64,000 bases of DNA from Pseudomonadota bacterium (GTDB lineage Bacteria; Pseudomonadota; Gammaproteobacteria; Steroidobacterales; Steroidobacteraceae), in contig JAJYUL010000009.1 in NCBI GenBank assembly GCA_021792555.1, positions 1 through 64,000 on the forward strand. Direction: 5' to 3'. Each line of letters begins with the position of its first letter. Position 1 is the stretch's first letter. This document shows, in pieces, positions 1 through 64,000 of the stretch. The notes beneath the pieces were generated by a model. It did not search any database and was not told the origin of the DNA. It saw only the letters and a list, made by a program, of their open reading frames with translations. The position numbers were made by a program, and so were the translations under genes.

Positions 1-839
1 GCGAGGCGTTTCACGATGAGCGCCACGCTCTGGGCCGTGAGGCGAGATGTTCCCACCCGGTCGCCGCGGTGGAGGCGCCGGAAGAGAGGACCGGTCATGA
101 TCCCGGCCACGACCTGCCAGTCGAGCACGGCCTGCACCGGGCAGTAGGGCGAACCGGGCACGCGCGGGAAGGCGATAACCGATCCCCCACTATCCTGGCT
201 GGTCTTGGAGCGCGCAATCAGCACCGCGAGGCCTTCCTGGTGCGCGCGCAAATCCTCGACATCGAGCGCGACGAGCTCCGAGCGCCGTAGCGCCCCGGCA
301 AAGCCGAGGAGCAGCAGCGCGCGATCGCGTGCACCCTGCACCGTCTGCGGCTCGAGCGCATCGACCATGCGTTTGATCTCCTCATCAACGGCCGGAGATT
401 TCCGTTGCGGCGGGCGCTTCCACGCACGGCGGATCCCACGCAGAGCCTCTGCAACCTCGATCGCATCGTGGGGCGAGAGGTGGTGTGCCCCGAGGTGCAT
501 CAGACGAATCGCCGCCACGCGTCGCGCGAGGGTCGCCGGCGCGCGCCCCAGTTTGGCCTCCGCGGAAAGGTAGAGCGCTAACGTGTGCGCCGTGGCGGGG
601 AGCGGGGCGAGTCTCACGGCTCGGCACCAGGCTTCAAAGTTGCGCCAGTCGGCCGCATAGGCTCGCCAGGTGGAGGCCGCCCGACTGCCGCGGGCGAACG
701 CGGCCGCGGCTTCGAGGGCCTCCTCGATCGAGAGGATCGGGAACGCATCCCGCGCGGAACGCCGGGATGCGCGGGCTCGTGGATCACTGTGCTGCCGTAC
801 CGGTGCGCCGTTGGTCGCTTTGTCGAGCTGTGTAATCAC
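1..839 (-). CDS. Tyrosine recombinase/integrase (C-terminus beyond left edge)
   Basis: This open frame on the minus strand runs from about 839 to the left edge with no stop, so the C-terminal catalytic part is missing from the window. The N-terminal half has the SAM-like core-binding pattern (STWRAYAADWRNFEAWC). It is followed by the start of the catalytic domain, with RDRALLLLGFAGALRRSEL carrying the first catalytic Arg. A later stretch, GPLFRRLHRGD, closely resembles GPIFRRIHK in the recombinase at 5830-7035, so the two belong to the same subfamily. No ATG is in frame; GTG at 839 or TTG at 851 are possible starts, neither with a convincing ribosome binding site. Its role is unknown: integrase or cointegrate resolvase of a neighbouring element are both possible. 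Confidence 0.8.
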   Translation of the reverse strand, partial: MITQLDKATNGAPVRQHSDPRARASRRSARDAFPILSIEEALEAAAAFARGSRAASTWRAYAADWRNFEAWCRAVRLAPLPATAHTLALYLSAEAKLGRAPATLARRVAAIRLMHLGAHHLSPHDAIEVAEALRGIRRAWKRPPQRKSPAVDEEIKRMVDALEPQTVQGARDRALLLLGFAGALRRSELVALDVEDLRAHQEGLAVLIARSKTSQDSGGSVIAFPRVPGSPYCPVQAVLDWQVVAGIMTGPLFRRLHRGDRVGTSRLTAQSVALIVKRL

Positions 840-1126
840 GAGATCGTGCAAGGTGCGGGATTTGGCGGAAGGAACGGCCGACTGAACCCGTCCGTGTGAC
901 GTGTTCGCGATCGGTCAGTGCGCCCGAGTCATCAGCCGTGTCGATTATGCCGCGCACGCAAAATTCTTGCGCCGGGGCGCGAGGAGGGGCAAGCTCACGA
1001 GTTGGATTCGATTGCGCGACGCAGACACCCCCTGCAACAGACGCGTCCGTGTGGCGCGAGAGGAGGCCCGCAACACACACACCAACCGAATGCTTGAGCT
1101 GAACAATCCTGGTCCGGGGAAGCAGT

Positions 1127-1169
1127 GCAGCGGACCCGTACGGTGAGGCGTGGCGTGCGGGTCCGCTGC
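1127..1169. repeat. 12-bp perfect inverted repeat (hairpin)
   Basis: GCAGCGGACCCG at 1127-1138 pairs perfectly with CGGGTCCGCTGC at 1158-1169 across a 19-nt loop. There is no T-run on either side, so a standard intrinsic terminator is unlikely. It could be a protein binding site or part of a recombination or transposon-end structure. Confidence 0.7.
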
Positions 1170-1170
1170 G

Positions 1171-1300
1171 GCGACAGAGTTGTTCTTCGGCGCATCTGTT
1201 GTCGCACGTGGTATCTGCGCCTTCCTGATCCCGCGTCAAGAATCGGGCAGGTCCCCGAGGGTGAAATAGTGTCCGCTGGAGCGTAGGACGCTTGTCCGCG
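1171..1300. other. Candidate left end of the tni transposon
   Basis: Just upstream of tniA are GCGACA (1171-1176) and TGTCGC (1200-1205) in inverted orientation, and then two TGTCCGC copies near 1270 and 1294. Tn5053/Tn7-like ends usually begin TGT and carry several short transposase sites inside. The exact terminus and a target duplication could not be identified, so this is an inference from position and TGTC repeats only. Confidence 0.25.
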
Positions 1301-1313
1301 CTTCGGGCGGCCG

Positions 1314-3380
1314 ATGGCGGTTGTGCGTCCGGCGCGCCGCCTCGAAGGGGGTCTTATGCCATCAGGTCATGTCCGCACTCGGCGCACAGCTGGGAAAGAA
1401 GGCGCGGCACGCGTGCCTCCTCCCGAACCGACCCCGGTGCTCAATGCAGTGCCTTCGCCGGGCGAGGCGCATCCGGATGATATTCCGTTTTCCCCGGGTG
1501 CACGTCTCACGCTCGGTGCCATCCCGGTGCAGCTCATCCACGCGCTCTCGCTCGAGCGGCTGCTGGTCAAGGACCTTGAGACGGGCGAAACGCGCCTTGT
1601 CGCCCGCACAGCCGTAAGGCCGGTCGATACCAGACTCGCCGAGCCGGATCCGCAACCAGTCGGGGACACGAATGTCAGCGACGAGCAGCTGGCGCGGCTG
1701 ACCGCCCGTGAGGCGATGCTCAAGCCCTACGTCGGCGGACGTGAGTTGACTCGCACCGAAGCACGACGCTTGGGCAGTACCTTGGGTGTTTCTGCCCGCA
1801 CGGTGTGCCGGTGGCTGCATAGCTACCGACGCGCCGGGGACATCACGGGGCTGATGCCGAGGCCCCGGGGCGTTCGGTCCGGCCAGCGCACGCTCGATCC
1901 GGCGGTGGATGCCATTATTCGTTTCGCCGTCGAAGCGAAGCTCAAGAGCAGCGGCAACTGCTCGGTGCGGGCGGTCTATGAAGCGATTCGCGGCGACTGC
2001 GAGGCCATCGGTAAGCCGGTGCCCGCGCGCGCGACCGTCCTCGGTCGAATCAAAGCGCTCAAAGCGGATCCGCAGTCTCTGCCTCCCGCGATCGCGCGGG
2101 AGGTGCGTAGCCGGCGCCGGCTCGTGCGCGGTTCCGCGCAAGCCCCGCACGCGCTCTCCCGAGTGGAAATCGATCATACGCTCGTTGACACCCACCTCGT
2201 CGATGCCCGGGACCGCGGTCCCTTGGGGCGCCCGTGGCTCACGATCGCGATGGATGTGTGCACACGGGTCATCCTCGGATTTGTGCTCACCCTCGAGGCG
2301 CCGAGCCGCTTGAGCGTTGCGCTCTGTCTGCGGCATGCGATTTATCCAAAGGAGCAGTGGCTTGAGAGAATCGGCGCGAACGGACCGTGGCCGGTCTACG
2401 GCCGTCCGCAGTACATCTACACCGACAACGGGCCGGATCTGCGCTCGGCCTCGTTTCGGATGGGTTGCAAGCGCCAGCACATCGAGAACGGCTACCGGCC
2501 TGCCCGCACGCCGCGATTCGGCGGCAGTATCGAGCGCTTGATCGGCACGTTCATGCGGCGCATGCGCCTGATCCCCGGCAACACGTTCAACGAGATTCTC
2601 GCCAAGCGCAGTCCCTATCCCGCGCAGGATGCAATCCTCACCTTGGAGGACCTCGAGCGTTGGTTTACCAACGAGATCACCGCCTACCACCACGAGCGCC
2701 ATCGCACCCTCGGCATGGCGCCGCTTGCCGCGTGGGAAGCCGCGTGGCGCACACCGCAGGGCGTGATGGTTCCCTCTCACCCCGCTGACCCCCATACGCT
2801 CTTTACCGATTTCCTGCCGCATGCGCTGCGCGCGGTGAAACCGGTCGGCATCGACTGGCACTGCCTGCGGTATCGCAGCGAGGCGCTCGCGCCGTACGTC
2901 GACCCCGCCACCAAGCGCGTCGTTCGCTGCGATCCGCGCGACCTCTCCGCGATCTGGTTGGACCTGCCGGAGGGGGGACACCTGCGGGTGCCGTGGCTCA
3001 ATCTCGCCTGGCCGCGCCTGTCGCTCTGGGAGTGGAATGAGATCCGCGCCCGGGATGGGCGGCGGGGCAAGGGCGCGGATCCCGCGCTCGTTCGCCAGTG
3101 TCTCGCGGACAACAATGCGCTCATCGCCGAGCGGGCGGCACGGGGGGAGCTGCGGGCGCGCCGGCGCCGGGCGCGTGCCGAGCGCTGGCATCCGGATGGG
3201 ATACGCGAGAACGATGTGCCGTTGGTGCCGGCAACCCAACCGAGCGCGCGCCGCTCACCTCGCAAGCGAGGGGGGAAGGTCAGGCGCCGTGTGCCCCCGT
3301 TGCCGCCGCTGCCGCGCGCGCAGCTCGAGGTGACCCGCGCCTCGGTGGAAAGTGCCGTGCCGTTTGAAGTGTTGGAGTAG
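1314..3380 (+). CDS. tniA: TniA/TnsB-like DDE transposase
   Basis: This 688-residue protein is an rve-superfamily transposase that would cut and join transposon ends. An N-terminal helix-turn-helix region (LGVSARTVCRWLHSYRRAG) precedes the catalytic core. The likely triad is Asp287 (VEIDHT), Asp371 (YTDNGP) and Glu407 (GSIERLIGTF), which gives the DD-35-E spacing of the family. A Mu-type C-terminal barrel follows, then a basic tail ending PFEVLE, as is usual for TniA proteins that contact the TniB ATPase. The next two genes are tniB and tniQ, spaced as an operon. An internal ATG at 1356 is an alternative start. Length, motifs and context make the family call secure; assignment to Tn5053-like rather than another TniA/TnsB branch is less certain. 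Confidence 0.93.
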   Translation: MAVVRPARRLEGGLMPSGHVRTRRTAGKEGAARVPPPEPTPVLNAVPSPGEAHPDDIPFSPGARLTLGAIPVQLIHALSLERLLVKDLETGETRLVARTAVRPVDTRLAEPDPQPVGDTNVSDEQLARLTAREAMLKPYVGGRELTRTEARRLGSTLGVSARTVCRWLHSYRRAGDITGLMPRPRGVRSGQRTLDPAVDAIIRFAVEAKLKSSGNCSVRAVYEAIRGDCEAIGKPVPARATVLGRIKALKADPQSLPPAIAREVRSRRRLVRGSAQAPHALSRVEIDHTLVDTHLVDARDRGPLGRPWLTIAMDVCTRVILGFVLTLEAPSRLSVALCLRHAIYPKEQWLERIGANGPWPVYGRPQYIYTDNGPDLRSASFRMGCKRQHIENGYRPARTPRFGGSIERLIGTFMRRMRLIPGNTFNEILAKRSPYPAQDAILTLEDLERWFTNEITAYHHERHRTLGMAPLAAWEAAWRTPQGVMVPSHPADPHTLFTDFLPHALRAVKPVGIDWHCLRYRSEALAPYVDPATKRVVRCDPRDLSAIWLDLPEGGHLRVPWLNLAWPRLSLWEWNEIRARDGRRGKGADPALVRQCLADNNALIAERAARGELRARRRRARAERWHPDGIRENDVPLVPATQPSARRSPRKRGGKVRRRVPPLPPLPRAQLEVTRASVESAVPFEVLE

Positions 3381-3384
3381 TGTC

Positions 3385-4578
3385 ATGACGCAGAACACAA
3401 CCCAGTCGCGTGGCCCGAAAGTGCCCGAAAAGCAGACCGAAAACTCGCGCAAGCGCAAGACGGCGCGCCGTCGAGCGCCCCCTGGAGTGGGACGTCAGTC
3501 GAGCCCGCTCGGCACGCGTACGACGAGGAAGATCGGGGCAGCCCGAGCGAACAACTGGCTGCACTTGGACCCCGTCATCCGTCCGATCGCGGCGCACAAC
3601 GATCTCGCTCGCGCGCGCCATATCCTGAAAGAACTGTACGTGAGCCATCCGCCGGCTCAGCACGTGGAGTGTCAGATCGAGCAGCTGATCCGGCTCCCAC
3701 GGCGCATCCGCATGCCGGGGCTGTTTCTGTGCGGGGATTCCGGCATGGGCAAGACGCACGTGCTGCGACGTATCGAACGGCGGCACCCTGAACGGGACGA
3801 CCCAACGACCAAGCGGCACATCCGGCCCGTGCTCTACGTGCAGGTGCCGGCCGCGCCCGATGTCCGCACGCTCAGGCGCACGGTGATCGATGAGGCGAAC
3901 ATCCCGTTTCTCGATCATCCCTCAAAACCGCTGTTACAATCGGTACTGCGGCGCGGCCTCGCGGCGGCGGGCACCGAGCTCATCGTGCTCGATGAGATCC
4001 ACAACATCGAGCACACCGACGGCAAGCAGCGGACCTGGTTGCGGGACTGGGTGCGCTGCCTCTCGAATGAGACGCAGCGGCCGATCGTGCTCGCGGGCAC
4101 GGAGGAATTCGAGTCGGCCATTCTCTCCGACCCGCAACTCTCGAGCCGCTACCCCATCGTGCGCCTGCCCAGGTGGACCGCCGGCCCGGATCTGGCGGCA
4201 TTCCTGCAGGGCTACGAGCGCGCCTGCCCGTTGCGCCTCGCCTCGCATCTGTCGGACCCGGCTCTCATGGGCACGCTCCTCGATGAAACAGAGGGGCTCA
4301 CGGACACGATCATTCGCTCCCTTCAGGCCGCAGCACTGGTGGCGATCCGCGAGGGGACCGAACGCATCGTGCCGGAGTATTTGAGCTGGTGGCGCGATCC
4401 GCCGCTGCTCGCGTACTACGGGGCGGGAGATGCGGAACAAGCGAGCGGCGCGTTGGCCAGAGCATGGCTGAAGGATGAGCGGCGCGGCGCGCCGCCGCCT
4501 TCGGGGCCGGCGCCGCGGGGCTTGCGCAATCGCGCGAGCCTCAGGGCAGAGGGCGAGCGGTGCGCCGGCCGGCTGTAG
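3385..4578 (+). CDS. tniB: TniB/TnsC-like AAA+ ATPase, transposition regulator
   Basis: This ATP-dependent DNA-binding protein bridges the target selector and the transposase in Tn5053/Tn7-type transposition. The Walker A motif GDSGMGKT lies at residues 117-124 and Walker B (VLDEIHNI, Asp203-Glu204) follows. A sensor-like VLAGTEEFE segment comes next, as in TniB. The N-terminus is long and very basic (SRKRKTARRRAPP), which may help DNA binding. ATG at 3385 was chosen because it lies 4 bases after the tniA stop with a GGAG-like sequence before it. The 3' end overlaps tniQ by 19 bases, so the two are probably translationally coupled. Confidence 0.92.
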   Translation: MTQNTTQSRGPKVPEKQTENSRKRKTARRRAPPGVGRQSSPLGTRTTRKIGAARANNWLHLDPVIRPIAAHNDLARARHILKELYVSHPPAQHVECQIEQLIRLPRRIRMPGLFLCGDSGMGKTHVLRRIERRHPERDDPTTKRHIRPVLYVQVPAAPDVRTLRRTVIDEANIPFLDHPSKPLLQSVLRRGLAAAGTELIVLDEIHNIEHTDGKQRTWLRDWVRCLSNETQRPIVLAGTEEFESAILSDPQLSSRYPIVRLPRWTAGPDLAAFLQGYERACPLRLASHLSDPALMGTLLDETEGLTDTIIRSLQAAALVAIREGTERIVPEYLSWWRDPPLLAYYGAGDAEQASGALARAWLKDERRGAPPPSGPAPRGLRNRASLRAEGERCAGRL

Positions 4579-5915
4579 CACAGGAGCCGCTGCGGCCGCG
4601 GGCGCGGCTCAACCTCGCGCCGCGCCTGCATGCGGAGGAAACGCTGACGTCGTGGCTCGAGCGCTTCGCCAGTGCCTACGGCATGACGATACGGGAGTTC
4701 TTACTCTGGCTCGGGTATCCCGATTTCTTTCGGTACGCTGACAACCCGCACGATCTGGATGTGACGTCGCCTGCCGATCTGGCCGGAGTGCTCGCCGCAC
4801 ATACAGGTATTGGTGCGCAAGTCATTGCCGCGCATCGGATGGATGGGGCGAGCGTGTTATCCCCTCACCGGCGGCGTGCGTTCTGTCCCGAGTGCTGGGC
4901 GGAGGGAGGCCGCTATCGACGCAGCGAGTGGGCCCACGGCTGGTCGCTCGTGTGTCGCCGCCACCGGCGACTTTTGAGTGAACGGCCGCGGCCCAAGGGC
5001 CCCCATGTCGACTGGTATGAGGAATCATGGCAGGAGTTCTATCGCGACACGAGCGCTTGGCGGGACCTGCGACCCTCGTGGGAAAGCAAGCCTTGGACAC
5101 GCATCTGCGAGGCCCTCGGCGTCGAACCGCACGCGGAGTTTCTGCGTGCCTGGCCGTGGCTGCTCGAACTCTCGCAACCGGCGGAGGACTCCGGCCGCAG
5201 CCGCGGCACGATGATCCGGTCGGCCGATGGTGTGTGCGACGGGCCGCGGGATCCGCACGCTCGGCAGGACTCAGGCGGCTCGCAGGACCTGCCCGTCGAC
5301 ACACTCACGGTCAAACAAGACCTGGCGCTCTACGGGATGATCCGGTTCTGGAGATTCTCGCTCCTCCAATCGCTCGATGGCGCAATCTCGAGTGACGAGC
5401 TGATGCAGGACACCTCGGGCGGGTGGATCTGCGCTGTGCGTACGCCCGATGTGCCGTATGGAATCCGGCTGTTTGCGGCGACGCTCGCGCGCCACCTCTG
5501 GATGAGACTGACCCAGGGCCCCTCGCGGTACGGCCGCTGCCCAATCCTCGAGCAGGTCGTAGAGCACGCCGAGCGCTGGAACGATGAGGACTGGTGGCTC
5601 GAGCAACGGCTGCGGACCTGGCCGCCGGCGTTGGCGGCCGCGGCTCGAGGGCTCTTTCGCAGAACGGATCCCTTCGTCATGCTGCCGCCCTGGCAACGCT
5701 GCCGCGAGTGTCTGCGCGGCATCCAGGGGGCCGTCCGGGAGGCGCTCACGATCTGCCTGCCCGAGCACTGGCGGTGCATCACCTGGGACCCCTCTGTGGC
5801 GAGGGAGCTCAATGAGAGCATCGCGCGGTTCATTCGTTCGCAGCAGCGCCGAACAGATCGGCCGCGGCGCTCGATTGCACGGCGCCCGATTGATAGTAGC
5901 GCAGGAAGGTGCTGA
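4560..5915 (+). CDS. tniQ: TniQ-family target-site selection protein
   Basis: This protein of about 451 residues carries the TniQ signature near the N-terminus (LHAEETLTSWLERFASAYGM). It also has a zinc-binding pattern: FCPEC with Cys109 and Cys112, then CRRH with Cys132 and His135. TniQ/TnsD proteins recognise target DNA and recruit TniB. The GTG start lies inside the end of tniB, supporting coupled translation. The last 86 bases overlap the end of the convergent recombinase gene, an unusual antisense overlap. The C-terminal half is divergent and its target preference cannot be read from the sequence. Confidence 0.9.
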   Translation: MRRPAVAQEPLRPRARLNLAPRLHAEETLTSWLERFASAYGMTIREFLLWLGYPDFFRYADNPHDLDVTSPADLAGVLAAHTGIGAQVIAAHRMDGASVLSPHRRRAFCPECWAEGGRYRRSEWAHGWSLVCRRHRRLLSERPRPKGPHVDWYEESWQEFYRDTSAWRDLRPSWESKPWTRICEALGVEPHAEFLRAWPWLLELSQPAEDSGRSRGTMIRSADGVCDGPRDPHARQDSGGSQDLPVDTLTVKQDLALYGMIRFWRFSLLQSLDGAISSDELMQDTSGGWICAVRTPDVPYGIRLFAATLARHLWMRLTQGPSRYGRCPILEQVVEHAERWNDEDWWLEQRLRTWPPALAAAARGLFRRTDPFVMLPPWQRCRECLRGIQGAVREALTICLPEHWRCITWDPSVARELNESIARFIRSQQRRTDRPRRSIARRPIDSSAGRC

Positions 5916-7035
5916 TGCTGCGGTGCCCGGTGAGGGCCATCGCCTCCTTCAGGGGGACGGCCTGACGGCCGGCCTCCGTAACGAACCCGGAACGCAGGGA
6001 GTGGGCGCCGAAGTCCCCCTCGAGCTTGGCGAGCGCCGCGCGCCGCTTGACGATGAGCCAGACCGCTTGCCCCGAGAGCGGCCCGCCCGGACGGGTCTTG
6101 TGGATCCGCCGGAAAATGGGCCCCGAGGTCACCCCCGAGGCCGAAAGCCAGGCGCTGAGCGCCGTGGCGGCGGCGCCGACGACGGGTTTGACGGCGTCCG
6201 GCTGGGCGCCGGTGCCCGATTGGTCGGTCTTCGATTGCCCGAGGCGATAGAGATACGTGTGCTCATCGACCTTCTCCAGCTGCTCCATCCGGGCGCCGGC
6301 GACCTCTGAGCGCCGCCGGCCGCCGGAGGCGAAGGCAAAGAGGAGCAGGGCGCGGTCGCGCACGCCCTTCAAGCCGTCCGTGCAGGTGGCGAGCAGCGCC
6401 GTGAGCGGATCGCGGGTCAACGCGGTCTTGGCGTGCGGCCGCACCCCACGGGTGGCATGGCCGCGGCGGATGCGCCGCACGAGCTCCTGCACGGCCGGGT
6501 CCCGCACCGGATTGGGGAGCTCGCGCAACTGGTGGGCTTTGGAGAGCACCGCGAGGCGGTGCATCACCGTGGCGAGTGCCGGGGCGCCTCGCTTGGTTTT
6601 GAATCCCCCCGCCACCAGCGCTGCATCGATCGCGGCGGGCAAATCGTGCACCCACGCGCCCCCTGCAAGGCAGGCCGTCGCCGAATCGCCGCCCGCAGGG
6701 CTGCGCAGGACGTGATCGACGAGGAACTGCAGCACCACGGGCACCGGGACGGGCAGCGTGAGGGCGGCGTGATAGCGCAGCTGAAACCACGCCACCCAGT
6801 ACCGCAGCGCGCTCGCGTAGCTGCGGACCGTGTTCGCCGATTCGCCTTCCTGCCACAGCGCCGCGACCGAGGCCTGGGCCTCGGCGTGCAGCACCTGCGG
6901 ATCGAGGGCCTCCGCGGTCGAGTGCAGCACGAGGCGGCTCGCCCCCGGGGTGCCTCCCGCAGGCGTTCCCCCGGCAGGGGGTGCGTACCCCGCAGGGGCG
7001 CTTGCACGGCGGCGATGGCGTGGCATACTTTTCAT
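5830..7035 (-). CDS. tnpS: TnpS-like tyrosine recombinase (cointegrate resolution)
   Basis: This 401-residue site-specific recombinase has a SAM-like N-terminal domain (SYASALRYWVAWFQL) and a full catalytic domain. GGRRRSEVAG carries the first Arg, AHSLRSG is the HxxR box, TGHRSIS is the third box, and FLRYYQSG carries the nucleophilic Tyr. It is divergent from the KfrA-like gene at 7126 with only 90 bp between, and a core-site-like inverted repeat lies in that gap. This matches the tnpS-rst-tnpT arrangement of Tn4651-type transposons, in which TnpS resolves cointegrates. Tn5053 itself uses a serine resolvase, TniR, so this would be a replacement. The gene symbol is by analogy. A second Met at 7026 is an alternative start. 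Confidence 0.85.
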   Translation of the reverse strand: MKSMPRHRRRASAPAGYAPPAGGTPAGGTPGASRLVLHSTAEALDPQVLHAEAQASVAALWQEGESANTVRSYASALRYWVAWFQLRYHAALTLPVPVPVVLQFLVDHVLRSPAGGDSATACLAGGAWVHDLPAAIDAALVAGGFKTKRGAPALATVMHRLAVLSKAHQLRELPNPVRDPAVQELVRRIRRGHATRGVRPHAKTALTRDPLTALLATCTDGLKGVRDRALLLFAFASGGRRRSEVAGARMEQLEKVDEHTYLYRLGQSKTDQSGTGAQPDAVKPVVGAAATALSAWLSASGVTSGPIFRRIHKTRPGGPLSGQAVWLIVKRRAALAKLEGDFGAHSLRSGFVTEAGRQAVPLKEAMALTGHRSISTFLRYYQSGAVQSSAAADLFGAAANE

Positions 7036-7068
7036 AGAATATGGGAAATATATCTCTTAAATCAAGCG

Positions 7069-7101
7069 TTATTCACGATAACGATCTCTTATCGCGACTA
7101 A
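7069..7101. repeat. Candidate recombination core site (13-7-13 inverted repeat)
   Basis: The arms TTATTCACGATAA (7069-7081) and TTATCGCGACTAA (7089-7101) are inverted copies matching at 11 of 13 positions. They flank the 7-bp spacer CGATCTC. The size is typical of tyrosine recombinase crossover sites. It lies between the divergent recombinase and KfrA-like genes, where Tn4651 carries its rst site. ATCTCTTA also occurs twice (7052-7059 and 7084-7091), which may mark an accessory binding site. The AT-rich region probably holds the promoters of both genes as well. Confidence 0.6.
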
Positions 7102-7125
7102 TTTAACGACAGGGCAGGGCACCGC

Positions 7126-8190
7126 GTGACCACAGAATCGCACTCCCAAGAAAGGCCGGCCGCCCGGCGCCGCTCCGACGAGCCGTATGAATCCCTGCTG
7201 GGCCCTGCACCCGGTTCATCGACCGCGGAGCCACCGTCGGCGGACGAGGAGACCTCGCCGGAGCGTCCCGAGGCCGGGGCACCGCGCGCCCGGCGCGTCT
7301 CGGCCGCCGAGGTGTTCGCCGCCGCCGACACACTGCTCGTCGAGGAACATCGGCCCACCATCGACCGGGTCCGGGTCCGCCTGGGGCGTGGCTCGCCCAA
7401 TACCATCAACGAGCACCTCGACACCTGGTGGCGGCAGCTCGGCGCCCGAATCCGGGATCTCCCCGGACAGGAGTTTCCCCAGCTGCCTGAGCGCGTGGCG
7501 CGCACGTTGCAGCTGCTCTGGAATGAAGCCCTCAAAGGCGCGCACGAGGCACTACGGGATGCGGTGACCACCCGCGAGGAAACGCTGCAACAGCGGGAAG
7601 ACGCGCTGACCGCGCGCGAGCGCCAACTGGAAGAAGAGCGACAGGCCGGGGTGGCCCGCGGCTCGGCGCTCGAAGATAGCCTCGCGCTGGCTCGCACCCA
7701 GCTTGCCGAATCCAATCAGCGCGCCGGCGCCCTTGAGCAATCCTTACGCGAACGGGATGAGTCGATCGCGAGCCTCCAGCGGCGCCTCGAGCAGCTGGAG
7801 GCCCAGACCACGGCACTCGCCGAGCGACTGGAAGCCGAACGGAAGGCACGCGGTGCGGAGCGTGCCCAATTCGATGCGCGCTATGACGCTGCCGAACGGC
7901 GATGGCTCACCGAGGTCGACCAGGCGCGCGAGCGGCTCAAGACTCATGAAAAGCAAGCTCGTGCAGACGCCGCGGATCGTGCTCGACTGCAAGATGAGCT
8001 GCAGCGCGCGAGGCGCGAAGCACTCGAAGCGGTTCACGAACTGAAAACCGCCCGCGTGGTGAGCGAGGAGCTGCGTGAGCGCATCAAGGCCTTCGCCGAT
8101 CGTGCGCCGGTGTCCCGCATCCGTCGCCGGAGATCCAGCCCATCTCGCCGCGCCGCCTCGGTCCACAAGCGGAAGAACAAGACCCAGTAA
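7126..8190 (+). CDS. tnpT: TnpT-like/KfrA-like coiled-coil DNA-binding protein
   Basis: This 354-residue protein has a KfrA-type N-terminal DNA-binding domain at about residues 57-125 (VSAAEVFAAADTLL, then LGRGSPNTINEHLDTWW). A long alpha-helical coiled coil rich in Glu, Arg and Gln follows at about 135-325, with a basic tail at the end. KfrA is a plasmid protein with this layout, and TnpT, the accessory protein that works with TnpS in cointegrate resolution, is of the same type. The GTG start is 25 bp from the candidate core site. It probably binds that site and stimulates or directs recombination; this is inferred from gene order. The symbol is by analogy, not by database match. Confidence 0.8.
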   Translation: MTTESHSQERPAARRRSDEPYESLLGPAPGSSTAEPPSADEETSPERPEAGAPRARRVSAAEVFAAADTLLVEEHRPTIDRVRVRLGRGSPNTINEHLDTWWRQLGARIRDLPGQEFPQLPERVARTLQLLWNEALKGAHEALRDAVTTREETLQQREDALTARERQLEEERQAGVARGSALEDSLALARTQLAESNQRAGALEQSLRERDESIASLQRRLEQLEAQTTALAERLEAERKARGAERAQFDARYDAAERRWLTEVDQARERLKTHEKQARADAADRARLQDELQRARREALEAVHELKTARVVSEELRERIKAFADRAPVSRIRRRRSSPSRRAASVHKRKNKTQ

Positions 8191-8235
8191 TATTCAAGTT
8201 CCCAAAGTCCCTCCACGCGGGACAGGGGAGGACGC

Positions 8236-9315
8236 ATGCCGACTGCGAAAGATTTCCTTGTAGGACGAACGCTCTCCAAGGGCTGGAAAGTAACTCAGAA
8301 GGTCACAAACCCGACCGGTGAAACCGGGGGGCATTTCTCTTCCGGCTACCTCGTGGAGTCCCCCACGGGCAAGCCACATTTCCTGAAAGCGATCGATTTC
8401 GAAGCAGCCATGCGGGCCAAAGACCCGGCGCGTGCCCTCCAGGCTTTAACGGAAATGTTCAACCTCGAACGCGACATTCTGAACCTGAGCAAGAGCAAGC
8501 GCATGAGCCATGTCGTCACGGTAATTGAAGACGGCACCGAGAACGTGTCCGTCCCGGACGCTCCGGGGGGCGGGCCAGCGCAGACTGTTCAGTACCTCAT
8601 CTTTGAGCTCGCGCACGAAAGCCTGCGCCACATGGTCACGGTCTCAAAGCGACTCCCGATGTCGCAGGCGCTGAAGGCCCTGCATAACGTGGCAAACGGT
8701 CTGCGGCAGCTGCACGGGGTGCAGGTGGCGCATCAGGACATGAAACCCTCGAATGCGCTGCGCTTTGTCGACGGTGTTTTCAAAGTCTGTGACGTCGGAC
8801 GCGCGTCAATGAAGGGGCGCGCAGCACCGCACGATGGCTTGAGTGTCGCGGGCGAACGTACCTACGCTCCGCCGGAACTCCTCTATGGGCAGGTGGATCC
8901 GGATTTCGTGGTGCGTCGTCTGGGGTGTGATGCGTATCTGCTCGGTAGCCTCGCCGCATTTCTAATCACGGGCCTGCCGATGACAGCGATGATCATCGAT
9001 GAGCTCGACTCTGCAGCTCGGCCGACCGTATGGACGGGCACTTATGCTGCCGTGCTTGGTCAGGTTCGGGCGGCCTATGCGCGAGCGCTCGACCGCGTGG
9101 CGAATGATATTCCAACTGAAGCACCGTACCGCGAGGAGTTGCTCCAGTGCATCCGCCAGCTCTGCGATCCGGACCCAGATCTTCGAGGTCACCCAGTCAC
9201 CCGGGCAACGCTCGCCGGCACCGGTAACGTCTACGACCTGGAGCGGTACATATCAATTTTCGATCGGTTGGCTCTAGAAGCGGGGATTCATGAGCGTCGT
9301 AAGGCCAGCCGATGA
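8236..9315 (+). CDS. Hanks-type Ser/Thr protein kinase (transposon cargo)
   Basis: This 359-residue soluble protein has eukaryotic-like kinase motifs. There is a glycine-rich loop region (GETGGHFSSGY), the ATP-anchoring Lys51 (HFLKAID) and the catalytic loop HQDMKPSN with Asp168, Lys170 and Asn173. CDVGRAS at Asp186 takes the place of DFG, and an APPE motif follows. The key catalytic residues are present, so it is probably active. No transmembrane segment or sensor domain is seen. It starts 45 bp after the KfrA-like gene, and its stop overlaps the start of the TPR gene, so the pair is a translational unit. A role in defence or signalling is possible but not shown. Confidence 0.85.
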   Translation: MPTAKDFLVGRTLSKGWKVTQKVTNPTGETGGHFSSGYLVESPTGKPHFLKAIDFEAAMRAKDPARALQALTEMFNLERDILNLSKSKRMSHVVTVIEDGTENVSVPDAPGGGPAQTVQYLIFELAHESLRHMVTVSKRLPMSQALKALHNVANGLRQLHGVQVAHQDMKPSNALRFVDGVFKVCDVGRASMKGRAAPHDGLSVAGERTYAPPELLYGQVDPDFVVRRLGCDAYLLGSLAAFLITGLPMTAMIIDELDSAARPTVWTGTYAAVLGQVRAAYARALDRVANDIPTEAPYREELLQCIRQLCDPDPDLRGHPVTRATLAGTGNVYDLERYISIFDRLALEAGIHERRKASR

Positions 9316-10841
9316 GCATAAGTCAACCGGACGCTGAAAGGCGCCTGCTGCCGCGCTGGCGGCCCTCGGAAGCGACTATCTTTGCGGGAGAGCTCGCGAG
9401 CGCTTCGACCGTTGAGAAAGAGCGCGAGCCTGATGCGCACTTCGAGGAGCGCAAGCTCGAATGGGATCGTGAGCGATCCATCGAGGTCGCCGCCGAACTG
9501 GTGGCCTCGGGCATCGTGCTCGGTCGACTCAATGAAGTCGAGCCGGCGGTCCGGATGCTGGCGGACAATGCGTCCGATGCCAACCCAAGCATCCGAGCGG
9601 TCGCTCGGCGTGCCCTCGGCGAGCGGGCAGTGGCACCGCCGGAGTCACTTGGCCTTCAGCCGGGACGGCTCGATCCGACGCCCGTTTACAGCCACATCAG
9701 CGCATTGCGTCGTCACGTGCATCTGCATCCCCGCGATGCCTATGCGTGGGTTGATCTTGCGCGGCTTTACACGATCTTAGGTCAGACACCGAGCGCAGAT
9801 CGGACCATTCGCGTTGCTCTCGAGCTCGCGCCAGAGGATCGGTTTGTATTACGGTCGGCCGCGCGGTACCTCGTACATGTCGATGATCCTCAGGCTGCAC
9901 AACGGCTCTTGAACGGCGCCAGAGCGACGCGGGTCGATCCTTGGCTCATCGCCGCGGAAATTTCGGTAGCGCAAGTGGCCAAGCGACGTAGTGTGACCGC
10001 TTCACTCGGGCAGCGTGGCCTAGATCATTCGCAGTGGGCACCCCGGAGCAGTTCCGAATTGGCTGGCGCCCTCGGGACCTTGCTCCTCGAAGACGGCGCG
10101 ATGCAGAAGGCACGACAACTGTTTCGGCGGAGCCTCGAAGACCCAACCGAGAATGCGATTGCGCAAGCCCAATGGGCCAGCCAGCAGAGCTTGGGGCTCA
10201 TTGTGCCTGCACCTTTGCTGAATAGACCCGCCACCTACGAGGCGCGGGCGCTGCGTGCTCGCCTGGAGGGATTGTGGGACGCTGCGATCGCGAGAAGCTG
10301 GGAGTGGACGGAGTTCGAGCCGACCTCGAGTCGCCCTTTGATGATGGGCTCCTACGTTGCAGGTGTCGTGTTCGGGGACGGAGCGACGGTGCTCGAATTT
10401 GCGGAACGCGGGCTCTACGCCGAACCTCATAATGCCTCGTTGCTGAACAACAAGGCTGTCGGACTTGCGTATCTCGGTCGGGTCTCCGAAGCGGCGATCA
10501 TTCTCGCGAAAGTCGTAATCGACACGAGTCCCAACTTTACTCAACCAGCGCTATATGCCACGACCGGCCTCCTGGCGTTTCGTGGTGGTAATCCGGTAAC
10601 GGGGCGGGAATTTTACGAACGGGCCGCGAGTCACCCCTACACCCAACGGGATCGGAGTGTGCGAATCTTGGCGCTGTGGCACTTGGCGCTCGAAGAAGCC
10701 CGGGCGCTCACCGATCAGGCTGACGCTGCGGTTGCACGCGCTGAGCGCGCCAGCAAAGATTCGAAGCTCGCCGAGGTGGCGGCACTCCGCAAACGACTTG
10801 ATGAAATCAAATCCAAGACGACGGCTCAAAGAGATCAATAA
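9312..10841 (+). CDS. TPR-repeat protein paired with the kinase
   Basis: This 509-residue protein is predicted to be helical with tetratricopeptide-like repeats. They are clearest at about residues 125-205 (AYAWVDLARLYTILGQ, then IRVALELAPEDRFVLRSAARYL) and 375-440 (LLNNKAVGLAYLGRVSEAA). There is no signal peptide or membrane segment. The ATG overlaps the kinase stop (ATGA), which implies coupled translation and a shared function. The TPR protein may be the substrate, scaffold or effector of the kinase. The family could not be named more closely. The first 60 residues are charged and lack repeats. Confidence 0.75.
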   Translation: MSISQPDAERRLLPRWRPSEATIFAGELASASTVEKEREPDAHFEERKLEWDRERSIEVAAELVASGIVLGRLNEVEPAVRMLADNASDANPSIRAVARRALGERAVAPPESLGLQPGRLDPTPVYSHISALRRHVHLHPRDAYAWVDLARLYTILGQTPSADRTIRVALELAPEDRFVLRSAARYLVHVDDPQAAQRLLNGARATRVDPWLIAAEISVAQVAKRRSVTASLGQRGLDHSQWAPRSSSELAGALGTLLLEDGAMQKARQLFRRSLEDPTENAIAQAQWASQQSLGLIVPAPLLNRPATYEARALRARLEGLWDAAIARSWEWTEFEPTSSRPLMMGSYVAGVVFGDGATVLEFAERGLYAEPHNASLLNNKAVGLAYLGRVSEAAIILAKVVIDTSPNFTQPALYATTGLLAFRGGNPVTGREFYERAASHPYTQRDRSVRILALWHLALEEARALTDQADAAVARAERASKDSKLAEVAALRKRLDEIKSKTTAQRDQ

Positions 10842-11094
10842 AGCGATGCAAACCTGAATCGAAGCTGACGCTGACGCCCGTTGGCCACTGAGTGCCGCCG
10901 ATCGGATCGGATCGGAGAGGACGCCGTCCCTCCAGTCCGCGTCGGACCGGCGCCGAAGCACCAGCCCCACACGTGACGGGATCACGTGATCACCACCGCT
11001 CGGCTACAACTCGCCGTCGCTGCCCCTCATCGAGGCCGAAGTTCAGCCCGACGCAGGTCACGCGGAATTTGTCCCTGATGCCAATGGCGGTTTG

Positions 11095-11287
11095 CTGTCA
11101 ATCATTTCGGTCACTGGGGTCAAAACTGCCAATCATTACTGTCACCGGCGCCGCATTGCATGACATCAATGATCAGTCGATCGGGAAGGCGGCCGGGCGG
11201 CCATTTTGAAATCTGTCGCTGGCCGGATAACTTCCTGATTCTACAGCTGCTTTAGGTGACACAATTGATTCAGCGGGTGACATGAAG
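11095..11287. repeat. Repeated TGTCA motifs, candidate transposon end or MITE-like relic
   Basis: Two 20-bp direct repeats lie 31 bp apart: CTGTCAATCATTTCGGTCAC at 11095-11114 and CTGCCAATCATTACTGTCAC at 11126-11145. They match at 17 of 20 positions. Related motifs appear in the opposite orientation at 11161-11173 (TGACATCAATGAT), 11255-11274 (GGTGACACAATTGATTCAGC) and 11276-11282 (GGTGACA). Multiple short transposase sites with TGTCA are usual for ends of TniA/TnsB or IS21-type elements. This could be the right end of the tni transposon or a separate relic. No target duplication was identified. Confidence 0.5.
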
Positions 11288-11360
11288 GAACGGTCCTCAC
11301 AGCTGACCTGAAGAGTTGTGTGGAAAAACGTGGACTGCCTCGCCTCGCCTTAGCATTTAC

Positions 11361-11376
11361 CATAATATATATTATG
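11361..11376. repeat. 16-bp AT-only-core palindrome
   Basis: CATAATATATATTATG is a perfect palindrome within an otherwise GC-rich region. It could be an operator or promoter element. It is not followed by a gene that could be supported on the plus strand. Confidence 0.5.
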
Positions 11377-11541
11377 CGCACCATGAGGGGATGCCGAAAT
11401 GGCGCCACCCGGCTCGGAGTTGCGAGAACTGAGCTATTGACCGCAAACCGAGCCGCTGCTCGGCGGCAAGTCAGCGGCAAGAATCAACGCGAGGTTCCCC
11501 ATAGCCTGCTCAATGCTCGACGGCGGAGACAAATATTCGCA

Positions 11542-11835
11542 CTAAGATGTTCGGACTCTAGAATCCGGGAATCGACGCAATGGACACTGGCCCACCCTGA
11601 TTCCCACGTGATTCGTGACGCACTGGCCAAGCACCGCGGAACACTTAGGGCATCGCGTGAACAGGCTGTACAATACGCTTGCCACGAAGACTATAACGGC
11701 CAGGATCCAGATGGGTGCCCAGGCACGGCTGTGCGTCGTGATGAGGCTAACGGCCGCTACCGCCCATGCTGTGAACGCAACAATTGTCGAGCGGCGAACG
11801 CGCCGTTTGAGACGCTCTCTAATTGTTTCCGGCAT
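11542..11835 (-). CDS. Small two-helix membrane protein with CxxC
   Basis: Starting from Met at 11835 this gives 97 residues. A basic N-terminus (RERLKRRVRR) is followed by two hydrophobic helices (IVAFTAWAVAAVSLI and WILAVIVFVASVLYSLF). The C-terminus has RCPKCSAVLGQC and a later Cys, resembling a degenerate zinc ribbon. The family is not recognised. It stands alone, and a competing plus-strand frame covers the same DNA. Charge and hydrophobic pattern favour this strand. Confidence 0.5.
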   Translation of the reverse strand: MPETIRERLKRRVRRSTIVAFTAWAVAAVSLITTHSRAWAPIWILAVIVFVASVLYSLFTRCPKCSAVLGQCVTNHVGIRVGQCPLRRFPDSRVRTS

Positions 11836-12000
11836 GGCCAATTCTCCCAGGGCTGATGCGTCGCTTATTGCGAGAATACCACCCCTCTCGGGTTTTTTTC
11901 TCGAAAGGCCAACATCGAGCGACGACGTGTGGCATGGCGTGTGCGGTTCCATCCGTTGTTTCCCTGTTGTAGAGCCCGCGACTAAATTGTGGAAGTCGTA

Positions 12001-12465
12001 ATGGTCAGAATGAGGAAGGCTACGCGCGCGGATGCGCAGGCCATATGGGATCTACGAAATGCGTCGATCATGGTCAAATGCAAAGGATACTATCCGGATG
12101 CGACGCTGAGGAAATGGACGTCCGGAGTCCCATCTGAACCGTTTTACGGTGATGTCCAGCGTGATTGTTATCTCGCGATCGATTCTGAGGGCATTGCTGG
12201 ATTCGGAATGATCGACCTGGAGCGCGCAAGAGTAAAATCGCTGTTCGTTCATCCGCGGCATATGGCCAAAGGTATTGGCACGCTTATATTGAGCCATCTG
12301 GAGAATTTGGCCAGAAATGCGGGACTAGAACAGCTGTCCCTGGACTCATCTCTCAATGCAGCTCCTTTCTATCGTACATGCGGGTTTACAGGCGACGCCG
12401 CCGGCAAGTACGAGTCCGCCAACGGAGTCATCCTTGACTGCATTCCTATGAGCAAACGTCTTTAA
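12001..12465 (+). CDS. GNAT-family N-acetyltransferase
   Basis: This 154-residue protein has the GNAT fold pattern. An N-terminal RKATRADAQAIWDLRN strand-helix comes first, then the core VKSLFVHPRHMAKGIGTLIL, which is the acetyl-CoA pyrophosphate loop (RHMAKGIG in place of R/Q-x-x-G-x-G/A). A C-terminal FYRTCGF motif follows. The substrate is unknown. GTG at 11989 and ATG at 12010 are alternative starts. The GC content is lower than in the neighbouring genes, which suggests it was acquired with the mobile region. It stands alone in its transcription unit. Confidence 0.85.
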   Translation: MVRMRKATRADAQAIWDLRNASIMVKCKGYYPDATLRKWTSGVPSEPFYGDVQRDCYLAIDSEGIAGFGMIDLERARVKSLFVHPRHMAKGIGTLILSHLENLARNAGLEQLSLDSSLNAAPFYRTCGFTGDAAGKYESANGVILDCIPMSKRL

Positions 12466-12826
12466 GAGAAGGAGGCTGAGCCTCTGTCGTCGACCCTCGG
12501 CCGATGACTTGGCGGGTTTCTGGATCGACATTCGGACTGGTTCATTCAGTCCAGTCACCTTTCTGCTCCGCGGTCCGCGCGCGCGAGCGGAAGTCGCAGC
12601 GGGACCCGCTTGTTGGCTACCGCCCTCGCCCGCCGCCGCATCACTCCTTGCGCATGGCCGGCAGACCCGCCCGCGGAGCGTAGAGGCGCGCGAAACTCGG
12701 TGTGGCCGCCTCCCCGAACGATTTTCGCATCTCGCGAGCCTGGATCATCCATCCGCACCAGAGGGACTGCCATCGCTCAACGGCAGTTTGTCCCCATGAT
12801 CACTGGTCATCCGTTGACGAGCCCCT
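12466..12826. other. Intergenic region, no gene seen
   Basis: This GC-rich stretch lies between the convergent acetyltransferase and Tricorn-like genes. No open frame here has a credible protein pattern and no strong terminator is visible. It may be the boundary between acquired and core DNA. Confidence 0.4.
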
Positions 12827-15800
12827 CTAGTTCCCGGAATGACCGTCACGGGCAGAGGAATTGCCCAGAGCGGATCCTGCATTGTGATTCGGATACGGAG
12901 GGTGGGGAACGACGTGGAAGGTGTGCCCTTTCAGCTCACGCATTGCGATCGCGACGGCGGCCTCAAGCTGCGGGTCCTGACCTTTGCGCCAAAGCGCGGG
13001 GTTCATCGGCACTCTCACATCGGGTGTCACCCCGTGATCTTCGACCTCCCATTTTCCATTGGGGAAATAGATGGCCACGTCCGGCGCTGTCACCATGCTG
13101 CCGTCCATCAACGTCGGATATGTACTGATCCCGACGAGTCCTCCCCAAGTTCGGGTGCCGACCAACTCGCCCACGTGCTGGTGCTTGAATATGTATGGCA
13201 TGTAATCGCCGCCCGAGCCGGCAAAGTGATTGATGATCATCACCTTCGGCCCGAAGATCGCGGCGGGTGCGACTTGAGTATGGCCATAACGGTTTAGCTC
13301 GAAGCTCAGCACGGGCTGCTGCAGTTCGTTGATCACGTAGTTGGCGAGCAGGCCGCCGTGGTTGAATCGCTCGTCGACGATTGCGCCCTGCTTGCCGATC
13401 TGGGAAAAGAAGTAGCGATTGAAATCGGTCCAGCCGCCGGCTGCCGTATCCGGCAGATAGATGTAGGCGAGCTTGCCATGGCTCAGCTTGTTCACCAGCT
13501 TTTGATTGTGGTCGATCCAGTCCTGCTTTCGCAGTGCCATTGCGTGACTCACCGGCACTACTGTGACTTGGCGCGAATTCGCGCCGTCAGGACTTGCGGA
13601 GACAGTCAGGACCACGTGCTTGCCCGCGGTGTTCTGAAAGAACGAATAAATATTGTCCGTGCCGTACAACGGGCGGCCATTTACCTCGAGCAGGTAGTCG
13701 CCTACTTTCACGTTCACTCCGGGCTGCGTGAGCGGCGCATGCAGCTGCGGGTTCCAGTTTTCCCCACTGTAAATATGCGAGAAGCGGTAGCGGTCGTGAT
13801 CTATCGTGTAGACCGCGCCAAGCAGGCCGACCGAGATCGGTTTCTTCCGATACGGCGAAGGAAAGAGGAACATGTGGGAGACGCTCAGGTTGCCCACCAT
13901 GTCGTGGAAGATATACGCCAGATCAGACCGGCTCTCCACTCCGGGCAGAAACCGCGCATAGTATTTTTCAGCACGCGGTATGCTCAGTCCGTTGAACTGC
14001 GGCGAATAGAAGAAATCTTGCTCGATGCGCCAGACCTGACGATACATTTCGTCCCACTGTTGGCGTGGAGCGACATAGACCTGAAGATGGTCGGTGTCGA
14101 GCGTCGTTCCGGCGCCCGCACCTACCTTGGCCTGAGCCGGCACGATCCGCCAGCGCGAATGCTGCTCCAGGAGCATCTTCTTGCCGTCGGCAGCCATCGC
14201 GAAGCTCCGGATGTCCGACAGTACCCGTGTTGCCTTGCGTTTCTTCAGGGAGAACCGGTAAAGGTCGAGTCCCGGGTGGTCGGGCCGGCTTTGGCGCACG
14301 ACGGGACCCGCCAGCAGCCACAGCACTCCCGGTGCCGACACTTTCAGAGCCCGGTAGGACCGCGGCGGAATGGGCAGAGCCAGAATCCGATGGCTCAGGC
14401 CCTGAAAGTCAATCGTGACCTTGGCTGGAGCGGCAGATGCCGACTTGGCGGAACCGGCTCCCGTCTTAGATGGCGCGGGCGGCGCCATCTTTTCGTCCCC
14501 GGTCCTCGGGGCCAGCGGCGAGGGAATATTGTTGCGCAGCACCGCGACATAAACGCTGTAAACGGTGGGTCGATCGAAGGAGGAAAGCGCCCATACCTCA
14601 GAGCCCGGGTTCGGATTCGTGCTGGCCACGAAGTAGAGGTATTTGCCGCTGGGGTCGAACTGCGAGAAGTCAGCGTCGCTGCCGGCAGGAGTGATTCGCG
14701 TGGATTTTCCAGATGCCAGCGAATAGACGAAAATTGCGTGCAGATAGTTCGGGAGAACCGTCGTATAAGTGAGCCAGCGGCTGTCAGCGGACCAGCCGGG
14801 GTTGAAGGATCGATAGCGGGTATCGTAGTAACGGGTGGCGACCAGCGTCCTTTTGCCGGTCTTCACGTTGACGATCCAAAGGTGCTGCGCGATGTCGGTA
14901 AACGCGATATAGCGGCCGTCAGGGGACCAGACGGGGTCGAAGTAAAACGTTGGGTGAGCGCCGAGGCTTATCTTGCGGACCGGGCCGATTCCGTTCTGCG
15001 GACTGATGTAAAGCTCATTTTCGCCCGAGGCATCGGAGAAATAAGCGATCTTGGTGCCGTCCGGCGACCAGGCGGGGTAACGCTCGCAGGCCCCCGTGGT
15101 GCCGGTGATGTCGTGTGCGGTGCCGTGTTTCGTGGGAACCGTCAGGATGTCGCAGTGCGCCTGAAAGACCGCGCGCACGCCGTGCGGCGAGATATCGGGA
15201 TGACGCAACTGCCGTGCGACGCTGTCCCAGCGCGGTTGCGCGGCGGGAAAATCGGCGTGGATGACGACGTGGACCTGGCGGATCTGCCCCGAGTTCACAT
15301 CGAGCAGAAACAACTTCCCCATTTCGGTGTAGACGATGGCCGGATGCGAAGTGTCGAGAGCGCCAGCGGTGGCCGTGAGAATGTCGTGCCCGTCATTCGG
15401 CGAAACCGCCGTCACAGCCTTGGAGCCGAGGTCGTAGCGATACAGCCTGAAGTGGCTCCCGGTGCGGTCGGAGAGGAAATAAATCGCGTCACCGATCCAC
15501 ATCGGATCCTTGTTGTTGGCGCCATCGCGCGGCAGCGTCGTAACGCGCGAATCGCTCAGCTGCGCGATACGGATGCGCGGCTCCATTCCGCCCCGATAAT
15601 GCTTCCACGCCTCGAACCAAGGGTGATTACGGAACGGGACGTATGCCAGACGTAGGCCACGGCGAGAATAGGATCCCTGCGTCGCCCAGGGCAGCGGCAG
15701 CGCGGCCGGCAGTCCTCCGGTCACGGGAACCGTGAAGAGCCGGAAGTACAGTGGATCGATGCTGTAACGGGTCGATCTGAACAATACGCGCTTGCTGTCA

Positions 15801-16159
15801 TTGGTCCAGCCGACCGTCACGTTCGGACCGGGATACCAGGTGAGCCGGCGGGCGGGTCCACCCTCCGCGGGCATCACGTATACCGCCTGATTGCCGTGGT
15901 GATCGCTCGTGAAGGCCAGCAATTTTCCGTTCGGCGAAAAGATTGGCGAGCTGTCCTGCCGGGCTCCTGAGGTGAGCCGATACGCAACCCCTCCCCGGCG
16001 GCTGACCGACCAGAGACTGCTTGCGTAGGAAAAGACGATTCGGTTCGCGTCGACGGTGGGGTGCTGAAAGAGGATGGGCGGGGTTCGTGCCTGGGCCAGA
16101 GCGACACCCGACAGCAGACAGGCCGAGAGGAGCAGAAGACGCGTCGGCAAAGAGCGCAT
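12827..16159 (-). CDS. Tricorn-like protease, S41 family, exported
   Basis: This 1110-residue protein starts with a signal peptide (LPTRLLLLSACLLSGVALAQA). Two beta-propeller regions with WSPDG and FSPNGK repeats, as in TolB/Tricorn, occupy roughly residues 30-680. A Tricorn C1 helical domain (QVWRIEQDFFY), a PDZ domain (NVKVGDYLLEVNGRPL) and an S41 peptidase domain follow. FAGSGGDYMPYIF carries the likely nucleophilic Ser, and a glutamate-rich GKWEVEDHGVTPD segment lies near the end. It probably degrades oligopeptides in the periplasm. Length and domain order agree with bacterial Tricorn homologues. It is not in an operon with its neighbours. Confidence 0.93.
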   Translation of the reverse strand: MRSLPTRLLLLSACLLSGVALAQARTPPILFQHPTVDANRIVFSYASSLWSVSRRGGVAYRLTSGARQDSSPIFSPNGKLLAFTSDHHGNQAVYVMPAEGGPARRLTWYPGPNVTVGWTNDSKRVLFRSTRYSIDPLYFRLFTVPVTGGLPAALPLPWATQGSYSRRGLRLAYVPFRNHPWFEAWKHYRGGMEPRIRIAQLSDSRVTTLPRDGANNKDPMWIGDAIYFLSDRTGSHFRLYRYDLGSKAVTAVSPNDGHDILTATAGALDTSHPAIVYTEMGKLFLLDVNSGQIRQVHVVIHADFPAAQPRWDSVARQLRHPDISPHGVRAVFQAHCDILTVPTKHGTAHDITGTTGACERYPAWSPDGTKIAYFSDASGENELYISPQNGIGPVRKISLGAHPTFYFDPVWSPDGRYIAFTDIAQHLWIVNVKTGKRTLVATRYYDTRYRSFNPGWSADSRWLTYTTVLPNYLHAIFVYSLASGKSTRITPAGSDADFSQFDPSGKYLYFVASTNPNPGSEVWALSSFDRPTVYSVYVAVLRNNIPSPLAPRTGDEKMAPPAPSKTGAGSAKSASAAPAKVTIDFQGLSHRILALPIPPRSYRALKVSAPGVLWLLAGPVVRQSRPDHPGLDLYRFSLKKRKATRVLSDIRSFAMAADGKKMLLEQHSRWRIVPAQAKVGAGAGTTLDTDHLQVYVAPRQQWDEMYRQVWRIEQDFFYSPQFNGLSIPRAEKYYARFLPGVESRSDLAYIFHDMVGNLSVSHMFLFPSPYRKKPISVGLLGAVYTIDHDRYRFSHIYSGENWNPQLHAPLTQPGVNVKVGDYLLEVNGRPLYGTDNIYSFFQNTAGKHVVLTVSASPDGANSRQVTVVPVSHAMALRKQDWIDHNQKLVNKLSHGKLAYIYLPDTAAGGWTDFNRYFFSQIGKQGAIVDERFNHGGLLANYVINELQQPVLSFELNRYGHTQVAPAAIFGPKVMIINHFAGSGGDYMPYIFKHQHVGELVGTRTWGGLVGISTYPTLMDGSMVTAPDVAIYFPNGKWEVEDHGVTPDVRVPMNPALWRKGQDPQLEAAVAIAMRELKGHTFHVVPHPPYPNHNAGSALGNSSARDGHSGN

Positions 16160-16474
16160 GGAGTTCCCCCTTTAAAGCGGTGGGCCTATCGCTCCATTAC
16201 GGCACGTGCGCGTGGTCATCACGAACCCGCCGCGCCGTATTCGAGTTAAAAGCGAGGCCGAGCGATCCCCGGAAAAAACGCGTCAATTTAACCCGCGCGG
16301 GGTTGCGGCGCAAGGCTGGAAGGCGCAGGCGCATCCTGCGCGCGATGCGCGCGAGAGCATCGCGGTGCAATTGGCGGGGAGTTTGTTTCGACTGCGTTGC
16401 CGACGATATCGCGCCGTGACGCGTGCATCACGTGGGTCCGAAGGGTCCAATTCAAACCCTTTCGGTCAGCGGCC
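16160..16474. other. Intergenic region, no gene seen
   Basis: This region is the upstream of the Tricorn-like gene on one side and the 3' side of the cytochrome pair on the other. No RNA gene, clear terminator or frame with protein character was found. Confidence 0.4.
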
Positions 16475-17164
16475 TCACCAGTGCGTGTTCACCAGAAATG
16501 CCACACAGATGAATATCCCTGCGGCCACAATCACTGCCCGCCACCACGGAACAAAGTACGGTGCCTCCTGCGATGGGAGCGAGCGTGATTTGAAGCCGTG
16601 GATCATCGCTGGCACCAAATTCTCTTTGCGCGCAAAGCGATAGAATCCGATCGCGGTCAGATGCACCCCGATCAGCAGCAGCAACAGCTGGAAGTTGGCG
16701 GCATGCCAGTGGGCAAACCGCCTGCCCGTCTCGAATGAGACCCATCGGGACCATGGCCCTGAGCCGTCACCGTCGACGTTCACGGCAAACAGGCCAAATG
16801 TGGTCTGCGCCATCAGCAGGCCAAGCATGGCAATGATGCTCAACGCGCCGAGCGGATTGTGCCCGATTGGCGCCGGCGATTCGTCAACGGCGCGCCCGAA
16901 GAGCTTACGCACGTAGCGCAAGGTTGCAGCAGGCCCTCGAACGAAGTTGCTGAATCGCGCCGTCTGCCCTCCGCAGAATCCCCACGCCAGCCGGAACAGC
17001 ACCGCGCAGAGCACGCCGTAACCGGCGAGTCGGTGCCACTGCATGTGGTCAGTCTCGGCAGTCCACCAACAGATCCCGAACAATAAGACAATGGTCCAAT
17101 GCGAGAGCCGGGTCGGCAGATCCCAGACCCGAACCCGCTCGCCTGCCGTCCGTTTCGCAGTCAC
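16475..17164 (-). CDS. Cytochrome b561-family membrane protein
   Basis: This 229-residue di-haem b-type cytochrome has about four or five transmembrane helices. The N-terminal RVWDLPTRLSHWTIVLLFGICWW has the haem-ligand His typical of this family. Later His residues occur in MQWHRLAGYGVL, RFAHWHAANFQLLLLLIGVHLTAIGFY. It starts 7 bases after the stop of the upstream cytochrome c gene, so the two probably form a b-c pair passing electrons between the quinone pool or membrane and the periplasm. The partner in the pathway cannot be told from the sequence. Confidence 0.9.
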   Translation of the reverse strand: MTAKRTAGERVRVWDLPTRLSHWTIVLLFGICWWTAETDHMQWHRLAGYGVLCAVLFRLAWGFCGGQTARFSNFVRGPAATLRYVRKLFGRAVDESPAPIGHNPLGALSIIAMLGLLMAQTTFGLFAVNVDGDGSGPWSRWVSFETGRRFAHWHAANFQLLLLLIGVHLTAIGFYRFARKENLVPAMIHGFKSRSLPSQEAPYFVPWWRAVIVAAGIFICVAFLVNTHW

Positions 17165-17170
17165 GGCGCA

Positions 17171-17665
17171 TTACCACCAGCTGCTGCGCGCGCGGAATTG
17201 CCTGTGGCAGCTGCCACAGGCATGACCGAGTCCTCTCGTATGAAACAGGAGCGCCCGCCGATCATGGCGGACAGCGGCCTGCTGCAGACTCCGGGCCTGA
17301 TTCAAGAGCCGCTGCGCGGCTCGCGCAAATGCCTGTGGCCTCGCCCAGATCGCCTTGCGCGCTCTCGTTTTGACCCCATGGCCTTTTCCGCTGCCTGGCG
17401 GAAACCAGCTCGGCAGTGCAGACGCCAGGCGTTCGATCTGATCAGCGTCGCTTGCGACAATCCGCCAATTCGGGTGCGACCCCCAGGTCTGATCCCGGAG
17501 CGACTTGAAGGCCCTGCCCAGGGCACGAAAGTGATTCTGCCGCGCATGGATGATTTGCGGAAGGCTGGCGGCGCCCGCGGAGCCCACCGCGCCCAGAGCC
17601 AACGCTGCGCCGATCATCAGCATGCGACGGCCGGCGCCGCCAATTCTCATCGCAATAGAATTCAT
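17171..17665 (-). CDS. Class II cytochrome c (cytochrome c'-like)
   Basis: This protein of about 164 residues has a signal peptide (MLMIGAALALGAVGSAGA) and a single C-terminal haem motif CGSCH followed by RQFR. A C-terminal CxxCH on a helical bundle is the pattern of class II cytochromes c. It precedes the b561-like gene by 6 bases. These pairs are known electron-transfer modules, and cytochrome c' can also bind NO, which would fit the NO genes elsewhere in the window. The protein is very basic and divergent from typical c'. The Met at 17665 is used; a Met 14 codons later would also leave a good signal peptide. Confidence 0.8.
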   Translation of the reverse strand: MNSIAMRIGGAGRRMLMIGAALALGAVGSAGAASLPQIIHARQNHFRALGRAFKSLRDQTWGSHPNWRIVASDADQIERLASALPSWFPPGSGKGHGVKTRARKAIWARPQAFARAAQRLLNQARSLQQAAVRHDRRALLFHTRGLGHACGSCHRQFRARSSWW

Positions 17666-18593
17666 GTTCCTCGGTTCTCAATGCGCACGATACGACGGCG
17701 TGGTCCCTCCAGTGCCAGGGAGGAGCGCCGGGTACAGCGACAGGTCAATTTCGTCAAAGCTCGCGGCGGGATCGCGGAGTCTTCAGTTGCAGTCTGCGCG
17801 AATACCGGAGTGTCGTAGCATACAGAAGAAGCATTACGCGTGAAGTTGTTTTTCACAGCCCGAAAGCGCCCCTGCACGCCGGCGCGCTGAACCGTCGGCC
17901 GATGGCTCGCCCGGTTGGTGCGCCGGTGGTCCGATTGGACCGGCAGTCTACGAGCGATCGAGCGCATGTGCGCGACTGCGGGCGGTGCGGCCGCCCGCAT
18001 GAACAGCGATTCTCCGTAGGATCGAGTTCTCTCAGACTCCGAACGGTTCGGCAGAGTTCCCAGACGGCGAGTAACTGCTCAGGCCGCCACGAGCGGATCC
18101 GTGCGCGGTCAGCGGCGAATCGCTCGGAGGAGCGCGCCGGTCAGCACGCGCAGCGCCCGCCGGGTCGGTTGCGGCGCCCCGTGTGGAGCGGTCGCCCGTT
18201 TGATCCCCGGCTGGCGCGGCAAGGAAGCGAGCATAGCCGGCATTTGTGACGGTTTCGGGTCATGGGCGCCGCGCGCGCCGCTGTTGTAATGCCGGACACA
18301 CGCAGGTGCGTGCCGCCGTCAGGTGAGCAGATTCGCTCATCGAGAGCACCGGGCGCCTGCCGGACAAGTGGTGCGAGCCGCGCGCGCCGTCATCTGTCCG
18401 GGAGCTCGGCGCGTGCCGGGGCGCGCGACGGCGCTCCGTCGTGCTGCGTGTCGCCGGTGCCGTCCCGCAGGACGAGTTTAATTGCCCGCTGAATCCCAGC
18501 GATCCGGGCGTCCCTCGGTCCGAAATGCACGACCTGGAGCCCTTTTTCCTGGCTGCGCGGCTGACGGAGCAGACCCAAGCAGTTTGCGTCCCC
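17666..18593. other. 928-bp region with no supported gene
   Basis: Frames in this stretch are Arg- and Ser-rich and look like shadows without conserved motifs. On the minus strand at about 18390-18578 a short frame (VVHFGPRDARIAGIQ, then IKLVLRDGTGDT) has more protein-like composition. It could be a gene remnant but cannot be identified. The promoter of the cytochrome pair should lie near 17670-17850. Confidence 0.4.
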
Positions 18594-19301
18594 TCAACCA
18601 AAGGCAGCCCTTTCCGCATTCTGTTCCCTAACCTCGACCGCCAGCACGAGACCGGCATCGTCATGGCTGAGCGAATTGACCCTCGGGCTTACGGGATGGC
18701 TGCTGAGGAACGCCTCGGGCGCTGTCTGCAGCAGCGCACGCGCCGCGACCGGAGTGCCCCGAAGCCAGGCCGCGCAATCTTCGCTGCGTAGGATCGCGGG
18801 CATCTCCCCAGGCATCGTTTGAATCGCTGCGAGCGCGGCGCTTGCCGGCACCGTGAGGATCGCGCAGCCTTCGATTACATCGCCATCATCGGTTTCCGTG
18901 CGATCCCACAGTCCGGCGACGGCGAATAAGGGCCGATCCGCTGCGTGCACGAAGTACGGTTGGCGGTAGCCGGCGGGCATCAAGCGCCACGTGTAGAAGC
19001 CGGCGAACGGCAGGATGCAGCGCCGGCCATTGAGCCAGGGGCCGCGGAACAGCGGAGTGTCCTGCAGGGTGCCGCTCGAGACTCGCAGCCAGTTCCCGGC
19101 AGATGCATCGCCATGCGCCCACTCGGGAATGAGGCCCCAACGCATCATCACGCCTTCGGAGCGACCTTCGTGCAGACGCACAACCGGGACGTAGCGCAGC
19201 GGCGCCACGTTGAAGCTCGCCGAAAAGCGCCACCAAGTGCACTCCGGGGCCAGTTCATCCTCGGCGAGGTCCTGACCCGGCAGGACATATCTCTCGCACA
19301 T
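18594..19301 (-). CDS. SRAP (YedK/HMCES)-family protein with degenerate active site
   Basis: This 235-residue protein fits the SRAP fold along its length: MCERYVLP start, FNVAPLRYVPVV, MMRWGLIPEWA, RRCILPFAGFYTW and MPAIL. SRAP proteins crosslink to abasic sites in single-stranded DNA through Cys2, which is present. The usual active-site Glu of GFYEW is Thr here. The NARxET segment with the catalytic Asn is replaced by VSSGTL, and the usual His before RMP is replaced in IQTMPGEMP. Activity is therefore doubtful or altered. It is divergent from the TIR gene, with 160 bp between. Confidence 0.85.
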   Translation of the reverse strand: MCERYVLPGQDLAEDELAPECTWWRFSASFNVAPLRYVPVVRLHEGRSEGVMMRWGLIPEWAHGDASAGNWLRVSSGTLQDTPLFRGPWLNGRRCILPFAGFYTWRLMPAGYRQPYFVHAADRPLFAVAGLWDRTETDDGDVIEGCAILTVPASAALAAIQTMPGEMPAILRSEDCAAWLRGTPVAARALLQTAPEAFLSSHPVSPRVNSLSHDDAGLVLAVEVREQNAERAAFG

Positions 19302-19461
19302 TGCGGCAGCCTATTCCCGGCGCGCGCCGCCTGCCTGTGATCCAGTTCACCGAATCATGTCTAAAAGGGATTGACCTGCTATCCTCTCGGCAGAGCTTCG
19401 GACACCCGACTCGCGACGATAGAAGCGCACCGGCCGAACCTTTCAGAAGCAACTACACTGC

Positions 19462-20709
19462 ATGTCCGCTGCCGACCCTCAGACTCCGGATAGTCCGCGC
19501 CCGACGGTTTTCCTGAGCTATGCGAAGGAGGATCGTGCTGCGGTGCAGCTCATCAGGGATGCCCTTCCGCTCTTCGGGCTCGAGGCGTGGTACGACGAGA
19601 GCGACCTGCTCGGCGGAGATGCATGGGATCAGAAGATCCGCCGCCAGATCCGTGAGTGCGACTTCTTCATGCCCGTCATATCGGCGCAGACCGACGCGCG
19701 CCGCGAGGGCTATTTCCGCAGAGAATGGCGCCTGGCCGTCGAGCGTACGCTCGATATGGCGGACGACACAGTGTTTCTGGTGCCCGTCGTCATCGACGAT
19801 ACTACCGAGACGCACGCACGTGTCCCTGACGCGTTCCGGACCGTGCAATGGGTTCGGGTGCCGGGCGGGCAGCCCAACGCGGCGCTTGAGGCCCTCTGCC
19901 GCCGTCTCATCGCGGGCGAGCCACAGGCGGCGCCTTCCGCTACACCCGCCAAGGTCCGCAGAGCGAAGCGGCGCGCCCCGCCGCCCCGCAGGGAATTCCC
20001 GGCGTTTCCGCGCGAGGAACCGGGACAGAGGGCGCGCTTCTGGGCTCACGTAGTCGGCTGGCTGTTCCAGTCGGGATGGGTCGCCTTCCTGCGGCTGCCG
20101 AAGCTACTCAGAGTCCTCGTCTACCTCTGGCTTGCCGTCTTGCTCCTACAGCGCTGCAGTTCCTCGCATCATCAGGGTCCAGTCGCATCGACTCAGCTGC
20201 AGAAGGTCGCGCAGCTGGCGCGCGTCGCCCGGGCGCTGAAGCAAAGCGAGGCAGGCGGTTCCACGGCCGAGGCGGCGAAAATCCTCGCTCAGCTTGCGAA
20301 GCAGTCCCCTGGGGCCACGCACGGGGCATCGGGAAGTCGGGCTTCTTGGTTGGTCATCCCGTTCACAGTGCCCCCAGGAAACGTTCGCGCCCGGAATTTT
20401 GCGCGCACCGTGTTCGGACAAGTGTATGGTCAACTGGCCCTCATGCGTCCGGGGGAAGTCGTGCAGAGCGCCACTGCCCTCACCTCGCCTGCTGCGTCTG
20501 CAGCGGCGGCACAGGGGCGTGCCGATCATTCGCGGTACATCCTCTACGGTGGCATCCGCGGGCATGCGCCCAAGCTCTCTCTGGCCCTGCGAATCGCCTC
20601 GGCCAACGCCTTGGTGCTGTGGGCGCAATCCTATCCTGTCGCGCGAACGAGCCCGGCGCGAATCGCGGCGGACGTGGCATCTGAAATCGCGAAGATCAAG
20701 AAGGACTGA
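19462..20709 (+). CDS. TIR-domain protein with transmembrane helix and TolB-like C-terminal domain
   Basis: This 415-residue protein begins with a TIR domain at about residues 13-135 (VFLSYAKEDRAAVQLI, GLEAWYDESDL, RECDFFMPVIS). The region YFRREWRLAVE contains a Glu where the NADase Glu of TIR enzymes is expected. A basic, Pro-rich linker leads to a membrane segment at about 197-233 (LLRVLVYLWLAVLLLQ). A C-terminal domain follows at about 295-412 (WLVIPFTVPPG, ILYGGIRGHAPKLSLALRI), resembling the TolB N-terminal-like domain joined to TIR proteins and cyclases. The next gene, 239 bp downstream, has a SLOG domain and membrane helices. Together they suggest a TIR-SLOG signalling pair. Confidence 0.85.
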   Translation: MSAADPQTPDSPRPTVFLSYAKEDRAAVQLIRDALPLFGLEAWYDESDLLGGDAWDQKIRRQIRECDFFMPVISAQTDARREGYFRREWRLAVERTLDMADDTVFLVPVVIDDTTETHARVPDAFRTVQWVRVPGGQPNAALEALCRRLIAGEPQAAPSATPAKVRRAKRRAPPPRREFPAFPREEPGQRARFWAHVVGWLFQSGWVAFLRLPKLLRVLVYLWLAVLLLQRCSSSHHQGPVASTQLQKVAQLARVARALKQSEAGGSTAEAAKILAQLAKQSPGATHGASGSRASWLVIPFTVPPGNVRARNFARTVFGQVYGQLALMRPGEVVQSATALTSPAASAAAAQGRADHSRYILYGGIRGHAPKLSLALRIASANALVLWAQSYPVARTSPARIAADVASEIAKIKKD

Positions 20710-20947
20710 TCGGCGCTCGCGCCGGGGGCCGCGCCCTTGCGCCATCTGGCGGACCCGCCGCACGCGCGGGGACCGATCGTCATCGCGTGCCCGGATGAGC
20801 GGGCGGCGAGGCGTAGTGTAGGGAAACCGCCAGAAGGCGCGCCAGGAAGACCTCGGGCATTGCCAGCCTGGGCCGCTTCCGGGACAATTCGTGCTGAAAT
20901 CCAGACCACCGGCGTGGGAGATCGTGTCGTATGCGCCTCGTAATAGC

Positions 20948-22783
20948 ATGACACCGGCGAGTTCCCAGATCCTGGCCGACGCTGACTCGACGGTCCCAGG
21001 ACCACTCACTGAGGCCGCGAGCGCCGTGGCGCAGGCATGCGATGCGCCGTTCATCATCGGTGTCTCGGGACACAGGGATCTTCACCCGCCGGACACGCAG
21101 GGGCTGCGCGCGGCAGTGGCTGAATTCCTGCAGAAGATCCGCGCTTGCCTGCCGGATACCGAGATCCGGGTCGTGGCCGGCATGGCCAGCGGCGCCGATC
21201 TGCTTACCGTGCGAGTGGCACTTGATCTGGGCTTCGGCGTTGATGCCGTGCTGCCGTTGCCGCTGCGACACTACGCGGCGGACTTCGAGGCGTCCGCCTT
21301 CCGCGAGCTCGAGGCGTTGCTGGCACACCCGAACGTCCGCTGTACGGAGCTGTCGCTGCGGACCGAGGAGGGGTCCGGAGGACACTCGAGCGATGGGGAA
21401 CGCCGGGATGCGCACTACCTGAACCTCACCCGGACGCTGATCGGAAGCTGCCATCTCCTGCTCGCGTTATGGGACGGCGAGACCTCGGTTCTGCCCGGGG
21501 GCACGGCCGATACGGTGTTGCGCTATCTCGACCTTCGTTCGGACGGCAGGCCGCAGGACAGCCCGATCCTGTTCGCCGATGCGCCGCCCGAGCAAAATCC
21601 GGACTCCCGCCTCGTCTATTGGATTCCGACGGCCCGCAGGGGGGATGGTTGCGGCGGAAAGCCGCCTGCACCCTGTTATCTGTCGGGTCTCGGCGATGAC
21701 GTGCTGCAGCGTTGGGCCTCGATGCCCAAGCCGTTCCACGAGCAACTGCTCGAGCTCGATGCCTACAATCGCGAATACCGCAACCTCGCGGGAAGCCACA
21801 GGACGGTTGCCGCGCCGGATTCCCTCATGCGTTCGCTGCCATGCGCAGTGCCGTTGCCGCAGCCCGCGCGCGCGTGGCTCGAGCGCATCGACGCTCAGTA
21901 TGGAAAGGCCGACGCTCTCGCGCTGCATTTCCAGGTGCGTTCCGATCGGCTGTTCCTGTTCTTCACGGCGACGACGTTCCTGATGGGGCTCGCCTATCTC
22001 GCATACGACAAGTTCGTCGCGAATCGCCTGCTGCTGCTGGTCTATCTGCTGGTCCTTCTTTCCGGTTTCGGGCTCTATTCGTTTCTCCACGACCGGCAGT
22101 GGTTCGGCAAGCATCTGACGTATCGCGCGCTCGCCGAGACGCTGCGCGCCAAGTTCTATCTGTCCGTAGCCGGTGCAGACCATCTGGTCGACGCCGACGA
22201 GGTGATCTCCCTCTCCGGGATCGACCGCTTCCACGGATTCGGCTGGATTGCGTACGTACTGAGCGGTCTTAAGCGCCCCGGGGATTGTGCAACGGAGAGT
22301 GCGCACGATGAATGCCTCGATAGTGTGGAGACGGCCTGGATCGAGAGCCAGCGCCGCTATTTCGCGCGCAAAGTCGAACGGCTGGAGCGAAATGGACGGC
22401 GAACACGGCTGCTGAAGCGCTCTCTGTTCGCAATCATTCTGCTCGTGATCGCGAGCCTGCTCCTGCTGGGCCATCGCGCAAATCATCCCTCTGCGGCCGT
22501 TGGCGTCTCACTCAAAGGCACGCTGACCTTCGTGCTGGGGTTGCCGGCACTGGTGCTCGGCGTGTGGGAACTGCACCAGAATAAGATGGCGATGCGCGAG
22601 CTGCTCTGGCAGTACCGCAATCAGCTCGATCACTTCTCGCGCGCGCGCACGCAGCTCGCCAAGACCTCGGCTCCCTCGCGCCGCCGGCAGGTGCTCGCCC
22701 GGCTCGGCAAGGACTCCTTGATGGAGAGCTATCTGTGGACGATCCACCGGTATCACCGCGAGCATGAGCCTGGGCGGGGCTGA
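20948..22783 (+). CDS. SLOG-domain protein with four transmembrane helices (SLATT-like)
   Basis: From ATG at 20948 the protein has 611 residues; GTG at 20891 would add 19. The N-terminal domain has the SLOG nucleotide-binding pattern: IIGVSGHRD at about 34-42 and VVAGMASGADLLTVRVAL near 75-92. Two hydrophobic helices lie at about 335-382 (LFLFFTATTFLMGLAYLAY and LLLLVYLLVLLSGFGLYSF) and two more at about 490-539. The C-terminal NKMAMRELLWQYRNQLDHFS segment resembles the helical tail of SLATT effectors. SLOG domains bind NAD-derived or other nucleotide signals, and SLATT proteins are thought to act at membranes. The gene follows a TIR gene on the same strand, giving a Thoeris-like layout. Confidence 0.8.
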   Translation: MTPASSQILADADSTVPGPLTEAASAVAQACDAPFIIGVSGHRDLHPPDTQGLRAAVAEFLQKIRACLPDTEIRVVAGMASGADLLTVRVALDLGFGVDAVLPLPLRHYAADFEASAFRELEALLAHPNVRCTELSLRTEEGSGGHSSDGERRDAHYLNLTRTLIGSCHLLLALWDGETSVLPGGTADTVLRYLDLRSDGRPQDSPILFADAPPEQNPDSRLVYWIPTARRGDGCGGKPPAPCYLSGLGDDVLQRWASMPKPFHEQLLELDAYNREYRNLAGSHRTVAAPDSLMRSLPCAVPLPQPARAWLERIDAQYGKADALALHFQVRSDRLFLFFTATTFLMGLAYLAYDKFVANRLLLLVYLLVLLSGFGLYSFLHDRQWFGKHLTYRALAETLRAKFYLSVAGADHLVDADEVISLSGIDRFHGFGWIAYVLSGLKRPGDCATESAHDECLDSVETAWIESQRRYFARKVERLERNGRRTRLLKRSLFAIILLVIASLLLLGHRANHPSAAVGVSLKGTLTFVLGLPALVLGVWELHQNKMAMRELLWQYRNQLDHFSRARTQLAKTSAPSRRRQVLARLGKDSLMESYLWTIHRYHREHEPGRG

Positions 22784-23189
22784 GGCTGCGAGCGGGTGCG
22801 AGCGCCGTTTTGACCGGCGCGGCCCGCAAGGCGTTCCTGGGCCGCAGCAGGCAGCGAGACGGGCGGCCTTTTGCTGATACACCCCCCCGGAGGAATATCG
22901 CATAAGCTTCGGAAATTGATAGTTATTTCGCGCCTCGACGGGCGGGCCTCGCCGCTCAATCTGCGAAACATGGGCCGGCCTGGCGCGCGCCCCGCGGCCT
23001 TGCCGCCCTGCAACCTTTTCCGGACATTGGTGTTCTAGGTGCAAGCTCGGTCGCAGGATTGTGCACGCTCGTCCGTCATCGCGGTGATGATGGCCGCTGG
23101 CGATGCGCCCCGGGGCGCGCGAGGCGCTGCAGAGCCGCCGGCCGGCACAACTCATTTCTCCTGTGGACTCATGATCGAAGGAATTTGCC
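22784..23189. other. Intergenic region, no gene seen
   Basis: The 406 bases between the SLOG gene and the DUF4097 gene contain a run of seven C residues near 22882 and an AT-richer stretch around 22890-22930 that may hold the promoter for the downstream gene. No RNA or coding feature could be supported. Confidence 0.4.
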
Positions 23190-24101
23190 ATGGCCAGATC
23201 GACCGTCAGACTGCTGGTGATCATTGCCGCAACGCTCGTCACGTCGGTGGCGGCCGCCGCGCAGCGATCCTACGACCGGCAACTCGCCGCACCGGCAGGC
23301 GGCCACCTCACGTTTCACACCCAGGTCGGCTCGGTGAGAGTGGTCGGACACTCCGCCGAGGATGTGACCATCCATGCGGATCTGCAGGGCCCGAAGTCCT
23401 TTCTCGACCGCCTGCATATCAGCGCCCGGCAGACCGCATCGGGGGTGAGGATCTCGGCACGCCTGGCCGACGGCAGCTGGTTTCACTGGTTCGACTTCGG
23501 CTCGCACCACCGGGTGCGATTCACCGTCGAAGTCCCGCGTGATTATCCCGTCGAGCTGCGCACCTCCGGCGGCAATCTCGAGGTGCAGGACCTCAACGCT
23601 GCGGTGCGCGCTTGGACCTCCGGTGGCCGGGTGCGCGTGCAGAACATCACGGGCACGGTCAACGCGCATACCTCCGGGGGGAACATCGAGGCGAGCCAGA
23701 TCAACGGCCCGACGCAGCTGAGCTCCTCCGGGGGGAGCATCCGCATTGAGGATTCGACGGGCACGCTCGAGCTGCACACCGCGGGAGGCAACATCCGCAT
23801 ACACAATGCCGACGGCAGGGTTCATGCCGTCACCTCCGGCGGCGACATTCGCGCGGCATTGCGATCAAATCAGGGGATCAGCCTCAGAAGCGGAGGCGGT
23901 GACATCACCCTGCTCTTGCCGCTGAGCACCCGCGCATCGCTCGATGCGAAAACGGGGGGCGGCAGCGTCAGCAGCGACTTCCCCTTCAGCACCACGCAGA
24001 TAGTCTCCGGCAGTCATCTGCAGGGCACGATCGGCGGCGGCGGCGCGGCGATTTCCCTGTATTCCGGCGGCGGAGACATTCGCATCAGGCCGGAGAATTG
24101 A
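23190..24101 (+). CDS. Exported DUF4097-family beta-solenoid-like protein
   Basis: This 303-residue protein has a signal peptide (LLVIIAATLVTSVAAAAQ). It also has a series of regularly spaced Gly/Ser-rich turns: TSGGNLEVQDL, TSGGRVRVQNI, TSGGNIEASQI, SSGGSIRIED, TAGGNIRIHN, TSGGDIRAAL. The pattern of about 18-20 residues per repeat predicts a right-handed beta-solenoid, as in DUF4097/DUF4098 proteins. Such proteins are cell-envelope components of unknown function, often near anti-sigma factors. None is seen here. The gene stands alone, convergent with the MoeB-like gene. Confidence 0.85.
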   Translation: MARSTVRLLVIIAATLVTSVAAAAQRSYDRQLAAPAGGHLTFHTQVGSVRVVGHSAEDVTIHADLQGPKSFLDRLHISARQTASGVRISARLADGSWFHWFDFGSHHRVRFTVEVPRDYPVELRTSGGNLEVQDLNAAVRAWTSGGRVRVQNITGTVNAHTSGGNIEASQINGPTQLSSSGGSIRIEDSTGTLELHTAGGNIRIHNADGRVHAVTSGGDIRAALRSNQGISLRSGGGDITLLLPLSTRASLDAKTGGGSVSSDFPFSTTQIVSGSHLQGTIGGGGAAISLYSGGGDIRIRPEN

Positions 24102-24202
24102 GCGTTCGCGCCGATCGGATCGGGGCCGGCGGCTGTAGGGCGCGACGCGGGCCGAGGACTGCCGCGCGTCGTGCGCCGTGCCTTGAGAATCCGCGCCCCG
24201 GC

Positions 24203-25333
24203 TCAGTCCGGCGGGACCTCGAAGCTCGCATCCACCTGCGCGGCCCAGGAGAGCAGCCCGCCCTCGAGATGCCCCGGTGAAGCGACGCCGGCGCGCAGCG
24301 CGATCGCGCAGGCGGCGAGGCTCCGCTGCCCGGAGCGGCAGAGAAAGACGGGGCTGCCCTCGCCGGCAATCTCGGCCAGGCGGCGCTCGAGCTCGCCCAA
24401 CGGTATGTTGCGGGCCCCATCGAGATGCCGGGCGGCGAACTCCCGCGGCTCGCGCACGTCGATCAGGACGAGCGTCGGCCCGACTGCCATCAGGCTCCGC
24501 AGCGCGGCGGCCGACAGCCGCCGCGCGCTCGCCAACGCCCGGGTGTCGCATAGGCCGCCGCTCTCTTGAGGCACTGAGATGTCGGGATGCTCGCCGCACA
24601 CGCGACACTCGGGGCGGCGGCTGACCGGCAGCTCCGTGAAGGTGAGCTGCAGCGCATCGTAACTCAGCAGCCGGCCGATCAGCGGCGCACCGATGCCGGT
24701 GGCGATCTTGACCGCCTCGCTCGCCTGGATCGTTCCCAGGACGCCGGGCAGAACGCCGAGTACCCCAGCCTCGGCGCAGCTGCCGGCAGCGCCCTCCTGC
24801 ACGTGTGGAAAGAGGCAGCGGTAACACGGCCCCTGCCCCGGCAGATAGGTCATCGCCTGACCTTCGAAGCGATGAATGGCCGCCGTGACGAGCGGCCTGC
24901 CGAGCAGCACGCATGCGTCATTGACCAAGTAGCGCGTGCTCAGCCGGTCGCTTCCGTCGAGCACGATGTCGTATCCGCCGACGATCTCGCAGACGTTGTC
25001 CGCGCGGAGGGTGAGCGCGTGCGTGCGCACTGTGATGTCGGGATTGAGCGCGAGCAGCCGCTCGCGGGCCGCCTCCACCTTCAGCCGTCCGAGATCGCCG
25101 CTGCCGAACAGCACCTGCCGCTGCAGGTTCGAGATCTCGACGCGGTCGAAGTCCACCAGGCCCAGGGTCCCGACCCCGGCGGCGGCCAGATACAGCGCGG
25201 CGGGACACCCGAGCCCGCCGGCGCCCACCAGCAGCACACGGGCTGCCTTCAGTCGCTCCTGGCCAGACGGTCCGATCTCGGGCAGGCTGATCTGCCGCTG
25301 GTAGCGTGCCCGCTCATCCGCCGAGAGCGTCAC
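24203..25333 (-). CDS. moeZ: MoeB/ThiF-type adenylyltransferase fused to rhodanese
   Basis: This 376-residue protein activates a ubiquitin-like sulfur carrier and passes it sulfur. The E1-like domain has the ATP loop VGAGGLGCPAALYLAAAG, then DRVEISNLQRQVLF, and zinc cysteines in CYRCLFP and CRVCGEH. The rhodanese domain at about 270-375 ends with the persulfide loop LCRSGQRS, so the reactive Cys is present. It starts 3 bases after the MoaD-like gene, which has the required Gly-Gly end, so the enzyme and its carrier are encoded together. The pathway (molybdopterin, thiamine, cysteine or tRNA thiolation) cannot be decided; the symbol follows the MoeZ/MoeBR domain layout. Confidence 0.9.
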   Translation of the reverse strand: MTLSADERARYQRQISLPEIGPSGQERLKAARVLLVGAGGLGCPAALYLAAAGVGTLGLVDFDRVEISNLQRQVLFGSGDLGRLKVEAARERLLALNPDITVRTHALTLRADNVCEIVGGYDIVLDGSDRLSTRYLVNDACVLLGRPLVTAAIHRFEGQAMTYLPGQGPCYRCLFPHVQEGAAGSCAEAGVLGVLPGVLGTIQASEAVKIATGIGAPLIGRLLSYDALQLTFTELPVSRRPECRVCGEHPDISVPQESGGLCDTRALASARRLSAAALRSLMAVGPTLVLIDVREPREFAARHLDGARNIPLGELERRLAEIAGEGSPVFLCRSGQRSLAACAIALRAGVASPGHLEGGLLSWAAQVDASFEVPPD

Positions 25334-25336
25334 GGC

Positions 25337-25603
25337 TTACCCTCCGCTCAGAGCGCAGATCACGTGCACGGTGTCTCCGCTTCCCACCGGCGCAGACAGC
25401 TCGCTCGCCTCGCGTGTGTTGACGTAGAAGCGGATATGCGGACGAATGCGGCTCTGCTCGTCGACCACTCGGAAGCGGATTCCGGCGAAGCGCGCCTCGA
25501 GGCTCGAGAGCACTTCCCCGAGCGTGGCGCCTTCGGCGGGAACTCTGTGTGCGCCGTCCGTGTAGGAGCGCAGCGGGCTTGGAATGTGCACCGTGCAGCT
25601 CAT
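25337..25603 (-). CDS. MoaD/ThiS-like ubiquitin-fold sulfur carrier
   Basis: This 88-residue protein ends in CALSGG, the C-terminal Gly-Gly that is adenylated and thiocarboxylated by MoeB-type enzymes. The beta-grasp pattern is visible (TLGEVLSSLEARF, FYVNTREA, GDTVHVICALSGG). It lies between the BNR-repeat gene (22 bp upstream) and the MoeB-rhodanese gene (3 bp downstream), so one operon is likely. The start at MSCTVHIPSP fits the fold. Confidence 0.9.
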   Translation of the reverse strand: MSCTVHIPSPLRSYTDGAHRVPAEGATLGEVLSSLEARFAGIRFRVVDEQSRIRPHIRFYVNTREASELSAPVGSGDTVHVICALSGG

Positions 25604-25625
25604 GAACCGCGCGCTCTGAGTGCCC

Positions 25626-26738
25626 CTAGACGGCGTGAGTGACCGAGTAGATCTCCGGCAGATGCCGCGCGATGCATCGCCAGCGTTCCCCGTCGTTGGG
25701 GCTGGCCCAGACCTCCCCGCCCGTCGTCCCGAAGTACACACCGACACGCGCCAGACGATCGTCCGTGCACATGGCTTGGCGCAGAACGGTCAGCCAGGCC
25801 TGCGAGCGGGGCAAGCCACTGTCGAGCCGCCGCCACCGTCTGCCCCCGTCGCCAGTGCGATAGACCGCCGGCTTGCCGCCGATCGAGGTGCGGGGCCAGA
25901 CGGTCTGGCCGTCCATCGGCAGCACCCACGCCGTGTCGGGATCGACCGGATGCAGCACGATCGGAAAACCAACATCGCCGATACTCTTCGGCATGGCTGC
26001 ACCGATCCGCTCCCAGCGCCGCGCGGGCCGGTCGAGCCGATAGATGCCGCAGTGATTCTGCTGATAGAGCCGGTCGGGCGCGCGGGGATGCAGCGCCACG
26101 CAGTGCGGATCGTGACCGTAGGGGGCGTTTGGATCGGGCAGGAAGTCCGCCGCGCAGCCCTCGTTGAGCGGCGTCCAGTCCGCCCCGCCATCGCTCGATT
26201 CGAATACCCCGCCGGCGGAGATCGCAAGGTACAGGTGATTGCGGTCGCGCGGGTCGATGTTGATGGAGTGCAGCAGCTCCCCGTCCGGCGTGCCGGAGCC
26301 GACCCATCTCGAGAGCATCGGATGGTCGTTGAATCCCGCGATCGGCTCCCAGCGCTCCCCGCCGTCCTCGGAGCGGAACAGGCCCGCCGGTGAGCTGCCG
26401 GCGTACCAGGTGCCGCGCTCGCTGCTGTGCCCCGGTGTCAGCCAGAACACCTTCTGCACCGCACGCGCCGGCTCGCCGTCCGCGGCCTTGCGGAAGGCCG
26501 GCGGCTGCGCGGCCTCGCGCCAGGTGTGCCCGCGGTCGCTCGAGCGGTACACGGTCGGCCCGAGGTGTCCGGTCTTGGCCGCCATCAGCAGCACCCGCGG
26601 CTCGCGCGGATCCTGCACGATGTGATGAATGATGTGCCCGAGAAACTGCGGACCCGACAGCCTCCAGTTTCGCCGGTGCGCGTCCGGGCGAAGCCTGAAG
26701 GCGCCCTTGCGAGTCCCGATCCACAGTGTGGAGGCCAT
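25626..26738 (-). CDS. BNR/sialidase-like beta-propeller protein
   Basis: This protein of about 370 residues begins MASTLWIGTRKGAFRL and contains several Asp-box/BNR repeats (SSDRGHTWRE, SEDGGERWEP, SSDGGADWTP, TGDGGRRWRR, SPNDGERW). It has no signal peptide, so it is probably cytoplasmic and unlikely to be a secreted sialidase. It is often seen beside MoaD- and MoeB-like genes in bacteria, as here. Its activity is unknown. An earlier ATG at 26750 is possible. Confidence 0.88.
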   Translation of the reverse strand: MASTLWIGTRKGAFRLRPDAHRRNWRLSGPQFLGHIIHHIVQDPREPRVLLMAAKTGHLGPTVYRSSDRGHTWREAAQPPAFRKAADGEPARAVQKVFWLTPGHSSERGTWYAGSSPAGLFRSEDGGERWEPIAGFNDHPMLSRWVGSGTPDGELLHSINIDPRDRNHLYLAISAGGVFESSDGGADWTPLNEGCAADFLPDPNAPYGHDPHCVALHPRAPDRLYQQNHCGIYRLDRPARRWERIGAAMPKSIGDVGFPIVLHPVDPDTAWVLPMDGQTVWPRTSIGGKPAVYRTGDGGRRWRRLDSGLPRSQAWLTVLRQAMCTDDRLARVGVYFGTTGGEVWASPNDGERWRCIARHLPEIYSVTHAV

Positions 26739-27059
26739 GGCCGACAGCATCCCAGCGCCGCAGCAGGAGGTCAACCCGGCCGTACGCCTGGCGTCTCTGC
26801 GGCGCAGCGACGGCAGCGTGGGCCGGAACGCGGCGAGCGGGATGACACCCGTTGGCCCCTGAGCCGCTGCGAAGGCCACGACCGGACCGTCAGCGTGAGG
26901 AATAGTAAATAACACAATGATTTACAATGAATTTACGGCGGTCAAACTCTTGATTTCGGCGGCTGCATGCCGATACTCGACCGGCGGTCTGCCATCGGCG
27001 TGCCGAGCGAGTCAGGACGTGCGCTCCATTGCAAGGGTGGGCCTGTTGGGGAGGTGCCT
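26739..27059. promoter_or_regulatory. Divergent promoter region
   Basis: This region lies between the divergently arranged BNR gene and the broken VOC gene. It contains an AT-rich part at about 26898-26935 (AATAGTAAATAACACAATG and TTTACAATGAATTTACG) that contrasts with the GC-rich surroundings and is likely to hold promoter elements. No clear FNR-like box was found here. Confidence 0.4.
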
Positions 27060-27443
27060 ATGATTCGGACGTGGACCATCATCGGTGTCGCCGATGTTGC
27101 GAGGAGCTTGCGTTGGTATCAACAGCTCTTCGGACAGGCGCACAAACAGCCGGAGCATGAGGACTTCGCACCGCTTCACGATGCCGGCGGCACGGTGCTG
27201 CGGTGCCTGCATCGCTGAGGCGATCATGATCATCCGCCGCTGCAGACGCCAGCCTAGGGCCGTGTGGGCAACGGGCTGTTGCTCTTCTTCCGCCTCGGGG
27301 AGTTCGACGCCGCGCTGCGCTGGGCACGCGCTCTGGCCGGCGCGCTCGCGCAGGAGCCGCAGCTGAATCCGGCCACCGGAACACGCGAGTTCGCGCTCTG
27401 GGATCCGGACGGCTACTACCCCATGGTCAGTGCGCTCTCGTGA
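27060..27443 (+). pseudogene. VOC/glyoxalase-family gene with two in-frame stop codons
   Basis: The frame starts MIRTWTIIGVADVARSLRWYQQLFG, a typical VOC start. It is broken by TGA at 27216-27218, where VOC relatives have a Trp (context HR-stop-GDHDHPP), and by TAG at 27255-27257. The same frame then continues with GRVGNGLLLFF and EFALWDPDGYYPMVSALS, ending at 27443. Both halves keep family motifs in one frame, so this is a recent nonsense-disrupted gene rather than a frameshift. If not a sequencing error, only a 52-residue fragment is made. Confidence 0.85.
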
Positions 27444-27736
27444 TTTCTGACGTCGGGGTGTGCAGCGGATGAACCGCAGGCGCCAGCCGTCCTGCAGCGC
27501 GCGTGCGCTCGATCGGAACAGACGCTGAATGGAGCGCCGCCGCACCCGTGGCGCACGGAGCGGGCGGCGCGCGGCGGAGTCTCGCAGACCGTTGATGCCC
27601 GCGTGTCCTTCGATGTCGTCCTCGCGGATCGCCTGATTCGCGCCGCCGCCGGCGGCATTCTCGCTTGATGCGCGTCAAGGCGCCCCTGCCCCGGCGCACA
27701 TTAGCGTGGCGCGCAGATTTCATGAGGACATTCGCG
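27444..27736. promoter_or_regulatory. Upstream region of the Rieske gene
   Basis: No gene is supported here. The region contains an FNR/DNR-like palindrome at 27665-27678, located 58 bp before the Rieske start codon, so the promoter of that gene should lie at about 27665-27725. Confidence 0.5.
27665..27678. promoter_or_regulatory. FNR/DNR-like operator upstream of Rieske gene
   Basis: TTGATGCGCGTCAA matches the TTGAT-N4-ATCAA consensus with one mismatch. Its distance from the start codon is suitable for activation by a Crp/Fnr-type protein, such as that encoded at 30735-31421. Confidence 0.65.
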
Positions 27737-28054
27737 ATGAGCCAGTGGCACGCGGCCGCGCACCTCGGGGAGATTCCCGATCGGCGCTGCAAGGTGATCT
27801 CGTTGAACGGCTCGAACGTGGCCGTCTTCAATCTCGACGGCGCCTATTACGCCCTGGAGGACCTCTGCACCCATCTCGGCAGTGACCTCTCGAGCGGCTG
27901 GGTGGAGGGCGAGCACGCCGTCTGTCCGTGGCATCTCGCTGAGTTCTCCATCCGCAGCGGCGCGGCGGTGAAGGCCCCGGCTTATGAGGGCGTGCACACC
28001 TTCCCGGTGCGCGTGCGCGACGGAATCGTCGAGGTCCGAGATGACCGCGAGTGA
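27737..28054 (+). CDS. Rieske [2Fe-2S] ferredoxin-like protein
   Basis: This 105-residue small electron-transfer protein has the two cluster-binding boxes CTHLG and CPWH, with 16 residues between the boxes. It resembles NirD-type and dioxygenase-type Rieske ferredoxins, and its second box is followed by LAEFSIRSG. ATG at 27737 was chosen as it aligns with the SQWHAAAHLGEIPD beginning of the family and follows the FNR-like box. The next gene overlaps by 14 bases. It probably passes electrons during nitrosative or low-oxygen conditions. Confidence 0.88.
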   Translation: MSQWHAAAHLGEIPDRRCKVISLNGSNVAVFNLDGAYYALEDLCTHLGSDLSSGWVEGEHAVCPWHLAEFSIRSGAAVKAPAYEGVHTFPVRVRDGIVEVRDDRE

Positions 28055-28514
28055 GTCAGACGGGCCGCTTGCCGCGCTCGACCGTTTGTTCGTGCGTGCG
28101 CTGCTTGCGCTCGCCGCTGCGGGCGATGCGCAGCGGCGGCTGGCGTGCACGCTCGCCGCATCGGCCTGGTCCGCTCTGCGCCGGAGTCACCCGCGCGAAG
28201 CGGAGCGCTTCAACGGCGCGCTGCACAGCCTGACCCGTGTTCAGCATGACCCAAGCAAAGAGGAGTCTCTCGTGTCACAACCCAAAGTACTCGATGTCCG
28301 TGCGCTCATTCCCATGGATCGTCACCGTCAGATCTTCGAAACCTACGAACGGCTGATGCCCGGGGAGCGATTCGTGCTGGTCAACGACCATGACCCGAAG
28401 CCGCTTTACTACCAGTTCGAGGCGGAACACACGGGGCAGTTCTCCTGGAAGTACCTGCAGCAGGGACCGACTACCTGGCAGGTCGAGATCGGGCGCGTCG
28501 CGGCTCAGTCTTGA
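28041..28514 (+). CDS. DUF2249 protein with N-terminal helical extension
   Basis: The full frame has 157 residues. The last 80 form a DUF2249 domain (VLDVRALIPMDRHRQIFETYE, FVLVNDHDPKPLYYQFEAE, WQVEIGR). The first 75 are helical and Ala/Arg-rich with no recognised domain. An internal GTG at 28272 has an excellent AGGAG upstream, so the domain may also be made alone. The start at 28041 overlaps the Rieske gene. DUF2249 proteins cluster with NO and denitrification genes and are TusA-like in fold; their role is not settled. Confidence 0.8.
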   Translation: MTASESDGPLAALDRLFVRALLALAAAGDAQRRLACTLAASAWSALRRSHPREAERFNGALHSLTRVQHDPSKEESLVSQPKVLDVRALIPMDRHRQIFETYERLMPGERFVLVNDHDPKPLYYQFEAEHTGQFSWKYLQQGPTTWQVEIGRVAAQS

Positions 28515-28822
28515 ATGCCGAAGTGCGCTTTGGCGAGCGGCGTCATCTTCTGCGGGGACCAGGCAGGCTCCCACACGACGTCGATCGTCACGTCCCGGAC
28601 GCCAGGCAGGCTGATGCCGCGCTCATAAACCCCTGAGAGGATGTAATCCTGAGCGGGACACCCCGGCGTCGTCATGGTCATGGTGACCTTGATGACGCCG
28701 GAGTCCACGTCGAGCCCGTAGATCAGGCCGAGATCGACGATGTTGTAACCGAGCTCGGGATCAATGACTTCATGGAGCGCATCGAGCACGAACTCGCGGT
28801 TCAGTGCAGCTGGGGTGCTCAT
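28505..28822 (-). CDS. DUF59/MIP18-family (SufT/PaaD-like) Fe-S assembly protein
   Basis: This 105-residue protein carries the MIP18 pattern: LHEVIDPELGYNIVDLGLIYGL, then VTMTMTTPGCPAQD with the conserved Cys, and VVWEPAWSPQKMT. Relatives help to mature Fe-S proteins, which would suit the ferredoxin and Rieske proteins nearby. Its 3' end overlaps the convergent DUF2249 gene by 10 bases. It is the last gene of a minus-strand operon that begins with the membrane protein at 30683. Confidence 0.9.
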   Translation of the reverse strand: MSTPAALNREFVLDALHEVIDPELGYNIVDLGLIYGLDVDSGVIKVTMTMTTPGCPAQDYILSGVYERGISLPGVRDVTIDVVWEPAWSPQKMTPLAKAHFGIQD

Positions 28823-28827
28823 GGCGC

Positions 28828-29337
28828 TCAGCCCGCGTGCCGGATCAGCAGCCGGACGCCCTCTGCGCGCACTTCGGTGCGGATGGCCGCGCCGCGCGCC
28901 TTGAGCTCCGGATAGAGAAACACCGGGTCGCGCTCGTTGAGTGCTTCGAGCACCTCGCCCGGGGCCAGATGCTCAAGCGCATCGAGAATCCGGATCATCG
29001 GCTCAGGTGGCTCAAGGCCGCGGTTGTCGAGGAATGTACGCGGCGCTGGCCAGCCCGCAGCGCCCGGCTCGGCTGCCGTGGATGGCGCAGGCGCTTGCGG
29101 CGCCGGCTGCGGCTCGCTCGAGAACAGCACCTCCCAGTCGCCCTCGCCGCGCCGGTGCGCCTGGTGGGCGAAGCCCTTGCGGCCGAGCACCGCGTAGAGC
29201 GGCAGCGGCTCGAAGGTCACAAGCAGCCGCAGCGCCTGGCCCGGGGCGAGACTCGCGACGGCCTGCAGGATCCGCGGCAACGGCTCGCCGCCGCGGCGCA
29301 ATTCCTCGCGCACATCGAGCGTAATCGGTTCAGCCAT
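28828..29337 (-). CDS. Tandem DUF2249-domain protein
   Basis: This 169-residue protein contains two DUF2249 domains. The first is LDVREELRRGGEPLPRILQ to WEVLFSSEPQ and the second is LDNRGLEPPEPMIRILDALE to VRLLIRHAG. They are joined by a Pro/Ala-rich linker. It starts 2 bases after the upstream membrane protein's stop and ends 5 bases before the DUF59 gene, so it is in one operon with them. The duplication suggests a binding or carrier role, perhaps for a metal or sulfur species; this is inference. Confidence 0.85.
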   Translation of the reverse strand: MAEPITLDVREELRRGGEPLPRILQAVASLAPGQALRLLVTFEPLPLYAVLGRKGFAHQAHRRGEGDWEVLFSSEPQPAPQAPAPSTAAEPGAAGWPAPRTFLDNRGLEPPEPMIRILDALEHLAPGEVLEALNERDPVFLYPELKARGAAIRTEVRAEGVRLLIRHAG

Positions 29338-29339
29338 GG

Positions 29340-30683
29340 TCAACCTCTCTGGTTCGAAACGAATGAAGGAGGGGCGGATGCGTCGCGGCGGCCGTGTGCG
29401 TAGTGGCCGCGCCAGGCCCGCCAGTACTCGATGAGCAGCCCGACCGTCGCGAGCGTCACGAGCGCCAGCGAGGGCCGTAAGCCGCCGGCATGACCGGCGA
29501 GTACACAGGCGGCGCCGAGCAGCACCCCGAGAAAGTAGAGCGCGAACCACGGATAGCTGCGCCGCTCGCGCACCAGATCCTGGACCCGCGGCACAGCCCC
29601 GCGGCCGAGATTGCTGCCGTAGCGGGTGAGCCAGGTGAGAAACGGAATGATCTTGTAGAGCTGCGTCAGGCCGAGGCCTCCCAGCCAGCCGAACACGACC
29701 AGGAAGATGATGAGCGGCGCGCCGGCGCCAAGACGGTGTGTCGCCGCGAAGCCGATCGCGAGCGCCGCGGCGAGACCGAGGAAGCCGAAGGCGCCGGCGG
29801 CGGCGCGGTTGTGCGCTTCGATGAGGGCGCGCTTGCGCGTGCGGTAAATCCGAACGATGTCCCAGAGGTAGATCATCACGGCGATCGCGATCGCCATGTA
29901 GCCCGAATCCTGGGCGACACGCAGCGCCTCGGCCGCCACCCAAACGCGGGCGAGACCGGCGCCGACGGCGAGCGCGAAGCCGCCGGCCCCGAGCACGTGA
30001 ACGCACTCGCCGGCGACGCCGCGCTCCTCGGGTGCGAGCATGAACATCGGCAGCAGCTTGTAGCTCACGCCCATCGCGGTGAGGGTGAACCATCCGCCGA
30101 GCCCGGCGAGGGCGTGATCACCGACGGCATAGAGCAGCACGGCCAGATAAGGCGCGAGCGGGGGCACCGTGAACGCCAGCGCAAACGACAGGCCGAGCGC
30201 CACGGTCACGAGCAGGAAGGCCAACCCGCTGAGCACCATCCTCCCCGGCAGCGCGAGCGGCCGCGCGCCGAAGAGGGGCACGCCGAGATTGAAGATCGCA
30301 AGCAGCACTCCGAGCAGCACTGCCGTGCCGCCGGCCGGCAGGGCGAGCGCCAGCGCCGGGTGGCGGCCGATCGCGAGGAAACCGCCGACCATGGCCGCAA
30401 GTCCCGCCTCGATGGCGAGCAGCGTCAAGAGCGCAAGCCGCTGGCTCGCGAGCGCCCGCGCGGTGATCACCGGCACGAACTGGAACAACGCCCCGAGCAT
30501 CAGCAGCAGCAGCCAGCCGATGACGAGCAGGTGCACCGCGGCGAGCGTCCCCGGAGCGGAAACCGACCGCGCGGGCCAGGTGAGGCCGGCCAGGATCAGG
30601 GCCTCGGCGAGCAGAAAATTGACCAGTGCGAGCGCGAATGCCGGCAGCGTCCAGCGCGATACGCGGTTGGCGAGCGTGACCAT
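29340..30683 (-). CDS. Polytopic membrane protein of NO-related cluster
   Basis: This 447-residue protein is predicted to have about 12 transmembrane helices. Conserved-looking His residues sit in helices (AAVHLLVIGWLLLL and GDHALAGLGGWFTL), with FQFVPVITARAL and YKLLPMFMLAPEER motifs. The pattern is reminiscent of the haem-copper oxidase/NnrS group, but no known family is certain. The start at Met 30683 was chosen over TTG 30731 because it removes a polar leader and leaves an FNR/DNR-like box 34 bp upstream. It heads an operon with DUF2249 and DUF59 genes. Confidence 0.75.
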   Translation of the reverse strand: MVTLANRVSRWTLPAFALALVNFLLAEALILAGLTWPARSVSAPGTLAAVHLLVIGWLLLLMLGALFQFVPVITARALASQRLALLTLLAIEAGLAAMVGGFLAIGRHPALALALPAGGTAVLLGVLLAIFNLGVPLFGARPLALPGRMVLSGLAFLLVTVALGLSFALAFTVPPLAPYLAVLLYAVGDHALAGLGGWFTLTAMGVSYKLLPMFMLAPEERGVAGECVHVLGAGGFALAVGAGLARVWVAAEALRVAQDSGYMAIAIAVMIYLWDIVRIYRTRKRALIEAHNRAAAGAFGFLGLAAALAIGFAATHRLGAGAPLIIFLVVFGWLGGLGLTQLYKIIPFLTWLTRYGSNLGRGAVPRVQDLVRERRSYPWFALYFLGVLLGAACVLAGHAGGLRPSLALVTLATVGLLIEYWRAWRGHYAHGRRDASAPPSFVSNQRG

Positions 30684-30717
30684 GCGCGCAGCGTCTGCGC
30701 AGCCGCCCTCGCCCGCC

Positions 30718-30731
30718 TTGACGGCCGTCAA
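30718..30731. promoter_or_regulatory. FNR/DNR-like operator for the membrane protein operon
   Basis: TTGACGGCCGTCAA is a perfect palindrome, with each half-site differing from TTGAT by one base. It lies 34 bp upstream of the start at 30683 and just after the stop of the Crp/Fnr regulator gene. The closeness to the start codon could mean activation with a short leader, or repression. Confidence 0.55.
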
Positions 30732-30734
30732 GCC

Positions 30735-31421
30735 TCAGTGCATGTGCCGGCGCAGCTTCTCCACATCGAGGATCGTCACCTCCTCGTCGGCGACCTCGAT
30801 CAGCTTCTCATCGCTCAGGCTGCGCAGCGTGCGCGAGAGGGTCTCCGGTGTTACGGCAACGTGAGCGGCAATGACCACCTTGCGGGTCGGGAGCGTCACG
30901 GTGAAGCGGCCGCGGGCCTCTGCGGGGAGCAGGCCGAGCAGGTAGTGCACCACGCGGTAGCGGCTGTTCTGCAGCGCCAGCGTCTCGATCTCGTCCCAGT
31001 GCGCTTGGATCCGCCGGGTCATCTGCGCCATCACGGCCCCGCAGGTGGCGAAGGACTCCTGCAGGATGCCGAGGAAGGTCTCCCGGTCGAAGGCGAGCAG
31101 TTCGGTCGGCTCGATCGCCTCTGCGCAGACCGGATAGCGCGGGGCATCCATGAACAGGATGCTCTCGGCGAAGGTCTGCGCCGGACGGATCAGGCGCATG
31201 ATCTTCTCATCCCCCTCCGGCGAGAGCCGGTAGAGCTTCACGCAGCCGCTGCGCAGCAGGAAGAACTGCTCCGCCGCATCCCCGTGCGCGAACAGCGGCT
31301 CCCCCGCGGCGAGCCGCCGCCCCGTGGCGCTCGCGAGCAGCCGCTGCTGCTGCGCGTCGGTCAACGCGCAGAACAGGTAATGGTGGCGCAGCTCACGCGC
31401 AAGAGCGCTGTCTGCCAGCAT
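30735..31421 (-). CDS. dnr: Crp/Fnr-family regulator, DNR-type
   Basis: This 228-residue protein has an N-terminal cyclic-nucleotide-binding-like domain ([26 protein letters not shown]) and a C-terminal winged helix ([15 protein letters not shown], the recognition helix). The N-terminal Cys cluster of true FNR is absent, which suggests the DNR/NnrR class that senses NO through haem. It lies among NO reductase, NnrS and FdxA genes, and four FNR-like palindromes nearby are plausible targets. It is divergent from fdxA with a shared box at 31538. The symbol is by class and context only. Confidence 0.85.
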
Positions 31422-31537
31422 GCTGCTCCCCGAGGCAAAGAATGCAACCGGACCCGGCCGGCTCGAGCGCGGCCGTCCCTAACCTATACCAGCGGCGCGC
31501 CGGGCAGCAACCCTGCCCCGCCGGCTCCGGATGGCGC

Positions 31538-31551
31538 TTGATGCGCATCAA
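31538..31551. promoter_or_regulatory. FNR/DNR box between dnr and fdxA
   Basis: TTGATGCGCATCAA is an exact TTGAT-N4-ATCAA match. It sits 67 bp upstream of the fdxA start and 117 bp upstream of the regulator gene on the other strand. It could serve both, giving autoregulation. Confidence 0.75.
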
Positions 31552-31618
31552 GGCGGGCCGAGCCACGCGGGCGCTAGCGTTTGCGGATCGAGCCGCGCGA
31601 GGCGGCAAGGAGGGCGCT

Positions 31619-31942
31619 GTGGCCCACGTCGTCACCGAAAACTGTATCAAGTGCAAATACACCGACTGCGTCGAAGTCTGTCCGGTCGACTGCTTCCACG
31701 CCGGCCCCAACATGCTGGTGATCGATCCGGACGAGTGCATCGACTGCACGCTGTGCGTGCAGGAGTGCCCCGTGGAGGCGATCTTCCCCGAAGAGGAGCT
31801 GCCGCCCGGACAGGCCCATTTCCCCGAGCTCAACCGCCAGCTCGCCCGAGAATGGCCCGTGCTCGCGCAGAAGATTCCCGCGCCCGAGGATGCCGAGCAA
31901 TGGGACGGAGTGCCGCAGAAGCTTCCGCTGCTCGAGCGTTGA
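31619..31942 (+). CDS. fdxA: 7Fe ferredoxin FdxA
   Basis: This 107-residue [3Fe-4S][4Fe-4S] ferredoxin is a clear FdxA. The start is [25 protein letters not shown], and a second cluster [20 protein letters not shown] follows. A C-terminal extension is as expected for the family. The GTG start is supported by AAGGAGG 6-12 bases upstream. The perfect FNR/DNR box 67 bp upstream suggests induction by low oxygen or NO. It lies next to the qNor gene. Confidence 0.95.
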
Positions 31943-32057
31943 GAGACCCGCATGCGCAATCGCACCGTCGCCGCCTGCGGAGCCGGCCGCGCGCGCCGCG
32001 CCGCGGGACGATCCGCGTTTCTACGTATTACGGCTCAGCCACCGCTCCGCATTGCAT

Positions 32058-32070
32058 ATCGTATCACGAT
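32058..32070. promoter_or_regulatory. Dyad upstream of NO reductase gene
   Basis: ATCGT-ATC-ACGAT is a perfect 5-bp inverted repeat with 3-bp spacer, 58 bp before the qNor start and inside an AT-richer stretch (GCATATCGTATCACGATG). It does not match the FNR/DNR consensus. It may be a site for another regulator or chance. Confidence 0.3.
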
Positions 32071-32128
32071 GTAAGTACACCCGGTGCCGCCGCGCGCGCC
32101 GCGGGACGAAAGGCCCAGGAGAACTCAG

Positions 32129-34465
32129 ATGACCGATCCGCTCACCATGCCCGCAGGAGCTCGCGAGGACTCCATCGGCAGCATCCTCAAGTGGGTCCTG
32201 CTCGCCGTTGCCGTCGTCACCTTCGCGCTGTTCGGCTGGGCGACCAGCCGCACCTACGAGCTTGCCCCGCCCACCCCGGTGCGCTTCGTGGCGCCCGACG
32301 GGGCCACCGTGCTCACGGGCGCGGACATCGAAGCCGGCAAGGCCGGCTTCCAGCGCGCCGACCTGATGGACTACGGGAGTCTCTACGGCATGGGCTCGTA
32401 CTTCGGCGAAGACTACACCGCCGCCAATCTCGTCAAGCTCGCCACGCTGACCGAGAACGGCATCGCCGAGGCGCGCTACGGGCAGCCTTTCGCGGCGCTC
32501 ACAGCAGGCAATCAGGCCGTCGTCAAGACGGCCATGCGGCGGGCGCTGCAGGGCATTGATCTGACGCGCCCGGTCGTCACGCTGCCGGCAGCCGTGGCCG
32601 AGGCCGTCGGGACGCTGCGCAACCAGATCGCCTCCGCATTGCTCAAACCGGATTTCGCCCAGGGCTGGACGCAGGTGCACAGCCTGGATCCGGCCGCGGC
32701 GGCGCAGACCGCCGACTTCCTCATCTACTCCTCCATCACCACGGTGGCGCGCAGACCGGGCGGCGTGGCCTCCTGGACGCAGAACTGGCCGTACGAGCCG
32801 CTGGTGGGCAACACACCCACCACCAGCACCTTCATCTGGACGTGGATCAGCTTCTGCTTCACCTTCTTCGCATTCGGCGTAGTGATCTTCCTGTACGAGC
32901 GCTACATCCACGGCCCAGACCATGGCCTGATGGAGCCGGCGCTGACGTTCAAGCCGCTCACGCCGAGTCAGCGCCGGGTGGGCAAGTACTTCCTGGTGGT
33001 GGCCGGCGTGCTGCTGCTGCAGATCCTCGCCGGCACGATCATGGCGCACTACTACTCCGACCGGAGCAGCTTCTACGGCATTCCCGTCGACCGCTTTCTG
33101 CCGTTCAACTTCGCCCGCGACGTGCACATCCAGTCGGCCATCGTGTGGATCGGACTGTCGTGGATCGGGGCAGGACTGTTTCTCGCGCCGATCATCGGGC
33201 GCGGGGAGCCGAAGGGACAGGGCTGGCTCGTCGATGCGCTCTTCTGGGTCACCGTCGCGATCGTCGTCGGGGCGCTTGCCGGCAACTACCTCGACATCAT
33301 GGGCTACCTGCACAAGGGCTGGTTCTGGTTCGGTGAACAGGGGCTCTCCTACATCCAGCTCGGCAGGGCCTGGCAGATCGGCTTCTTCGCGGGCCTGGCG
33401 ATCTGGAGCGCGCTGATGTTCCGGGCGCTGTGGCCGAGCCGCACGGCCGCCCGCGGCGCGCTGCGCGCGTTCTGGTCGGGGCGCATCCGGCTCGAGCATC
33501 TGTTGTGGGCCTCCACGGCGAACATCGCGCTGCTGTACGTCTTCGGCATGATTCCGCTCACCGGGATCGAGAAATCCTTCACCATCACCGATTTCTGGCG
33601 CTGGTGGGTGGTGCACCTGTGGGTCGAGCAGTCCTTCGAGTTCTTCGCCGCCGCCGTGAGCGCCTACCTCCTGATGGCCACCGGACTCGTCTCGCGACAG
33701 TTGTCCGAGCGGGCCGTGTACCTGGAGCTGATCCTGATCTTCCTCGGCGGGGTGCTCGGTACCGGACACCACATGTACTGGGTCGGAGAGCCCGGCCTGT
33801 GGGTGGCGGTCGGCTCGATGTTCTCCTTCATCGAAGTACTGCCGCTACTGCTGCTCATCATCGAGGCCCTGCAGCAGCACCGTCTGATCAAGGCGGCGGG
33901 CGAGTTCCGCTACGGGCTCGCCTACCTCTATATCCTCGGGGCGGCGTTCTGGAACTTCGTCGGCGCGGGGGTGTTCGGCGGCGGCACGCTGAACGCGCCG
34001 CTCGTCAACTACTACGAGCACGGTACCTTCCTCACGCTCAATCACGCCCACACGGCGCTGTTCGGTGCCTTCGGCCTGCTCGGCATCGGGCTCATCTACT
34101 TCTGCCTGCGCTACGCGGCGGGCGATGAGCAGCGCTTCAGCGAGACGGCCGGCCGTTGGGCGTTCTGGCTGTACAATGGCGGTCTGGTGCTGTGGATCGT
34201 GTTCAACTTCTTCCCCATCGGCTGGCCGCAGCTCGCCGCGGTGTATGAGCACGGCTACGCCTACGCGCGCAGCCAGGCCTTCTACTCCACGACCACGTTC
34301 TGGCAGTGGATGCGCATGCCAGGCGACATCGTATTTGCTGCCGGCGCGCTGCTCATGGCCTGGGACTTTCTCCTCAAGCTGCGCCCGCTGTTTGGCCGCT
34401 CGGCCGCGCCGCTGATCGGCGGCGGGGTCGCGCCGGCGCGCCCGGCGCAGGAGGAAGCGAATTGA
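32129..34465 (+). CDS. norZ: Quinol-dependent nitric oxide reductase (qNor)
   Basis: This 778-residue single-subunit NO reductase converts two NO to N2O using quinol. The N-terminal part (GADIEAGKAGFQRADLMDYGSLYGMGSYFGEDYTA) resembles the periplasmic cytochrome-c-like domain of NorC but has no CxxCH, which marks the quinol type. About 14 transmembrane helices follow with the expected metal-ligand histidines, for example in FNFARDVHIQSAIVW, GTGHHMYWVG and LNHAHTALFGA. AGGAG lies before the ATG. The start of nnrS overlaps its stop codon. It is the centre of the NO-detoxification cluster. Confidence 0.95.
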   Translation: MTDPLTMPAGAREDSIGSILKWVLLAVAVVTFALFGWATSRTYELAPPTPVRFVAPDGATVLTGADIEAGKAGFQRADLMDYGSLYGMGSYFGEDYTAANLVKLATLTENGIAEARYGQPFAALTAGNQAVVKTAMRRALQGIDLTRPVVTLPAAVAEAVGTLRNQIASALLKPDFAQGWTQVHSLDPAAAAQTADFLIYSSITTVARRPGGVASWTQNWPYEPLVGNTPTTSTFIWTWISFCFTFFAFGVVIFLYERYIHGPDHGLMEPALTFKPLTPSQRRVGKYFLVVAGVLLLQILAGTIMAHYYSDRSSFYGIPVDRFLPFNFARDVHIQSAIVWIGLSWIGAGLFLAPIIGRGEPKGQGWLVDALFWVTVAIVVGALAGNYLDIMGYLHKGWFWFGEQGLSYIQLGRAWQIGFFAGLAIWSALMFRALWPSRTAARGALRAFWSGRIRLEHLLWASTANIALLYVFGMIPLTGIEKSFTITDFWRWWVVHLWVEQSFEFFAAAVSAYLLMATGLVSRQLSERAVYLELILIFLGGVLGTGHHMYWVGEPGLWVAVGSMFSFIEVLPLLLLIIEALQQHRLIKAAGEFRYGLAYLYILGAAFWNFVGAGVFGGGTLNAPLVNYYEHGTFLTLNHAHTALFGAFGLLGIGLIYFCLRYAAGDEQRFSETAGRWAFWLYNGGLVLWIVFNFFPIGWPQLAAVYEHGYAYARSQAFYSTTTFWQWMRMPGDIVFAAGALLMAWDFLLKLRPLFGRSAAPLIGGGVAPARPAQEEAN

Positions 34466-35652
34466 GCACCACGGTCGGCTCCGGGGCACGCGCGCCGCGT
34501 GCGCTGCTCTCGTACGGCTTTCGCCCGTTCTTTCTCGCGGCGGCGCTCTGGGCGGCGATCGCGCTGGCGGTGTGGATCACGATGCTGACGGCGGGTCTTG
34601 CGCTGCCGAGCCGCCTCGACCCTCTGGACTGGCACATCCACGCGATGCTCTTCGGGTTCGTGCCGGCTGCGGTGGCCGGCTTTCTGCTCACGGCCATGGC
34701 CAACTGGACCGGTCGGCCCGCGGTGAGCGGCGCGAGGCTCGCCGTGCTCGTGTGTCTGTGGCTGGCGGGGCGCATCGATCAACTCCTGAGCGCCTGGCTG
34801 CCCGTGTGGCTCGCGATCCTTCTCGATATGGCCTTCCCCATTGCGCTCGCCGCGACCGTGGCGCACGAGATCATCGCCGCGCGTGACCGCCGCAATTACC
34901 GCATGATCGTGCCGGTTGCGGTGCTCGCGCTGGCGCAGCTGCTGATGGATCTGGGGGCCGAAGGCGGTTTCGGGGCGCTCACCGGCTACGGCTGGCGGCT
35001 CGGGCTCGCCGCGATCCTGATCCTGATCTCGGTGGTGGGCGGGCGCATCGTGCCGAGCTTCACGCGCAACTGGCTGGCCGGCCGCCGCCGCGAGCGGCTG
35101 CCGGCCGCGCCCGGTCGGTTCGATCAGGCCTCCCTCGCCGTGCTGCATACCGCACTGATGATCTGGGTCGTCTTTCCGAATGCCCCGGCCACCGGAGCGG
35201 CACTGCTCGCGGCCGCGGCGCTGAACCTCTGGCGCCTGCTGCGGTGGCGGGGAGCCGCGACGCGCGCCGAGCCGCTGCTGCTCGTCCTGCACGTCGGATA
35301 TGCCTGGCTGGTGCTGGGTGTGGGCGCGCTCGGCTGGGCGAGTCTCTCTGCGGGATTTCCGCTCGGGGCAGCCATACACGCCCTCACTGCAGGGGCGATC
35401 GGCACCATGATCCTCGCGGTCATGACTCGAGTGAGCCGCGGTCACACGGGCCATGCGCTCACAGCCGACGGCGCGACGATCCTGATCTACCTGCTCGTCA
35501 TCCTCGCCGCCGCGGTGCGCATTGCCGCGGCGCTGATCATCGCGGAGCGCGAGGCGCTGCTCATTGCGGCCGCCGCACTCTGGATCGGTGCCTTCGGCCT
35601 GTTCGCCGCGCGCTACGCCCCGCTGCTGCTGCGCGCGCGAAAACCCCGCTAG
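34462..35652 (+). CDS. nnrS: NnrS-family haem-copper membrane protein
   Basis: This protein of about 396 residues has 12 predicted transmembrane helices. It has the typical NnrS start YGFRPFFLAAALWAAIA, then DWHIHAMLFGFVPAAVAGFLLTAMANWTGR and GGRIVPSFTRNWL. NnrS proteins relieve nitrosative stress by limiting NO-derived iron nitrosyl complexes. The TTG start overlaps the qNor stop (AATTGA), so translation is coupled. Its 3' end overlaps the convergent hemerythrin gene by 4 bases. Confidence 0.93.
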   Translation: MSTTVGSGARAPRALLSYGFRPFFLAAALWAAIALAVWITMLTAGLALPSRLDPLDWHIHAMLFGFVPAAVAGFLLTAMANWTGRPAVSGARLAVLVCLWLAGRIDQLLSAWLPVWLAILLDMAFPIALAATVAHEIIAARDRRNYRMIVPVAVLALAQLLMDLGAEGGFGALTGYGWRLGLAAILILISVVGGRIVPSFTRNWLAGRRRERLPAAPGRFDQASLAVLHTALMIWVVFPNAPATGAALLAAAALNLWRLLRWRGAATRAEPLLLVLHVGYAWLVLGVGALGWASLSAGFPLGAAIHALTAGAIGTMILAVMTRVSRGHTGHALTADGATILIYLLVILAAAVRIAAALIIAEREALLIAAAALWIGAFGLFAARYAPLLLRARKPR

Positions 35653-36158
35653 CGCGTGCGGCTGACCGGTCCGGGGCCATCGGGCCGGGAGCGCGCAGCG
35701 CTGCCCGGCGCGGGGTCGCCGTCGGCGCACGGCGGCGCGCCTGCGCTCCCGAGCTCCACGAACAACGCCTGTTCCTCCCGCTCGTGGTGGTGCTCCACCA
35801 GGCGCTTGAGCGTGCGCTCCTCATCGAGAAGCGCAATGAGGCCGGCGGCCGTGAGCGGCGCTGCGCGCGCTCGGGTCAGCCGCTCGATGCTCCGGCGCAG
35901 AAGTTGCCTGATGCGCCGGTGCTCGGCTCGGTAGACTTCACTCGGCCACCGTGCGGCGCCCCCGCCGAGGCAGCGCGCCAGCAGATGCCGCTCCTCGAAT
36001 GCCATGTGGCGCAGCAACTCGCGCTCGTACGCCTCGAGCAGGCTCGCCGCCTCTGCCAGGCGGCGCTCGATCAGTGCCTCCTGGTGTCGCAGGAGGGTCT
36101 CCCCGAGGGTGCGATGCTCCGCGCCGAGCGCAGCGATCGGATCTGTCGCGAGACTCAT
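35649..36158 (-). CDS. Hemerythrin-like (HHE) protein
   Basis: This protein of about 169 residues has a helical HHE domain: ALGAEHRTLGETLLRHQEAL, LLRHMAFEERHLL and LKRLVEHHHEREEQALFVEL. The His and Glu residues expected to bind a di-iron site are present. Bacterial relatives (DnrN/YtfE-like) repair Fe-S clusters or bind NO and oxygen, which suits this cluster. The C-terminal 35 residues are Pro/Gly-rich and lack structure. It starts 47 bp after the stop of the AhpD-like gene on the same strand. Confidence 0.88.
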   Translation of the reverse strand: MSLATDPIAALGAEHRTLGETLLRHQEALIERRLAEAASLLEAYERELLRHMAFEERHLLARCLGGGAARWPSEVYRAEHRRIRQLLRRSIERLTRARAAPLTAAGLIALLDEERTLKRLVEHHHEREEQALFVELGSAGAPPCADGDPAPGSAARSRPDGPGPVSRTR

Positions 36159-36204
36159 GCGCGCGGCCTGAATGCGTTGCGACCCGCGGCCCGGCACCAC
36201 GCGC

Positions 36205-36556
36205 TCACCGGCTGCCCTGGGCGTTCTCCTCCCCGTCCATGGCCGCCAGGGCGAGGAACGAATGGGCATAGGCGCCCCCGGCGCGCATCTCGGCGGCGAC
36301 CCAGACCGCCTCCATGATCTGCTCGCGGCTCGCCCCGTGGCGCAGCGCCGCCTGAGTGTGCCCGCGGATGCAGTAGGGGCACTGCGTGACATGGGCCACC
36401 GCGACCGCGATCAACTGCTTGGTCACGGCCGGCAACGCCCCGGGCGCGAACACCTGCTGGCTGAATGCGCGGAAGGCCGTTTCGGTCTCGGGCGCGAGCG
36501 CGCGGCGCTGGGCGCTCAGTCCGGGGGAGGGATTCGGGTAAAGAGAGCTGGTCACT
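36205..36556 (-). CDS. Carboxymuconolactone decarboxylase/AhpD-family protein
   Basis: This protein of about 116 residues has the AhpD/CMD core TKQLIAVAVAHVTQCPYCIRGHTQAALRHGAS. The redox pair CPYC and a following His are the catalytic parts of alkylhydroperoxidase-like enzymes. GTG at 36556 is preferred, with GGAAC upstream; an ATG at 36621 would give an unlikely leader. An FNR/DNR box lies 89 bp upstream, placing it in the same regulon as the NO genes, with hemerythrin probably in its operon. Confidence 0.88.
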
Positions 36557-36893
36557 GGAGTTCCTTTCGCCCCGCGGGCGCAACGGCAAGGCGGCACCGG
36601 CCGGCCTGCGATAAAAATCATGCGCAGCCGGCCGCGAGCGCGCCTTGATGGGCATCAATGCGCGTGTTCCGCGGCGGCCGTGACGGGATGGCCTGTTGAG
36701 GTCTCAAGGAGAGTGCGCCCGAGGTTGAATGCTGCGGCGGCGCACTGCCCTGCCGCGCCCCGCACGGCGCCGCGGCGCCGATGTTCCGATTCCGGCACAC
36801 CCTGCCTCGCGGCTCCGATCCGGGGAGTTACCGATGGCGTCAGGCCCTGCCCCAATGCGTTAATGACCTTGGGGCGCGTCCAGGGGAAACGAG
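36557..36893. promoter_or_regulatory. Divergent intergenic region, AhpD-like and NDH-2 genes
   Basis: No gene is supported. The region contains the FNR/DNR-like palindrome at 36645-36658 and otherwise GC-rich sequence without an evident second operator. Confidence 0.4.
36645..36658. promoter_or_regulatory. FNR/DNR box upstream of AhpD-like gene
   Basis: TTGATGGGCATCAA is an exact TTGAT-N4-ATCAA match, 89 bp upstream of the AhpD-like start on the minus strand and about 236 bp before the divergent NADH dehydrogenase gene. Confidence 0.7.
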
Positions 36894-38258
36894 TTGTCCG
36901 AACCGTCAGCCAGCAGCCAGACGATGCCGGTCCCGAACGGGCGCCGAGGGCGCCGCCACAAGATCGTCATCGTCGGCGGCGGCGCCGGCGGGCTCGAGCT
37001 CGCCACGATGCTCGGCGATCGGCTCGGCAGGCGGGGCCGCGTGCGCATCGAGCTCATCGATCGCAACCGCACCCACCTGTGGAAGCCGCTGCTGCACGAG
37101 GTCGCCGCGGGCAGCATGGATTTGAGCGTCCATGAGCTCAGTTATCTCGCCCAATCCCACTGGCACCACTTCCGCTTCCGGCTCGGCGAGATGGTCGGGC
37201 TGGATCGGGCGCGGCGCGAGATCCACGTCGCGCCGGTGATCGACGAGGCGGGCGCGGAAATCACCGCCGAGCGCGTGTACACGTACGATACGCTGGTCAT
37301 CGCAGTGGGCAGCCTGACCAATGATTTCGGCACCCCCGGCGTGCAGGAGCACGCGATCGCGCTCGAGACTTCCGCCGCGGCCGCCCGCTTCCACCGGCGG
37401 CTCGTCAATTCGCTGATCCGCGCCCACGCCCAGCGCACGCCGCTGCGACCCGAGCAGTTGCAGGTGGCGATCATCGGGGCGGGCGCCACGGGCGTGGAGC
37501 TCGCCGCGGAGCTGCACAACACGACCCGTGACCTGGTGTCGTTTGGATTGGACCGGATCGATCCCGACGAGGACATCAAGCTCAACCTGATCGAGGCCTC
37601 GGACCGTATCCTCCCGGCGCTGCCGGAGCGGCTGTCCGAAGCGGCGACGAAGCTGCTCGGCGATCTCGGCGTGCGCGTGCGCACCGGCGCGCGCGTGGCT
37701 GAGGTCATGAAGGACGGGGTGAGGCTCGCCGACGGGCAGGTCATTGCGGCGGAGCTCGTGGTCTGGGCGGCGGGCGTGCAGGCGCCGGACTTTCTGCGCG
37801 AGCTCGACGGCCTGGAAACCAACCGCATCAACCAGCTGCTCGTCACGCCGATGCTGCAGACCACCCGCGATGAGCACATCTTCGCCATCGGGGACTGCGC
37901 CGCCTGTCCGTGGCTCGGCAAGGACGGGACTGTTCCGCCGCGCGCCCAGGCGGCGCACCAGCAGGCGGCGCATATGCTCAAGCAGATCCGCCGCCGTCTC
38001 GCCGGCAAGCCGCTGCTGCCCTATCGCTACCGCGACTTCGGCTCGCTGGTCTCTCTGGGCCGCCATAGCACGGTCGGCAGTCTGATGGGCGCGCTCGTCG
38101 GCGGGAACCTGATGCTCGAGGGCTATTTCGCGCGGCTGATGTACACCTGGCTGCGCAAAATGCACGATCTCGCCCTGCACGGGCCGGTCAAGGTGACTCT
38201 GGATACGCTGGCGCGGCTCATCACCCGGCGCACCGAGCCGCACGTGAAGCTGCACTGA
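36894..38258 (+). CDS. ndh: Type II NADH dehydrogenase (NDH-2)
   Basis: This protein of about 454 residues is a membrane-bound, non-pumping NADH:quinone oxidoreductase. The FAD-binding motif IVIVGGGAGGLELATMLG is near residue 24. The NADH-binding motif VAIIGAGATGVELAAELHN is in the middle, and the second FAD contact IFAIGDCAACPW is near the end. The C-terminal part (YFARLMYTWLRKMHDLAL) is amphipathic and typical for membrane attachment. TTG at 36894 or ATG at 36924 may start it. In this cluster it could feed quinol to the NO reductase. Confidence 0.92.
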   Translation: MSEPSASSQTMPVPNGRRGRRHKIVIVGGGAGGLELATMLGDRLGRRGRVRIELIDRNRTHLWKPLLHEVAAGSMDLSVHELSYLAQSHWHHFRFRLGEMVGLDRARREIHVAPVIDEAGAEITAERVYTYDTLVIAVGSLTNDFGTPGVQEHAIALETSAAAARFHRRLVNSLIRAHAQRTPLRPEQLQVAIIGAGATGVELAAELHNTTRDLVSFGLDRIDPDEDIKLNLIEASDRILPALPERLSEAATKLLGDLGVRVRTGARVAEVMKDGVRLADGQVIAAELVVWAAGVQAPDFLRELDGLETNRINQLLVTPMLQTTRDEHIFAIGDCAACPWLGKDGTVPPRAQAAHQQAAHMLKQIRRRLAGKPLLPYRYRDFGSLVSLGRHSTVGSLMGALVGGNLMLEGYFARLMYTWLRKMHDLALHGPVKVTLDTLARLITRRTEPHVKLH

Positions 38259-38290
38259 GGCAGCCGGCGCGCAAGCGTGCGCGGCGCTGA

Positions 38291-38794
38291 TCAAGCGCCG
38301 ATGTGCACCTCGACGGATGTGCTGGCGCGCAGCGTCGCGAGAATGACGCAGTAGCGCTCCGCCGTGCGGACCAGCCGCTCGCGCACCGCCGCGTCCGCCG
38401 GACCGTCGAGCTCGAAGTTCAGCGTGATGTGTTGCAGGCCGACCGGCACCGCCTTGTCGACGGCCAGCGTGCCGCGCGCATCCCAGAGGCCCTCGGCGCT
38501 GATGCGCCCGCCGGTGAGTGCAACGCCGGTGGCGGTGGCCACGGCGAGCAGCGTCACGCCGGCGCACGCCGCCAGGGACTCGAGCAGCATGTCGGCGGAA
38601 CAGGCGGCCTCGCCCGTACCACCGGTCGCCGGATGCAGGCCGGCGGCCCCCGGCCGATCCGCCGCGAGCCGCACCGAGACGGTGGCGGGCTCGAGACTCA
38701 CTTCGACCCGCGAGGTGACCAGCGCCGACTCGGGGCGCGTGCGGTATGCCTCTTTGATCGGCGCCTGCAGCGCGCGCAGCTCTTGGGAGTTCAA
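38291..38794 (-). CDS. OsmC-family peroxiredoxin-like protein
   Basis: This 167-residue protein fits the OsmC fold. The segment ADMLLESLAACAGVTLLAVATATG has the first reactive Cys, and RTAERYCVILATLR the second. OsmC/Ohr proteins reduce organic hydroperoxides using two Cys. The pairing Cys-Cys is kept, so activity is likely. It is transcribed towards ndh. No operon partner is clear, with the S9 peptidase gene downstream starting elsewhere. Confidence 0.88.
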   Translation of the reverse strand: MNSQELRALQAPIKEAYRTRPESALVTSRVEVSLEPATVSVRLAADRPGAAGLHPATGGTGEAACSADMLLESLAACAGVTLLAVATATGVALTGGRISAEGLWDARGTLAVDKAVPVGLQHITLNFELDGPADAAVRERLVRTAERYCVILATLRASTSVEVHIGA

Positions 38795-38825
38795 GTCAGT
38801 GGCTCCTGCTCGCCCGAGCGCCGCT

Positions 38826-40955
38826 TCACGCTGCGGGCTTTGCGCTCAGATACTTCGCGAACCAGCGCAGCGCGCGCTCGAGCACGTTGCGCTCATCGGC
38901 GGGCTTGTGAAAGGCATGGCCTTCTCCGGCATAGACCACCAGTTCCGTCGGCACGCCCATGGCGCGCAGCGCGTGCCAGAACTCGAAGGACTGCGGCGCC
39001 GGGCACTCCCCGTCGTATTGCCCCACGACGATCAGCGAGGGCGTCTTGTCGTTCTGGATGAAGTTGATGGCGGAGCTCTTCGCATAGACCTGCGGATCCT
39101 GGTACACGGAGGCGCCGAAGAACGGAATCATCCACTCGTCGATCGAGTTCTCCCCGTAATAGCTCTTCCAGTCCGAGAGGCCTGCGCCCACGACGGCCGC
39201 CTTGAACCGGTGGGTCTGGGTCGGGGCGAACATCGACATGAACCCGCCGTAGCTCCAGCCCGTCAGGCCCAGCCGGTTGTTGTCGATGGGGTAGATCGCC
39301 TCAACGCGGTCGATGCCGGCGAGAATGTCGCGCAGGTCCCCGTAGCCCATGTCGCGCCGCACGGCCTTGGCGAAGCGCTCGCCCTCGCCGAAGCTGCCGC
39401 GCGGATTGGGCATCAGCACGAAATACCCCATCGCCGCGAGCGGCACCGGACCGTAGCCATCCCACGGCCAGCTCGGACGCGTCGCCCAGCTCGGCCCGCC
39501 GTGCACGTACACGATCATCGGATAGCGCTTGCGCGGATCGAAGTGCGGCGGGAACAGAAGCCAGCCCTGGACCGCGAAGCCCCCGTTGTGCCAGTGCACC
39601 GAGACGGCCTTGCCCCACAGCGGCCTGACCGCGTCATTGACGTGGGTGATGGCATGGGGCGGCGCGGCAACGCCCACGGGCGCGCCGGCGGCGTTGACTT
39701 TCAGGCTCGCCGAGTCGATCTCCGGCGGACTGTCGAACGTGCTGTCGATGAAGGCGAGCACGTTGCGCGCGGCCGAAACCGACAGCGCGGAGGCGAAAGT
39801 GCCGTCGCGCACGTCAGCGGGAACCGTAAAGAGCGGCTGCTGCAGGGCGGGCGCGCGCCCGCGCAGCCGGAAGACCGACAGACGCGTGGAGCCGCCGGCG
39901 AAAGAGGAGACGAGCAGTGCGTGCTTGCCCGCCCAGGTCAGCCAGGACGGCGTGATGGGGATTCCGGGGGTGAGATCGCTCGGCTGTCCGCCGTGCGCGG
40001 CGATGACGTACAGGTCCCCGCCCGTGGCCCCCTGATCGCTCATCAGCCCGCCGATGAATGCAATCCGCGTCCCGTCCGGGGACCAGCGCGGCAGCGCGAT
40101 CTGCAGGCCATGCAGAGGCCCACTGACCGTCGTGGGGTCGAGCGCAAGCTGCGGCGCGGAGCCGACCGCCTGCGTGTAGAGCTTCGCCACCCACCAGTTG
40201 TCGCGGCCGGGCGGAGGCGCGGCGATGTAAGCGACACGCTGGCCCTTCGGCGCCCAGTCGTACTCGTAGACGAACAGCCGGGCGGGAGTGACCTGCCGCA
40301 CCGCACCGCCCCGCCAGGGCATCAGCGCGAGCCGCTGGTGCTCGACGCCCGTGCGGCCGATGACGCCGATCTGCGGCTTGGTCGCGGACACGGCGGCGAT
40401 GGGGTGCAGATCGCCTTTGACATAGAGAAAGCTCAGCGCGCGGCCGCTCGGCGTCCAGGCGAGCTCGTGCACGAAACCCCGCAGGTGCGACACGCGCCGC
40501 GCTACAGCGCCCTCGGCGCCGACTTCGTAGATATCGAGCTGCTGTGGGGTCTTCCTGGCGTGATTGCAGTTGGAGAGAAACGCGAGCGTGCGGCTGTCCG
40601 GCGACCAGTGCAGATCGCTGTAGCGGCAGGATTTCACCGCATGGGCGATCCGCACCGTGCGCACGTGCGTGCCGTCGGCGGCGGCGATCTGCAGGATGTG
40701 CACCGACTTCGCGCCCGCGCGGACCCGCCCCCGCGGCGGCAGGCTGAGCGTCCAGGCCATCTCGCGGCCGTCCGGCGCCACGGACACGGCCCCGAATCGC
40801 CGCACGTCGCGCAGGCGCTGCATGATCTGCCGTATGCGCGCGGCGTGCTGGCCGTCGGCTCGGGCCGAGGCGGCCATGCAAGCGGGAGCGCAGACGGCGG
40901 CGCCGAGAGCGAGCACCAGGCAGGCCTTGAGCAGCAGGCCGGGATGAGCTTTCAT
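38826..40955 (-). CDS. Exported S9-family (prolyl oligopeptidase) peptidase
   Basis: This 709-residue protein has a signal peptide (LLLKACLVLALGAAVCAPACMA), a WD40/TolB-like beta-propeller (LHWSPDSRTLAF, PRWSPDGTRIAF) and a C-terminal alpha/beta hydrolase. The nucleophile is the Ser of GWSYGGFMS, and the His is in EGHAFH near the end. An Asp between them in VGQYDGECP is likely. It is probably a periplasmic dipeptidyl or acylaminoacyl peptidase. ATG at 40955 is preferred, since it gives a normal signal peptide. Confidence 0.93.
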   Translation of the reverse strand: MKAHPGLLLKACLVLALGAAVCAPACMAASARADGQHAARIRQIMQRLRDVRRFGAVSVAPDGREMAWTLSLPPRGRVRAGAKSVHILQIAAADGTHVRTVRIAHAVKSCRYSDLHWSPDSRTLAFLSNCNHARKTPQQLDIYEVGAEGAVARRVSHLRGFVHELAWTPSGRALSFLYVKGDLHPIAAVSATKPQIGVIGRTGVEHQRLALMPWRGGAVRQVTPARLFVYEYDWAPKGQRVAYIAAPPPGRDNWWVAKLYTQAVGSAPQLALDPTTVSGPLHGLQIALPRWSPDGTRIAFIGGLMSDQGATGGDLYVIAAHGGQPSDLTPGIPITPSWLTWAGKHALLVSSFAGGSTRLSVFRLRGRAPALQQPLFTVPADVRDGTFASALSVSAARNVLAFIDSTFDSPPEIDSASLKVNAAGAPVGVAAPPHAITHVNDAVRPLWGKAVSVHWHNGGFAVQGWLLFPPHFDPRKRYPMIVYVHGGPSWATRPSWPWDGYGPVPLAAMGYFVLMPNPRGSFGEGERFAKAVRRDMGYGDLRDILAGIDRVEAIYPIDNNRLGLTGWSYGGFMSMFAPTQTHRFKAAVVGAGLSDWKSYYGENSIDEWMIPFFGASVYQDPQVYAKSSAINFIQNDKTPSLIVVGQYDGECPAPQSFEFWHALRAMGVPTELVVYAGEGHAFHKPADERNVLERALRWFAKYLSAKPAA

Positions 40956-41088
40956 GAACACAACTCCACAGGGCTATCGATCGCGCGCAGGATCGAAGCG
41001 CAGAAGGCTAGCATGCGCGCGCGGGCGGGTCGAATCAGCAGGACATGCCGCGGTTCTCGCCGAGGCGAGCTCCAACACCGCGTCGGTG

Positions 41089-41763
41089 TCAGAAGGCGCA
41101 CACCGTCGCGTGCAGCAGCGGCGCGGACTTGGTCCAGAGGCGCACCCCGCTCTCGCCGGCGCGGGCGTGCAGGTCGCTGCCGGCCGGCAGTCGCAGCCAG
41201 GACCAGGCGCTGAACGCCTCGCCGTCCTGCGCGAACCCGCCGCTCAGCACCAAAAGCTCCAGGCCGCGGGGATTTGGGACGTCGATCGGGGCGTGCGGGG
41301 CCCACTCCTCGATCCGCACGAGCTCGTGGGAGTCATCGAACAGAACGAGCGATGTGCTCGCCCCCGCGCCCGTCTCGCGGCGCTCGCCCTCACCCGGACG
41401 GCGCACGATGGGGGTCAGATCCTCTCTGCGGAACTGCCAGAGCTTGACGAAGATGATGCAGCCGTCGGTGCTGCCGGGTGCGTGCGCGCTGCCCGGCGGG
41501 TTCCTGACGTAGGAGCCGGCCGGATACGCACCGGCCTCGTCTTCGAACACCCCCTCGAGCACCAGAAACTCCTCGCCTCCGGGGTGCGTGTGCCGCGGGA
41601 AGCGGCTGCCCGCGGCGTAACGCACGATGGAGGTCGCGCGCGCCTTCTCCTCCCCGATCCGAAAGAGCATCCGCCGCTCGACGCCCGCCGTCGGGCTCGG
41701 CACCCACTCGAGCTCGGCTGCATGAACCACCGTGCGACGCGAAAAATCATCATTCAGAAGCAT
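41089..41763 (-). CDS. ChrR-like cupin-domain protein
   Basis: This 224-residue protein contains two cupin barrels. The first has the clear metal-binding pattern FPRHTHPGGEEFLVLEGVFED and SYVRNPPGSAHAPGS, as in the cupin domain of the anti-sigma factor ChrR. The second (LELLVLSGGFAQDGEAF) is weaker. It lacks the N-terminal sigma-binding zinc domain of ChrR, so an anti-sigma role is unlikely. It follows the transketolase gene on the same strand, 160 bp downstream. Confidence 0.85.
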   Translation of the reverse strand: MLLNDDFSRRTVVHAAELEWVPSPTAGVERRMLFRIGEEKARATSIVRYAAGSRFPRHTHPGGEEFLVLEGVFEDEAGAYPAGSYVRNPPGSAHAPGSTDGCIIFVKLWQFRREDLTPIVRRPGEGERRETGAGASTSLVLFDDSHELVRIEEWAPHAPIDVPNPRGLELLVLSGGFAQDGEAFSAWSWLRLPAGSDLHARAGESGVRLWTKSAPLLHATVCAF

Positions 41764-41923
41764 GGTGCACCACTTCGCAGAGGATCGGCGCTGCGAGGCG
41801 TGCCGCTGCGCCGCATGGCGCGAGGCCGGCGTGACTGCGACTGTGCCGCAGCCGCGCCTCGGGCGTTCCCGCAATGCGCAGAGTATACCGTGAAGCCGGT
41901 GCCGTGCCGCTTCGGCCGCCCGC

Positions 41924-43960
41924 TCAGCGCGCGGCGCTGAGTGCTGCTGCCGCCGCCGCCTCCGCCGATTCTCCCTCGAGCAGCGCCTCGATTTCCTGCC
42001 GGACCGAAGCGGCGGTGAAGCCGAAATGCGCCATCAGCTCGGCGCCCTTGCCGGAGGCGCCGAAGCGGTTGATGCCGAGCACCCGTCCCTCCAGACCGAC
42101 ATAGGGCCACCACGAGAGCGCAGAGCCGGCCTCGACGGCGAGCCTGCGGCGCACGCTGCGGGGCAGCACACTCTCGCGATAGGCGGGCTCCTGGGCGTCG
42201 AACACCTCACTCGAGGGCATGCTGACCAGCCGCACGGAGCGTCCCTCGGCATTCAGCGCCTGGACCGCCTCGGCGGCGAGGGCCACTTCGGACCCGGTGG
42301 CGATCACCAGGCACTCGGGCGGGCCGGCGCAGTCGATGAGTACGTATCCGCCGCGGGCGACCAGGGCCTGCTGTCCCGCCCGGCGCGTCTGTTGCGCGAG
42401 CGCCTGGCGCGTCAGCGCGATCGCGCTCGGACCTGCGTGCTCGATGGCCGCCGTCCAGGCGACCGCGGTCTCGAATGCATCGCAGGGGCGCCACACCTGA
42501 ATGTTGGGCAGTGCCCGCAGACTGGTCAGATGCTCGATCGGCTGGTGCGTCGGCCCATCCTCCCCGAGCGCGATCGAATCGTGCGTGTACACGAGCACGA
42601 CGGGCAGGCTCATCAGCGCGGCCATGCGCACGGCGTTGCGTGCGTAATCGGAGAACACGAGGAACGTCCCGCCGTAGGGCACAAACCCCCCATGCAGCGC
42701 CAGGCCGTTCATGATGGCCGTCATGCCGAACTCGCGCACGCCGTAATGCAGGTAGTTGCCGCCTTCTCGCCCGATCGCGCGCGCCCCCTTGAACTGCGTG
42801 TTGTTCGAGGGTGTCAGATCGGCCGAGCCGCCGATCAGCTCCGGCAGCGCCGGACCGAGCCGATCGAGCACGGCCTGTGAGGACTGACGGGTCGCCTGCG
42901 CGGCGCGCTGCTGGCGCGCCGCCTCGAGCGCCTCGCGGGCAAGCTCGGGCCAGCTGGCCGGCCGTGCGCCGCTGATGCGCCGATCGAACTGATGCGCGAG
43001 CGCCGGGAAGGCCTCATGGTAGCGCTCGAGGAGCTCACGCCATGCGCGCTCGGCCTCGGCCCCGCGTGCGCGCTGATCCCACTGCGCGCGCAGCGCCTCG
43101 GGCACGTCGAACGGCTCGTAGGGCCAGCCCAGGGCCGCTCGCGCGGCCGCCACTTCCTCCGCGCCGAGCGCCTCGCCGTGCGCCTGCGCGGTGCCCTGCT
43201 TGTGCGGTGCGCCCCAGCCGATGACGGTCTTGCAGCAGATCAACGAGGGGCGATCGGTCTCGCTGCGCGCCGCCTAGATGGCCCGGGCGACCTGCTCGCC
43301 GTCGTGCCCGTCGATGTTCGGCACGACGTGCCAGCCATAGGCGGTAAAGCGCGCCGGCGTATCGTCGGTGAACCAGCCCTCGGTGCGTCCATCGATGGAG
43401 ATGCCATTGTCGTCGTACAGCACGATGAGCTTGCCGAGCCGCAGCGTGCCGGCAAGCGAGCAGGCCTCGTGCGAAAGACCCTCCATCAGACACCCGTCGC
43501 CGCAGAACACGTAGGTGAAGTGATCGACGAGGGGAAACCCGGGGCGATTGAACTCGGCGGCGAGCAGCCGCTCCGCGAGCGCCATGCCGACCGCATTGGC
43601 GAGCCCCTGGCCGAGCGGCCCGGTCGTGGTCTCGATGCCGAGCGCCGGCTCGTACTCCGGGTGTCCGGGCGTGCGGCTGCCGAGCTGCCGGAAGCGCTTC
43701 AGATCCTCGAGCTCGAGCGGATAGCCGGTAAGGTGCAGCAGGGCATAGAGCAGCGCCGAACCGTGCCCGTTCGAGAGCACGAAGCGGTCGCGGTTGAACC
43801 AGCGGGGATTGGCGGGATTGTGCCGCAGATAAGTGCCCCAGAGCGCCTCAGCGACATCGGCCATGCCGAGCGGCATGCCCGGGTGTCCTGAATTGGCGCG
43901 CTGCACGGCATCCATCGCAAGCGCGCGAATCGCGTTGGCCAGTTCACGACGTGTGCTCAT
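41924..43960 (-). pseudogene. cbbT: Transketolase gene interrupted by an in-frame amber codon
   Basis: Translated with one stop read through, the frame gives 678 residues, normal for transketolase. The N-terminal part has [21 protein letters not shown] and the thiamine-diphosphate motif [11 protein letters not shown]. The rest has CCKTVIGWGAPHKQGT, then MSLPVVLVYTHDSIALGEDGPTHQP. TAG at 43274-43276 (residue 229) sits in GEQVARAI-stop-AARSETDRPS, where relatives have Glu; a GAG to TAG change would explain it. No frameshift is seen. As the gene is in the Calvin operon, loss would matter; a sequencing error, suppressor tRNA or second transketolase elsewhere are alternatives. If real, a 228-residue fragment is made. 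Confidence 0.85.
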
Positions 43961-44038
43961 AGCGGCTCCCCACAGGGTCGTGCGACCCGATGCTCTCTCA
44001 ACCGGTGATGCGGGCCGCGCCGGCGGCGCGGCCGCGAA

Positions 44039-45100
44039 TCAGCCAGCCCGGCGCAGACCCTCGTGGCCGTACCGATCGGCCATCTGCTCAAGCGGCACCG
44101 GACGGATCAGTCCGCCCTGACCTGCCGACCCGAACGCCTCGAAGCGCGCCTGGCACAGCTCGCGCGCCGCGCCCGTGGCGGCCTTGAGGAAACGCCGCGG
44201 ATCGAAATCCGCCGGCTTCTCCGCGAGCGCCCGGCGCACCGCGGCGGTCATGACGAGGCGGATGTCGGTATCGATGTTCACCTTGCGCACCCCGTGGCGA
44301 ATGCCCTCGCGGATCTCCTCCACCGGCACGCCGTAGGTCTCGGGGATCTGCCCGCCGTGCTCGCGCAGGATCGAGAGCCACTCCTGCGGCACCGAGGAGG
44401 AGCCATGCATGACCAGATGCGTGTTGGGAATCGCGCGGTGGATTTGCTCGATCCGCGCGATCGCCAGCACCTCGCGCGTGGGCTTGCGCGAGAATTTGTA
44501 AGCGCCATGGGACGTCCCGATGGCGATGGCGAGCGCATCGACGCCCGTACGCTCGACGAAGTCCACGCACTGCCCGGGGTCGGTGAGCATCTGCTCGCGC
44601 GAGAGCTTGCCTTCGGCTCCGACGCCATCCTCCTCCCCGGCGAGGCCCGACTCGAGCGATCCGAGACAGCCGAGCTCACCCTCGACCGAAACGCCGACGG
44701 CATGGGCCATATCGACGACCCGCCGCGTGACTTCAACGTTGTACTCGTAGGGCGAGGGCGTCTTCATGTCCGAAAGCAGCGATCCGTCCATCATCACACT
44801 GCTGAAGCCCGCGCGGATCGAGCGCTGGCAGACCGCGGGGCTCGCGCCGTGGTCCTGGTGCAGCGCCACCGGCACGTTCGGCCAGCTCTCGATGGCGGCC
44901 TGCACGATGCGCCGCAGAAAGAACTCCCCGGCGTAGCTGCGCGCGCCGGCGGAGACCTGCAGGATCGCCGGACTGTCGGTGGCGGCGGCCGCCTGCATGA
45001 TGGCGTGCACCTGCTCCATGTTGTTGATGTTGAAAGCCGGCACGCCGTAGCCGAATTCGGCGGCGTGATCGAGAAGTTGCCTGAGCGAAATCAGCGCCAT
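44039..45100 (-). CDS. cbbA: Class II fructose-1,6-bisphosphate aldolase
   Basis: This 353-residue zinc-dependent aldolase serves the Calvin cycle, joining triose phosphates. The core [10 protein letters not shown] has the Zn/catalytic residues, DGSLLSD follows, and [14 protein letters not shown] is the second Zn region. The C-terminal region [20 protein letters not shown] is typical of the Calvin-cycle subtype. It lies between prk and the transketolase gene in the cbb operon. ATG at 45100 aligns with the start [23 protein letters not shown]. Confidence 0.95.
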
Positions 45101-45160
45101 GGAAGAGTCCCCCAAATGTGATCGGACGCAACGGTATTGCGCGCGCCTGCCGCGGCGCGC

Positions 45161-46063
45161 TCAGCGCGACAGTCCGGCGCGCTCGCGGCCCTGAGCGTCG
45201 TTGCGCCGCTCGATGAGCCGCCAGATCATCGGAGTGAAGATCAGCTGCATCGCCAGATCCATCTTGCCGCCGGGGCACACGATGGTGTTCGGGCGCGACA
45301 TGAACGAGTCCTGCAGCATCGACAGCAGGTAGGGAAAGTCGATGCCGCGCGGGTTGGCGAAGCGGATGACGAGGAACGACTCGTCCGGCGTCGGGATGAA
45401 ACGGGCGATGAACGGATTGGAGGTATCGACCACCGGCACGCGCTGAAAGTTGATGTGCGTGCGCGAGAACTGCGGGCAGATGTAGCTCACGTAGTCCGGC
45501 ATGCGCCGCAGGATGGTCTCGGTGACCGCCTCGGCGCTGTAGCCGCGCGTGGCCTTGTCGCGCTGCAGCTTCTGAATCCACTCCAGGTTGATGACGGGGG
45601 TCACCCCGATCAGCATGTCGACGTGGCGCGCCACGTTGACCTCCTCCGTCACCACCGCGCCGTGCAGCCCTTCGTAGAAGAGCAGATCCGTATCGGCCGC
45701 CAGTTCCTCCCATTCGGTGAAGGTGCCGGGCGGCTGGCCGTACGGGGCGGCCTCCGCGTCGTTGTGCAGGTACTTGCGCGCCTTGCCGGTGCCGCTCTCT
45801 CCGTAGGCGCGGAACAGCTCCTCGAGCTCGGCAAACAGATTGGCCTCGGGGCCGAAGTGACTGAGGTGCCGCTCGCCCTGCTCGGGCGCCCGGGCGAGCT
45901 TCTCCTTCATCGTGGCCCGGTCGTAGCGGTGGAAGCTGTCGCCCTCGACGAAGGCGGCCTTGATGTGCTCGCGCCGGAAGATCTGCTCGAAGGTCTTGCT
46001 GACCGAAGTGGTCCCCGCGCCCGATGAGCCGGTGACCGCGATGATGGGATGGCGCGCGGACAT
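45161..46063 (-). CDS. cbbP: Phosphoribulokinase
   Basis: This 300-residue enzyme phosphorylates ribulose 5-phosphate to the RuBisCO substrate. The P-loop-like motif VTGSSGAGTTSVSKTF is at the N-terminus, followed by EGDSFHRYDRATM. HFGPEANLFAELEELF and YEGLHGAVVTEEV are typical of the proteobacterial octameric class. It follows fbp by 13 bases and precedes the aldolase gene. Its length is usual for class I. Confidence 0.96.
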   Translation of the reverse strand: MSARHPIIAVTGSSGAGTTSVSKTFEQIFRREHIKAAFVEGDSFHRYDRATMKEKLARAPEQGERHLSHFGPEANLFAELEELFRAYGESGTGKARKYLHNDAEAAPYGQPPGTFTEWEELAADTDLLFYEGLHGAVVTEEVNVARHVDMLIGVTPVINLEWIQKLQRDKATRGYSAEAVTETILRRMPDYVSYICPQFSRTHINFQRVPVVDTSNPFIARFIPTPDESFLVIRFANPRGIDFPYLLSMLQDSFMSRPNTIVCPGGKMDLAMQLIFTPMIWRLIERRNDAQGRERAGLSR

Positions 46064-46076
46064 GGTGCTCTCCGCT

Positions 46077-47177
46077 TCAGACGGTGGGCGTGGTGAACAG
46101 CCCGCGCGTGCCGAACAGCGGCACGTCGAGCTCGAATTCGTTGTGGTCGCGGTGATAGCGCTCGATCCGCTCGACTTCCTCGCGCGCCCCGAAAATGAAG
46201 CTCACCCGCTGATGCAGCCGCTCGGGTGTGACTTCGAGCACCGGACCGAAGCCCGTGCTCGCCCGGCCGCCGGCCTGCTCGATGAGAAAGCCGATCGGGT
46301 TCGCCTCGTACAGCAGCCGCAGACGTCCGGGGCGTCCTGGGTCGCGCCGGTCGCGCGGATACATGAACACCCCGCCGCGCATCAGGATGCGGTGCGTCTC
46401 GGCGACGAGCGAGGCGATCCAGCGCATGTTGAAATCCCGTCCGCGCGCGCCGCTCTGCCCCTCCAGGCACTCGTGCACGTAGCGGCGCACGGCCGGCTCC
46501 CAGTGGCGGGAGTTCGAGGCGTTGATGGCGAACTCGCTGGTCGTCGCGGGAATGCGCAGGTTCGGGTGCGTCAGGGAGAACTCCCCGATCTCCCGGTCGA
46601 GCGTGAAGCCGTGCACCCCGCGGCCGGTGCTCAGCACCAGCATCGTCGCCGGTCCGTAGATCGCGTAGCCGGCGCACACCTGCGCGCTGCCGGGCTGCAG
46701 GAAGTGCTCGGCGGTCGGCTCGGTGACCCCTTGCGGGCAACGCAGCACCGAGAAGATGCTGCCGACGGCGACGTTGACGTCGATGTTGGAGGAGCCGTCG
46801 AGCGGATCGAACAGCAGCAGGTACGGGCCGCGCGGGTACTGCGGCGGGATCTCGTACGGATCCTCCTGCTCCTCGGAGAGCATGCCGGCGAGCTGCCCGC
46901 CCCACTCGTTGGTGCGCACGAAGATCTCGTTCGCCAGCACGTCGAGCTTCTTCTGCGCTTCGCCCTGCGCGTTCAGCGTGCCGGCATCGCCGAGCGCATT
47001 GGCGAGCGCGCCCTTGCCGATGAGCGCGGCGATGCGCTTGCAGGCGAGGCGCACGTCGTGGATGAGCGCGGTGAACCCGCCGCTGCAGACCGCGCCCGGC
47101 TGCGCGTTGACGCGCCGCTGCTCCTCGATCAGAAAGCGCGTGATGGGGGTCGCCGCAGAGAACTCATCAGCGCTCAT
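46077..47177 (-). CDS. cbbF: Class I fructose-1,6-bisphosphatase
   Basis: This 366-residue protein has the metal-binding motif [15 protein letters not shown], the Glu pair of SEEQEDP, and YSLTHPN-like and [17 protein letters not shown] segments. It removes phosphate from fructose 1,6-bisphosphate in the Calvin cycle. Its start overlaps the stop of cbbX by 11 bases, so it is coupled in the operon. The R-x-x-AGGR region ([12 protein letters not shown]) is present near the end. Confidence 0.96.
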
Positions 47178-48096
47178 GGGCCCGCTCCTCGGCGAATACG
47201 CGGCTTGCGCGGATGTCGGCCGCCTCGATCGTGATGAGCTCATCGCGGCTGATCGGTGCGCCCCGCCGCTCGAACAGCCGGCTCGCCTGGCGCAGACGCG
47301 CCCGGTCGAGCGCATTGCGGATCGAGCGTGCGTTGGCGAAGTGCGGCTGCCCGCGGCGCAGCTCGATGTACTCGCGCAGCGCCCCATCCGCATCGGGGCT
47401 GAGCCGGTAGTGCATCTGCTCGAGCATCAAATGCGCGATGGCGAGCAGCTCATCGCAGCTGTAGTCGGGAAAATCGATATGGTGCGCAACGCGCGAGGAC
47501 AGCCCCGGGTTGCTGTGGAAAAAGGTGTCCATGCGCTGCTTGTAGCCGGCAAAGATGACCACCAGATCCTCGCGCTGGTTTTCCATGACCTGCAGGAGAA
47601 TCTCGATCGCCTCCTGGCCGTAGTCGCGCTCGTTCTCCGGCCGGTACAGGTAGTAGGCCTCATCGATGAACAGCACCCCGCCCATGGCGCGCTTGAGCAC
47701 CTCGCGCGTCTTCGGAGCAGTATGCCCGATGTACTGTCCGACCAGGTCATCGCGCGTGACGGCCACGAGGTGCCCCTTGCGCACGTACCCCAGCCGATGA
47801 AGGATCTCCGCCATGCGCAGGGCGACTGTGGTCTTGCCGGTGCCCGGGTTGCCGGTGAAGGACATGTGCAGCGCCGGCGCCCCGGCGCTGAGTCCGAGCG
47901 TGCTCCTGAGCTTGTCAATGAGCAGCAGCGCGGCGATGTCGCGGATGCGGCTCTTGACCGGCACGAGCCCGATCAGATCGCGCTCGAGCCCATCGAGCAC
48001 CTCGGCGACCTGCGAGTGGCGGTACTCGGCCTCGAGGTCGAGCGGCCCGGTCCCGTGCGGATCGGCCGGGGGCGGTGGCTCGATCACGGCGCTCAT
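47167..48096 (-). CDS. cbbX: CbbX red-type RuBisCO activase
   Basis: This 309-residue AAA+ ATPase frees inhibited red-type RuBisCO. The Walker A motif is [12 protein letters not shown] and Walker B is [11 protein letters not shown]. Sensor and arginine-finger segments follow, with [17 protein letters not shown]. The partner is the form IC enzyme encoded just upstream. The start overlaps the cbbS stop by 4 bases. Confidence 0.96.
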
Positions 48097-48518
48097 GGCC
48101 CTGAATACCGCTCACCCTCGGGACGGTCGGCCGCGTACGCACGGGTGGTGTAGCGCAGCGCGCGGCCCGGTCCTTCCTGGCGGACCAGGGCGAAGCCCGG
48201 CTCGCGCGGCGGGCGGTTCACGATGAACGAGAGCCGCAGCGACTCCCGGCCGCGCGTGGCGTCGAAGGCGTTGACCTTGATGTAGTGGTTCGGAAAGGTC
48301 TTCCGGCACGAGGCGAGCTCGCCCATGATGCCGGCGGCATCGCGGATGTCGAACATCGGCATGCCGAACATTTCCCAATAGGTGTTGCGCGGATGAGGAT
48401 CGTCCGTGTACTCGATCGAGACCGCCCAGCCTTGCTCGAGGCTGTACTCGATCTGTCGGCTGATCTGCTCGTCGCTCAGCTCCGGCAGGAAGGAAAACGT
48501 GCCCTGGGTGATGCGCAT
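48093..48518 (-). CDS. cbbS: RuBisCO small subunit, red-type
   Basis: This 141-residue small subunit begins [19 protein letters not shown] and includes [11 protein letters not shown] and [12 protein letters not shown]. The C-terminal extension (after [13 protein letters not shown]) fits red-type small subunits, which form a central beta-barrel. It lies 25 bases after cbbL and overlaps cbbX. Confidence 0.96.
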
Positions 48519-48543
48519 GGCGGTGTCTCAGGCTGTGGGTGGA

Positions 48544-50184
<1,641 letters not shown>

Positions 50185-51207
50185 ATGCGCAATGTCACGC
50201 TGCGGCAGATGCGGGTGTTCACGGCGGTGGCCCGCCACCTCTCCTTCACGCGCGCGGCGCGCGAGCTGCACCTGACGCAGCCGGCGGTCTCGCAGCAGAT
50301 GCGGCTGCTCGAGGCGGAAGTCGGCATGCCGCTGATCGAGCAGATCGGCCGCAAGATCCGCCTGGCGCCGGCAGGGGTGGAGCTGCTGCAGTACGCGAAC
50401 CAGGTGACCGAGCTGCTGCGCGAGGCCGGCGAGACCATCGCGGCGATGCGCGGGCTGCGCCGCGGCGTGTTGAAGCTCGGCGCGGTGAGCACCACCAAGT
50501 ACTTCGCGCCGGCGCTGCTCTCGGCGTTCACGCCGGACTACCCCGAAGTCAGCATCAAGTTCACGGTTGCGAACCGCGGCGAGATCATCCGGCTCCTCGC
50601 CGCCAACGAACTCGATCTGGTGATCATGGGGCGGCCGCCGGCCGAGCTGCGCACCGCGGCGAGTGCGTTTGCGCCCCACCCCTCCGTGATCATTGCGCCG
50701 CCGAACCACCGGCTGGTCGGCGAGCGCCACGTGCCGCTCGAGGCGCTCGCCGATGAGAGCTTCATCGTGCGCGAGGAGGGCTCGGGCACGCGCGCCTCGA
50801 TGGAGCGGCTGTTCGCCGAGCAGCGCGTGCCGTTTCGCACCCTGATGGAAGTCAGCAGCAACGAGACGATCAAACAGGCGGTGATGGCCGGGATGGGGCT
50901 TGCGTTCATCTCCGCACACACCATCGGGCTCGAGATCGACGCCGGCCGGCTCGCGATCCTCGATGTGGTGGGCTTGCCGATCGTGCGCGACTGGTATGTG
51001 ATCCAGCTGCACGAGAAGCTCCTGCCGCCCATTGCCGCGGCATTCCGCGCCTTCATGCTCGAGCGTGGCGCGGGGATCATCGCGCGCACCATCGGCGCCC
51101 CCCTCGCCACCGAAGGTGTTGCGCTGCGCCAGCCCCCGCCGGCCTCGCGCCCGTTGAAACGACGACACGCCCCGAAGCGCCGGCGCGGCGCTCGCGGCGC
51201 GCCATGA
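50185..51207 (+). CDS. cbbR: LysR-family regulator CbbR
   Basis: This 340-residue protein has the LysR helix-turn-helix at residues 1-60 (MRVFTAVARHLSFTRAARELHLTQPAVSQQMRLLE). The effector domain follows with GVLKLGAVSTTKYFAPALL and SNETIKQAVMAGMGLAFIS. Its position divergent from cbbL supports CbbR, which activates carbon fixation genes in response to metabolites such as RuBP, ATP or NADPH. The last 35 residues are basic and disordered. Confidence 0.93.
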   Translation: MRNVTLRQMRVFTAVARHLSFTRAARELHLTQPAVSQQMRLLEAEVGMPLIEQIGRKIRLAPAGVELLQYANQVTELLREAGETIAAMRGLRRGVLKLGAVSTTKYFAPALLSAFTPDYPEVSIKFTVANRGEIIRLLAANELDLVIMGRPPAELRTAASAFAPHPSVIIAPPNHRLVGERHVPLEALADESFIVREEGSGTRASMERLFAEQRVPFRTLMEVSSNETIKQAVMAGMGLAFISAHTIGLEIDAGRLAILDVVGLPIVRDWYVIQLHEKLLPPIAAAFRAFMLERGAGIIARTIGAPLATEGVALRQPPPASRPLKRRHAPKRRRGARGAP

Positions 51208-51235
51208 GTGCGCATAACGCCGAACGAGAGTGTCC

Positions 51236-51865
51236 ATGAGCCCGCCAGATGCTGATCGCCGGACCCATTGGCAGCGCGTTTACGAGACCAAGAGCGCGCA
51301 GGCGGTGAGTTGGTATCGACCGCATCTCGAGGTGTCGCTCGAACTGCTCGCCGCGGCCGGGCTCTCGGCCGGCTCGCGCGTGATCGACATCGGCGGCGGC
51401 GCATCGACGCTCGTCGATGACCTGCTCGAGCGCGGTGTGCGCGAGATCACCGTCCTCGATATCTCCGAGCAGGCTCTCGCGATCGCGCGGCAGCGGCTCG
51501 GCGCACGTGCGCGGCTCGTACACTGGCTCTGCGGCGATGTCCTCGAGGTCGCACTGCCGCCGGGGGGCTTTGATCTCTGGCACGACCGCGCGGTGCTGCA
51601 TTTTCTCACCGACCCGAGCGATGCCCGCCGCTATGCCCAACGGGTCGAGGCGAGCCTCGCCCCCGGCGCTCACGCGGTGATTGCCGGCTTCGCACCGGAC
51701 GGGCCTGAGCGCTGCAGCGGCCTGCCCGTCGTGCGCCGCGGCGCGCAGGACATCGCCGCGCTGTTCGCGCCGGCCTTGGCGCTCGTGCAGAGCCGCACTG
51801 AGCGCCACCGGACACCCGCCGGGACCGAACAGTCGTTTGCCTATGCGCTGCTGCGAAAGCGCTGA
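51236..51865 (+). CDS. Class I SAM-dependent methyltransferase
   Basis: This 209-residue protein begins WQRVYETKSAQAVSWYRPHLEVS. It has the SAM motif VIDIGGGASTLVDDLL, then ITVLDISEQALAIAR and a LWHDRAVLHFL segment. The substrate is unknown; relatives include thiopurine- or tellurite-type methyltransferases. It follows cbbR by 28 bases and may be cotranscribed with it. GTG at 51230 is an alternative start. Confidence 0.88.
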   Translation: MSPPDADRRTHWQRVYETKSAQAVSWYRPHLEVSLELLAAAGLSAGSRVIDIGGGASTLVDDLLERGVREITVLDISEQALAIARQRLGARARLVHWLCGDVLEVALPPGGFDLWHDRAVLHFLTDPSDARRYAQRVEASLAPGAHAVIAGFAPDGPERCSGLPVVRRGAQDIAALFAPALALVQSRTERHRTPAGTEQSFAYALLRKR

Positions 51866-52169
51866 GCGTTTCGCAGCGTGCACCGCTAAGGAGTCAGCGG
51901 CCGAGTGCCGCCGGAGGTCTCGCGCCATAATTCATTGAACCATTAGGTGCTTGGGCCGGATTTCTCATCCTATGTCGAATAAGACCGGACGTGTGCTCTC
52001 GGCCGGGCGGCCCCGAGCCTGAAGCGTACGCGGTGCTCGAGGCCGTGGCGCATACCGGGGCGTGCCGACTGTACCCCCGGGTGTCCGGCGCGCAATAATC
52101 CCCCCGTCAGGGGGCGCGCATCACAGCGCATAGCAACAACGAGATCCTGAGGATCCTGCGAGGCTCACC
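51866..52169. other. Intergenic region, no gene seen
   Basis: The region between the methyltransferase and the LVIVD-repeat gene includes an AT-richer part at 51930-51990 which may hold the promoter of the latter. No RNA or coding feature was found. Confidence 0.35.
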
Positions 52170-53783
52170 ATGCTGAACCGGTTTCGCATCGCGCAGAGTT
52201 TCGGATTGTCGCTCATCGTGGGCGTGCTGCTGCTCTCGGCACGGCCGCCGGCCGCCGAGGCGCGCGCGCCGTTTCTCGGTGCGCTGCCGACGCCCACCTG
52301 TCAGCCGGGCGATCGGACCGAGACGGGCCTCGACGGTCAGCTCACCGCGGCCGAGCGCGCCAGCGGCGCCTCGAAGCGGCCGTACAACTGCAACCTCAAG
52401 ATCGTCGGGGAATACGCCGGCCAGGGCGCCGGCCACCAGCTGATGTGGTACGGAAACTGCGCCTATGTCACCACCGAGGGCTACGAGGCGGGGCAGAAAG
52501 GCGTTCCGCCGCTGCTGCATCCGGGCATCCAGGTGCTCGACGTTGCCCATCAGCGCGATCCGCGCTACGTCACCCACCTCGACAATCCGGCGGCGCTCTA
52601 TGACTGGGAGGACGGCTCGGTCAATCCGCGTCGGGCACTGCTCGGCACCGCGGAGAGCTGGCTCGGCGCGGGGCCTCAGCCGGCCGTCGCATTCTATGAC
52701 CTGTCCGACTGCGCCCACCCGAAGCTGCTCTCGAGCGTGCAGATCCCCGACCCGAATCTGCAGGCCCATGCCGGCAATTTCGCCTACGACGGGCGCACCT
52801 ATTGGATCACCTCCTTCAACAAGCGCCGCCTGTACGCCATCGACGTCACGAACCCCAGGCATCCCCGGGAGCTCATCGACTGGGATTTCCCGCACGATCA
52901 GCCGGGCGGCGCCGGCGCACACCAGATCTGCCACCGGATCTCCCTCAACCAGTTCGCCGTCGACGGACATCCTGCCGACACCCTGCTCTTCTGCGGCGTG
53001 GTCGGACATCTGGTGCACGCCGGCAAGTTCACCTCGGGCAACGGCCTCGTCATCTATGATGTGAGTCAGGTGCAGGAGCGCCGTCCGCATCCGCTCATCA
53101 AGGTCCTCGGCACGCTGTACTGGAAGGACGGGGACATCGGCATCGAGCCTGATCTGGCCTTCATCAACGGCACGCCCTATCTGGGCGTCGGTGATGAATG
53201 CGGCTCGGGCGGCTGCAACTATCCTCAGGGTGCGATCGCCGCCTGTCGCGCGGGGCTGCCGCCCTTTGGCCTCGAGCGCCTCATCGACATCAGCAATCTC
53301 GCCAAGCCGAAGCTCGTCGCCGAGCTCAGGCTCGGCGTGGATGACCCGAAGAACTGCGCGCTCACCGAGCACGACATCACCGCCACCATGGGCGGCTACG
53401 GCTACAGCGTGCACGACTGCACGTTCGACAATCCCCTGGATGCGAAGCTGCTCGCCTGCTCGGCCCATCAGGCCGGGGTGCGGGTGTTCGACATCCACGA
53501 TCCGTACAAGCCGCGGGAAATCGCCTACTTCAAGGGCCCCGCCCCCTCGAGTCCGACCGAGATCGATCCCGGCTCACTGCTGAACGTGTTCCAGGGGGTC
53601 AGACCCCCCATCAACTTCGCCTGGTCGAAGGCGCACAGCCGCTTCGTGTGGCGGCACGGGCAGCTGTATCTGTGGGTGACCTCGAGTCACGGCGGGTTCT
53701 ACACGCTGAAGTTCGAGGATCAGGCAGCCATCGCGAAGCTCAAACCCGTGCCGACCCCCGGGAACGAGGACTACCAGGACTGA
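52170..53783 (+). CDS. Secreted LVIVD-repeat beta-propeller protein
   Basis: This 537-residue protein has a signal peptide (LSLIVGVLLLSARPPAAEA). It has propeller-like LVIVD-type segments (GIQVLDVAHQRDPRYV, AVAFYDLSDCAHPKLL, RLYAIDVTNPRHPRELI, LIDISNLAKPKLV, GVRVFDIHDPYKPREIAYF). Eight or so Cys residues may form disulfides. It is likely to act in the periplasm or outside the cell, as an enzyme or binding protein. The family is widespread but not functionally known. It has no clear operon partner. Confidence 0.88.
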   Translation: MLNRFRIAQSFGLSLIVGVLLLSARPPAAEARAPFLGALPTPTCQPGDRTETGLDGQLTAAERASGASKRPYNCNLKIVGEYAGQGAGHQLMWYGNCAYVTTEGYEAGQKGVPPLLHPGIQVLDVAHQRDPRYVTHLDNPAALYDWEDGSVNPRRALLGTAESWLGAGPQPAVAFYDLSDCAHPKLLSSVQIPDPNLQAHAGNFAYDGRTYWITSFNKRRLYAIDVTNPRHPRELIDWDFPHDQPGGAGAHQICHRISLNQFAVDGHPADTLLFCGVVGHLVHAGKFTSGNGLVIYDVSQVQERRPHPLIKVLGTLYWKDGDIGIEPDLAFINGTPYLGVGDECGSGGCNYPQGAIAACRAGLPPFGLERLIDISNLAKPKLVAELRLGVDDPKNCALTEHDITATMGGYGYSVHDCTFDNPLDAKLLACSAHQAGVRVFDIHDPYKPREIAYFKGPAPSSPTEIDPGSLLNVFQGVRPPINFAWSKAHSRFVWRHGQLYLWVTSSHGGFYTLKFEDQAAIAKLKPVPTPGNEDYQD

Positions 53784-53814
53784 GCGGGTCATTCGGCCAC
53801 CCCGGGCCGCGCAT

Positions 53815-53849
53815 GCGCCGCAGCGCTCCGTGCAGGGGCGCTGCGGCGC
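53815..53849. terminator. Hairpin between convergent genes
   Basis: GCGCCGCAGCGC at 53815-53826 pairs perfectly with GCGCTGCGGCGC at 53838-53849. It lies between the ends of the LVIVD-repeat gene and the flavodoxin gene, so it could end transcription from both sides. A T-run is lacking, so efficiency is uncertain. Confidence 0.6.
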
Positions 53850-53862
53850 GTTGCCGGCGGGC

Positions 53863-54426
53863 TCACGCTGCCGTGGGCGCCCGCACTGGCGGGCGCTCAG
53901 GCCCGGTGAACTCGTCAGCGAACTTCGCGAGGTCGTTCCAGTCCGTCAGCTCATAGTCGCGCCGGGTGTCGGTCGGGCCGCCGCGGCGGCCCGCGATGCG
54001 CTTCATCATCCATCGAGTCACGAACCCGTACGCGCTGTAACGCAGCGCACCGGCCGCATGATGCACGCGCCCCGGCGTCCAGCCCGTGCGCCGCTCGAAC
54101 TCCTCGACACAGCGCTGCAGGCCCGCCCGATCGGCGGCCTCGCTTGCGGCTGCGCTCAGCGAGATCGACAGAAATGCATTCCGCCGTGCCCGGATCGCAT
54201 CCCGGTTCCGCCTGACGAAATCGATCACTGCGCTCTGGTAGCGCCCGGCGTGCACCGAAGCGGCGACCAGCACGGCATCGAACGTGCCGGGCTCGGGCAG
54301 AACCGACGCGTCGCTGCAGTCGGCCGTCAGAACCCTGTGTCCGTTCTGCACCATGCGCGCGGCCAGGAAGCGGGCGATCTTGTACGTGTGCCCTTCGCTC
54401 GTGCCGTAGACGAGAAGCACCTTCAC
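53863..54426 (-). CDS. Flavodoxin-domain (HemG-like) protein
   Basis: This protein of about 187 residues has an FMN-binding flavodoxin start: VLLVYGTSEGHTYKIARFLA and DAVLVAASVHAGRY. The later FLSISLSA and LRYSAYGFVTRWMMKRIA segments resemble the protoporphyrinogen oxidase HemG. GTG at 54426 was chosen as the start as it directly precedes the flavodoxin strand and has GAGG upstream. Activity in haem synthesis is possible; another flavin role cannot be excluded. Confidence 0.85.
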   Translation of the reverse strand: MKVLLVYGTSEGHTYKIARFLAARMVQNGHRVLTADCSDASVLPEPGTFDAVLVAASVHAGRYQSAVIDFVRRNRDAIRARRNAFLSISLSAAASEAADRAGLQRCVEEFERRTGWTPGRVHHAAGALRYSAYGFVTRWMMKRIAGRRGGPTDTRRDYELTDWNDLAKFADEFTGPERPPVRAPTAA

Positions 54427-54651
54427 CGGGATATCCTCGCCGTGCCGAAATGCCTGCGGGACGGGACCGTCCCGCCCGGCGAGTTGGAACAATAGCGAAC
54501 GGGCGCTGCGCGCACATCCGAACAAGTACGCACTCACTTCGGCCCTCGGGCGCGCCAGAGTAGCGGCGCGCACCCGCCGCGCGAGATCGCGAGCGGCCCC
54601 GGCAGACACCGCCCGCGCGCAGCGTTCCGCCGGTGTTCCGCAGGAGGCCCC

Positions 54652-55104
54652 ATGGACAGCCAGCTCACAGATCAGATCCTAACTCTGTTGAGACAGCACC
54701 GGATCATGTCGCTCGCGACGCTCCGGCCGGACGGCTGGCCGCAGGCGACCACGGTCGGTTATGCCCATGAGGGCCTCACCCTGTATTTTCTCTGCGGTCC
54801 GGACAGTCAGAAGGCGGCGAACCTGGCGCGCGACGGGCGGGTGTCCCTCACCATCGATCACGACACGGACGAGGTGATGGACATCAAGGGGCTGTCCATG
54901 GCGGCGCGCGCGCAGTCCGTGCTCGATCCGGCCGAAGCGCAGCGCGCGCTGCATCTGCTGCTTAAGCGCTATCCGCAGCAGACCGCCCTGCCCCTGCCGA
55001 TGCCGAAGCCCTCGGACGTGCGGATATTCCGCGTGACCCCGATCGTGATCTCGGTTCTCGACTACAGCAAGGGGTTCGGGCACACGGAACTCCTCTTGTG
55101 CTGA
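54652..55104 (+). CDS. Pyridoxamine 5'-phosphate oxidase-family protein
   Basis: This 150-residue protein has the split-barrel flavin-binding fold of PNPOx-like proteins: MSLATLRPDGWPQATTVGYAHEGLTLYFLC and KAANLARDGRVSLTID. The C-terminal VRIFRVTPIVISVLDYSKGFGH strand is usual for this group. The substrate is not known, and such proteins can bind FMN, F420 or haem. It stands between divergently transcribed and stress-related genes. Confidence 0.88.
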   Translation: MDSQLTDQILTLLRQHRIMSLATLRPDGWPQATTVGYAHEGLTLYFLCGPDSQKAANLARDGRVSLTIDHDTDEVMDIKGLSMAARAQSVLDPAEAQRALHLLLKRYPQQTALPLPMPKPSDVRIFRVTPIVISVLDYSKGFGHTELLLC

Positions 55105-55241
55105 AGCGCCGCTTGCGTTGTGTAAATCTACTGATTTTCCTGCTGCGCTCGAGTCCCTACGTTGGCCGTGCGTAACCCGAGCGGCCCGCTCAGATTGGGC
55201 CGGCGTGACACGCACCGCCCATACTTGTTGAGGAACATGCC

Positions 55242-55712
55242 ATGGCTGTGAAACCGGTGATGCTCGAGAAGCCGCAGACCGACACCGCACACGCGCTCTC
55301 CCGGGTGCTCGCGGACACGTACTTTCTCTATCTCAAGACACACAACTTCCACTGGAACGTCGAGGGGGCGAATTTCCACAGCCTGCACCTGATGTTCGAG
55401 GAGCAGTATCAGGCGCTGTGGAACACGCTGGATGAGCTCGCCGAGCGCATTCGGGCGCTCGGGCAGTACGCGCCGGGCACGTACGCGAAGCTCCGCGCAC
55501 TTGCAATCGTCACGGAAACCGAAGGCATCCCCAAGAGCGATGCGATGCTGCGCGAGCTGGTCGCGGATCACGAGACGCTGGTCCGGACGGTGCAGACCGC
55601 GCTCGGCACGGCTCATGCCGCCGGCGATGAGGGCACAGCGGGGCTCCTCGCCGATCGGCTCGCCTACCATCAGAAGCAGATCTGGATGATGCGCAGCACG
55701 CTCGGCGCCTGA
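55242..55712 (+). CDS. dps: Dps/ferritin-like DNA protection protein
   Basis: This 156-residue protein has the Dps ferroxidase site: KTHNFHWNVEGANFHSLHLMFEEQYQ with His, Asp/Glu ligands, then LDELAERIRALG. LRELVADHETLVRTVQTAL is the last helix region. Dps stores iron, consumes peroxide and covers DNA in stress. It is of normal length and has a GAGGAAC-like site upstream. No operator was identified. Confidence 0.93.
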   Translation: MAVKPVMLEKPQTDTAHALSRVLADTYFLYLKTHNFHWNVEGANFHSLHLMFEEQYQALWNTLDELAERIRALGQYAPGTYAKLRALAIVTETEGIPKSDAMLRELVADHETLVRTVQTALGTAHAAGDEGTAGLLADRLAYHQKQIWMMRSTLGA

Positions 55713-55751
55713 GACGCCCCTGGGGCGGACGGCGCGCGCGGGGCGGGTCGC

Positions 55752-56573
55752 TCAGCGACCGGCTGCTGCCGAGCCCCAGCCGGCTTCTTGCACGGCGGCG
55801 AGCGGCCGGCGCTCGTCCCAGTGGGTGGCCGTGATCCGGCAGCCGGTGAGGGCATCGGCCGCCGGGCCGATGAGCCACAGCAGCGGCGGCACCATGATGT
55901 GCGGGTCGAGCAGCCGCTCGCGGATCGCCTGCGGCACACCGCGCGGAATCATCCCCGTCAGCGTCGCGCCGCCGGGCAGCAGCGCGTTGACGGTGACCCC
56001 CGTGGCGCGCAGATCCTCTGCCCAGATGAGGGTCTCGGATTCGAGTGCCGCCTTGGAGGGTCCATACGGGGAGAACCCCGCGCGGCGCATGGTGCCGTGA
56101 TTCATCGAGATGTTGATGATCCGGCCCCATCCGGCGCGGATCATGTGCGGCACCGCGGCCCGGGCCATCAGGAACGGCCCATTGACGTTGGTGTCGATCA
56201 CCATGCGCCAGGTGTCGGGCTCGACCTCCCAGAACCGCGTCGGCTCGGTCATGAACCGCTCGCTGACGTATTTCATCCCGCGGCCGGCGTTGTTGACCAG
56301 GATATCGAGCCGGCCGAACCGCTCCAGGGCCGCCCTCACGACCCGGTACGCGTCGGCTTCCAGCCTCACGTCGGCGAGGACCGGGAGGACCGTGTCAGCC
56401 CCGCGCTCATCGGCAAGCGCTTGCACTTCGGCGCGCTCGCGGGCGGCCGTAGCCACCACGCGCACGCCCGCTCCCGCCAGCCCGAGCGCCATGGCACGCC
56501 CGAGGCCGCGCCCTGCGCCGGTGACGATGGCGACGCGGCGCGTGTCCGCGCTGTCGGCAGCAGGCGGTTGCAT
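55752..56573 (-). CDS. Short-chain dehydrogenase/reductase
   Basis: This protein of about 273 residues has the Rossmann motif VTGAGRGLGRAMALGLAGAG, the NNAG motif (LDILVNNAGRGMKY) and the active-site pair Tyr-x-x-x-Lys (SPYGPSKAAL), with an upstream Ser (NISMN). The substrate is unknown. ATG at 56573 is preferred because it is preceded by GAGAGGGAA; a longer version would add a non-homologous leader. The C-terminal 30 residues are Ala/Gly-rich. Confidence 0.9.
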   Translation of the reverse strand: MQPPAADSADTRRVAIVTGAGRGLGRAMALGLAGAGVRVVATAARERAEVQALADERGADTVLPVLADVRLEADAYRVVRAALERFGRLDILVNNAGRGMKYVSERFMTEPTRFWEVEPDTWRMVIDTNVNGPFLMARAAVPHMIRAGWGRIINISMNHGTMRRAGFSPYGPSKAALESETLIWAEDLRATGVTVNALLPGGATLTGMIPRGVPQAIRERLLDPHIMVPPLLWLIGPAADALTGCRITATHWDERRPLAAVQEAGWGSAAAGR

Positions 56574-56799
56574 CGTTCCCTCTCCCTTCTCGGCGGATAT
56601 GGACATGGATGCGCTCCCCCGGCCCCGGATCGGGCGCGCAAGGACGATAACCCCGCCCCGCAGCCTGCACAACGCGCCGGCGGTGCCGGGGCCGACCGTG
56701 CTCCCATCCGGCCCGCCGGCGCGGCACCGCCCAGATCACGTGACGATGATCAGCAGTTGCGAGATGATGCGCGGCGCGTATTACCCCAGGAGGCGAGTC

Positions 56800-57351
56800 A
56801 TGCGACGTCAATTAGCCATCGCGCTCACGGCCGTGCTGCTGCTATCCCAGACGGCCTATGCCGCGCTGCCCGATGGGGCCAAGGCCCCGCTGTTCACCGC
56901 CACGGCGACGCTCGGCGGGAAGACCTATCCGTTTTCTCTGGCGAAGGCGCTGAAGAAAGGTCCGGTGGTGCTCTATTTCTACTTGGCCGCCTTCACGCCC
57001 GGCTGCACGCTCGAGGCGCACCTGTTCGCGCAAGCCATGCCCGAATTCAAGGCGCTCGGCGCCACCGTGATCGGCGTCTCGCATGACTCGATCGCCAAGC
57101 TCAAGCGCTTCTCGGTGAGCGCCTGCCGCAAGAAATTTCCGGTGGCCGCGGACACCACCGGCCGGATCATGAGAGCCTACGATGCGGTGCTGCCGTCGAA
57201 TCCGCTGCTCGCCAATCGGGTCTCGTACGTGATCACGCCGAGCGACCGGATCTTCTACTCGTACACCAATCTCGACCCGCGCCGGCACGTGGCGAACACG
57301 CTCGCGGCAGTGCGCCGCTGGGATGCGGCGCACAAGCGCACGATGCACTGA
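56800..57351 (+). CDS. Exported peroxiredoxin (AhpC/TSA, BCP-like)
   Basis: This 183-residue protein has a signal peptide (IALTAVLLLSQTAYA) and the AhpC/TSA fold. FTPGCTLEAHLF carries the peroxidatic Cys in a motif close to P-x-x-x-T-x-x-C. SACRKKFPVAADT carries a possible second Cys. It probably reduces peroxides in the periplasm. AGGAGG upstream supports the ATG. It faces the convergent S46 peptidase gene across a hairpin. Confidence 0.9.
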   Translation: MRRQLAIALTAVLLLSQTAYAALPDGAKAPLFTATATLGGKTYPFSLAKALKKGPVVLYFYLAAFTPGCTLEAHLFAQAMPEFKALGATVIGVSHDSIAKLKRFSVSACRKKFPVAADTTGRIMRAYDAVLPSNPLLANRVSYVITPSDRIFYSYTNLDPRRHVANTLAAVRRWDAAHKRTMH

Positions 57352-57363
57352 GCGGCTGCGCCC

Positions 57364-57398
57364 GAGCGCCGGCCCCGGATGACCCGGGGCCGGCGCTC
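57364..57398. terminator. Strong bidirectional hairpin
   Basis: GAGCGCCGGCCCCGG at 57364-57378 pairs over 15 bp with 57384-57398 across the loop ATGAC. It is located between the stops of the peroxiredoxin and S46 peptidase genes, so it is likely to act as terminator for both. Confidence 0.75.
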
Positions 57399-57410
57399 AC
57401 CGGCTCTCTG

Positions 57411-59489
57411 TCAGCGTCCGGTGGTCAGTTCCTGCACCAGCGCGTCGGCGTGATAGACGTGCTTCAGCGCCCCCAGGATGATGGCGCTGTCGACTGCCAC
57501 GGCACGATTGTTCTTTCCGTCGTACCAGAACGCGCCGCCGAGGGATGGCGGGTTGCCGTCGAAGATCAGCCCCACGAGCCGTCCCTGCCGATCGATCACG
57601 GGACTTCCTGAGTTGCCGCCCACGATGTCGTTGCTCGAGACGAAGTTCATCGGCGTGGCGGGGTTCAGCCGGTCTTTGGCCGCGAGCCATTCGGGGCTCA
57701 GCTGCAGCGGCGCGTAGCTGCGCGCATGCTTGTACAGGCCGGCCACGGTGGTAAACGGCGGAACCATCTTCCCGTCCCGCAGCCAGCCTTTGACCACTCC
57801 GTACGAGACGCGCTCGGTGAAGGTGGCATCCGGAGGGATGCGGGTGCCGTAGAGCTTGAAGCGCAGCCGAGCGATCTTGGCGGTATTCACCTCGACGGGC
57901 GCGAGCACCTGATCCTCGTATTCCTTACGCAGCTTCAGGTAATACGGCAGCATCTGACGCGCCAGCACGATCATCGGATCGCTCGAGGCCGCAACGGCCT
58001 TCTGCCCGCCCGCCCAGAGCGCCTTGCGCACCGCGATGTCCGCGAGCTTGCTGCCGAAGACGGCATGCGCGGCCACCTGCTGCGGGGAGTCCTTGGCGAA
58101 CAGCGTCACGCAGATCGGGGCATCCGAGCCCAGCAGATCGCGCATCGTGGTGAGATACGAGGACAGCACGAGCGCGTCATAGTGCGGGTGCACGGGTGCC
58201 GGAGAGAGCAGCTGCTGCTCGAGCAGCGGCAGATTCGCCGCCCGGTACTCCCCGATGCGCTTGTCCTGCGGCAGCGTCCGCTCGTGCGCCCCGAGCACGA
58301 TGCCGAAAGCGATGCTGAACAGGCGCGCGTTGAATATGCCGTGTCTGACGATCAGGAAAGCCGGCAGGAATATCGATTTGCCGCGCCGTTCCGCCGCGGC
58401 GATGGCCTTCCACGCGCCGCCGTACTGTGCGCGCAGGCGCGGATTGGCCGCCACCTGGGCGCGTAGAGCCGCCTCGGCCCGCTCCTTGCGAGTGAACTGG
58501 CGCGCGTCATTGAGGGCGGCGAGCTGCCCGTCGAGCGACTTGATCGCGTTGTCCACGAAGAACAGCGTGCCGGCGGCCACTGCGGCGTTGTGCGCACTCT
58601 GGGCCGAGAAGGCCTCGAGCAGGCCCTGGTCGTGCGCCAGGAACTGCAGCGCCAGCGGGAAGATCGGGTAGCGAAGCGCCTTCAGCTGCGCGATGGTGTC
58701 GTCGCGCTGGGTGGCGCCGGGATTGCCGGAGGTGAACACCAGCTCACCGGCGCGCGGCCCGTGCGCCGACATGCGGAAATACTCCGGCGTGTGCGCCGGT
58801 TTGCCGTGCACGTACACCCGCAGCACGCTGATGTCATAGTCGTAGCGCGGGTAATTGAAATTATCCGGGTAGCCGCCGAAGAACGAGGTCTGCTGGCTCG
58901 GCACGAACACCAGCCTCACATCCTGATAGCGGCGGTACTTGTAGAGCCAGTCCTCGCCGCCGTGATACAGATGCACCACCTGGCAGCGCCATTTGTGCGC
59001 ATCCCCGGCCACGCAGGCCGATTCGAGCCGGTTCGACACCGCGCGCATGGCCGCCGCATACGCCGCGCCGCTCTTGCCGCGCGTCGCCTGATTGACCGCG
59101 CCGGTCACATTGCGCTGGTGCACGAGCTGCTCGACCTCCATGGCCGGGCACTTGAGCTCCTCCTTGCGCGTGGCGGCATAGAAAAAGTGTGCCATCAGAT
59201 TGTGCCCGGGGCGCGAGAGCCCCTCGAGGCACTCGACCGCGCAGTGGTGGTTGCTCAGCACCAGGCCGTGGGGCGAGACGAACGAGCCCGAGCAGCCCTC
59301 CGCGAGGCGCACGGAAGCGAGTTGCACGTGCCGGATCCACTGCGCGGTGGGCGTGAAGCCGAAGCGCTGTTTGAGCGTCGCGACGGGCAGGTTCGTCAGC
59401 GGCCACATACCCTCCCCGGCGTGGGACGCCGGGATCCACAAGAGAGCCAGCAGTACGCCGGCCAGCCACGCAGAGCCCTTATTTTTCAT
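57411..59489 (-). CDS. S46-family dipeptidyl-peptidase (DPP7/DPP11-like)
   Basis: This 692-residue protein has a signal peptide (SAWLAGVLLALLWIPASHAGEG) and the chymotrypsin-like parts of S46 peptidases. The His is in GLVLSNHHCAVECLEG, the Asp in the FNYPRYDYDIS region, and the Ser in NDIVGGNSGSPVID near the end. The KSLDGQLAALNDARQFTRKE helical segment is typical of the family. It removes dipeptides from oligopeptides in the periplasm. S46 peptidases are largely confined to bacteria living on peptides, and several occur in Xanthomonadales. Confidence 0.94.
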   Translation of the reverse strand: MKNKGSAWLAGVLLALLWIPASHAGEGMWPLTNLPVATLKQRFGFTPTAQWIRHVQLASVRLAEGCSGSFVSPHGLVLSNHHCAVECLEGLSRPGHNLMAHFFYAATRKEELKCPAMEVEQLVHQRNVTGAVNQATRGKSGAAYAAAMRAVSNRLESACVAGDAHKWRCQVVHLYHGGEDWLYKYRRYQDVRLVFVPSQQTSFFGGYPDNFNYPRYDYDISVLRVYVHGKPAHTPEYFRMSAHGPRAGELVFTSGNPGATQRDDTIAQLKALRYPIFPLALQFLAHDQGLLEAFSAQSAHNAAVAAGTLFFVDNAIKSLDGQLAALNDARQFTRKERAEAALRAQVAANPRLRAQYGGAWKAIAAAERRGKSIFLPAFLIVRHGIFNARLFSIAFGIVLGAHERTLPQDKRIGEYRAANLPLLEQQLLSPAPVHPHYDALVLSSYLTTMRDLLGSDAPICVTLFAKDSPQQVAAHAVFGSKLADIAVRKALWAGGQKAVAASSDPMIVLARQMLPYYLKLRKEYEDQVLAPVEVNTAKIARLRFKLYGTRIPPDATFTERVSYGVVKGWLRDGKMVPPFTTVAGLYKHARSYAPLQLSPEWLAAKDRLNPATPMNFVSSNDIVGGNSGSPVIDRQGRLVGLIFDGNPPSLGGAFWYDGKNNRAVAVDSAIILGALKHVYHADALVQELTTGR

Positions 59490-59880
59490 AACCCTTCCTC
59501 CCGCGCTTCGCGGCGCGTAATCGTTGCACCGCGCGACGCGCGGCTCTTGGCGGCAAGCATAGGCATCGGCAGCCGATCTGCAAAGAGGCCGGACCCGCAC
59601 AGGGTCCGGGGCGGGTCGCCCGCCCCCCCTCCCCGGATGCGGCCAGCGTGAGACCCGGTCGGCTGGGCTCGACACGCAACTGTGCGACAAGTCAAGGAAG
59701 CCCGTCACGTTGCCCCCCGGCCCGCCGCTCGTCCGCTCCTGACGGCCGCTGATCGGAAAGCGCCGCGAAACCGTGCTTGGTTGCTAGATCGAGTCCCTTC
59801 AATACATTAGAGTCGCCGGCAACTCGAGAAACCAGGGGCCCAACCCCGTGCGAGTTCCGCGTTCATCCGAAGAGTTACGT
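59490..59880. promoter_or_regulatory. Intergenic region upstream of pilin operon
   Basis: This 391-bp region lies between the divergent S46 gene and the fimT-pilVWXY1 operon. No gene is supported. A promoter for the pilin genes should be near 59770-59870, with an AT-richer ATACATTAGAG segment, but no certain sigma-54 site was seen. Confidence 0.4.
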
Positions 59881-60438
59881 ATGACAAGGCAGCTGGGCGT
59901 CACGCTGCTCGAGCTGCTGGTCGCGATCGCGGTTGCCGCGATTCTCATCGGCATCGCGGTGCCGGCGCTGACGCTGTTCGTTCAGAACAGCCGCGAGAAC
60001 ACCGAAGCGGACTCGCTCATCACCAGTCTCGAATACGCCCGCAGCGAGGCCGTCAAGCGCGACGCGGACGTCACCGTTTGTGCATCGACCGACGGAAGCA
60101 CTTGCAGTCAGTCCTCCAACTGGGCCACCGGCTGGGTCGTCGAGACGGCCACGAGCACACCGACCGTGCTGCAGGTCATGCCGCAGCTGACCGAGGGCAA
60201 CACTCTCACGGCAAGCTTCAACGGCGATGGCGTCGGCAACGTCACCTTCCAGCCGGACGGCTTCGTGCAGGCCGCGGCCGGCTCCGGGGTGTACTTGACC
60301 ACATACTTTACGCTGTGCGACAGCCGGGGCGCGAAGTACGCCCGCGACATTGAAGTGAGCGCCACCGGTGCGGTGCAAGCCTCATCGACGCCCGGCCAGA
60401 CGCTGGGCAATCCGTCGCAAGCACTAGTCTGCCCCTAA
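59881..60438 (+). CDS. fimT: Type IV minor pilin, GspH/FimT family
   Basis: This 185-residue prepilin has a very short leader MTRQLG followed by the cleavage motif VTLLELLVAIAVAAILIGIAVPAL, whose Glu5 is present. The C-terminal domain has the GspH-like pattern SLEYARSEAVKRDADVTVCAS. It belongs to the minor pilins that prime pilus assembly. Its stop overlaps the pilV start by one base (TAATG). Position at the head of the operon fits fimT/fimU. Confidence 0.9.
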   Translation: MTRQLGVTLLELLVAIAVAAILIGIAVPALTLFVQNSRENTEADSLITSLEYARSEAVKRDADVTVCASTDGSTCSQSSNWATGWVVETATSTPTVLQVMPQLTEGNTLTASFNGDGVGNVTFQPDGFVQAAAGSGVYLTTYFTLCDSRGAKYARDIEVSATGAVQASSTPGQTLGNPSQALVCP

Positions 60439-61082
60439 TGGCGGCCCTTATGATCTGCAATACGCTGAGCGACCCTGAAGGACCGACACGCGATGCGCGT
60501 GGCGCGCGCGCCGACCTCGCAGCCGGCGCGCAGGATGCATGCAGCAGATTTCCTCGAGCCCCGCGCGGCCACTTCGGATCGCGCGGCTTCACGCTGGTGG
60601 AAGTGCTGGTCGCGGTCTTGGTCATCAGTATCGGCATGCTCGGCGTGGCGCGCCTGGTGCTCGCCGCGGTAAAGGCCAACGACAGCGCGTACTTCCGCAC
60701 CCAGGCAGCGAATCTTGCCTACTCTATCCTCGATGAGATGCGGGCAAACCGTACCTACGCCATGAGCGCCCCCGGGTACACCGCCACCGGTCCGGTCTCG
60801 AACCCGGGCTACCAGTGCGTCGGCACGGGCAACACCTGCACGGCTGCCGAGATGGCCCAGTACGAGCTGTACCGGTGGCAGCAGCAGCTCAACTCCGCCA
60901 CCGGCGGCGCACTGCCCAGGGGTACCGGTACGGTCAGCATGCAATTCCCGACCGGACCGGGCCAGCTGCCGATCGCCACCATCACCATTACCTGGGACGA
61001 CAGCCTCGCGCAGTGGGCTTTCGGTACGCCGCAGAACACCACGCCGACTTCCGCCACCTTTACGCTGGAGGGCGTGCTGTGA
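60438..61082 (+). CDS. pilV: Type IV pilus minor pilin PilV
   Basis: This 214-residue prepilin has the cleavage motif GSRG-FTLVEVLVAVLVISIGMLGVARLVLAA. DEMRANRTYAM and YRWQQQLNSATGG are typical of PilV. The leader of about 49 residues is much longer than usual (6-30). No closer start codon in frame was found; an ATG four codons later is possible. Leader length apart, the call is supported by its position before pilW. Confidence 0.9.
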   Translation: MAALMICNTLSDPEGPTRDARGARADLAAGAQDACSRFPRAPRGHFGSRGFTLVEVLVAVLVISIGMLGVARLVLAAVKANDSAYFRTQAANLAYSILDEMRANRTYAMSAPGYTATGPVSNPGYQCVGTGNTCTAAEMAQYELYRWQQQLNSATGGALPRGTGTVSMQFPTGPGQLPIATITITWDDSLAQWAFGTPQNTTPTSATFTLEGVL

Positions 61083-62245
61083 GAGCGAGCGCCGCCAGCC
61101 GCCGCGCCCGCGCGCATCACCCGATGCTGGCGCGCGGCTTCTCGCTGCTCGAACTGATGGTCGCGCTCGTGCTCGGGCTGATCGTCACGGGCGCGGTCAT
61201 CTCGACCTTCGTCAGCGTGCATTCGGCCTCGAAGGACACCACCGGCATCGCCGACCTGGCCGACAATGGCCGCATCGCGCTCGACATCCTGCAGCAGTCG
61301 CTGCGCAGCGCAGGCTACATGGCTTGCAACAGCACGCTGCGGCAGGTCACCACGGTTGCGCCCAACGCAGGCGATCCGCTCGAGAGCGACCTGACCGAGG
61401 CCCTGGCCGGCTATGAGGCCTCCGGAAGCGCTCCGGGCAACACTCTGAGCCTCAGCGAGAATCCGCAGGGCACCAGTTCGCTCTCAGACTGGGACAGCAC
61501 TCCGGAGCTCGGCGGGCAATTGGACCCCTCGGCGGCGACCGATTCCTCAGCCCTGCCCATCAAGGGCAGCGACGTCATCGCGGTGCATACCCTGTACTCG
61601 CAGGTATTGCCCGTGTACACGACCGCCCAGTCCGGGAGCGATTCGGTGACCGTGCAGAGCACGAGCGGGTTCAGCGCCGGCCAGCTCGGGGTCGTCTCGA
61701 ATTGCGCCAGCTCCGTGGTCGACCCGATCGACGGCGTCAGCGGCAACACCATCAGCTTCGCGCAGCCGCTCGGACAGGCCTTCGGCGCCGGCGCCGAGGT
61801 GGGCGTCGCAGATACGATCGTCTTTTACATCGGCACCGGAACCGACGGCGACGGGGCGCTCTACTCCTACTCGCTCGCCGGCAACTCCACCTTCGTCAAT
61901 CCGCCCGCCGAAATCGCCCCCGATATCGAGAACATGCAGATTCTCTACGGTGTGGACACCAACGGCTCGCTGGCGGCGACCGAGTACGTGACGGCCGATC
62001 AGCTGCCCACGGCCGTCGCGAACAATCCGGACTGCCCGGCGATCGCGGGCACGGCGGGCGTGGAGTTCAACTGCGTCGTCAGCGTGAAGATTGCGCTGCT
62101 CGCAGCAAGTCCGCCCGGCGCCATGCCGATGCCGACGCAGGCCCGCACGTACGATCTGCTCGGCACGCAGGTCACCGCCCCTATCGATACGCGCATGCGG
62201 CAGGTATTCGAAACCACCGTTACGCTGCGCGACACCACTGACTGA
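61079..62245 (+). CDS. pilW: Type IV pilus minor pilin PilW
   Basis: This 388-residue protein starts with GTG overlapping the pilV stop, or with ATG at 61124, giving the shorter leader MLARG. The cleavage site is RG-FSLLELMVALVLGLIVTGAVIS. The large C-terminal domain has VHSASKDTTGIADLADNGRIALDILQQSLR and later a Cys pair (NPDCPAIA, FNCVVS), as in PilW. It is part of the priming complex with PilV, PilX and PilY1. Confidence 0.92.
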   Translation: MRASAASRRARAHHPMLARGFSLLELMVALVLGLIVTGAVISTFVSVHSASKDTTGIADLADNGRIALDILQQSLRSAGYMACNSTLRQVTTVAPNAGDPLESDLTEALAGYEASGSAPGNTLSLSENPQGTSSLSDWDSTPELGGQLDPSAATDSSALPIKGSDVIAVHTLYSQVLPVYTTAQSGSDSVTVQSTSGFSAGQLGVVSNCASSVVDPIDGVSGNTISFAQPLGQAFGAGAEVGVADTIVFYIGTGTDGDGALYSYSLAGNSTFVNPPAEIAPDIENMQILYGVDTNGSLAATEYVTADQLPTAVANNPDCPAIAGTAGVEFNCVVSVKIALLAASPPGAMPMPTQARTYDLLGTQVTAPIDTRMRQVFETTVTLRDTTD

Positions 62246-62262
62246 GCCACACCGGACGCATC

Positions 62263-62805
62263 ATGACCGCTCAGCAAGACATCCGAGCAGGCAACGCCAA
62301 GCGGCAGCGGGGCACGGTCCTGTTCGTGTCGCTCATTTTTCTCCTCGTCCTCACCTTGATTGCCGTGATGCTCGCCCGTTCGCAGACCACCGAGGAGCGT
62401 CTGGCGCAGAACGACGCGAACCACGATGTCGCCCTCGAGGCCGCCGGCGCCACGCTGCGCTTTGCAGAAATGAATCTCGACGAAGGCACCTACACCGATT
62501 TCACGCAGGACACCGGCGGGCTCTACCAGCTCAATCCGTTGAACAACAGAATCTACTCCCCGACCCTCTGGACGCAGACGGCCGCGGTGATGTCCTACAC
62601 CGGACCGGCGCTGCCGTCGATTTCCCCGGCGCCGCAGTTCATCGTCGAGCAGATGCCCTCGGTGCCCAAGCCCGGCACCCCGCTCGGGGGATGCAACGGT
62701 TACGGCGCCAACGGCTGCGTTCAGGTCTTTCAGATCACCGCCCATTCCACGGGGGCGGATCAGACCGCCAACGCGACCCTGCGCAGCACCTACGAGGTGG
62801 AATGA
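62263..62805 (+). CDS. pilX: Type IV pilus minor pilin PilX
   Basis: This 180-residue protein starts with a basic leader and a hydrophobic stretch RGTVLFVSLIFLLVLTLIAVMLARSQTTEERLAQN. The helix is typical of PilX, and the leader cleavage site G-TVLFV differs from the usual G-F, as in other PilX proteins. The C-terminal part has one Cys pair (GGCNGYGANGC). It overlaps pilY1 by 4 bases (ATGA). Confidence 0.9.
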   Translation: MTAQQDIRAGNAKRQRGTVLFVSLIFLLVLTLIAVMLARSQTTEERLAQNDANHDVALEAAGATLRFAEMNLDEGTYTDFTQDTGGLYQLNPLNNRIYSPTLWTQTAAVMSYTGPALPSISPAPQFIVEQMPSVPKPGTPLGGCNGYGANGCVQVFQITAHSTGADQTANATLRSTYEVE

Positions 62806-64000
62806 CCATGAGCGCCCGCACATCGACCCGCGCCCGGGGCCCCATCCGTCGCAGCTTCCTGCACAAGCTGGCGGCCTGCGCGCTTACCGCCGCGTACAGC
62901 ATGGGTGTGGCGATCGCCGCCGCGCCGCCGATCAATATCTCGCAGACACCGCTCACGGTGACCATCCCCGCCCACCCGCAGGTCCTGATCGCGATCGGCA
63001 ACTCCCAGTCGATGGACGGCACCCTGAGCGGCGCGATCATGACCGGCGCCGGCTCGCTCGGCTCGAGCATGAGCCTGCTCGAGACGCAGGATCCGAACAC
63101 CACCCTGCCGCCGGCATCGCCCGTTGACTTCACCGTGCCGGCCGGATTCATCCCGCCGGTGACCGGCGGGGCGGGCAGTGAGCCCTACACGGCGCACTGC
63201 GTCTCGCCGCAGCCGACCGGCGATTTGTGCGACAACTCCCCGAGCCGGCTCAACATCGCCAAGGCCGCCATCACGACCGTGCTGAACTCGTTCATGGGCG
63301 ACACGGACTTCTCGCTGATGGACTACCAGACTTCGAACCTGCAAGAGGATACGACCTGGGTCTATGAGATGAGCCCGATGAACGGGCCGTTCGTCTTCAC
63401 GAACACCCCGAGCGCCGGAACGGAATACGTGGCCAATCCCTGCTATGGCTACACCGCCTCAAGCAATCAGGCCAATACCGATTGCGGCTACCTCGACCCG
63501 CAGAACAATTCGGTGATCAATCCCACCACGGGACTTCCGGTGGCAACGGTCGCCGCCGGACTGACGCTCGCGACCGCCGAGTACATGGAAGTGAGCGCGA
63601 GCAGCGACGATGCCGACATCAATGACGTGCTTTATGCGGGCGGTGTAGATCCCATCTGTGTGGTCTATGGCGGACCCTCTCCCACAAATCCCTGGCCGCC
63701 CCATTTCACAATGGGCAACTACAACAATTCGAGCATTTACGAGCGGTATGACGGATCCGTGGCCGGGGCGAACTGCGCCCTCGAAACGGGACCCACCAAT
63801 GCCGGCTTCGTGCCGTATGCGCCGGAGACGATGTATATCGAGCGCGGCTTCGGCTATTACGCCTATAACGTCACGTCCTCGCCGGGTTCCTCGTACTGGG
63901 ATCCACTGGTCCGATTCTCGCAGGGCAACGCGGGTCAGAACCCGACGCAATCCTCGGTTCAAACGGCGCTGAGCTACTTCACGCCGTATCTGGCGCCCGA
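62802..64000 (+). CDS. pilY1: PilY1 pilus tip-associated protein (N-terminal part)
   Basis: The open frame runs from ATG at 62802 (or 62808) to the right edge without a stop, giving 399 residues. A basic N-terminus and signal-like segment (LHKLAACALTAAYSMGVAIAAAP) come first. Then come SQTPLTVTIPAHPQVLIAIGNSQSMDG, which resembles the start of PilY1/VWA-like domains, and LNIAKAAITTVLNSFMGDTDFSLMDY. The GGNxSxSMDG-like site (IGNSQSMDG) recalls the MIDAS of VWA domains. The C-terminal calcium-binding propeller would lie beyond the window. It works with the minor pilins in pilus priming, adhesion and retraction control. Confidence 0.92.
   Translation, partial: MTMSARTSTRARGPIRRSFLHKLAACALTAAYSMGVAIAAAPPINISQTPLTVTIPAHPQVLIAIGNSQSMDGTLSGAIMTGAGSLGSSMSLLETQDPNTTLPPASPVDFTVPAGFIPPVTGGAGSEPYTAHCVSPQPTGDLCDNSPSRLNIAKAAITTVLNSFMGDTDFSLMDYQTSNLQEDTTWVYEMSPMNGPFVFTNTPSAGTEYVANPCYGYTASSNQANTDCGYLDPQNNSVINPTTGLPVATVAAGLTLATAEYMEVSASSDDADINDVLYAGGVDPICVVYGGPSPTNPWPPHFTMGNYNNSSIYERYDGSVAGANCALETGPTNAGFVPYAPETMYIERGFGYYAYNVTSSPGSSYWDPLVRFSQGNAGQNPTQSSVQTALSYFTPYLAP

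Follow-up and report, generated by a model that had tools for sequence, protein, structure and literature searches.

A putative tniABQ transposon with a tyrosine recombinase/KfrA pair is found beside dif or an rst-like recombination site

The stretch of DNA analyzed here (the window; 64,000 nt) probably contains the right-hand portion of a Tn5053/Tn7-like transposon (tniABQ) behaving as a "site hunter" for the sites of tyrosine recombinases, with its right end facing dif at a distance of 40-53 bp, or located beside the rst-like site of a tyrosine recombinase (TR)/KfrA pair. This pattern of insertion is the most unusual feature of the element, and it lies outside the five-gene block at 1314-8190. 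The five genes and coordinates given in an earlier note on this DNA all match those found here (Table 1), including the divergent TR and KfrA_N genes with 90 bp between them. The left end of the element is beyond the contig edge (base 1).

Table 1. Features of the element and its right flank in the window
Feature	Position	Strand	Basis or remark
TR2, second tyrosine recombinase, cut by contig edge	3..851	-	
Conserved, strongly folding non-coding block upstream of tniA	1110..1262	+	
tniA, DDE transposase (TnsB-like)	1314..3380	+	Pfam Mu-transpos_C 4.5e-07; DDE motifs
tniB, AAA+ ATPase (TnsC-like)	3352..4578	+	Pfam TniB 1.1e-40
tniQ, presumed target-selection adaptor	4560..5915	+	Pfam TniQ 1.9e-14
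Tyrosine recombinase (TR), presumed cointegrate resolvase	5830..7035	-	Pfam Phage_integrase 4.9e-17
rst-like candidate recombination site, intergenic	7036..7125	.	Alignment of window and 8 relatives
KfrA_N coiled-coil DNA-binding protein, presumed TnpT-like helper	7126..8190	+	Pfam KfrA_N 8.4e-25
Protein kinase, cargo, candidate anti-phage PDC-M71A	8236..9315	+	PADLOC 1.1e-103
TPR protein, cargo, candidate anti-phage PDC-M71B	9312..10841	+	PADLOC 9.9e-108
Right end of transposon: AATCATT-N-TGTCACC-type repeat array, tip ...GGTCCTCACA at 11301	11100..11301	-	
Spacer, tip to dif, 53 bp	11302..11354	.	First 5 bp GCTGA = expected target duplication (right copy)
dif-like site GGTGCGCATAATATATATTATGGTAAAT	11355..11382	-	2 mismatches to the E. 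coli dif sequence

The TniA protein contains the motifs IDHT, YTDNG and GSIERL (D-D-35-E), and also matches an IS481-type DDE family of NCBIfam (1.1e-14, with a score under the family cut-off). TniB has both Walker A and Walker B, and the TR has a complete catalytic set (R/K/HxxR/H/Y), in which R/K/H/R/H/Y is invariant across nine aligned rows. The tniA gene is 79-83% identical in loci L042, L043, L046 and L047, and tniQ is 55-80% identical in six other elements. TniQ found no match among plasmids and none among viral contigs, and its predicted structure (pLDDT 35.5) was unusable. No tnsA gene is present among the genes from tniA to the right end. The candidate recombination site between the TR and KfrA genes includes an AT-rich core, GAATAT-N5-ATATAT, at 7037-7053 and an inverted repeat, TCACGATAA-N7-TTATCGCGA, at 7073-7097.

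The right end was placed by alignment with those of L042, L047 and L048, with L043 and L049 read alongside; the flanks of the compared right ends are unrelated past the tip. Because the right end is at 11301, the kinase/TPR pair lies inside the element. These two genes are adjacent, as the candidate defense system PDC-M71 requires (PADLOC; predicted from sequence). The carried genes are exchangeable: the window has the PDC-M71 pair, and a relative has mercury resistance. At an E-value of 1e-5, Pfam assigned no family to three cargo proteins, namely a 1472-aa protein of L044 and one protein each of L043 and L259.

The non-coding block upstream of tniA is present in all six elements whose sequence covers the region, and is 89-91% identical where tniA is 81-84% identical. 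The fold z-score of 1115-1262 is -3.1; however, the opposite strand scores lower (-3.7), and the shorter piece 1160-1262 reaches only -1.35. The predicted fold shows two-sided changes at 1 of 71 pairs, and several pairs are broken. A search of Rfam with positions 1-13000 produced no matches. The case for reading this block as an RNA is weak.

Tips of the form TGTGAGGAC and TGTCACC arrays are found at both left and right ends of relatives, as terminal inverted repeats and putative transposase-type repeats, respectively. The tip pattern has 11 matches in eight genomes, and the backward control has one. Nine right ends could be read. Seven of them, in five genomes, are near dif, with side and orientation constant throughout, at tip-to-dif distances of 40, 46, 46, 46, 47, 53 and 53 bp (G661, G657, G658 twice, G663, G663 and the window's genome G000, respectively). 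Another is at an rst-like site, and the last is in tandem beside another copy. None of the nine is inserted into a serine-resolvase res site. The dif-like site of the window is the sole match in draft genome G000 (control, 0), and no dif core occurs in 19 control regions (251 kb; partial elements) around other TniA relatives. To the right of dif, the contexts compared have only 26-38 aligned bases in common, around dif itself, with G658 and the G663 contig C226 as exceptions.

Two left ends are less informative. The left end in G660 is next to 22 bp of another terminus (20 of these bases match), which were read by eye and checked, BLAST having given no match there. Because that other terminus is the one known beside dif in G662, the link of G660 to dif is indirect. 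For the left end in G663 contig C222, which has 54 bp of flank, no site is assignable. The dif of G662 (L264) was considered as an empty site and dropped, since another type of terminus (TGTCGG...) is 32 bp away. This second kind of dif-side element shows no tni genes in L263, L264 or L289.

Filamentous phages and IMEX elements integrate at dif by Xer recombination. The adjacency of dif to seven of the nine right ends read would fit such an origin for these elements as well. However, their ends are sharp (TGTG...CACA) and stand 40-53 bp off dif, they are associated with 5-bp duplications, and one insertion is at a site other than dif. Xer-type integration is thus rejected, and we consider it extremely improbable. 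The duplications come from G662 and G663 only. In G663 the duplication is GCAGG, with the left end on contig C277 and the right end on C226, where no more than the final 8 bp of the tip are present at the junction. In both genomes the two sides of the insertion are on different contigs, and none of the elements compared is complete from end to end on a single contig; in the window, the left end and the left copy of the duplication are off the contig. Strain mixing is possible, because all eight tni-linked relatives are metagenome bins.

In G662, a close copy of the element interrupts the recombination site that belongs to a resident TR/KfrA pair, and the 5-bp duplication is TGTGC. A related bin (L050) has the uninterrupted site, with arms that are 97% and 99% identical and that overlap by exactly 5 bp. 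The resident rst palindrome, ACGATAA-N7-TTATCGT, is the same as that in the element's own site. The center of the rst core is ~30 bp from the tip, versus 54-67 bp for dif. Target geometry is therefore not uniform: the distances to dif span 13 bp, and the rst core is nearer than dif.

These two kinds of target bear on how the site is found. Recognition of the target as DNA sequence is established for TnsD at attTn7, and TniQ (or TniB) might likewise read dif and rst without sensing a bound recombinase. The fixed side and orientation near dif, which is a highly conserved sequence, are in keeping with this idea. However, an element at dif (G658) and the one at the rst-like site (G662) have TniQ proteins that share 98.9% identity across 351 aa, and the two targets have little sequence in common (GAATATACTACATATTC) and are not spaced equally from the tip. 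Direct reading of DNA is therefore rather unlikely in our estimation.

A further alternative is that the element's own TR/KfrA, or at one time TR2, selects the target by binding dif or a resident rst. The shared rst palindrome agrees with this proposal, but the palindrome is absent from dif. A selector would also have a precedent in TnsF, which is reportedly an inactivated tyrosine recombinase, whereas the TR keeps all catalytic residues. As described in the accessible part of Faure et al. 2023 (PMC10293859), TnsF, a tyrosine recombinase-type protein, guides a Tn6022-like transposon to comM, and so combines a tniQ-type transposon with a tyrosine recombinase fold, as here; the target is a different one. 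TR2 appears to be inactivated in L223, as a TnsF-like protein might be. However, the L047 element has no TR2 next to tniA, the L043 element has a TR2 with an internal deletion, and yet the two are at dif, which rules out TR2 as a required dif selector. Moreover, no TR2 is found in the 24 kb of left DNA of the L046 element. A selector role for the TR/KfrA pair or TR2 is distinctly unlikely.

The TR/KfrA pair appears to belong to the transposon. In one scan, all eight closest TR relatives (73-87% identity; seven MAGs) have the arrangement tniQ-TR-KfrA, which is not chance, because tniQ is in the same relative place at every one of these loci. The co-occurrence with tni genes predicted earlier is thus found, and so is a conserved tniABQ-TR-KfrA block whose shared right end, at 11301, lies beyond the pair rather than excluding it. 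The TRs linked to tniABQ (n = 9, including the window) form one clade (100/98) that is nested within a family of stand-alone TR/KfrA pairs. The pair could in principle be resident in a plasmid or island and lie next to a tni transposon by chance, because 72 of the 80 TR relatives returned have no tni gene in the stretches examined, and 59 of these 72 have a divergent KfrA gene. We regard this as very improbable in light of the eight tniQ-linked loci, the single clade and the conserved right end beyond the pair. The single clade and the position of the right end also rule out a phage or island integrase. Close relatives of the recombinase with no link to tniABQ would speak against its uptake by the transposon, according to the earlier note; this applies in part, to the nearest kin past the clade, which are stand-alone pairs, but not to the tni-linked TRs, which form a clade of their own.

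The stand-alone pairs occur on large plasmids and chromosomes (e.g., pQBR103 and pNY11382-IMP). Their TRs are 45-62% identical to that of the window, with the same layout and, in most, a KfrA_N partner, but unlike the window's element they are without tni genes in the stretches examined. The layout also resembles TnpS-rst-TnpT of Tn4651, as the earlier note observed. The recombinase and helper genes are divergent, the site between them has two inverted-repeat pairs, and the helper has a KfrA_N domain, as does TnpT of pWW0 (2.6e-26). However, Tn4651 belongs to the Tn3 family and is not a tniABQ element, and its helper is alike by domain only, with no significant BLASTP match between the KfrA protein and TnpT (best E 0.12). 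TnpS is only distant kin of the window's TR (28% identity over 246 aa), and it is far outside on the tree, although its exact place is unsure because its branch is very long. Transfer of the pair from the Tn4651 group is rejected on these results. The proposed replacement of TniR-type resolution fares better, in that no serine resolvase was matched in 11 stretches of these elements, and the positive control (L274) was found.

From the sequences, we infer both targeting and cointegrate resolution. TniABQ probably makes the insertion, as the sharp ends and 5-bp duplications indicate. The lack of a serine resolvase match, together with the conserved TR/KfrA pair, suggests that transposition is replicative and that TR and KfrA would resolve the cointegrate at their intergenic site. 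The target signal most likely is a recombinase-DNA complex, either XerCD on dif or TR/KfrA on rst, which would be sensed by TniQ with TniB. Tn5053 offers a model for this step, as it detects res sites to which serine resolvase is bound. Somewhat more tentatively, the clade may recognize working tyrosine recombinases (XerCD on chromosomal dif, TR/KfrA on plasmid-type rst) as a general signal of dimer-resolution sites. If so, one TniQ could reach both chromosome termini and plasmids, and the element could borrow the recombinase of its target for its own cointegrates.

Like Tn5053/Tn402, the window has tniA, tniB and tniQ in one operon, and its relatives have ends with arrayed repeats and a 5-bp duplication. 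A preferred orientation beside a resolution site is another common trait, as far as the accessible part of PMC7765201 describes it. The known elements differ in having serine TniR/res instead of the TR and KfrA_N pair, and in targeting serine-resolvase res sites rather than dif and an rst-like site. In the accessible part of Benler et al. 2021 (PMC8649781), tnsA-less Tn7/Tn5053-like transposons are described as having tyrosine resolvases, and their transposition is predicted to be replicative; both those elements and the window's combine a transposase core with a tyrosine resolvase, which in the window is a presumed one. The whole word dif occurs nowhere in the text of that paper, and its accessible part makes no mention of a KfrA helper, which is a feature of the window. 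Among the matches listed in a literature search, in which subscription literature is thinly covered, dif is not reported as a target of tni, Tn5053, Tn402 or Tn7-like transposons, nor is it in the accessible parts of PMC12907356, PMC11472951, PMC7765201, PMC8373256 and PMC6737455.

Res site hunting was known before for serine-resolvase sites. If the reading proposed here is true, homing of a tni transposon on dif would extend this strategy to tyrosine recombinases, and dif would be a near-universal bacterial attachment site for Tn7-like elements. Experiments could then also ask whether TniQ responds to the DNA sequence itself or to a bent target with bound protein.

The window starts at base 1 of its contig (C5 of the 3.51-Mb draft genome G000), which cuts off the left portion of the element; the gene for a second tyrosine recombinase (TR2) is truncated and runs off the contig edge. 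The earlier note had placed tniA, tniB and tniQ beside divergent genes for a tyrosine recombinase (TR) and a KfrA-like protein, and the coordinates of all five match. D-D-35-E motifs are present in tniA and Walker A and B motifs in tniB, and TR has the complete tyrosine-recombinase residue set, invariant across nine aligned rows. This combination is not new in itself, because Benler et al. 2021 (PMC8649781) already reported tyrosine resolvases from Tn7-like clades that lack tnsA, among them the Tn5053 clade.

The window aligns with its relatives as far as a right tip reading ...GGTCCTCACA, which is preceded by ~200 bp where TGTCACC-type repeats occur in both orientations, and nothing aligns just past it except dif, the XerCD recombination site. 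Left ends (TGTGAGGAC...) were located in G660, G662 and G663. The dif-like site past the right tip is the sole match in G000 to the dif pattern with three or fewer mismatches (control, 0). The nine right ends read fall at dif (seven), at an rst-like site (one) and in a tandem arrangement (one). All seven at dif face one and the same side of it, which we take, from the orientation in E. coli, to be the XerD side. As arithmetic only, with one site in 3.5 Mb, the probability that a random insertion lands no more than 60 bp away on a specified side is about 2 in 100,000.

Coordinates of features and distances from right tip to dif
Feature	Genome or locus	Coordinates (strand)	Tip to dif
TR2 gene, truncated	G000, window	3-851 (-)	
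TR2 gene	L223	5304-6350 (-)	
Non-coding block	G000, window	1110-1262 (+)	
Non-coding block	L223	6566-6713	
TR gene	G000, window	5830-7035 (-)	
KfrA gene	G000, window	7126-8190 (+)	
Right-end cargo	G000, window	8236-10841	
Right limit of alignment	G000, window	11301	
dif-like site	G000, window	11355-11382	53 bp
dif	G657		46 bp
dif	G658		46 and 46 bp
dif	G661		40 bp
dif	G663		53 and 47 bp (47: C226, contig has only final 8 bp of tip)
ATPase and 1472-aa protein	L044	123-6637 (-)	
Second terminus type, third occurrence	G000:C48	304-330	

Flanks to the right of dif were compared for G000, G657, G658, G661 and contig C226 of G663, leaving out G663-C280, which extends about 65 bp past dif. These contexts have only 26-38 aligned bases around dif in common, bar one pair: the flanks in G658 and G663-C226 match at 97% identity over 1500 bases, and these two insertions are therefore not independent. 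In G663, contig C277 carries a tandem second copy in the order right end, 3 bp, GCAGG, left end, and C226 reads right end, then GCAGG, then dif. Because the GCAGG duplication flanks both, the C277 left end and the C226 right end probably belong to one copy.

The other duplication is at the rst-like site, a candidate recombination site between divergent TR and KfrA genes. The left (L051) and right (L048) ends of the element in G662 (bin TL2-1.bin3) have a common 5-bp flank, TGTGC. The empty site is found in another bin (L050, FAK.bin15), whose matches to the two flanks are 97% and 99% identical and overlap by exactly 5 bp. This site has a resident TR gene, 56% identical to TR of the window, on one side and a resident KfrA gene on the other, and it adjoins the AT-rich core and palindrome of that pair. 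The middle and right contigs of this element overlap by 126 identical bases; the left end is on a separate contig. The other three of the four left ends are the tandem one, one in G663:C222 without an assigned site, and one in G660 that adjoins 22 bp (20/22 bases) of a different terminus, which in G662 is located beside dif; this match was not reported by BLAST.

Between the G658 element at dif and the G662 element at the rst-like site, TniQ identity is 98.9% over 351 aa, and DNA identity is 99.0% over 5.46 kb in the right parts and 93.5% on the tniAB side. This comparison of sequences argues that site choice is not simply a matter of one DNA sequence. Other TniA relatives (25-37% identity) gave 19 surrounding regions (251 kb), which are partial elements and thus a limited control; in these there was no dif core with three or fewer mismatches and no TR close to that of the window. 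These regions contain a KfrA-type gene (L269), another tyrosine recombinase (L270) and serine recombinases (L270, L274 and L278). A serine resolvase had no match in 11 stretches of the elements studied and does match in control L274.

In G660:C53 (L263) and G662:C499 (L264), 32 bp separate dif from a second terminus type, TGTCGGNNCNNCNAGATTTNNGNAACC, with a mer operon just inside it in one of the two genomes; its third occurrence is away from the dif of G000. It possibly represents another dif-targeting element. In G165, a related-family TR/KfrA pair (L215) directly adjoins a dif-like site. Among 52 viral_contigs loci with a related TR (L122-L173), a sample biased by prophages at dif, 31 have the dif core with at most one mismatch (for example, L133, L135, L145 and L154), in 12 of the 31 no more than 1.7 kb from the TR match.

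Relatives of TR come from a single genome_contigs scan that used nine aligned TRs as query and retained the top 80 out of at least 540. The eight closest loci among these (L042-L049; 73-87% identity, seven bins) all have tniQ alongside TR and KfrA in the same arrangement, which bears out the co-occurrence with tni genes for which the earlier note had proposed a search. At least part of tniA is visible in five of the eight (L042, L043, L044, L046 and L047); in L045, L048 and L049 the contig stops before it. No tni gene was found at the other 72 loci (L050-L121), with flanks examined up to 10 kb a side and often less, and 59 of them have a divergent KfrA gene. In a maximum-likelihood tree of 99 rows, the eight linked TRs group with TR of the window in one clade (support 100/98) nested within the stand-alone TR/KfrA family, and TnpS of Tn4651 falls outside on a very long branch. 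Because of this single nested clade with TnpS outside, the module was probably acquired once, from a stand-alone pair rather than from Tn4651. Thus, of the Tn4651-type module suggested previously, the origin is not upheld; the layout and domains do resemble those of TnpS-rst-TnpT. TnpT is a KfrA_N protein like that of the window, and between the TR and KfrA genes there is likewise an AT-rich core plus a longer second inverted repeat, the architecture given for rst in a passage of PMC7157771.

The cargo varies. At the right end of the window, a kinase matches PADLOC model PDC-M71A (1.1e-103) and a TPR protein PDC-M71B (9.9e-108), making the pair a strong match to this candidate defence system. 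The pair was not seen in L044 and L049, and L043 has other genes in its place. In L044, the genes after KfrA encode an AAA ATPase of 649 aa matching AriA, HEC-01A, PtuA and Old models and a 1472-aa protein without a family, possibly another defence cargo. Left cargo includes a MerA-type reductase and MerC in G662 and an RND efflux pair in G661.

Upstream of tniA is a non-coding block of 148-153 nt, also present in L223, L043, L046, L047 and L260. It is 89-91% conserved, versus 81-84% for tniA, and shows strong folding, with z -3.1 for 1115-1262 and -3.7 for the opposite strand. A search of 369 genomes of the class found it in one, that of the window. TR2 is divergent from tniA in the window and in L223, where it has QSLR instead of HSLR and is without the tyrosine nucleophile; in L043 it has an internal deletion, and in L046 and L047 it is not adjacent to tniA.

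No report of dif as a target of tni, Tn7-like, Tn5053 or Tn402 transposons was found among the literature matches listed, and the whole word "dif" does not occur in the available text of PMC8649781, PMC11406308 and PMC10293859. A review states that Tn5053 targets plasmid resolution sites, presumably via TniQ (PMC11406308). In the "res hunters" (Tn5053/Tn402 elements), as described in sections of PMC7765201, TniABQ works with the resolvase occupying the target site to produce a cointegrate; the element's own res-TniR then resolves this with help from the target resolvase, and insertion has a preferred orientation and 5-bp repeats. For the present elements, the sequences themselves show the gene content, the ends, two duplications, an empty site and the distribution of target sites. 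By analogy with the res hunters, we infer a replicative mode, cointegrate resolution and a sensing signal: TniABQ would act with XerCD at dif, or with TR/KfrA at rst, and the element's own TR/KfrA would resolve the cointegrates.
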